Origin: a virus
Length of the DNA: 20,232 bases
Virus record (IMG/VR): IMGVR_UViG_3300044707_000442
Coordinates: 1 to 20,232 of that record
Strand: one strand, 5' to 3'
The notes under the pieces: model-generated
What the model was told of the DNA's origin: nothing
The model's input: the letters and a program-made list of their open reading frames with translations, nothing else
Databases searched by the model: none
Made by a program: the position numbers and the translations under genes
Shown: piece by piece, positions 1 to 20,232 of the stretch
How positions within the stretch are numbered: position 1 is the first letter of the stretch
Layout: the number at the start of each line of letters is the position of its first letter

Positions 1-15
1 TATTAGGATGCATAG

Positions 16-642
16 TTAGTATTGGTTGACGCGGGCGGTCCACATGGAGGGTTGGCCCTGCTGAAAGTAATATTTGTCGCGCTGGGAGATGAGTTCGCTC
101 TCCGCGAGCTGTTCCATGGCGAGTGCTTTGTCGGTCTGTCCGTCCTCTTGGAGCAAATCTGCACTCAGCATCAGACCGACTGCTTTTGCGATGACGGCGG
201 GAACTGTTGCCGAGAGGTTGCTCGCGCTGTATTCGGTCGGGCGCACGCGGTAGTTGACCCAGACGCTAGTTGGCAGGTCGGTGTCTTCGGGGAAGCGAAT
301 GGCATCTCCGAGGAGCGTATAGCCAATGGCGCGGGGCGCGGCGTGGGTTGCAGGGTTGTCGCGCAGGACCGCAAACACTTCGCCCATCGGTGTGGGCGTT
401 GGCGATCCTGTCTGCTCGTAGTCGATGTAATAGCCGTTCGTAGCATCGCCCTGCACGGTGCGGCTTTCGACGCGCATAAGCTCAGGCCAGTCCGCCCACT
501 CCCAGCAGTCGGCGATGCGCTCGTTGGCGGCGGCGACCATCATGGTTCTTGCGCCGGATGGGATTGCGTCGATGGTGGACGCATCGTTGCCGACACGTTG
601 CCATGCGCGGAGGAGAATAGATTGTAGAGTGACTGTGCGCAT
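16..642 (-). CDS. putative head-tail adaptor / tail tubular-like virion protein
   Basis: 208-aa protein at the left end of the virion gene series. Its C-terminal third (about residues 145-208) is helical, with a bulk-alanine segment LMLSADLLQEDGQTDKA followed by a charged helix and the ending WTARVNQY. This pattern is familiar from podovirus adaptor proteins of the gp4/gp11 (tail tubular A) kind, which sit under the portal ring and join head to tail. I see no catalytic motif or membrane segment. Its ATG shares one base with the TAA stop of the preceding gene (TAATG), so it is probably translated by re-initiation. Assignment rests on general resemblance and on its place after portal and fibre genes; another virion protein is possible. 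Confidence 0.75.
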   Translation of the reverse strand: MRTVTLQSILLRAWQRVGNDASTIDAIPSGARTMMVAAANERIADCWEWADWPELMRVESRTVQGDATNGYYIDYEQTGSPTPTPMGEVFAVLRDNPATHAAPRAIGYTLLGDAIRFPEDTDLPTSVWVNYRVRPTEYSASNLSATVPAVIAKAVGLMLSADLLQEDGQTDKALAMEQLAESELISQRDKYYFQQGQPSMWTARVNQY

Positions 643-1058
643 TAGCTGTTGAGTGCGTTCATGGCCGACTGCACGGCGGCTTCAAAGGTGACGCTGGGAT
701 TCGGCCAGTCGTTGCGCGGCGCCGGATTGGCGGCGAACATCGTGAGGATCTGCTGCAAGTAGGCTTCGACGGCGTCCAGCTCGGCGCAGGTTTTGCCTGC
801 GGCGGTGAGGGACTGGCGCAGATACAAAAGTGTGGGCTGGCGGTCGCCTGCAAGGCCGACACTGCGGAGGTGTTCTTCGGCGGTGATCGGCTCGGCTTCC
901 GGTGCGGGTGCGGGCGGAAGTGTGGCGAGGTCGATGTCGGCCAAGCGGACGGCGGATGTTCCGGCGGGCGGTTGCCACTTGGCGGTGTCGCCGTCCCAGA
1001 GGACGACGTTGACGAGGTGTCCGGCGGGTTGAGCGAGGATGGCGTATTGCTCGGTCAT
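642..1058 (-). CDS. hypothetical phage protein following the tail fibre gene
   Basis: 138-aa protein with an N-terminal beta-type stretch ending in NVVLWDGDTAKWQPP (about residues 17-31). That segment is typical of short proteins coded beside phage tail fibres, where it ends a small beta domain. The middle is rich in proline and alanine (LPPAPAPEAEP, about residues 47-57) and looks like a linker. The C-terminal half is helical. It starts 2 bases after the fibre stop codon and its stop overlaps the next ATG by one base. The location suggests a fibre accessory or chaperone role, but this is inference only; I do not recognise a named family. Confidence 0.75.
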   Translation of the reverse strand: MTEQYAILAQPAGHLVNVVLWDGDTAKWQPPAGTSAVRLADIDLATLPPAPAPEAEPITAEEHLRSVGLAGDRQPTLLYLRQSLTAAGKTCAELDAVEAYLQQILTMFAANPAPRNDWPNPSVTFEAAVQSAMNALNS

Positions 1059-1060
1059 GG

Positions 1061-2308
1061 TTAGAAGTAAGTGGTTATGATGGCAACGCCTTGGGCGCCT
1101 GCACCGCCGCTGTTGTCGCCGCCCGCCGCATTAAGCGATCCAGATCCGCCGCCGCCGCCGCCGCCGTAGAGACCGCCATCGCCGCCTTTGTTGGCTGCGC
1201 CTGTGGAGGAGTTGGCGCTGCCGCCCGATCCGCCCAATCCGTAGTAGAAAAATCCTGTGCCTGCCGTGCCTGCGGCATTGGCAGTTGCAGAAATGCCAGT
1301 TCTTGAACCAGTTCCAGTAAGCCCAATGGCCGCGCTTGCACCGCCTGTTCCGTAAGCGCCAGCCGCACTTTTTCCTGCGCCGCCGCCGCCGCCGCTGGGC
1401 ATGGACATTCTGTTCTCACCAGTGCCGCCGGTTGTTTCGGCGGACCCTGCGCCGCCGCCCGCGCTGCTATCCTGCGAGCCGCCGTAAAATGCTCCACGCC
1501 CATTGGTAGCAACACCGCGAGTTCCTGCGGTTGTGGTTGCTCCAGATCCAGCACTCCCGCCCCTTGCCTCTAAATAAGATCCAAAGCTGGTATTACTGCC
1601 GGTGGTTGCATTTGCTCCGTTGGTGTCTGACGCGGTTCTCGCTGAACCACCGCTGCCGCCCGCGCCGATTGTTACTGTTTCGGTTGAGCCAAGGAAATCG
1701 GCGTTGATCCAGCCTATGGAAACGCCCGCACCGCCGCCGCCGCCACCGCCAAAGGCCGCCGTGGAAGCGTCACTGCGGCGACCGCCGCCGCCACCACCGC
1801 CGCCGCCGATGAGGATGTAGTGGACCATCTTGGCTCCGGCGGGTTTTGTCCAAGTGTCGTTGGCGGTGTAGATGCGGGTCTCGGCGAGCTGGGATGTGAG
1901 GGCGATGGTGCCGGAGCTATTGGGGACGGTTAAGGTCCGCGTCTGGCCCGAGGAGATGCCGGAGAGTTGGAACTTTAGATTCTTGGTGGCGTCTCCGTCG
2001 TCGTAGATGAGAAATGCGCTGTCGCTCATCACGTCGAAGAAGGACGTGTCGGTGAGCTGGTAGTCGTTGTCGCGTGAGGCACCAACGATGGCTTTGCGCA
2101 CATAGACGCCAGCTTGTTTGTAGGACGAGAATGGCCACGTTCCGGAATTCGACCGGACCAGCCAGCGGCTATCCAATGCGGCGGTGCCGTCGAGCGGGAG
2201 GTCCGCATAGGTTGCCACTTCGCCTGCGAAGAACGCAGAGCCGCCGCCGCCGCCGCCGGAGCCGGTGAAGTCGAAGTTTCCTGTCAGCGGATTGAAGCGA
2301 ATAGCCAT
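1061..2308 (-). CDS. glycine-rich tail fibre / receptor-binding protein
   Basis: 415-aa protein. The N-terminus (MAIRFNPLTGNFDF) is the short motif seen at the start of many phage fibres and probably docks to the virion. Residues about 20-140 contain a beta-rich segment ending in LTVPNSSGTIALTS, common in phage fibre modules. From about residue 145 the protein turns into a glycine-rich domain that opens with NDTWTKPAGAKMVHYILIGG and holds several runs of 7-9 glycines interleaved with S/T/A. This resembles the Gly_rich adhesin family and, in composition, the polyglycine-helix tip adhesins of T4-like phages such as S16. It probably binds the host surface. Its ATG overlaps the upstream TAA (TAATG). 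The glycine runs make other frames long and open in this stretch; those are shadows. Confidence 0.85.
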   Translation of the reverse strand: MAIRFNPLTGNFDFTGSGGGGGGSAFFAGEVATYADLPLDGTAALDSRWLVRSNSGTWPFSSYKQAGVYVRKAIVGASRDNDYQLTDTSFFDVMSDSAFLIYDDGDATKNLKFQLSGISSGQTRTLTVPNSSGTIALTSQLAETRIYTANDTWTKPAGAKMVHYILIGGGGGGGGGRRSDASTAAFGGGGGGGAGVSIGWINADFLGSTETVTIGAGGSGGSARTASDTNGANATTGSNTSFGSYLEARGGSAGSGATTTAGTRGVATNGRGAFYGGSQDSSAGGGAGSAETTGGTGENRMSMPSGGGGGAGKSAAGAYGTGGASAAIGLTGTGSRTGISATANAAGTAGTGFFYYGLGGSGGSANSSTGAANKGGDGGLYGGGGGGGSGSLNAAGGDNSGGAGAQGVAIITTYF

Positions 2309-2517
2309 TAGCTGCGGGTCACTGTGGCGATCTTGGCGTCATCGCTGGACGGCGTGCCGCCAACATAGGTGAAGGTGAGCGTGGCGACAGTTTGGGCGCC
2401 TTCCTTGTAGACCACCGTTGAGAGATTGTTCGTCGTGGAGACGTAGTTCAGCTCGACGGCGTTATGCTGCGGAATGTTTAGACCGGCGATGTTTCTGACT
2501 GAGACGTTGGGGTGCAT
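2308..2517 (-). CDS. small hypothetical virion-region protein
   Basis: 69-aa protein (starts MHPNVSVRNIAGLN) placed between portal and fibre genes. Sequence is mostly beta-like, with the segment QTVATLTFTYVGGTPSSDDA near the end. That reads like a small phage beta-sandwich protein describing a polarised value and its change, often found next to fibres. No cysteines, no membrane segment. It begins 3 bases after the portal stop codon and its own stop overlaps the fibre ATG by one base, so it is in the same transcript. A minor structural or fibre-attachment role is inferred from position; the family is not recognised. Confidence 0.7.
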   Translation of the reverse strand: MHPNVSVRNIAGLNIPQHNAVELNYVSTTNNLSTVVYKEGAQTVATLTFTYVGGTPSSDDAKIATVTRS

Positions 2518-2520
2518 ACG

Positions 2521-4617
2521 TTAGGCGGCGGGCTGTGCGGGCATGCCGAGTTGCTGGTCTTGCTGCATCTTTTGCAGCGCGGGCTGGGCGCCGGTGCGGC
2601 CGATTACGGCGTTTTGCTGCTGTTGGAGCTGGAATTGGAAGGCTTGTGCTCTCGCGTCGATCATGCTTCGGAAGATTTCGTCTTGGGCGTAGCGCTGCTG
2701 GACGGCGGGATTCGACTGAATGATTTGCTGCAAGGTTTGCAGTCTTACCTGCGCGTTTTGGCCGCCTTCTTTGAGCGGGGGTTCGGTGCCTGCGGCGATT
2801 TTGGCGAAGGCGGTTTGTTCGTCCTCCTGCTCGGCGGCGGTGGCGGCGCCGATGTCTTGGACCAAGATGTCGGCGAGGTTTTGGTCGAGGGCCGCCATCA
2901 TGTAGCGGATCAAATTTGCTCGGTCCAAAACTCCGAAAGAATCCAGGGGCACTAGGGTGTTTGCAACGAACGTAAGTTTGGCCTCGAGGGCGGCTGCGTC
3001 GAGCGTGCGGGCATCGAAATCCGCTACCACGTCGAACTGTCCGCGGATGTCGGCGGCGCCTTCGGTCATGGCGACCGGGTTGCCGGTGATGCGGGCGACC
3101 TCTTCCGGCGTCATGTATTGCTGGGCGAGCTGCATGATCTGGGAGACGACCAGCTTCATGTCGAGGAGCCACGAATCGACCAGCTCCTGCATGTGGAGCA
3201 TGGAGATGTTGGGGTTGACCGTGTCGGTCATGCGGCCGAAGTAGCGGTCCACATCGGCGCGGGTCGCCATCTCGACCTCAATGCTGCCCTGACCGAATGG
3301 CGGCGGGGCCATCCAAGAGATTTCACCTGGGCGGCGCTCGGGGATCTGCACACCGGGGCCGAGGACAAGGTCAAATTTTCCGCGCGCGGCCGGGGTTTTA
3401 AGCGGAGGAATGATGCTGAGACTTGTGGCGTCAACCCGCGCATCGCGCTGGATCTTGCACTCTTCCTGCGCGGTCTGGGTGATCTCGGGGATGCCGCGCG
3501 CCTCGAGCAGCGGGCGCGTGTTGCGCTCGCGGGGCAATTCAACGAAGGGATACAAGCCATGGTCATACGGCATCAGCTCATGGATGGCCGGCTTGTCGGT
3601 GATGTTGTAGCTGAGGACGGTGCGGGTGACCTTGGTGGCGTTGGTGCGCGGGTCGTGCTCCTTTTTGTAGACGTGCCAGACTTCGATGAGGTCGCGGAGC
3701 TGCTCGAAGAGGAAGTTGTCGGAGCGGTGGATGTTGAGGTGGATGCGCTTTAGCTCGCCCTTGTGCTTCACCGCGCGCTCGACCCATTCGCTGTCCCAGC
3801 CTTCCAGCGTGGCGCGCTCGCGGAGTTCAAATTCGCTGAGGAGTTCCCGGCGGGCGACAAAGGGGGCGCGCTGGATGGAGTCCGTTTGGATCGGGAAGAT
3901 GATGTCCTCCCAAGGTTCCAAAGAACGCACGACTGGCTTGCTGCTGAAAATGTAGGGCTGCTCCCATTCGACTTCGCCTTTTTCGCGGAACTGGCGGACT
4001 TTGGCGGTGCTGCCCAGCTCGGGGATGATTTCGCCCATCAACTGCGCGGCGAGTTCTTCCTGCTCTGGGTCGAGGATGACCTCGAGGAGGGCTTGCAGGT
4101 TGGGGTCTTGGCTTTCCTGCAGCATCATCATGGCCTCTTCCATGGTGAACGTCTTGATCTCGACGCGGGTCTGCTGCTCCCAATCGACGGCCATGATGGC
4201 GAGGCCGTAGGTCTCGCGGGTCTCGGCGGCGAGGCGGACTTCGCGCCGAAGGTCATCAAGGCAATGGCCCATGAGCCACTTGAGGACGGTGTCGATGGCG
4301 TTCTTTTTGGCCACGTCCATGGACTCGACGGGCTGCGCCTGGATGCGGGCCTTGAAGAAAGCGTTGACCAAGGCGATGACACGCTCGCGGATCAGCGATT
4401 CGGAAAGAAAAACCCGGGTGTCAGCCGCATTCTCGAAGGGGAAGATTTTCTTCCCGTAGGCGCTCTGGTGCTTGCGGCCGTCGTCCGTCTGCCCGGGCCA
4501 GATGCAGTAGCGGGTGTTGAAGTTTTTGACCTTGCGCTGTTGATACTGACTGCCGTCAGCGTCGGCCTGGTCGATGTCGCCGATGATCTTGGTGAGGTCT
4601 TCTCGTTTAAGAGTCAT
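2521..4617 (-). CDS. portal protein (head-tail connector)
   Basis: 698-aa protein forming the dodecameric ring through which DNA enters and leaves the capsid. The start chosen is the ATG giving MTLKREDLTKIIGDID, because it overlaps the stop codon of the preceding gene as ATGA; a longer reading upstream would run through that gene. The N-terminal half has helical segments with charged repeats. The middle carries LYPFVELPRERNTRPLLEARG and further on GVQIPERRPGEISW, features of large podovirus-type portals. The C-terminal tail is glutamine-rich (FQFQLQQQQNAV and QKMQQDQQ), like the coiled barrel end of long portals. Length of about 700 aa fits P22-class or SU10-class portals. It lies downstream of the capsid gene, the reverse of the usual terminase-portal-capsid order. 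Confidence 0.85.
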   Translation of the reverse strand: MTLKREDLTKIIGDIDQADADGSQYQQRKVKNFNTRYCIWPGQTDDGRKHQSAYGKKIFPFENAADTRVFLSESLIRERVIALVNAFFKARIQAQPVESMDVAKKNAIDTVLKWLMGHCLDDLRREVRLAAETRETYGLAIMAVDWEQQTRVEIKTFTMEEAMMMLQESQDPNLQALLEVILDPEQEELAAQLMGEIIPELGSTAKVRQFREKGEVEWEQPYIFSSKPVVRSLEPWEDIIFPIQTDSIQRAPFVARRELLSEFELRERATLEGWDSEWVERAVKHKGELKRIHLNIHRSDNFLFEQLRDLIEVWHVYKKEHDPRTNATKVTRTVLSYNITDKPAIHELMPYDHGLYPFVELPRERNTRPLLEARGIPEITQTAQEECKIQRDARVDATSLSIIPPLKTPAARGKFDLVLGPGVQIPERRPGEISWMAPPPFGQGSIEVEMATRADVDRYFGRMTDTVNPNISMLHMQELVDSWLLDMKLVVSQIMQLAQQYMTPEEVARITGNPVAMTEGAADIRGQFDVVADFDARTLDAAALEAKLTFVANTLVPLDSFGVLDRANLIRYMMAALDQNLADILVQDIGAATAAEQEDEQTAFAKIAAGTEPPLKEGGQNAQVRLQTLQQIIQSNPAVQQRYAQDEIFRSMIDARAQAFQFQLQQQQNAVIGRTGAQPALQKMQQDQQLGMPAQPAA

Positions 4618-4952
4618 GGGACGAGGATGGAGGGATTGCGTGGAGTGTAGTTGACCGCGCACTGCGGGTTTTTCTTGAGGAACCAAGAGCGGAACGATTT
4701 GTCGCCCCAGCAGTCGCGGCCAAGGTGTTGTTGCCACGCGAAATAAGCATCGGCCGGCACGTCCATGACATGCTGGCCGAGACCATCGACGGGGCAGTGC
4801 TCGATCTGGTCGTTGAGCTGCTTGGCGCGGGTGGATTGGATGCCGGCCATGACTTGCTGGGCGTGCCAGCCGGTCTTTAGCTCATCCCGGACGAGTTGCG
4901 CTAACTCGCCATCCATGTCGGCGACCAGATCGCCGAAGATTTCTGATGACAT
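4614..4952 (-). CDS. hypothetical protein upstream of portal
   Basis: 112-aa protein, MSSEIFGDLVADMDGELA at the start. The first 60 residues are helical with conserved-looking DELKTGWHAQQVMAG; the C-terminal half has many aromatic residues (YFAWQQHLGRDCWGDKSFRSWFLKKNP). It lies between the decoration-like gene and the portal. Its stop codon overlaps the portal ATG by four bases (ATGA), so the two products are translationally coupled. The ATG is 11 bases after a strong hairpin. A role in portal assembly or head morphogenesis is suggested by position alone. I do not recognise the family. Confidence 0.75.
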   Translation of the reverse strand: MSSEIFGDLVADMDGELAQLVRDELKTGWHAQQVMAGIQSTRAKQLNDQIEHCPVDGLGQHVMDVPADAYFAWQQHLGRDCWGDKSFRSWFLKKNPQCAVNYTPRNPSILVP

Positions 4953-4963
4953 CCTAACTACGA

Positions 4964-4981
4964 CGGCTCCCGAAGGAGCCG
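4964..4981 (-). other. UUCG-tetraloop hairpin between decoration-like and 112-aa genes
   Basis: The bases form a perfect 7-bp stem CGGCTCC/GGAGCCG closing a four-base loop which on the transcribed minus strand reads TTCG closed by C-G, the most stable RNA tetraloop. It is 16 bases after the stop of the decoration-like gene and 11 bases before the next ATG. The transcript downstream lacks a U-run (it reads GTCGTAGTTAGG), so it is not a classical intrinsic terminator. An RNA-stability barrier, processing site or attenuator is possible. Confidence 0.7.
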
Positions 4982-4997
4982 CCGTGTGTTAAGACGC

Positions 4998-5447
4998 TTA
5001 GAGGTCGCTCAGTTTGGCGACGCCGAGGTAAACGTGAAGTTCACCGGTGTCGATGTCGCTGAGGCTTTTGGCCGTCATCGATTCAACCAAGAGTTCGACT
5101 GCGTTGGCCGCCGTGTAAACGAACGGAACGGAGGCGGGAGCGGCGGCGGCGAAGAGGACTTCGGTGCCGTTCTCGTTGACCTGCGTGGCGGCGACGTATT
5201 CGTCGTCGTCGGAGCTGTCACCGAGCTGAACCTTGGTGTCGTTGAGGGCGCTGTCGCTGGCATCCTTGAAGGGCGTGACCAGTTTCCAAGCGGCCGTGGT
5301 GACCACGTCGCCGGCGGCCAAGGCCAGAAGCGAGAGCGTCTGGTCGGTGTCGGCGGTGGACTCGGTGAGGTCGCTGTGCGTGACAACAGCCTTGTGCGTG
5401 AAGCCGGTTGCGGCTTTGGTCTCTGCGGGAAGTTCAAACACTTTCAT
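4998..5447 (-). CDS. putative head decoration / capsid-associated protein
   Basis: 149-aa protein coded directly after the major capsid gene. It begins MKVFELPAETKAATGFTHKA and has a mid segment AAWKLVTPFKDASDSALNDT typical of small beta-rich proteins found next to DUF5309-type capsid genes. The end is MTAKSLSDIDTGELHVYLG. It is acidic overall (DSSDDDEY), alanine- and valine-rich, and has no cysteine or membrane segment. This size and position fit a decoration, stabilisation or head-fibre protein on the capsid surface; the exact role is inferred. The leader before ATG is AAAAAACTAATCAG, with no Shine-Dalgarno sequence. Confidence 0.7.
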   Translation of the reverse strand: MKVFELPAETKAATGFTHKAVVTHSDLTESTADTDQTLSLLALAAGDVVTTAAWKLVTPFKDASDSALNDTKVQLGDSSDDDEYVAATQVNENGTEVLFAAAAPASVPFVYTAANAVELLVESMTAKSLSDIDTGELHVYLGVAKLSDL

Positions 5448-5485
5448 CTGATTAGTTTTTTCTAGTTAGTTGTTAAGAGTTTGAC

Positions 5486-6508
5486 TTAGGCAGTCGCGTT
5501 GAACTTCGCCATGGCCTTGGGCGACATGACGGCGAGGGAGACGATGGCGTCCACCAAGCCGCGAGGTCCACCACCTTGGTCTTCCAGCTCTTGGAAGCGC
5601 GGGCGGCGTCCGTAGCGGAGCATGAGGTGGTCGGGCGACATGACGTAGCCGCGGGCGTATTTCTCAGCGTCAGTCGAAGCGTTGGCAGCCAAAAATAGGC
5701 TCGTCACGATTTCGACAGTCGAAAAATCGCCTTCGTAGAAGGAGATGTTCGACACCAGTTTGTCGGAGCCAGCGGCTTGCGCGGTCTGACGGAGGTTGAA
5801 CACGTTCGAGGTGCTGTTCACCGTGAAGCGCGTGAAGTTGGTGATGGCCTTCTTGAGACTCGGGCCAGCAACCAAGATCAGGCGATCCTGCGAACCAGTC
5901 TGCTCGTAGATCGACTGCAAGACGTTCTGCAGGTTGGTCTCGGTGAGCGAGGCGGTCGCAGTGTTGCTGAGCGACGCGGACGGCGTGGCCTGCGAGGCCG
6001 GGACGGGCAAGTCGCCTGTGCCGGTGTAGGCTGCGATCCAGGAGCCGAGGCCGCGCGTTTTATAGGCAACGGAGCCGGAGCCTTCGACGGAGTTGTTGTC
6101 GGAGCTGATGGTCGCCTCGATGTCGCGCTTCAGCTCAGTAAGAGCCTTGGCGGTCGCGCGGGCGAATTCCTTTTTGCGGCCGATCGCGGCGACATCGGCG
6201 AGGTTCGCCTGGAAGTCGCTGACGCGGACGGTGCGGCGCATCTTCTGGGCGCGGGCGCTCAAGAGGACGCGGTTGGCGGTGGCATCCGAGAACTCGGACA
6301 CGTCGGCGGAATCGACAACGCCGTCCGTGGAGGGCGAGTTGTAGGAATCGGCGAGGTAGGAGTAGACGGAGGGATTGGTGATGTCGGCGCCAGTTTTGGC
6401 GACCGAGCTGGAGATGGGGGTGTTCTTCGCATCAACAACGGTCAACACGTCGAGGAGATCCTCGCGGTTGCCAACTGCTGGGAAGAGAGTTCCTGCGGGA
6501 GCTGACAT
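5486..6508 (-). CDS. major capsid protein, DUF5309 / SU10-type
   Basis: 340-aa HK97-fold shell protein. The match to the DUF5309 (SU10 major head protein) family is shown by the N-terminal GNREDLLDVLTVVDAKNTPI, the helix AKALTELKRDIEATISSDN at about 137-155 followed by YKTRGLGSWIAAY, and the later LILVAGPSLKKAITNFTRF with the C-terminal GYVMSPDHLMLRYGRRPRFQ. Length is usual for the family. It forms the icosahedral shell together with the scaffold coded just upstream and the decoration-like protein just downstream. The leader reads AACTCTAAATATC before ATG, with no Shine-Dalgarno sequence, though this should be one of the most strongly expressed genes. A short TTAGA/TCTAA stem lies 5 bases ahead of the ATG. 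Confidence 0.92.
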   Translation of the reverse strand: MSAPAGTLFPAVGNREDLLDVLTVVDAKNTPISSSVAKTGADITNPSVYSYLADSYNSPSTDGVVDSADVSEFSDATANRVLLSARAQKMRRTVRVSDFQANLADVAAIGRKKEFARATAKALTELKRDIEATISSDNNSVEGSGSVAYKTRGLGSWIAAYTGTGDLPVPASQATPSASLSNTATASLTETNLQNVLQSIYEQTGSQDRLILVAGPSLKKAITNFTRFTVNSTSNVFNLRQTAQAAGSDKLVSNISFYEGDFSTVEIVTSLFLAANASTDAEKYARGYVMSPDHLMLRYGRRPRFQELEDQGGGPRGLVDAIVSLAVMSPKAMAKFNATA

Positions 6509-6539
6509 GATATTTAGAGTTTTCTAAGGTTTGTTGGGT

Positions 6540-7559
6540 TTATCCGAACAGCGCTTCGCTCATAAAATCGGCAACGTCATCAAGACGACCCGAGGCGAGC
6601 ATTCTGTCGCGCGTCACTTTGGACGCGCCTTTGGTCGAAGTTTTCGGCGCGCTGATCGGTTTGACAGGTGTGGGCGTTTTCGCTGTTGCTTTCGCGGACG
6701 AGACTTTGCCGGCGGCCTTGCTCTTGGCTTGGTCGGCGGCTTGTTTGGCCATGAGGGTCTGCTCTCCGTAGAGGGCCAGACCGACCCAGTATTCGGCTTG
6801 CGGGAGCTTCAGAAGCTCTGGCGCCTGCTTGACTGTGGCTTGGAACGCCGTGTGCATCGGCGTGCCTTTTTTGAAGATATCGGGGAACAACGACTTCGCT
6901 GCCTCGACGGCCGGTTGACGCTGGGCGAGCCATTGCTGGCGTGCCGGGGCGTGGATGGTTAGAACATCGTCGGCTTTGAGGAGGTAGTCTTTGACTTGGT
7001 CGCTATCAACGTAGACCTCGCTGCCGTCCGGTCGTTTGACCGTGGCGCCGTCGCTGTTCTTCAGTGCCCAGCGGCGGACTTCTTGCGCAGACTTGATTTT
7101 GGCGTCCAGCGCTTCGGAGGTGTCCACGTCGGCCAGCGGGTTCTCCGCGGTCGGCTGCAGCACGGGGCGTGCGGCTTCGTTGACCTGGGCTTCCAGCTCA
7201 GCGAGGCGCTTTTGGGCTTCCTCGTATTGGCTTTTGACGGTGGCGGCTTCTTCGGCGGCGGCTTTCTTTTGAGCCGTCAGCTTGTCGATGCGCTTCTGGA
7301 CCTTGTCCTGCGTGGGCGCTTCGTCTTCGCCGGCCTCGTCTTCGTCCTCGGAGCTTTCGCTCGTCGTTTCCTCGTTATCTTCGGAGGTTTCCTCGGATTG
7401 CTCCGCGGATTCCTCAGTTGTCTCGTCTTGTGAAAGATCGCCGGATTCCTCCGGTTTCACCTCTTCCTCAACGCGCTCGGCCGGTGGCCGCAGCTCATCG
7501 AGAGCGAGTGAAATGATATCGTCCTTACCTGCAGCCGGAGCTGCTTTCCCTTCGTCCAT
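6540..7559 (-). CDS. putative capsid scaffolding protein
   Basis: 339-aa protein directly before the major capsid gene. Residues about 30-85 are extremely acidic, with E, D, S and T dominating (for example EESAEQSEETSEDNEETT). About residues 85-135 form a coiled coil with KVQKRIDKLTAQKKAAAEEA. The C-terminal third is basic (AKSKAAGKVSSAKATAKTPT) and ends in a short helix. This arrangement of acidic region, coiled coil and basic C-terminus is that of phage scaffolds, which line the inside of the procapsid and are later lost. It has a strong Shine-Dalgarno site (GGAGGT), unlike the capsid gene after it. It opens the virion gene series after a 308-bp non-coding stretch. Confidence 0.82.
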   Translation of the reverse strand: MDEGKAAPAAGKDDIISLALDELRPPAERVEEEVKPEESGDLSQDETTEESAEQSEETSEDNEETTSESSEDEDEAGEDEAPTQDKVQKRIDKLTAQKKAAAEEAATVKSQYEEAQKRLAELEAQVNEAARPVLQPTAENPLADVDTSEALDAKIKSAQEVRRWALKNSDGATVKRPDGSEVYVDSDQVKDYLLKADDVLTIHAPARQQWLAQRQPAVEAAKSLFPDIFKKGTPMHTAFQATVKQAPELLKLPQAEYWVGLALYGEQTLMAKQAADQAKSKAAGKVSSAKATAKTPTPVKPISAPKTSTKGASKVTRDRMLASGRLDDVADFMSEALFG

Positions 7560-7565
7560 GGAATA

Positions 7566-7571
7566 ACCTCC
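7566..7571 (-). promoter_or_regulatory. strong ribosome binding site of the scaffold gene
   Basis: GGAGGT lies 6 bases before the scaffold ATG on the minus strand. It fixes the start of the gene and contrasts with the A-rich, Shine-Dalgarno-free leaders of the capsid and decoration-like genes that follow. Confidence 0.8.
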
Positions 7572-7691
7572 AAGTAGTGCCAGAGCGGGCGGCGCTCAGT
7601 CCGATCAAACCGATGTGCCATGAGGGCACGACTCCACTTTGATACTAATAAGTATAGCGGCTGCTGTACAAAAGTCCAGCAATATTTTCAA

Positions 7692-7719
7692 GTGGCGAGT
7701 GACGTGTGACGAGTGACGA
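7692..7719. repeat. tandem 7-bp repeat, four units
   Basis: Four consecutive heptamers: GTGGCGA, GTGACGT, GTGACGA, GTGACGA. Similar GTGACGA-type tandem runs occur in spacers of some bacterial chromosomes; that is recollection, not a search result. Slippage or borrowing from a host spacer would explain it. The function is unknown. Confidence 0.75.
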
Positions 7720-7771
7720 GAGCCGGATGGATAGAAACGTCCACGCTTCTGCACAAGTGATGACAGTTTGT

Positions 7772-7799
7772 GTCACAAAATGTGCGGTGATTTTGTAAC
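7772..7799. promoter_or_regulatory. 28-bp near-perfect palindrome, operator-like
   Basis: The arms are GTCACAAAAT and ATTTTGTAAC around an 8-base centre (GTGCGGTG); nine of ten arm pairs match. Size and symmetry fit a binding site for a dimeric regulator of the virion operon. No such regulator gene lies next to it; the helix-turn-helix protein at 17519-18115 is one candidate. Confidence 0.55.
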
Positions 7800-7810
7800 T
7801 ATTACCGAGC

Positions 7811-7846
7811 GGGTATAAATGCCCGGAAAACGGCCGGATTATACCC
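7811..7846 (-). other. bulged hairpin with GGGTATAA / TTATACCC arms, after the 95-aa gene
   Basis: Outer arms of 8 bp (7811-7818 and 7839-7846) enclose an inner CCGG/CCGG stem with a seven-base loop. It begins 21 bases after the stop codon of the 95-aa gene. No U-run follows, so it is not a standard terminator. Each arm holds a TATA-like hexamer, one per strand. An 8-bp direct repeat CGAGCGGG (7806-7813 and 7856-7863) flanks it at a 50-bp distance. Confidence 0.5.
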
Positions 7847-7867
7847 AAATGGGTGCGAGCGGGAACA

Positions 7868-8155
7868 TCACTCCACAGTCACCGACTCCGCGCGGCGTTG
7901 CTCAAGGGTGTCCCACAATTCGTTGAGCGCGGAGAGCTGGCCGGCGGCATGGGCGAGATATCCCGGTTCCTTGGCGGTGGCCATGGTGCTTACGAGCAGC
8001 GAGGTGTCGGCAATGCGGTCTTGGATCTCGGTCATCACGGCGATGAAGGCCGGCGGGGCTTGCTCGCGGGAGAAGGCGAGGGCACCCTTGGGTTCGTAGT
8101 TGTCGTTGGGCCGGTAAAGATCGGCCGGGATGGCTTTGGTTTTCACGAATAGCAT
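7868..8155 (-). CDS. hypothetical protein between terminase block and scaffold
   Basis: 95-aa protein, MLFVKTKAIPADLYRPNDNY at the start, then mostly helical: QDRIADTSLLVSTMATAKE and the ending NELWDTLEQRRAESVTVE. No motif is recognised. It stands alone between two non-coding stretches (8156-8279 and 7560-7867), which suggests its own regulation rather than simple membership of the late chain. The leader is AAC GTAAAAATT before ATG, without a Shine-Dalgarno sequence. Small helical proteins at this place in podoviruses are usually unannotated. It may be a minor virion or packaging accessory protein. Confidence 0.7.
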   Translation of the reverse strand: MLFVKTKAIPADLYRPNDNYEPKGALAFSREQAPPAFIAVMTEIQDRIADTSLLVSTMATAKEPGYLAHAAGQLSALNELWDTLEQRRAESVTVE

Positions 8156-8214
8156 AATTTTTACGTTGTTTGTGTTTGGGGTTTGCGAATGGCGAATGCG
8201 GTCGATTGACTTGC

Positions 8215-8271
8215 TTAACTCGTCATTTGTGATGATTTACGCATGTGAATATTGGGGTTAATTCGTCATTT
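8215..8271. repeat. 14-bp direct repeat pair in the leader of the 95-aa gene
   Basis: TTAACTCGTCATTT (8215-8228) and TTAATTCGTCATTT (8258-8271) differ at one base and start 43 bp apart, about four helical turns. They lie in the 124-bp gap upstream of the 95-aa gene. The second copy is part of a TAATTCG/CGAATTA inverted repeat (8259-8282) reaching into the stop codon of the zinc-ribbon gene. A tandem GCGAATG GCGAATG (8185-8198) is also present. Operator half-sites are a reasonable guess. Confidence 0.5.
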
Positions 8272-8279
8272 TTGGCGAA

Positions 8280-8492
8280 TTAGCGGCGATGCACCATGCG
8301 CTCGAGCTGCCAGATGGCAGCAATGACGTGCGGCCCGCATTCAGTGCAGATCATGCCGAGCTGGAAGTCCTCGCCGTGGATTTCGCCGATACGAAGCGGC
8401 TTGGAACACACTCCGCAGCGCGGCGGCTCTTTGCTGCGTCCGCGCCATGGGCGCACACGCGGAGGCGGCGGGACGATGCCGGATGGAGCCAT
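8280..8492 (-). CDS. small zinc-ribbon protein after terminase
   Basis: 70-aa protein with two CxxC pairs: C26/C29 (CGVC) and C49/C52 (CTEC), spaced by 19 residues, the layout of a structural zinc ribbon. The N-terminus is proline- and arginine-rich (IVPPPPRVRPWRGR). The start MAPSGIV is chosen because its ATG shares one base with the terminase stop (TGATG); the longer open reading upstream would lie inside the terminase gene. Coupling to terminase suggests a DNA-binding or packaging accessory role, but this is inference. The family is not recognised. Confidence 0.72.
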   Translation of the reverse strand: MAPSGIVPPPPRVRPWRGRSKEPPRCGVCSKPLRIGEIHGEDFQLGMICTECGPHVIAAIWQLERMVHRR

Positions 8493-10114
8493 CAGTAGCT
8501 GCCTCCCTCGGTGCAGCGCAGGATGTCGCCCTCGACGTTGATGGCGTCCGAAAGGCAAACGTATCTCAGGAGGTCAATAAAGTCCTTGGTCGCACCCTTT
8601 TTGCCGTCTGCCGCAGTGTAGGTCTGCAGCGCGTAGATGACATTTTTGCAGTTCTCGCTGATATACAGCTTCGGCTGGTTGCGAGCATCGACCGGCTTCT
8701 CGGGGTTGTATGACAACGCATCGTTGATCATCGACACGCCCTCATCGATGCTGTCGCCCGGGGTTGCCGTGAAGTTCATGTCCAAGTCGGCCATCTCGTC
8801 AATGAGGGTGGTCGGCGATTCCTTGCCGAGCGTGCGCGCGTGGCCGTAGCGGCTGTCCATCCAGCGTTCAAAGATTTCCTCGCCGTTCTCAACGCGCAGG
8901 ATCTCGTCGCGGTAACGCTCAAGGCCGAAGCCGAAGTCTTGCTGCGCGGGTCCGGGCTTGCCGTCGAGCTTCTTGCCGTCTGGCAGCGCCCACTCGCCGG
9001 CATAGCCCACGCCTTCGATGTATGACGTTTGGTCGGGCCACTCGCGGTAGACGACAATGCGGCCGGACGTGTCGTGGACCGTCCAGATCATCGCCCAGTT
9101 TTTGCCAGACGCCGGATCGACCCAGTAGTAGCGGGTGCCTTGCGGGACATCGCTGTGGCGGATGACGTGGACCTTGGGATTGAAGAGCGGGAACCGGCCG
9201 CTGATGGCTTTGGTTGGAACGCCATACGCACGGCAGAGGATTTTTTCCTTCGTCTCGCTCTTTAGCTCTTTGCGCATGCGGTCCCAGCCGGCCCAAGGAT
9301 TGCTCTGCGTGTGGAAGTATAGAATCGGGCGCCCCTTCGGATTGATCTGCTCAATGGGCACTTTGTCGTAGCCGGAGATCTCGCCTTTGTCGTTTTTGAG
9401 CGGGAGCAGCTCGGCGTCGGTATCGGTGATGGTCTTGGCGCCGGACAAGTAGTCGGCAACGGTCGGCGACCAGCCTTCGACCGGCGTGAACGTCACGGCC
9501 AGCTTGCCGTTGCGGTCTACGAGGCGGAAACGGAGGGTTTCAAGGACATCGAGCGGGACTAATTCGTCGCACCAAGCAAAATCAATTTCGCCACCTTCCA
9601 GCGTGGACGGATCTTGCGCGTAATTTCGGAAGATGCAGATACTGCCTTGCGGCGTCACAAACTTGCTCTCTGTAAAACCTCCCTTAACGCTGAACGTCAC
9701 GTTCGTGACGCTTGATTTCCGCGCATTACGCCATTCCGGCGGCATGTATTTCCAGACGCGGGGCTGCATTAGCTCAATGCTGTTCGGAGCGGTGGTCTGA
9801 AAACACCACACGACCGCACCTGGTTTGCTGTAGAGCGTCTTGATGACCTCCTTCGCCGCCCACTCGGTCTTTCCCGAGCGGTTGCCGCCAAGCACCAAGA
9901 TCTCGCGGTGCTTTTCCAGCAATTCGGACGCGCGCTTCCACACCGGCGGGATGTAGCCATAGCGGAACGGGTCTGATGCCTCGCGGGCGATCAGTTCTTC
10001 GCGTGTTTTAAGATATTTCCAGCCCTCGTCTGGCCCCAGCTTCTCAAGCAGGTCGAGATCGACCTGCATAACGGGGTGCGGCGACGGCTTAAACCGTGTC
10101 TGATGTTCGTTCAC
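8492..10114 (-). CDS. terL: terminase large subunit (ATPase-nuclease)
   Basis: 540-aa DNA-packaging motor. Walker A is GGNRSGKT at 76-83; Walker B is EIDFAWCDE at 176-184 with catalytic glutamate E184; the coupling motif is TFTP at 208-211. The nuclease domain follows, with the first acidic residue in YYWVDPAS (D333) and further acids in DEMADLDMNF and GDSIDEGVSM. It cuts concatemers and pumps DNA through the portal. The GTG start is set by an in-frame TGA directly before it; GAGGAG lies only 3 bases upstream, so an internal start near MQVDLDLLEKLG (residue 16) is an alternative. No typical small subunit gene is next to it. Confidence 0.95.
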   Translation of the reverse strand: MNEHQTRFKPSPHPVMQVDLDLLEKLGPDEGWKYLKTREELIAREASDPFRYGYIPPVWKRASELLEKHREILVLGGNRSGKTEWAAKEVIKTLYSKPGAVVWCFQTTAPNSIELMQPRVWKYMPPEWRNARKSSVTNVTFSVKGGFTESKFVTPQGSICIFRNYAQDPSTLEGGEIDFAWCDELVPLDVLETLRFRLVDRNGKLAVTFTPVEGWSPTVADYLSGAKTITDTDAELLPLKNDKGEISGYDKVPIEQINPKGRPILYFHTQSNPWAGWDRMRKELKSETKEKILCRAYGVPTKAISGRFPLFNPKVHVIRHSDVPQGTRYYWVDPASGKNWAMIWTVHDTSGRIVVYREWPDQTSYIEGVGYAGEWALPDGKKLDGKPGPAQQDFGFGLERYRDEILRVENGEEIFERWMDSRYGHARTLGKESPTTLIDEMADLDMNFTATPGDSIDEGVSMINDALSYNPEKPVDARNQPKLYISENCKNVIYALQTYTAADGKKGATKDFIDLLRYVCLSDAINVEGDILRCTEGGSY

Positions 10115-10214
10115 TCACTCCTCTGCGCCGACTCCGCGGCGCTCCTCTCCTAAAATGTAATCGGGCGCCGGCCGGTGCGTCTGCGCGGACGCCAGCTCTC
10201 CCCAGAGCCGTTGG

Positions 10215-10427
10215 TTAAACCGGCGCGGCGCCCAAATTTTTGATGTCCATCGTGGGATTCTCCAACACGACGAACTGATCGCTGCGCATGTAGCGCGTCT
10301 CGCCGGTGTCCTCGAGGATCACGGCGTAGATGTTGTTGAAATAGGCTCCCTGAGACTCGACATACCACACCGAGCCGAGACCGAGCGGGGTCTTGACGGG
10401 AACGGGGCGGGCGAATTCGTGGATCAT
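10215..10427 (-). CDS. small hypothetical phage protein
   Basis: 70-aa protein. The start MIHEFARPVPVKTPLGLGS is chosen because its ATG overlaps the stop codon of the preceding micro-gene (ATGA) and because the first residues resemble short phage proteins that begin with a beta strand and VKTPLG. The fold is probably a small beta barrel (GSVWYVESQGAYFNNIYAVI, then TRYMRSDQFVVLEN). A GC-rich gap of 100 bp separates it from terminase and contains a small GCGTC/GACGC stem but no U-run. The function is unknown. Confidence 0.7.
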   Translation of the reverse strand: MIHEFARPVPVKTPLGLGSVWYVESQGAYFNNIYAVILEDTGETRYMRSDQFVVLENPTMDIKNLGAAPV

Positions 10428-10552
10428 GCAAAGAATGTGCAGGCGCCCCAGTCGTCTTGCTCGCTGGAGCTGGGCATCCCGGAGATGGTCCGCGCGGCCA
10501 CACCACATGAACCGCGGCAAGAACCCGCTTGAGCCTGCAACTTAAAAGTCAT
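10424..10552 (-). CDS. 42-aa micro-protein, Cys-containing
   Basis: 42-aa frame MTFKLQAQAGSCRGSCGVAA, ending DDWGACTFFA. It has three cysteines (C12, C16, C38). Support comes from layout: its ATG overlaps the previous stop as ATGA and its own TGA overlaps the next ATG as ATGA, filling what would otherwise be a hole in a fully coupled gene chain. No Shine-Dalgarno sequence of its own, as expected for re-initiation. No family recognised. Confidence 0.5.
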   Translation of the reverse strand: MTFKLQAQAGSCRGSCGVAARTISGMPSSSEQDDWGACTFFA

Positions 10553-10704
10553 TTGGATTGTTTACGCTTGCGCATCTCGGCGCAGAGGGCGTCGGCCTTT
10601 TTCCTCGCCTCTCGCGCGACCAGCTTCTCGCGCTTGCTGCGGAGGAGGGTGATGGCTTTGTCGATTTCGGCGATCTCGTCTGTCATAATGCTGAATTTAC
10701 TCAT
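10549..10704 (-). CDS. 51-aa basic coiled-coil micro-protein
   Basis: 51 aa, MSKFSIMTDEIAEIDKAITL, then heptad-like LLRSKREKLVAREARKKADA and a lysine/arginine-rich end (MRKRKQSK). One continuous amphipathic helix is likely. The ATG overlaps the stop of the membrane micro-gene by 8 bases (ATGAGTAA); an alternative ATG is at MTDEIA (10686). A longer reading upstream is not supported because it lies inside the membrane-protein gene. Unknown function; the strong basic charge would allow nucleic-acid or partner-helix binding. Confidence 0.65.
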   Translation of the reverse strand: MSKFSIMTDEIAEIDKAITLLRSKREKLVAREARKKADALCAEMRKRKQSK

Positions 10705-10852
10705 AAATTGTGATGCGCCAGAGACCGATCTGGGCGACTGCGTAGCCAAACCAGACGAGTCCGTGCCAGAACTTGTGCTGGATGAGGCCGAGATCGATGG
10801 CCACGGCGAAGTAGATGAGGCCAACGAGGGCGATGAGCACAGCGGAGGTCAT
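10697..10852 (-). CDS. 51-aa two-helix membrane protein
   Basis: 51 aa: first hydrophobic segment SAVLIALVGLIYFAVAI (3-19), a short polar turn (IQHKFWHG), second segment LVWFGYAVAQIGLW (32-45). Two transmembrane helices are expected in a hairpin. Its ATG overlaps the preceding TGA (ATGA) and its TAA overlaps the next ATG. Similar two-helix small proteins occur widely in phages without known function. A holin-like role is conceivable, as no other lysis gene is seen, but nothing in the sequence proves it. Confidence 0.75.
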   Translation of the reverse strand: MTSAVLIALVGLIYFAVAIDLGLIQHKFWHGLVWFGYAVAQIGLWRITIYE

Positions 10853-11004
10853 CGGCGCGCTTTGGCGGTCTTGGCGGATGCGCGGAAGGCTTTGGCGGTG
10901 GGCGCTCCGGCAGAACCGGGTTTGCGCATGCGTTCACCGCTGCCGGCGGCGATGCGGGCCTTCTTGGCGTGTATGTTGGCGTATAGTCCTGCGGGTTTTT
11001 TCAT
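10849..11004 (-). CDS. 51-aa conserved-type basic phage protein (GERMRKPGS motif)
   Basis: 51 aa starting MKKPAGLYANIHAKKARIAA, then GSGERMRKPGSAGAPTAKAF and a basic end (AKTAKARR). The pattern LYANIHAK followed by KPGS-GAPT-AF and an SAKTAK-type tail is one I know from very small conserved phage proteins near the head genes of podoviruses and cyanophages; their role is unknown. No cysteines and no hydrophobic segment. It is disordered and strongly basic, so DNA or RNA contact is plausible. It is coupled on both sides by ATGA overlaps. Confidence 0.8.
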   Translation of the reverse strand: MKKPAGLYANIHAKKARIAAGSGERMRKPGSAGAPTAKAFRASAKTAKARR

Positions 11005-11351
11005 GGCTTGTTCTTTTTGATGGCTTCTCGGAAAAGGTATTGGATCAAGTAAGCGCCGGTTTCCTCGTCGCTGCTGGTGATGTGCTTTAAGAAATCCTGC
11101 ACAACGTGATACAGCTCATGGACGAGCGAGCCGGTGTCTGCGGCGTCTTCGATCCAAACGACCGCTTGGCTGCCGAGGCACATGGCCCAGGCGGCGTCTG
11201 AGTCGTCGGGCTGGTTGTCTGGGTCTTTGGGGTCGAGCTGGAGGATGTTCGCACACCGCCGGATCGCCGATAATTGCGGGGTTCCGCAATAGAACTCCAC
11301 GACCAGACCAAAGGTCTGCTCTCGGACGACGAACCGGCGGGTGCGCTTCAT
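11001..11351 (-). CDS. HExxH zincin-like small protein
   Basis: 116-aa protein with HELYH at 78-82 inside SLVHELYHVVQDFLKH and a downstream acidic pair E96/E97 before TGAYLIQYLF. This is the arrangement of short metallopeptidase-like (gluzincin) domains seen as conserved hypothetical proteins in many phages. Two histidines and a later glutamate could bind zinc. The N-terminal half is a beta region (RRFVVREQTFGLVVEFYCG). The protein is much shorter than ordinary peptidases, so activity is uncertain; it may be a regulator or head-maturation factor. It follows the nuclease gene directly (TAA then ATG) and overlaps the next gene by ATGA. Confidence 0.78.
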   Translation of the reverse strand: MKRTRRFVVREQTFGLVVEFYCGTPQLSAIRRCANILQLDPKDPDNQPDDSDAAWAMCLGSQAVVWIEDAADTGSLVHELYHVVQDFLKHITSSDEETGAYLIQYLFREAIKKNKP

Positions 11352-12128
11352 TTAGGCGGCTTTCTTGAGACGCAGGTTCGCGTAGTGGAGCGCGAGGCGG
11401 GCTTTGAAGTTTTCCCACAGCGGTTCTGCGGAGAAGATCCAGGACACCTCGAAGTCGTCCGGCGACTCTTTGCCGATGCGCACGATCCCGCGGCGCTGGA
11501 CCTTCATGTCCGGGCGGTTCTCGTTCCAGAGTTGCTCATAGCCGGCCAACTGGATCTTGTGCGCTGGGACGATGGCCTTAGATGTCTTCCAATCCAACAA
11601 GACGATCTTGCCATCGCGGTCGCGCGCGGGGGCGTCGATGGTGCCGCCGAAGAGGAACTCTTCGGAGACTAGCTGCACCTCCGGCTCGATGACGGTGAAA
11701 CCTTCGCTGTCCCACCAGCGGCGGAAGTTGTTGTAGGCGATGGTCGCCTTCTCAACGTCTGCCGGGGAGAACTCGGAGAGGTCGGGTTCGTGGTTGTGCA
11801 GGAAGCACTCGATCATAAAATGCGCCACGGTGCCGATGTCGGCGGCCTTGTCGCGGACCTTGCGATAATCCTGACCGTCCATACCCAATTTCCACGCCCA
11901 GTGGATGAGGCCGCTGCTGTCCTCGCCGATCTTGGCGATGGTGCTGGCGCCGGGAACGTCGGTGCCGTCTTTCAACGGATACTTCTGGTGGGCGCGCGTC
12001 TTCTCGAGGCGTACGATTTTGCGTCCGTCCTCGGTGAAGCGATCTGGCTCGGCGGGCTTGGCGGCCTTGGCCGAAGGGGAGCGGCGTTTTGCCGCCCCCC
12101 TTTTGACTGTGGTGTTTTTGGCTGGCAT
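11352..12128 (-). CDS. PD-(D/E)XK exonuclease, Cas4/RecB type
   Basis: 258-aa nuclease. After a basic N-terminal tail (about 1-30), the motifs appear in order: GTVAH (H103), GGTIDA (D165), LLDWKTSK (D179, K181) and the QLAGY element (Q193, Y197). These are the metal-binding and catalytic signatures of Cas4/RecB-like exonucleases. Residue 60 on (ASTIAKIGEDSSGLIHWAW) matches the helical cap of phage members. It probably makes single-stranded tails at DNA ends for recombination, working with the ssDNA-binding protein coded just upstream. There is no cysteine cluster, so no iron-sulphur centre as in true Cas4. The start is not preceded by a clear ribosome site; it lies 5 bases after the previous stop. 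Confidence 0.88.
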   Translation of the reverse strand: MPAKNTTVKRGAAKRRSPSAKAAKPAEPDRFTEDGRKIVRLEKTRAHQKYPLKDGTDVPGASTIAKIGEDSSGLIHWAWKLGMDGQDYRKVRDKAADIGTVAHFMIECFLHNHEPDLSEFSPADVEKATIAYNNFRRWWDSEGFTVIEPEVQLVSEEFLFGGTIDAPARDRDGKIVLLDWKTSKAIVPAHKIQLAGYEQLWNENRPDMKVQRRGIVRIGKESPDDFEVSWIFSAEPLWENFKARLALHYANLRLKKAA

Positions 12129-12133
12129 GAGGG

Positions 12134-12706
12134 TTACCAGGTGACTTCTTTGTTGTCGGTTCCGGTTTTCAGCGTTTTGGAATCGGAGACATCTTCAAAG
12201 TCGATGTCTGCGGAAGATCCGCCGCCAAATGTGACGAGGTCTTTGACTTGCACCTTGATCGGCTGAAGCTGAACGCCGAAGCCAGCCGACGCATTGTAGT
12301 AATGCGGGCGGAACATGATGCGGATGATGCTGTCTTTTCCGATGTTGGCGGTGATCGGCTTTTTGTCCATGTCCGTCAGCTCGGGCTGGCGACTGGTGCC
12401 ATCTGGCCAAGCGTCGGCGACCTTGAAGTTGAACTTGGTGACGCCGTCGTTCTCGAGCCACGGGAAGGCGGCCTTCTGCGCTTTCTTGCCGACCTCCTCG
12501 CACCATGCCTTGTATTCGGATGCGTACGATTTTTCGATTGCCGCGATGACACCTTCGGCGTCGTTGTTGGTGACGTACAGCTCGGCGCGATACGCCGCCC
12601 TCTTGTCGCCCTCAAACATCTTGGGAGCGTTGACGTAGACCCATCCAGCTTTGCCAAACGGAGTAGCGAGCGTGACGGTCTTGTATTTCGGTTGCTTTAT
12701 TTTCAT
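12134..12706 (-). CDS. single-stranded DNA-binding protein, gp2.5/DUF2815-like
   Basis: 190-aa protein. N-terminal KTVTLATPFGKAGWVYVNAP leads into an OB-fold-like beta region. The C-terminal part has FRPHYYNASAGFGVQLQPIK followed by VQVKDLVTFGG, the characteristic element of phage SSBs of the T7 gp2.5/DUF2815 kind in which a Y/F-rich loop contacts DNA. The last residues are moderately acidic (DIDFEDVSDS) and end in tryptophan, in keeping with a protein-contact tail. It would coat ssDNA during replication and recombination. The neighbours are a resolvase-like nuclease and an exonuclease, supporting that role. Confidence 0.8.
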   Translation of the reverse strand: MKIKQPKYKTVTLATPFGKAGWVYVNAPKMFEGDKRAAYRAELYVTNNDAEGVIAAIEKSYASEYKAWCEEVGKKAQKAAFPWLENDGVTKFNFKVADAWPDGTSRQPELTDMDKKPITANIGKDSIIRIMFRPHYYNASAGFGVQLQPIKVQVKDLVTFGGGSSADIDFEDVSDSKTLKTGTDNKEVTW

Positions 12707-12710
12707 GTGG

Positions 12711-13061
12711 TTATTTGGGTTTTTGTGTTGGGACTAGAAAATCGGAGCGGCGAAGGATGGTGAGAAAGTCCTGCGCGCGCAGCGTGATGAACCACTCCTC
12801 GCCGTTGCGCTTGTGGGCGACGACTGGGAAGAGCTTGGCCTTGGCATCGCGGATGGCTTGGGCCATCCAATCGCGGATCTTCACGACTTGGCAGAATTTC
12901 ACCTCAAAGTGGAAATCTGGAAGGCAAGGGCAGACAACATCGGGCGAGTCGCCGAGGCCGCTGAACTGCTGGCCGCGGCGGATACCGGAGTCGCCGAAGG
13001 CTTCGCGCAGCTCGTCGCGCCACATGCGCTCTCCGCGGGCGCCCTTTGCTCTGCTATTCAT
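12711..13061 (-). CDS. Holliday-junction-resolvase-like PD-(D/E)XK endonuclease
   Basis: 116-aa protein. The start MNSRAKGARGERMWRDELRE overlaps the helicase stop by 8 bases (ATGAATAG); the longer open reading before it lies inside the helicase gene. Likely catalytic residues are E11 (ARGERMW), D41 (SPDVV) and E53-x-K55 (FHFEVKF). The run RRGQQFSG followed by DSPDVV is typical of small phage enzymes annotated as Holliday junction resolvases. The expected role is cutting branched DNA before packaging. GAGG 6 bases ahead of ATG can serve as ribosome site. Confidence 0.85.
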   Translation of the reverse strand: MNSRAKGARGERMWRDELREAFGDSGIRRGQQFSGLGDSPDVVCPCLPDFHFEVKFCQVVKIRDWMAQAIRDAKAKLFPVVAHKRNGEEWFITLRAQDFLTILRRSDFLVPTQKPK

Positions 13062-14448
13062 TGATGGCCTCCATGAGTTTCGGCGAGACAGGGAATAGGT
13101 CGCTGGCCTTTTCCTGTCCCCACGGCACGTCCGGCTCGTCTGTGAATCGGTCGCTGACGCTGTCAAATCGGGTATACGGAGGATGCCACATAAGCGGGAT
13201 GACTCCGGTGCGGCCAGCGCGGTGCTTGGCTACGGTCCACTCGGCTTCGTGGCTGTCCTGCGGGTTGCTTTCGGTCTCGTAGTAGCTCTTGCGGTAGAGC
13301 AGGGTGACGATGTCGGCGTCCGCCTCAATCTGGCCAGAGTCGCGAAGGTCGGCCATCTTGGGGCGGTTGTCGCCGCGCTCTTCGGCTTTGCGGTTCAACT
13401 GCGCGGCGGCGAGCACCGGAACCTTCAGCTCCATAGCCATGCTTTTTAACCCGCGGGAGACGAAGCCGACCTCATTCTCGCGTGACTGCGCGTTCTTTGC
13501 GGAGAGGAGCTGCAGGTAGTCAACGAGGACGACTTTCACGCCGTGCTTTTTGACAGCGCGGCGCGCACGCGCGCGGACATCCATGATGCTGAGACCGCCC
13601 TGGTCATCGATGAAGAGCGGCTGGCCGGCGAGACGCATGTGCTCATGCTCAAGGCGGCGCATCTCGTCGTGCTCAATGTCGCCGAGCTTGAGGCGGGTGC
13701 TGTCGAAGGATGCCCGCGCGCAGATGATGCGCTGGATCAGCTCTAGCTTCAGCATTTCAAGGCTGAAGAGCAGCACCGGAATGCCGCGGGCAACAAGTCG
13801 GTCAGCGATGTTGACGAGCAAGGCGCTCTTGCCCATGGCGGGACGAGCGGCGACCAAAACGAATTGGCCTTCGCGCAGGCCGCCGGTCCAGAGGTCGAAG
13901 GTCTTGTAGCCGGTGACGATGCCGCGGGGCTTGCCGCGCTCGGCCACGCTGCGGTGCAACTCGGCGAGGGCGCCGTGCATCATCGCGCTGGCGGGCTGGA
14001 TGGTGTCGGACTTGCCGGCGAGGTCGATGTCGAGGACCGCAGTGCCGGCGGTGGCGAGCGCCTCGTCCGCATCCTGGGTCGTGTCCATGGCGGCAGCCTT
14101 CATTCGGTCGGCTGCGGTGATGATCTTCCGGCGGGCCGCGTAGTCGCGCAGGATGCCAAGCTGGTAGTCGATGTTGCGGGTCAGCGCTTGACCGATCATC
14201 TCGGTCACAGCGCCGGGTCCGCCGACCTTGACCAGCTCCTTGCGCGCTTCAAGCAGACGGGTGACCTGGATGAGGTCCGGCGTGCCGCCGTCCACAACGA
14301 TCTCGCTGATGGCGCTGAAGACGGTCTTATGGTCGGGGCGGAAAAAGTATTCGTCGGTCAGCTCGGGAAGTTCGGCGAGGAGGTCGCCGTGGTTCATCAA
14401 GGCGCCGAGGACGTAGGCTTCGGTCTTGGGGTCGTGTGGCGTGATCAT
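13054..14448 (-). CDS. replicative DNA helicase, DnaB type
   Basis: 464-aa hexameric helicase. The N-terminal domain begins MITPHDPKTEAYVLGALMNH, as in DnaB proteins. Walker A is ARPAMGKS (201-208), followed by FSLEM with catalytic E231; Walker B is VVLVDYLQLL (D310); the later elements AAAQLNRKAEER and LRDSGQIEADAD are usual for the family. It unwinds DNA at the phage fork and would be loaded by the initiator coded at 16126-16911. The start is chosen because GGAGGAA lies 9 bases before this ATG; an in-frame ATG 24 bases upstream (14472) has no such site and would overlap the membrane micro-gene. Confidence 0.95.
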   Translation of the reverse strand: MITPHDPKTEAYVLGALMNHGDLLAELPELTDEYFFRPDHKTVFSAISEIVVDGGTPDLIQVTRLLEARKELVKVGGPGAVTEMIGQALTRNIDYQLGILRDYAARRKIITAADRMKAAAMDTTQDADEALATAGTAVLDIDLAGKSDTIQPASAMMHGALAELHRSVAERGKPRGIVTGYKTFDLWTGGLREGQFVLVAARPAMGKSALLVNIADRLVARGIPVLLFSLEMLKLELIQRIICARASFDSTRLKLGDIEHDEMRRLEHEHMRLAGQPLFIDDQGGLSIMDVRARARRAVKKHGVKVVLVDYLQLLSAKNAQSRENEVGFVSRGLKSMAMELKVPVLAAAQLNRKAEERGDNRPKMADLRDSGQIEADADIVTLLYRKSYYETESNPQDSHEAEWTVAKHRAGRTGVIPLMWHPPYTRFDSVSDRFTDEPDVPWGQEKASDLFPVSPKLMEAINE

Positions 14449-14449
14449 G

Positions 14450-14545
14450 TCAGGCGGTTCCTCCGCCGTCATTGCCCTCGATGATCACTATGACAATGAT
14501 CGTTGCCAGAATGACGAACAGGTAAGTGAGCAGTAGCGCGTTCAT
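14450..14545 (-). CDS. 31-aa single-helix membrane micro-protein
   Basis: 31 aa: MNALLLTYLFVILATIIVIV, then IIEGNDGGGTA. One strongly hydrophobic helix (about 3-22) followed by a short polar tail. Good initiation signal: GGAGGAAA 7 bases before ATG. Its stop is one base before the helicase ATG, and its last codons form the helicase ribosome site. The frame overlaps the tail of a 71-aa reading frame in another register. A role is not known; small membrane peptides could anchor replication proteins or act as lysis or exclusion factors. Confidence 0.6.
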   Translation of the reverse strand: MNALLLTYLFVILATIIVIVIIEGNDGGGTA

Positions 14546-14684
14546 TTTCCGCTTTCCTCCGGGCGAGACGCGCGCGACGGCGCTCCCAGCGGTCGCAGGC
14601 TGCGTCTACGAGGCGAAATGTTTCTTCGAGCCATGGTGTGATGTGGTGTTCGGGTGGTGGCGGTGGTTGATGTTCAGTGGCCAT
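14469..14684 (-). CDS. hypothetical protein, proline-rich N-terminus and basic helix
   Basis: 71-aa frame MATEHQPPPPPEHHITPWLE, then ETFRLVDAACDRWERRRARL and a basic helix (ARRKAENERATAHL). The middle looks like a real amphipathic, charged helix. The last 25 residues overlap the membrane micro-gene in another frame and have no clear character. No Shine-Dalgarno sequence is seen before the ATG. If this gene is false, 14546-14750 would be non-coding. Kept at low confidence because it fills the gap and has protein-like composition. Confidence 0.42.
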   Translation of the reverse strand: MATEHQPPPPPEHHITPWLEETFRLVDAACDRWERRRARLARRKAENERATAHLPVRHSGNDHCHSDHRGQ

Positions 14685-14720
14685 GACGTTTTACGGCTTT
14701 CTGTCGTGGCGTGATCTGTA

Positions 14721-14748
14721 GGCATATGTTGGCAAATGTTGGCATGGG
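14721..14748. repeat. 10-bp tandem repeat before the small-gene/helicase block
   Basis: GGCATATGTT, GGCAAATGTT and the partial GGCATGGG follow one another directly, giving one unit per helical turn. It lies in a 66-bp gap between the zinc-ribbon gene stop and the next possible ATG. It could be a protein-binding site or an mRNA element; there is no further evidence. Confidence 0.45.
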
Positions 14749-14750
14749 AA

Positions 14751-15011
14751 TCAAGGGTTTTTTGGGAGGATGGGCCATTTTTTTAGGTGGGCGAAATCGC
14801 GCGGCTCGCTGACGGAAGTGAGATTGCCGCAGACGCCGCAGGTGTCCTCATGCCAGGTCGAAACGTGGCCTTTGGGCATGCCGCGGCCGTGGGCCTCTCC
14901 GCAGGGGCGGCAGATCCACGCAGGGTAGGGCGGCGAGAAGATGTCCTCGTAGTTGCGCCGGTAGCGGTTACCGTTGACCGGCCGCGGGGTATCGCCTTTG
15001 CCGGCGCTCAT
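14751..15011 (-). CDS. small zinc-ribbon phage protein (MSAGKGDTPRP type)
   Basis: 86-aa protein starting MSAGKGDTPRPVNGNRYRRN, a recognisable opening of a widespread short phage protein family. Cysteines C34/C37 (CRPCG) and C58/C61 (CGVCG) form two pairs with GMPKGHVSTWHEDT between them, which should bind one zinc; H54 is close. In related proteins the opening segment occurs either alone or fused to this ribbon. The cellular role is unknown; DNA or protein binding is likely. The ATG overlaps the preceding stop as ATGA. Confidence 0.85.
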   Translation of the reverse strand: MSAGKGDTPRPVNGNRYRRNYEDIFSPPYPAWICRPCGEAHGRGMPKGHVSTWHEDTCGVCGNLTSVSEPRDFAHLKKWPILPKNP

Positions 15012-15247
15012 AGCTCGTAGCCGTCTTGACCAAGAGCAACTAAGCGCTCGCTGGCAGTTTTATTGTCCGCTGGAGTGCAGCGCTCTAGCACCGACTTGAG
15101 ACGATTGACTTGCCGGATCAGCTCACGGTTCTCGTCTTCGAGCCGGAGCTTCTCCGCAAGGTGCCAGTTGCTTTCGGCCATGCGGCCAAAGTCAGGACCG
15201 AAGCCGACTTCGCCGACAACCAGGTCTGGGCACATCATCGTGCTCAC
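15008..15247 (-). CDS. coiled-coil hypothetical protein
   Basis: 79-aa protein beginning at GTG (read M-STMMCPDLVVGEVGFGPD). The GTG overlaps the preceding TGA (GTGA) and has GGAGGG 7 bases upstream of its end, which supports it over the nearby ATGs. Residues about 28-58 form a leucine-zipper-like coil (AEKLRLEDENRELIRQVNRL). The C-terminus has TASERLVALGQDGYEL. It likely dimerises through the coil. The longer open reading upstream is only the opposite register of the previous gene. Function not recognised. Confidence 0.68.
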   Translation of the reverse strand: MSTMMCPDLVVGEVGFGPDFGRMAESNWHLAEKLRLEDENRELIRQVNRLKSVLERCTPADNKTASERLVALGQDGYEL

Positions 15248-15438
15248 GCCGCGGCCCTCCGTTGCTGCCCAATGGCCATGCGACCGAAGAGCCATTCCGA
15301 GCGGCGGAACCCGGGGTTGTACAGTCCGCGCTTGGCAAGGAATCTGTCGCACGCCTTCTGCATGAGCATGTGGTTGATCTGCGGCAGTCCTGGCACGCCG
15401 CGCTCCACCTCGGTGACGAGGCCGTTTTTGAACTTCAT
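15244..15438 (-). CDS. small hypothetical protein
   Basis: 64-aa protein MKFKNGLVTEVERGVPGLPQ, then INHMLMQKACDRFLAKRGLY and a basic end. Helical with several conserved-looking aromatics (YNPGFRRSEWLFGRM). A good ribosome site, GGAGG, lies 7 bases before ATG, and there are ATGA/GTGA overlaps at both ends. Placed in the replication operon between an unknown coupled gene and the coiled-coil protein. No family recognised. Confidence 0.65.
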   Translation of the reverse strand: MKFKNGLVTEVERGVPGLPQINHMLMQKACDRFLAKRGLYNPGFRRSEWLFGRMAIGQQRRAAA

Positions 15439-15611
15439 TTGCGGGCCTCCTCAAGTTCGATGGCGAGCTGGCGGACGAGGGCGCGGAGAGCCATGATGGT
15501 GGCTATCGACTCGTCGGCGATCTGCTCGAGGTATTCGACGTTGACGTTGAGGGTGGTTTTCGGCGCTTTGCGGGCGCTCGCTTTTTTCTTGGTGCTTTTG
15601 GCGGGTTTCAT
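15435..15611 (-). CDS. 58-aa hypothetical protein, basic tail and helix
   Basis: 58-aa protein MKPAKSTKKKASARKAPKTT, then LNVNVEYLEQIADESIATIM and RALVRQLAIELEEARK. The N-terminus is lysine-rich and disordered; the rest is helical and could form a coil. The start overlaps the stop of the nuclease gene (ATGA) and its stop overlaps the next ATG (ATGA), which supports the frame strongly despite its size. No Shine-Dalgarno sequence of its own. Function unknown; DNA binding is plausible from charge. Confidence 0.7.
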   Translation of the reverse strand: MKPAKSTKKKASARKAPKTTLNVNVEYLEQIADESIATIMALRALVRQLAIELEEARK

Positions 15612-16129
15612 AAAGACGTGGACATTTGTACAGTGGGGGGTCGGACATTGGCTGTCGCATGCCCAGAATTTGTTAGCGATTCCGCGACATCGTTGAGCAA
15701 GTCCCAGTTGCCGGGTTTCCGGTGCTTATTTGGGTCGTAGCGGACGCTGACGCGGTTGCTGATGTCGTCGAAGGTCCAGAAGACAAATTGATTGAGGTCG
15801 GGCAGGTAGGCGGCTAGCACATCGAAGTCGTGGATCTCGTAGGGACGGGCTTTCAGTCCGCCGGTGGCGCGCTTGACGGAGACGTGGTAGGCGCCGCGGT
15901 CGAGGGTGGCGGTCTTGACCTGGACGGCGATCGGGCGGACGCCGGCGCGGGTCAACATCACGTCGGTGGTCTGGGCGTGGCCGAACGGCGTGAAGATCTC
16001 CCAGTCGTGGACTTGGGCGCCGACAATGAAGAGGGACTCGGAGATCTCGCCTTTGCGGCAGGCTGATAGGACGGCGCCGCCGGTGATGGGGGCGTGGATG
16101 CCGTTTTCGAGGGCGAAGAGGGTGCTCAC
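15608..16129 (-). CDS. PD-(D/E)XK endonuclease, I-Ssp6803I-like
   Basis: 173-aa protein with the signatures of the PDDEXK_5 group (same fold as the intron endonuclease I-Ssp6803I): KGEISE (E28/E31) in the first helix, TTDVML (D56), VQVKTA with Q70-x-K72 in place of the usual E-x-K, then YEIHDFDVLAAYLPD and near the end NWDLL. The Q-x-K variant is known in I-Ssp6803I. It starts with GTG overlapping the previous stop (GTGA), with GGGAGG upstream. It sits inside the replication operon, not in an intron, so it is either a free-standing homing-type nuclease or a domesticated repair or branch-cutting enzyme. Confidence 0.75.
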   Translation of the reverse strand: MSTLFALENGIHAPITGGAVLSACRKGEISESLFIVGAQVHDWEIFTPFGHAQTTDVMLTRAGVRPIAVQVKTATLDRGAYHVSVKRATGGLKARPYEIHDFDVLAAYLPDLNQFVFWTFDDISNRVSVRYDPNKHRKPGNWDLLNDVAESLTNSGHATANVRPPTVQMSTSL

Positions 16130-16911
16130 GCCTTGATCCCTCCCACGCGCGCCTCAATGCGCGCATAGTAGTCATCGGCGGCCGACCGGCGGACCACCTG
16201 CGGGGTCGGCTCGGTGAGCGGCGCCTCGACCTTGGACAGCCAATTGATGAACCGGCGGCGGCTGACCGCGCCGACACCCTTGTTGCGGCACCACGTCCGG
16301 CAGCGGCCGTATTCCTCGGCGATCTTGGCGTGGGCGAACTCGGGAAGCTCGGAAAGGTGACGAAACCAAGACTGGTCGTCCAAGTCGGGGCGCAGGGTAG
16401 GGTGCGGCGCTTTGGGGCGAGATTTCCGTTTTTTGGGGGCGGAATTAAGGGGAGCGGAAGATGAAGGGAGCGAAGGCTGCGAAGCAGCCGGAGCGACCGC
16501 ACTGTCAGCGTTTTTTATGTTATCTATAGTTGGGGTGCAGGGATTGCACCACTTAGGTGCAGCATTTGCACCACTTGGGTGCATTTCCTGCACCCATCTC
16601 TCGGACTTAGGTGCAGCATCTGCACCCATCTCAGCGACACCGGGAATTGTCCAAATGCTGGCCTGCAACCCGCTGCCAGCAACCTTTCGGCTGCCGCGCT
16701 CCACCAAGACTAGCTGGCCGGCTTTTTGCAGACGCTTGAGGCAGTCAGCGACCGTCCTCCGAGCCAGCCGTGTCTTCTCGCACAGCTTGCCCCAAGAACC
16801 GAAGCAGTTGCCCATTTCATCGGCGAAGTCTGCCAAAGCCAAAAGGACAAGCCGGTCGGCTCCTTCCGCGGGCGACTTCGTCCAGACGTAGTTGGTGGCG
16901 GCTACGCTCAT
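16126..16911 (-). CDS. replication initiator, HTH type (lambda-O-like arrangement)
   Basis: 261-aa protein. Residues 1-100 form a winged-helix domain: TNYVWTKSPAEGADRLVLLA, then LCEKTRLARRTVADCLKRLQ as recognition part and LVLVERGSRKVAGSG as wing, similar to HTH_36 replication proteins. A low-complexity linker (about 100-165) follows, then a basic C-terminal domain (RRRFINWLSKVEAPLTEPT) that may contact the helicase. The start MSVAATNYV overlaps the upstream stop (ATGA). The linker-coding DNA contains four palindromic iterons and an AT-rich tract, so the gene most likely carries its own origin. The downstream DnaB-type helicase would be its partner. Confidence 0.82.
   Translation of the reverse strand: MSVAATNYVWTKSPAEGADRLVLLALADFADEMGNCFGSWGKLCEKTRLARRTVADCLKRLQKAGQLVLVERGSRKVAGSGLQASIWTIPGVAEMGADAAPKSERWVQEMHPSGANAAPKWCNPCTPTIDNIKNADSAVAPAASQPSLPSSSAPLNSAPKKRKSRPKAPHPTLRPDLDDQSWFRHLSELPEFAHAKIAEEYGRCRTWCRNKGVGAVSRRRFINWLSKVEAPLTEPTPQVVRRSAADDYYARIEARVGGIKA
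16511..16626. other. predicted phage replication origin inside the initiator gene
   Basis: Four 17-bp elements GGTGCA-N5-TGCACC lie at 16534-16550, 16556-16572, 16578-16594 and 16610-16626. Starts are 22, 22 and 32 bp apart, i.e. two, two and three helical turns, so all face the same side. Three carry the same ACTTRG flank. Next to them, downstream in gene sense, lies an AT-rich tract (16511-16530, 17 of 20 A/T). Four palindromic iterons plus an AT-rich unwinding element within the initiator gene is the lambda ori design, in the same polarity. Confidence 0.8.
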
Positions 16912-17357
16912 TTCCGGCGGATCAGTCGGCTCTTCTTGCACTCGTCGCTGCTCTCAAAGATCAGCCGACCCTCCACGTCCGCCATCCCTGACCAGCGCGC
17001 CTTGATGCGGTCGTAGGGCGGATTGACCGGCTGCCAGCTCGCGGCGTCCTTCACATAGCACACCACTGGCTCTGACCAGTCGGGCACCTCAACGAAGAGC
17101 ATGCGCGGGTGACGGGCGCGCTGATGGCGGCAGATCACCGCGGTGACCACATCGCCCGCGCTGTAGCCGATCTGGGCGGCAGTCTCGACGGCCAGCTCTT
17201 TGGGAGTCTTGGGGGTGGCTTTGAGGATGGCCTCCGGTTTGGGCGCCGGGGTAGGTGAGGCGGCTGGCTTCGGAGCTTCCGCTGGCTGCTCCTTGGCGGG
17301 TTGGCTGATTGGTTGACTGATGGTTGACTTGGCGCGCTGTAGGATGTCTTTGATCAT
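16908..17357 (-). CDS. hypothetical protein, first gene of the replication operon
   Basis: 149-aa protein. Residues 15-55 are a proline/alanine/lysine-rich disordered linker (SQPISQPAKEQPAEAPKPAA). The C-terminal 95 residues form a folded part (ELAVETAAQIGYSAGDVVTA, then MLFVEVPDWSEPVVCYVKDA and RWSGMADVEGRLIFES) with no motif I can name. It begins the replication operon, preceding the initiator, with which its stop overlaps (ATGA). Its ATG follows an AT-rich segment (TTTTTTATAAAAACAACTT) without Shine-Dalgarno, so the transcript could be nearly leaderless. Confidence 0.7.
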   Translation of the reverse strand: MIKDILQRAKSTISQPISQPAKEQPAEAPKPAASPTPAPKPEAILKATPKTPKELAVETAAQIGYSAGDVVTAVICRHQRARHPRMLFVEVPDWSEPVVCYVKDAASWQPVNPPYDRIKARWSGMADVEGRLIFESSDECKKSRLIRRK

Positions 17358-17518
17358 AAGTTGTTTTTATAAAAAATTTCGGGAGGTCCAAGCGGTCGGG
17401 GGTATTAGAGAAAATGATAACGACAGACCCCCGCCACCCCCACATAACCACATACAATAACTCTCATGTGCAGCAGCTCTACTCTGTTGTCGCATTAACG
17501 ACTTGGTCAGTTTGCGGC
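17358..17518 (-). promoter_or_regulatory. intergenic promoter region of the replication operon
   Basis: 161-bp gap between the helix-turn-helix gene and the replication operon, more AT-rich than its surroundings. A -10-like TATAAA on the minus strand (17371-17366) lies only 8 bases before the ATG. A TTGGAC (17391-17386) is 14 bases upstream, too close for an ideal -35. A second TAATAC is at 17407-17402. A GTCG/CGAC inverted pair at 17489-17502 may be an operator. Assignment is by eye. Confidence 0.45.
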
Positions 17519-17522
17519 TCAT
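17367..17522 (-). CDS. possible 51-aa micro-gene across the intergenic region
   Basis: A frame of 51 codons starts with ATG overlapping the helix-turn-helix stop as ATGA and reads MSRKLTKSLMRQQSRAAAHE, then a glycine and serine/leucine run with poor protein character. The overlap speaks for it; the composition of the second half and the promoter-like content speak against it. More likely non-coding. Confidence 0.22.
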   Translation of the reverse strand: MSRKLTKSLMRQQSRAAAHESYCMWLCGGGGGLSLSFSLIPPTAWTSRNFL

Positions 17523-18115
17523 CTCTCGAGTTCCTCTGTAGATCCAGTCTCAATCTCAATAGCGGCAGCCGGCAGAGCAGCGGCCTTTTGCGCCTCGCGT
17601 CCTTCTGAGCCGACCGATAAATCCACCCGTTCCGCCGTCACATCGATCACCTGCTCGCTCCTCAGCCCACGCACGAAGCTATTCCAAGAGTCAGCCGCCG
17701 GAGCCATCACATGCTCCACACGCTGCGTTGCTCCACCAGCCAGCAGTTCAGATTTCTCTGTTGCAACCGCAGACATGATAGTGAGTTCGTGACTCTTCAT
17801 ATCCGGTATCCTCTCAAAGAGTTCTGCGGTCCCAACTGCGGCCAAAGTCTTCCAGTTCTTCGACGTGATTTCCCGCGCGCGTTCCAACAGCTCCGGCCTG
17901 TTGCGTATCAACGCCATGATCGTGTGGTACGACGTGTTGAACGCGCGGCACATCTCACGGATCGACATGCCAGCCATGTGCGCTGCGGCGATCTTCTCAG
18001 CCTTCGCTTCGGGCACCTCGAGGCCGGTTGAGCGGCCCACATGCACCGGAGCAATCTCTGGCTCCGGCTTGGCCTTCTTTGGCTTCGGCTTGGATTGTGT
18101 TTTAGGTCTCGCCAT
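17519..18115 (-). CDS. helix-turn-helix DNA-binding protein, possible terminase small subunit
   Basis: 198-aa protein. A basic disordered N-terminus (KTQSKPKPKKAKPEPE) is followed by a helix-turn-helix at about 36-72: AEKIAAAHMAGMSIREMCRA, FNTSYHTIMALIRNRPEL. Then comes a helical dimerisation region (SKNWKTLAAVGTAELFERIP, LLAGGATQRVEH). The form resembles phage small terminase-like proteins and other phage HTH proteins in which RVEH ends the core. It has a strong ribosome site (GGAGG, 8 bases before ATG). It is far from the large terminase gene, so either a separated TerS or an early regulator. The first fits the fold better than a classical repressor. Confidence 0.72.
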   Translation of the reverse strand: MARPKTQSKPKPKKAKPEPEIAPVHVGRSTGLEVPEAKAEKIAAAHMAGMSIREMCRAFNTSYHTIMALIRNRPELLERAREITSKNWKTLAAVGTAELFERIPDMKSHELTIMSAVATEKSELLAGGATQRVEHVMAPAADSWNSFVRGLRSEQVIDVTAERVDLSVGSEGREAQKAAALPAAAIEIETGSTEELER

Positions 18116-18118
18116 AAA

Positions 18119-18499
18119 TCATTCCTCCGCATCTCCACGCAGCGCAGCCGGCCGCACCCAATTCGGGTCATTCTCGCCACCTTCACGCCCGCTCAAACAA
18201 AGCGGCTCCTGCGCGATTTTAACGCCCTTGCTATGGGCTGAGATCTCGTTAAGCACGCGGGTCAGACTCCGCACTACGCTTCTGGCCTTGGTCGCCGTGC
18301 AATCCATGGCCCAAGCAGTCAAATGTCCGCCTTGCCAAGACCGGAGATAAGGCCGAGCGCCCTTGATCGTGCGCAGCAGTGCGGACAGCTTCGGCTCCCG
18401 GCTTTGGAAGAACCACCGCTTGCCGCCGGTGTTCCAATAGCACAGCGCCGCGGGATAGCGCGGGAGGCCGGTCTTGGGATTGATGGTGTTAACCGTCAT
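18119..18499 (-). CDS. hypothetical phage protein
   Basis: 126-aa protein MTVNTINPKTGLPRYPAALC; the middle has YWNTGGKRWFFQSREPKLSA, KGARPYLRSWQGGHLTAWAM and basic residues. Tryptophan-rich (W22, W29, W55, W63) with several arginines, so possibly nucleic-acid-binding. It is coupled to the previous gene by an ATGA overlap and its last codons supply the ribosome site for the next gene, 3 bases after its stop. No family recognised. Confidence 0.65.
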   Translation of the reverse strand: MTVNTINPKTGLPRYPAALCYWNTGGKRWFFQSREPKLSALLRTIKGARPYLRSWQGGHLTAWAMDCTATKARSVVRSLTRVLNEISAHSKGVKIAQEPLCLSGREGGENDPNWVRPAALRGDAEE

Positions 18500-18747
18500 T
18501 CAAATCCCTCTCGCAAATACTGAGGCCACTTGTGCTCCGGCATCGCAGCTCGCTTGGCCTTAAACCGCTGCTCTATGTAATCAGCGAGCTGCCCTGGGTA
18601 TCCTTGGCGCTCACCGAATGCGCAGAACCCGGCACCATTGCGGCGCCTCCAAAGCCACCCAAGCGTCTGGTCTGGCACGTCTCGCAAACGCTTTCCCTTG
18701 TGCCTCGAGATTAGCATCACGTCATCGTCTGTAAGCGCCGCACTCAT
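18496..18747 (-). CDS. DUF3820-like small protein
   Basis: 83-aa protein, MSAALTDDDVMLISRHKGKR at the start. The pattern HKGKRLRDVPDQTLGWLWRR, followed by QLADYIEQRFKAKRA, is close to the DUF3820 family (short proteins often fused to or near exonucleases). The start is ambiguous: a GTG one codon earlier (18750) also overlaps the previous stop. Function is not known. It lies in the coupled early cluster after the zinc-ribbon protein. Confidence 0.72.
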   Translation of the reverse strand: MSAALTDDDVMLISRHKGKRLRDVPDQTLGWLWRRRNGAGFCAFGERQGYPGQLADYIEQRFKAKRAAMPEHKWPQYLREGFE

Positions 18748-18956
18748 CACTCAAACCACCCCTTCGATGTCGCGTGCCAACCGCCGCAGAACTGGCACCG
18801 ATACACTCGGCGCGCGTGCGGGCATCTTTCAGCCGACAGTCGGCACTGGTAACGCACCTTCCCATCGCACCCGCGGACAAACATCCGCACGACCGGCGAG
18901 GTCCGCCGCATGACCGTGTTGGCGGTCATCTGGTAGGCAAGGTCGGCGACACTCAT
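18747..18956 (-). CDS. small Cys-rich zinc-ribbon protein
   Basis: 69-aa protein MSVADLAYQMTANTVMRRTS with cysteines C30, C38, C45, C54 and C57 and histidine H61. The C-terminal element YRCQFCGGWHATSKG is a well-known ending of small phage and bacterial zinc-ribbon proteins. It probably binds one zinc and nucleic acid. The start overlaps the previous stop (ATGA) and has GGAGGAA 9 bases upstream. The longer open frame upstream is rejected because it overlaps two genes. Confidence 0.78.
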   Translation of the reverse strand: MSVADLAYQMTANTVMRRTSPVVRMFVRGCDGKVRYQCRLSAERCPHARRVYRCQFCGGWHATSKGWFE

Positions 18957-19108
18957 GGCCGGCGCTTCCTCCAGATCGCATTCGCCACCGCCAACATCGC
19001 AGCCGCCGGCAAACACGGCCGGTCGCCGTGATACACCTTGGCGCCGGTCTTCTCGTTGTCCCGGGCGGCCAGCCATTGGGTTACGAGGTCGATGTCGTGG
19101 GTGGTCAT
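18953..19108 (-). CDS. 51-aa hypothetical protein after methyltransferase
   Basis: 51-aa protein MTTHDIDLVTQWLAARDNEK, ending in a helix AAAMLAVANAIWRKRRP. Its start overlaps the stop of the methyltransferase gene by ATGA, with the ribosome site GGAGGAA 5 bases ahead lying within the last methyltransferase codons. Its stop overlaps the next ATG. No family recognised; a partner of the methyltransferase is only a guess. Confidence 0.65.
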   Translation of the reverse strand: MTTHDIDLVTQWLAARDNEKTGAKVYHGDRPCLPAAAMLAVANAIWRKRRP

Positions 19109-20232
19109 GGTGCTTCCTCCATCAGCTCGCCAACGAGAACTCGGAAAGCTCGCTCTGCGGTGGCAGGCACAACTCCATTGCCGAGAAGCCGGAGGGAATC
19201 TGTGCGGTTTGTGCTCGTAACCATCCACTGACGAATCTCGGCCAGTTCTTGATCACTGAGACCGGACACATTGGGTCCACCCAACCCATCGGCACTCCCA
19301 TCAAGCAGCAAACCCAATTCTGGTTTAATTTCCCCGCCTGCGTTCTCTCCACCATCGGCGTCAGCTCCTTGTATTGCCGATCCTCGTTGCCGCGGCCGGA
19401 CTTGTGGTCGCGTGCTGTTGGTGTGCCCCAGCAAGCCTGCTCGTTCAGATTCTTTACGCCATGGCCCTTGGCCCTCATCGCCGCAATCTGCTCCGGTGTC
19501 TTCGGGCCTTGGGCGTCGTGGGCTTGTGGCGTTGCCCATTGCCTCGCCGTCGCTTCCAAGGACTTTGCTGATTGGTGATTCGGATTGCTGGAGACTCCTC
19601 TGGCGCCATGCGGTCCCGTTTGCGTGTCGGGCGTCGGCCACAACCCTTGGCGGCTCCCAAGCGAACTGCTGCTCGCCGGGGCGACTTGGCCAGACTCCAT
19701 GAGGCGCGACAGCGTGACCTTGCCCTCGGCAATCCTGCGCTGCGCTGCTTCCGGCGTTGAGGCCAGATGACTGTCGCCTTGGATCGGCGTTGGCCAATTC
19801 GCCGCATCCTTCACCACCGCAGTCGTCAGCGATTCCTGCGAACCCTTCATGCCCCGCGAGCGATCTTGAAAGCCCTGACGCACTTCGCTGGCGCAGACTG
19901 TCGGCCAGTTGTGAATCTGGTTGCGCAGACGAGCTTGCGTTGTCTTGTGCTTGTCCTCGTATTCCTTCCAGCCCTCGGCTGATCCAACTCGGCATGCATC
20001 CTCCGTTGAGATCGTAAGCCAAGATGAAGATCCTTTTCCGCTGGTGCGGCGCGCCGCATTCACTCGCTGACGCCACGCACCACGTCGTTCGGTAACCCAT
20101 TCCTGCCAAGTCTTGCAGCACGTCGGGAAGCCCAAGGCTGATATGTCCCTCGACGTTTTCAGCGAAACAGACACTTGGTCGCATTGCAGCAATTCCGGCT
20201 GCGATAAATGGCCAGAGGTGTCTTGGGTCTTC
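19105..20232 (-). CDS. DNA cytosine-C5 methyltransferase, 5'-truncated by the window
   Basis: 375 residues are visible; the gene continues beyond the right edge. The visible part begins EDPRHLWPFIAAGIAAMRPS, then the ENV motif (CFAENVEGHISLG, motif VI), GAPHQRKRIFILAY (motif VIII) and, after a long variable region, RLLGNGVVPATAERAF (motif X). The methyl-binding motif I and the PC catalytic motif IV are off-window. The variable region (about residues 80-320 of the visible part) has repeated elements such as LADSLRQR, LANADPRR, VADARHAN and GHTNSTR. It probably modifies phage DNA to evade restriction. A second long frame in the same DNA has its own signature. Confidence 0.88.
   Translation of the reverse strand, partial: EDPRHLWPFIAAGIAAMRPSVCFAENVEGHISLGLPDVLQDLAGMGYRTTWCVASASECGAPHQRKRIFILAYDLNGGCMPSWISRGLEGIRGQAQDNASSSAQPDSQLADSLRQRSASGLSRSLAGHEGFAGIADDCGGEGCGELANADPRRQSSGLNAGSSAAQDCRGQGHAVAPHGVWPSRPGEQQFAWEPPRVVADARHANGTAWRQRSLQQSESPISKVLGSDGEAMGNATSPRRPRPEDTGADCGDEGQGPWRKESERAGLLGHTNSTRPQVRPRQRGSAIQGADADGGENAGGEIKPELGLLLDGSADGLGGPNVSGLSDQELAEIRQWMVTSTNRTDSLRLLGNGVVPATAERAFRVLVGELMEEAP
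19122..20192 (-). other. second open frame over the methyltransferase variable region, WPTP-repeat type
   Basis: 356 codons stay open in another register of the same strand. It contains VSVSLKTSRDISALGF, then five W-P-T-like units with W at residues 96, 133, 185, 219 and 255 (NWPTVCASE, NWPTPIQGD, LWPTPDTQT, QWATPQAHD, CWGTPTARD), and LNQNWVCCLMGVPMGW at 289-304. These are the recognisable features of phage proteins often annotated as methyltransferase-related. Its only possible start is TTG (20192). It could be an overlapping gene, a frameshift product or only the other face of a conserved DNA sequence. Confidence 0.4.

Follow-up and report, generated by a model that had tools for sequence, protein, structure and literature searches.

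A 116-bp region in the linker-coding part of a phage replication initiator gene, which carries four palindromic iterons and an AT-rich tract, very probably serves as a replication origin in a module of the P22 gp18/gp12 type. The gene lies in a virus record of 20,232 bases, analysed as a whole (hereafter the window) and probably a genome fragment. As judged from sequence comparison, the reading that the origin lies inside the initiator gene is strongly supported, because the same iteron recurs, phased, at the same place and with AT-rich DNA on its 3' side, in 42 divergent lineages. Protein binding, melting, helicase loading and origin activity are what we infer for this region: dimers of the winged-helix (wHTH) domain would bind the four palindromes, which all lie on the same side of the double helix, wrapping the DNA and opening the neighbouring AT-rich tract. 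The phage DnaB, which is encoded downstream on the same strand, would be recruited by the C-terminal domain of the initiator.

The initiator gene and its iteron array

The initiator comprises 271 amino acids if translation starts at the GTG at 16941, or 261 if it starts at the ATG at 16911, and consists of a wHTH domain, a probably disordered linker and a C-terminal helical domain (Table 1). The Pfam match to HTH_36 (30 bits against a curated cut-off of 25), the PHROGs assignment to replication initiation (E=5e-16) and the helicase gene bear out the original prediction of an initiator gene in a DnaB-encoding phage. Pfam gave no match to the O family, only HTH_36; some of the PHROGs hit bear O-like names. 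The genes that follow on this strand encode DnaB, 1.7 kb from the initiator, a gp2.5-like single-stranded DNA-binding protein and an exonuclease, and none of the ten early-region proteins profiled from this 20-kb fragment is a P-type loader. In the AF2 model, the wHTH domain is predicted with a pLDDT of about 89-97 across model residues 1-70, and the iteron-coded linker, where confidence is low, is probably disordered. The HTH profile found only weak sequence matches to solved structures (best E=0.008). A fold search of the initiator returned nothing under E=0.001, with MarR-type regulators on top; the initiator entries 4pql, 4pt7 and 5kbj at lower ranks are a lead only.

Four GGTGCA-N5-TGCACC palindromes, spaced by 22, 22 and 32 bp beside a 20-bp AT-rich tract, had been predicted, and exact matching recovers all of them together with the tract, a probable unwinding element. 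The window holds no other exact copy, and by arithmetic about 0.001 copies per 20 kb are expected by chance. That the iterons also repeat in the protein is true of the two copies read as GADAAP and GANAAP and fails for the other two, which are read as VQEMHP and CNPCT. The occurrence of four copies of one DNA word in three reading frames shows that selection acts on the DNA and not on the peptide. Among close relatives with GGTGCA, 1 of 48 columns in the iteron arms is variable, versus 41 of 120 in the flanks. The original prediction also expected a minimum of the cumulative GC skew near 16.5 kb; this was not borne out, as the cumulative G-C has a maximum at 17,416 and no minimum near the site, although this evidence is weak for a fragment of just 20 kb. 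The third-position GC skew of the same-strand genes at 16100-17416 is -0.1 to -0.6 on the left and mostly positive on the right; it changes at the origin region despite constant gene orientation, and its sign is opposite to the usual leading-strand rule.

Table 1. Features of the putative origin and of the neighbouring replication genes in the window.
Feature	Coordinates	Strand	Sequence	Basis or remark
Replication initiator gene	16126..16941	-		HTH_36 E=4e-7; PHROG 1032/6643 replication initiation; AF2 model
Winged-helix DNA-binding domain (predicted)	16648..16908	-		residues 12-98 of 271; Pfam residues 27-75
Recognition helix R61-Q73	16723..16761	-		model helix H50-62; iteron-class co-variation
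Iteron 1, nearest gene start	16610..16626		GGTGCAGCATCTGCACC	read as GADAAP; exact match
Iteron 2	16578..16594		GGTGCATTTCCTGCACC	read as VQEMHP; exact match
Iteron 3	16556..16572		GGTGCAGCATTTGCACC	read as GANAAP; exact match
Iteron 4	16534..16550		GGTGCAGGGATTGCACC	read as CNPCT; exact match
AT-rich tract	16511..16530			17/20 AT; 3' of array in gene direction
C-terminal helical domain	16231..16377	-		about residues 189-237; exchangeable among relatives
DnaB-type replicative helicase	13054..14472	-		DnaB_C E=1e-86; PHROG 19 E=3e-101
Gp2.5-like ssDNA-binding protein, replication module	12134..12706	-		PHROG 112 E=9e-19

The iteron in other phages and in bacterial genomes

When IMG/VR was scanned for pairs of neighbouring GGTGCA-N5-TGCACC copies, at least 119 stretches came up; genes in them were sought with an HMM that covers the HTH domain alone and leaves out the linker. 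Among the matches listed (119 from IMG/VR and the window), the paired copies lie inside a gene recognised by this HMM at 108 of 120 loci, and they are placed 14-87 codons past the wHTH domain, never ahead of it. With lineages clustered at 60% identity in a comparison that spans hundreds of related genes, the iteron is present in at least 42 wHTH initiator lineages (the IMG/VR matches listed and later finds); the median pairwise HTH identity was 24% in an earlier set of 41 such lineages. More than one reading frame is used in 28 of the 42 lineages, which again argues that the DNA rather than the peptide is selected. The spacings among the matches listed cluster at 21-24, 31-33 and 42-45 bp and are phased at 10.5 bp (R=0.58, n=109, p~7e-17); one clade has a spacing of 36 bp, not a whole number of turns. 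Across the 42 lineages the two 20-nt bins 3' of the last iteron exceed the AT content of the gene mean by 14 and 13 points. The largest array found (L119) has seven exact copies, 20-25 bp apart, in one initiator gene. Pseudomonas phage Riah (L566) carries six asymmetric iterons, CCCGCA-N5-TGCACC, in which the inner GCA-N5-TGC core is retained and one outer arm is different.

In bacterial genomes, a sample of HTH_36 genes chosen blind to iterons has palindromic iterons after the domain in 24 of 73 genes, versus none in 219 codon-shuffled controls. Tandem GGTGCA palindromes in bacterial genomes lie mostly (102 of 119 loci) outside genes recognised as wHTH initiators, and those examined are mostly dispersed repeats. 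Genomes of the Thiobacillus and Gallionella type (L126, L131, L150, L128, L130, L143 and similar) contain many dispersed, mostly intergenic pairs of GGTGCA-N5-TGCACC, framed by GTAGGGTGCA...TGCACCCTAC, which look like REP- or MITE-type repeats and are probably unrelated to the phage origins. Three further bacterial loci (L198, L163, L144) have tandem GGTGCA palindromes in open frames that went unrecognised by the HTH profile and may encode more distant initiators.

Recognition helix, iteron class and exchange among relatives

Two variable positions of the recognition helix accompany the iteron class: position 3, which the AF2 model places as the second residue of the helix, and position 7, one turn further (R62 and D66 in the window, in the 271-residue numbering). 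Scans with the iterons GGTCTC and GGACAA again pointed to wHTH genes. Among the matches listed, position 3 is Arg in 42/42 GGTGCA lineages (at most 60% identical) and position 7 in 0/42. Position 7 is Arg in all six GGTCTC lineages, with Ala, Ser or Pro at position 3, and likewise in all six GGACAA lineages, with Arg or Lys at position 3. The three CGGAAC lineages known before the dedicated scan all have RKT at positions 2-4. Lineages without any of these four iterons have Arg at position 3 in 24 of 60 cases and at position 7 in 19 of 60, so neither residue is a family constant. The helix residues of the CGGAAC and GTGAC classes were predicted in writing ahead of the scans and were largely confirmed: RKT without Arg7 in 3/3 CGGAAC lineages, one of them within 60% identity of an earlier lineage, and, among the matches listed, Arg at position 3 in 28/29 and at position 7 in 29/29 GTGAC lineages. 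The Glu predicted at position 2 of the GTGAC genes failed (9/29). Over 88 lineages and five iteron classes, among the matches listed, Arg occupies position 7 in 41/41 lineages with GAC or GTC inside the half-site versus 0/47 others (p=5e-26); the iterons thus co-vary with the HTH domain, as one of the checks originally proposed was to establish. A further iteron class that is very common in wHTH genes is tandem GTGAC-N6-GTCAC (L596-L715; at least 120 loci); the pattern lies inside such genes at 64 of 120 loci among the matches listed, and the 56 loci outside recognised wHTH genes may hold other initiators.

Recognition-helix residues would help to determine which palindrome is read: Arg3 without Arg7 would go with GGTGCA, a small residue at position 3 plus Arg7 with GGTCTC, Arg or Lys at position 3 plus Arg7 with GGACAA or GTGAC, and RKT at positions 2-4 without Arg7 with CGGAAC. 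When the iteron was predicted from the helix in 20 further named phages, with the predictions fixed beforehand, 6 of 15 came true at p<=0.05. Of the phages that failed, some carry a different iteron (GTGAC in Root and PMBT6), some have none detectable, and in some the wrong HTH gene may have been chosen. We therefore reject the notion that the two residues suffice to predict the iteron; they are constant companions of the iteron class, not a full code.

Close relatives of the window initiator, found by protein search, illustrate how the specificity may change. Ten of them (L243, L248-L255 and L265) keep the four GGTGCA sites, with one copy altered in L243. In place of GGTGCA, GGTCTCA-N3-TGAGACC is found in L259, L261 and L262, and GGACAA-N1-TTGTCC in L256-L258. 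Initiators of the same kind without palindromes at this place were to count against the original prediction. Such a case is literally present in L244-L247, whose protein is 86% identical to that of the window and which are without GGTGCA; yet these genes carry another set of palindromes, again GGTCTCA-N3-TGAGACC, and have an altered recognition helix as well, and so speak for the model. The replacement between the window and L244 is confined to the block from the recognition helix to the last iteron: the two DNAs are 93-100% identical as far as codon 60, 36-80% from there to about codon 141, and 93-100% again beyond, bar one linker block. L244 matches the window at 96% on either side of the block and at 61% across the iterons, whereas it matches the GGTCTC relatives at 96-97% in the iterons and at only about 40% in the C-terminal part. 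L256 combines a foreign front half with a window-type C-terminal half; in L249 the front half and the iterons are of the window type and the C-terminal half is foreign. By these alignments, the initiator gene is a mosaic with joints inside the recognition helix and at the border of the iteron array. As a single gene holds both helix and sites, at a distance of about 100-230 bp, one recombination event would exchange the specificity and keep the match. ZF40 (L564) and BUCT708 (L569), kin of the enteric GGTGCA group with the helix SKSAV and Ser at position 3, have arrays of CTGTGC-N9-GCACAG and CTATGC-N9-GCATAG, respectively, an apparent further specificity switch.

Alternative readings, related systems and implications

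Proteins with a wHTH domain are commonly repressors. The palindromes could be autoregulatory operators through which the protein represses its own gene, with replication starting elsewhere; the common repressor role of such proteins and, weakly, the mostly MarR-type structural neighbours favour this explanation, and site-protein co-variation would look identical under it. However, the array lies about 290-410 nt into the gene and not at a promoter, origins typically have such phased arrays of 2-7 copies with an AT-rich tract behind them, PHROGs label the family as replication initiation, and the DnaB gene immediately follows the initiator gene in ZF40 and BUCT708. We regard the operator explanation as distinctly improbable. 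We also hold it to be very unlikely that the palindromes are binding sites of a host regulator or belong to a dispersed bacterial repeat. TGCACC-N5-GGTGCA, which presumably resembles an NtrC site, is present between copies 22 bp apart, and Thiobacillus and Gallionella genomes do contain the palindrome as a dispersed repeat; but the copies are separated by variable gaps (spacings 17-75), whereas the N5 within most copies is fixed, and the viral copies lie in wHTH genes (108/120 among the matches listed). We reject the NtrC-like reading, as the sites track the wHTH genes and change with their recognition helix. It is hardly credible that the repeats persist for the sake of the protein, with GAxxAP or VQxxHP linker peptides as the selected feature: such motifs abound in the linker, and GADAAP and GANAAP do recur, but the linker is modelled with low confidence and probably disordered, and relatives with other iterons encode unrelated linker peptides. 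Selection at the protein level is contradicted by the multi-frame reading described above and is rejected.

The specificity claim, as distinct from the origin itself, faces the alternative that helix and iteron agree through shared ancestry within each class and not through recognition. The scaffold tree is poorly supported: just one independent pair in it has support, and this pair agrees with the predicted direction; the strict phylogenetic test is too weak because the tree rests on only 41 columns, and without the demand for support it contains 25 independent pairs. Against ancestry, nearest scaffold neighbours often belong to another iteron class (L302 and L113 have 93% identical scaffolds and differ in both helix and iteron), members of one class are often just 20-40% identical, and the agreement is present in every scaffold-identity bin. 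We consider this alternative improbable.

The origin reading, which we prefer, rests on a principle that is already known. The genes of lambda O, P22 gp18 and L gp18 each contain an iteron type of their own, and P22 and L pair the initiator gene 18 with the DnaB-type helicase gene 12 (PMC8022706). As in these Salmonella phages, the window has iterons in the initiator gene and a phage-encoded DnaB on the same strand, though its iteron differs from the published L repeat. In the lambda origin, the initiator gene holds four iterons, inverted repeats of 18 bp that each bind two O proteins, with an AT-rich region next to them (PMC6022878). The window shares the tandem palindromic iterons and the 3' AT-rich element; unlike lambda, it has a different iteron, of the GGTGCA class as had been foreseen, an HTH_36/PHROG 1032 protein and its own DnaB. 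The term lambda-like is thus apt for iterons within the gene and the 3' AT tract but not for the gene arrangement, which on the best reading is closer to gp18-gp12 of P22 and L than to lambda O-P. In the Stx phages P27 and 933W, extra iterons within the O gene lengthen the protein (PMC7466680); the linker is shaped by the origin there as in the window, although their iterons are of the lambda class and show no specificity switch. In Vibrio PLE, the DNA-binding domain of RepA and the iterons co-vary and are exchanged together, the C-terminus being kept, and the cognate pairing of RepA_N and origin is reported as established by experiment (PMC8263062). The paired exchange is like that in the window relatives; PLE is a satellite with a RepA_N-family protein and an intergenic origin, and no residue-level correspondence between helix and iteron was found described for it (PMC8263062).

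Three things appear to be new: an iteron shared by dozens of divergent initiators, the residue-level match of recognition helix to iteron, and the cassette swap within a single gene. We did not find the GGTGCA iteron or this match in the open-access literature, and with the search so bounded the novelty is provisional. The joint change of iteron and DNA-reading helix sorts phage origins into readable specificity groups. Whether the wHTH initiators form origin-specificity groups set mainly by positions 3 and 7, with a group changed through one recombined short cassette, we judge to be evenly balanced. If so, unrelated phages that share an iteron such as GGTGCA could bind, activate or titrate each other's origins, with cross-origin effects in mixed infections or lysogens. 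As protein and DNA target lie in one gene, each metagenomic copy is a ready pair of helix and site, and the family offers a large natural data set on DNA reading by winged-helix proteins, in which the 86% identical pair of the window and L244 with its different iterons is nearly a natural helix-swap experiment. It would also allow replication origins to be located in phages that are uncultivated, and phages to be sorted into origin-compatibility groups that can be tested.

Follow-up and report, generated by a model that had tools for sequence, protein, structure and literature searches.

Two almost fully overlapping same-strand genes that very probably form one cytosine-5 DNA methyltransferase in phages and bacteria

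For the C5 methyltransferase M.EcoHK31I, Lee et al. reportedly described in 1995 that the gene of the large subunit also encodes the small one, internally and in a different reading frame; M.EaeI is another two-polypeptide C5 methyltransferase of the M.EcoHK31I type. The larger polypeptide of M.EcoHK31I carries motifs I–VIII, motif X and a predicted recognition domain and the smaller one carries motif IX; M.AquI is likewise made of two polypeptides, the small one holding both IX and X (PMC3404938). Apart from M.EcoHK31I and M.AquI as precedents, our literature search found no earlier account of dual-coded methyltransferases in phages. A few submitters have annotated a nested +1 CDS inside a methylase gene, namely in Escherichia phage K1G (ORF31/ORF30, Mte8-like) and Paenibacillus phage Leyra (gp61/gp62), but the overlap is left unexplained in the annotation. 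In Mycobacterium phage Severus (L090, NC_021307.1; genes 77/76), the alpha-type protein terminates after motif VIII; gene 76, in the +1 frame, carries the recognition part together with IX and X, a split that is M.AquI-like and not nested.

Here we describe a phage locus at which two same-strand, almost fully overlapping genes very probably make one cytosine-5 DNA methyltransferase jointly, as alpha and beta subunits. Alpha (frame A) would be the catalytic domain, providing cofactor binding, the catalytic Cys, motifs I–VIII and the C-terminal motif X. Beta (frame B, +1) would contribute a W-P-T-P recognition array together with motif IX, which would make up the small DNA-recognition domain absent from alpha.

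Compared by described layout, the arrangement resembles M.EcoHK31I in having I–VIII and X in one subunit and IX in the other. The small subunit is seen here in an alternative overlapping frame, as is reportedly the case for M.EcoHK31I. Unlike in M.EcoHK31I, however, beta covers nearly all of the alpha gene, the two starts overlap (ATGTG), 0–6 W-x-T units are recognisable in frame B per gene, and the gene is phage-borne with no partner endonuclease seen. Furthermore, the predicted recognition domain of M.EcoHK31I belongs to the larger subunit, whereas the array here is mostly constrained in beta, with one segment (WPSRPGEQQFAWEPPRVV) constrained in alpha. With M.AquI the locus shares a C5 methyltransferase in two polypeptides, but M.AquI has a single split, whereas here X is back in the large subunit and the frames overlap. 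Judged from the sequences, the locus goes beyond known precedent in the near-total overlap from shared starts, the array constrained mainly in beta, and a very wide, largely unannotated occurrence.

The locus and its two polypeptides

The window, meaning the whole stretch of DNA analysed, comprises 20,232 bases of IMGVR_UViG_3300044707_000442, with both long ORFs at its high-coordinate end on the minus strand. Phage-type genes are among its largest, encoding an SU10-type major capsid protein (5486-6508; PF17236, 1e-40), a terminase-like large subunit and a DnaB-type helicase, and the genes near the capsid gene suggest a tailed phage. Frame A (20232-19105, 375 codons) reads ENVEGHISLG..LANADP..GNGVVP and frame B (20231-19122, 369 codons) reads SLKTSRD..NWPTP..LNQNWVCCLMGVPMGW. 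Neither contains an internal stop, as against 12 in the third frame, which bears out the first-pass annotation in its claim of two overlapping frames open for more than 1 kb. Its further claim of methyltransferase-family signatures in both frames also held, frame A matching PF00145 (8e-11) as the C-terminal part of a C5 cytosine methyltransferase and frame B matching phrog_1008. The contig ends inside both ORFs; their 5′ ends are cut and the window lacks the gene start. The features are as follows.

19105..20232, minus strand: alpha ORF (frame A), putative C5 methyltransferase catalytic subunit from the ENV (VI) region to VIII, plus X; PF00145 match
19122..20231, minus strand: beta ORF (frame B = A+1), putative recognition array and motif IX; phrog_1008 match, 5.5e-15
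20017..20055, minus strand: alpha motif VIII region GAPHQRKRIFILA; from sequence, with invariant residues among relatives
19884..19910, minus strand: beta W-P-T unit NWPTVCASE; codon-position rates
19773..19799, minus strand: beta W-P-T-P unit NWPTPIQGD; the same DNA gives LANADP in alpha (19780-19797)
19639..19695, minus strand: alpha-constrained segment VWPSRPGEQQFAWEPPRVV, within the array; A-frame p3/p1 2.2 to >100 in 39/41 loci
19617..19643, minus strand: beta W-P-T-P unit LWPTPDTQT; codon-position rates
19515..19541, minus strand: beta W-A-T-P unit QWATPQAHD; codon-position rates
19395..19433, minus strand: beta W-G-T-P unit CWGTPTARDHKSG; codon-position rates
19269..19328, minus strand: beta motif IX LNQNWVCCLMGVPMGWVDPM; B-frame constraint (p3/p1 0.08-0.5), homologous to M.HhaI motif IX via the monomer L118
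19135..19194, minus strand: alpha motif X LRLLGNGVVPATAERAFRVL; A-frame constraint (p3/p1 5.5-15.6)

The terminal 141 bases of another contig, L046, match window 20092-20232 (the first 141 of the minus strand) at 140/141 positions, and this contig carries the gene start (GGAGACAACAATGTGG). Assembly breaks seem to fall inside the methyltransferase gene, as at the L046/window end, perhaps from shared cassettes.

Motifs I, IV (PCQ), VI (ENV), VIII and X are all present in full-length alphas (L003, L096, L117), and the window alpha spans ENV (VI) to X, with the part holding I and IV beyond the contig edge. In the full-length proteins the PF00145 match covers the first half to two-thirds (from 2-168 to 4-226 of 324), without a recognition domain or motif IX. 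The alpha model folded well over the catalytic part, with a pLDDT of about 57-95 per 10-residue block, mostly >80 (residues 1-180), and with the array predicted to be disordered, and its fold matched M.HaeIII (7e-11, Foldseek). Motif IX is absent from the alpha polypeptide, and the IX block evolves by frame-B codons. L118, a relative from Rickettsiales, has the usual monomeric form (PF00145 2-322 covered) with IX and X in one frame, and its LNPDWVEWLMGYPISW..LGNSVV aligns with KLHPRECARVMGYPDSY..FGNSVV of M.HhaI (motifs IX-X), a segment that is weak by itself. Because this monomer aligns with IX-X of M.HhaI, LNPxWVExLMGxPxGW is taken as motif IX, located in beta; the alpha-type ending EPxVGRVAxGIPxRVDRLxxLGNAIVPQ is the same DNA as the beta LNPxWVEWLMGYPxGWTDL. 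The alignments thus place motif IX in beta and X in alpha, and at one locus the pair is separated.

Beta gave no match in Pfam, NCBIfam or the PDB (the last by profile search), and a plasmid search with its N-terminal part found none. Modelled alone with AlphaFold2 and 45 relatives, it reached a pLDDT of 51, too poor for reading its fold. The phrog_1008 family, named ‘DNA methyltransferase’, is matched by frame B, by the stand-alone beta of L117 and by Severus gp76, but the name is silent on its being a half-enzyme nested in another gene, and the profile partly includes motif X. It had been proposed that the WPTP family might be a frame-shifted face of C5 methyltransferases; this was apt in that beta appears to supply what the enzyme would otherwise lack (recognition array and IX), but beta is not an artefact of the frame.

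The layout varies among relatives. In L005, L010 and L013 beta extends 157 bases beyond the alpha stop rather than finishing 17 bases short of it; the C-terminus of beta is thus variable. On Paenibacillus polymyxa plasmid pAP1 (L125, 756-2246), two frame-B motif IX blocks, LNPTWVECLMGFPLDW and LNPAWVECLMGFPLGW, stand in tandem within a single alpha gene, an arrangement that looks like a duplication of the C-terminal part. L105 (a Gammaproteobacteria MAG, 2365-3021) has a 219-codon alpha in which motif I is joined almost directly to the array, without PCQ, ENV or VIII; on its sequence this is an internal deletion preserving both frames.

Open frames and alternating constraint

Relatives were retrieved twice, with B as query (49 loci) and with A only (34 loci). 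Frames A and B are open across the gene in every relative of both sets and frame C has many stops. Bias from retrieval with B is ruled out, as the loci fetched with A only are also open in B and those fetched with B only are open in A. We then compared the observed stops with prediction, shuffling the synonymous codons of A within each gene and counting stops in B and C, with the reverse shuffle of B for A. The window alone has 0 stops in B vs 3.5 expected, which is unusual but not decisive. Over 56 loci, B has 23 stops, most of them outside the B ORF proper, vs 306 expected, and control frame C has 991 vs 993, an agreement showing that the shuffle is calibrated.

The deficit is present along the length of the gene. 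In the 41 full-length loci, stops in B number 0 vs 83 expected in the catalytic motifs, 0 vs 109 in the array and 1 vs 15 near motif IX, or 0 vs about 192 for catalytic region and array combined. Likewise, with B shuffled, A has no stops where 206 (catalytic), 288 (array) and 20 (motif IX) were expected, and none vs about 494 for catalytic region and array given B. The GC3 of the genes is 0.45-0.62, hence the open frame B is not due to high GC, and chance or composition as its cause is ruled out by the shuffle tests with the frame C control. Four of the 29 broad-set loci have frame-B stops upstream of motif IX; in these, beta has a later start or is damaged. The earlier suggestion of a true overlapping gene was therefore borne out: homologues were searched for a second frame regularly broken by stops and free of constraint, which had been named as the outcome that would speak against it, and this did not occur.

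Constraint was examined in DNA-level alignments, in which no protein frame is favoured, by tallying differences at A codon positions (A1 = B3, A2 = B1, A3 = B2). In pairwise rates that are phylogenetically non-independent and that come mostly from metagenomic sequences, A3 varies fastest across motifs I–VIII; therefore frame A is constrained there. In the W-P-T-P units A3/A1 is 0.26-0.45, with the third position of B (A position 1) the most variable, and therefore frame B is constrained. The codon-position rates rule out a conserved DNA repeat as the target of selection, so the idea that conservation attaches to the repeated DNA unit itself was wrong in detail: what is kept in these units is the frame-B codons. 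The LANAD reading in alpha is mainly a by-product of the frame-B units. Its exact equivalence with W-P-T-P, as first proposed, holds for one unit (LANADP/NWPTPIQGD), but the other four correspond only approximately, reading LADS, VADA, MGNA and LGHT in frame A.

Further along, the segment WPSRPGEQQFAWEPPRVV inside the array has an A3/A1 of 2.2 to >100, with frame A constrained (39/41 loci), block LNPRWVETLMGLPIGWT has 0.08-0.5, with frame B constrained, and block LGNGVVPATAERAF has 5.5-15.6, with frame A constrained. The order along the gene is thus A (I–VIII), B (W-P-T-P), A (WPxRPGxxQ..WEPPRV), B (LNPxWVExLMGxPxGW) and A (motif X). The same switching was found in 98 loci outside the clade of the window, with p3/p1 of 1.44 in the N-terminal part, 0.46 in the array, 0.41 in IX and 1.95 in X. 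Moreover, where A is open across motif IX, the 69 distinct blocks collected from phages and bacteria have an entropy by B codon position 1/2/3 of 0.49/0.46/1.24 bits. Fourfold sites in the catalytic region show extra conservation, and because the excess over control genes is slight this result is left out of the main evidence. Over its first 150 residues, which overlap the catalytic motifs, beta shows weak added constraint relative to control genes, and full-length beta is accordingly less certain than its C-terminal half. By these substitution patterns selection acts on both frames, and the constraint alternates between them along the gene.

Start codons, a separated pair and rival explanations

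The 49 loci with a complete 5′ end start beta with ATG in 48 cases and GTG in one, and the alpha start lies within 13 bases. An ATGTG overlap, in which the frame-A GTG follows two bases after the beta ATG, is present in 44 of the 49, with 27 different upstream 10-mers. In 19 of these 44 the GTG is the sole possible ATG/GTG/TTG start of alpha, and 37 of the 44 have a Shine-Dalgarno-like motif. The A-start offsets found (+2, -7, -4, +5, +8) are each compensated, a start being retained in both frames, and loci lacking ATGTG have other two-start arrangements (L019, AGATGACATGG; L038, ATGAAACCATGC; L075, ATGTCATG). Across these sequences, start codons are conserved in both frames. One mRNA with one ribosome-binding site would then yield both subunits by dual initiation, usually at ATGTG, and the alpha and beta products would assemble into one methyltransferase.

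The Flavobacteriales locus L117 shows the pair separated. Its alpha (1036-1920) has I–VIII and X, the nested frame B is broken and motif IX has decayed (PNPTWPGRLLRLPKG*). A separate beta gene (1898-2692) follows immediately downstream; it has four PTP/LTP units and LNPVWVEWLMGYPANWTK, and its frame A is full of stops. As read from this locus, neither frame survives where it has ceased to be needed.

Three other explanations were weighed against the two-subunit enzyme. The best of them, though improbable, is that ribosomal frameshifting fuses the catalytic half in frame A to the recognition half in frame B, or switches between two recognition domains. It draws on Severus, where alpha ends after VIII and array, IX and X are all in the +1 frame; in the family of the window, however, motif X lies in frame A again, which means that two shifts would be required for a fusion, and B keeps its own 5′ start codon. 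Since B has its own starts and the beta of L117 is a separate gene, slippage is unnecessary, which also disfavours the earlier proposal that target specificity changes by frameshift. Less probable again is a real B protein of unrelated function, overprinted on the methyltransferase gene: the lack of Pfam, NCBIfam and PDB matches and the novel look of the N-terminal part fit this, but the best conserved block of beta is motif IX, absent from alpha and found in the same place in monomer L118. That B is untranslated and open through composition or a conserved DNA repeat is hardly credible, for although the stop deficit of the window by itself is only moderately unlikely, GC3 is 0.45-0.62, B is depleted >10-fold with frame C as expected, the motif IX block follows frame-B codon rules, starts are kept in both frames and beta persists as its own gene in L117.

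The two-subunit methyltransferase is thus the reading we prefer. A fuller version of it we regard as evenly balanced: that one ribosome-binding site and ATGTG give two full-length proteins from the same >1 kb, and that swaps of W-P-T-P cassettes re-target the enzyme while both frames are kept open, which would make this a modular methyltransferase system, dual-coded and distributed across phages and bacteria. In the preferred reading, too, exchange of array cassettes would change the target sequence.

Occurrence and meaning

A bacterial genome scan with the beta fragment gave 28 loci, with alpha open in phase in nearly all; the hosts are Planctomycetes, Verrucomicrobia, Alphaproteobacteria, Bacteroidetes, Treponema, Nitrospirota, Bacillota, Acidobacteria and others. 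Scanning IMG/VR with the stand-alone beta gave at least 570 stretches, of which 80 were kept; motif IX was found in 75 and alpha was open across IX in 75/75. In GenBank phages, 86 records match the beta fragment. Most records annotate one frame, and in some this is beta alone (MW202476).

Strong support is rare for long overlapping genes on the same strand in phages and bacteria; here the overlap exceeds 1 kb and extends over >150 loci. The case combines switching of constraint between frames in one gene with a natural uncoupling event. Where an annotated stand-alone ‘DNA cytosine methyltransferase’ ends in GRVADG..LGNAVVP, the enzyme is in many cases probably incomplete, its motif IX half lying unannotated in the other frame, and many W-P-T-P ‘hypothetical proteins’ are probably that half. 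Neither predicting methylation activity nor cloning such enzymes would succeed unless both frames were included. Furthermore, the locus offers a tractable system for the co-evolution of two proteins on one DNA.
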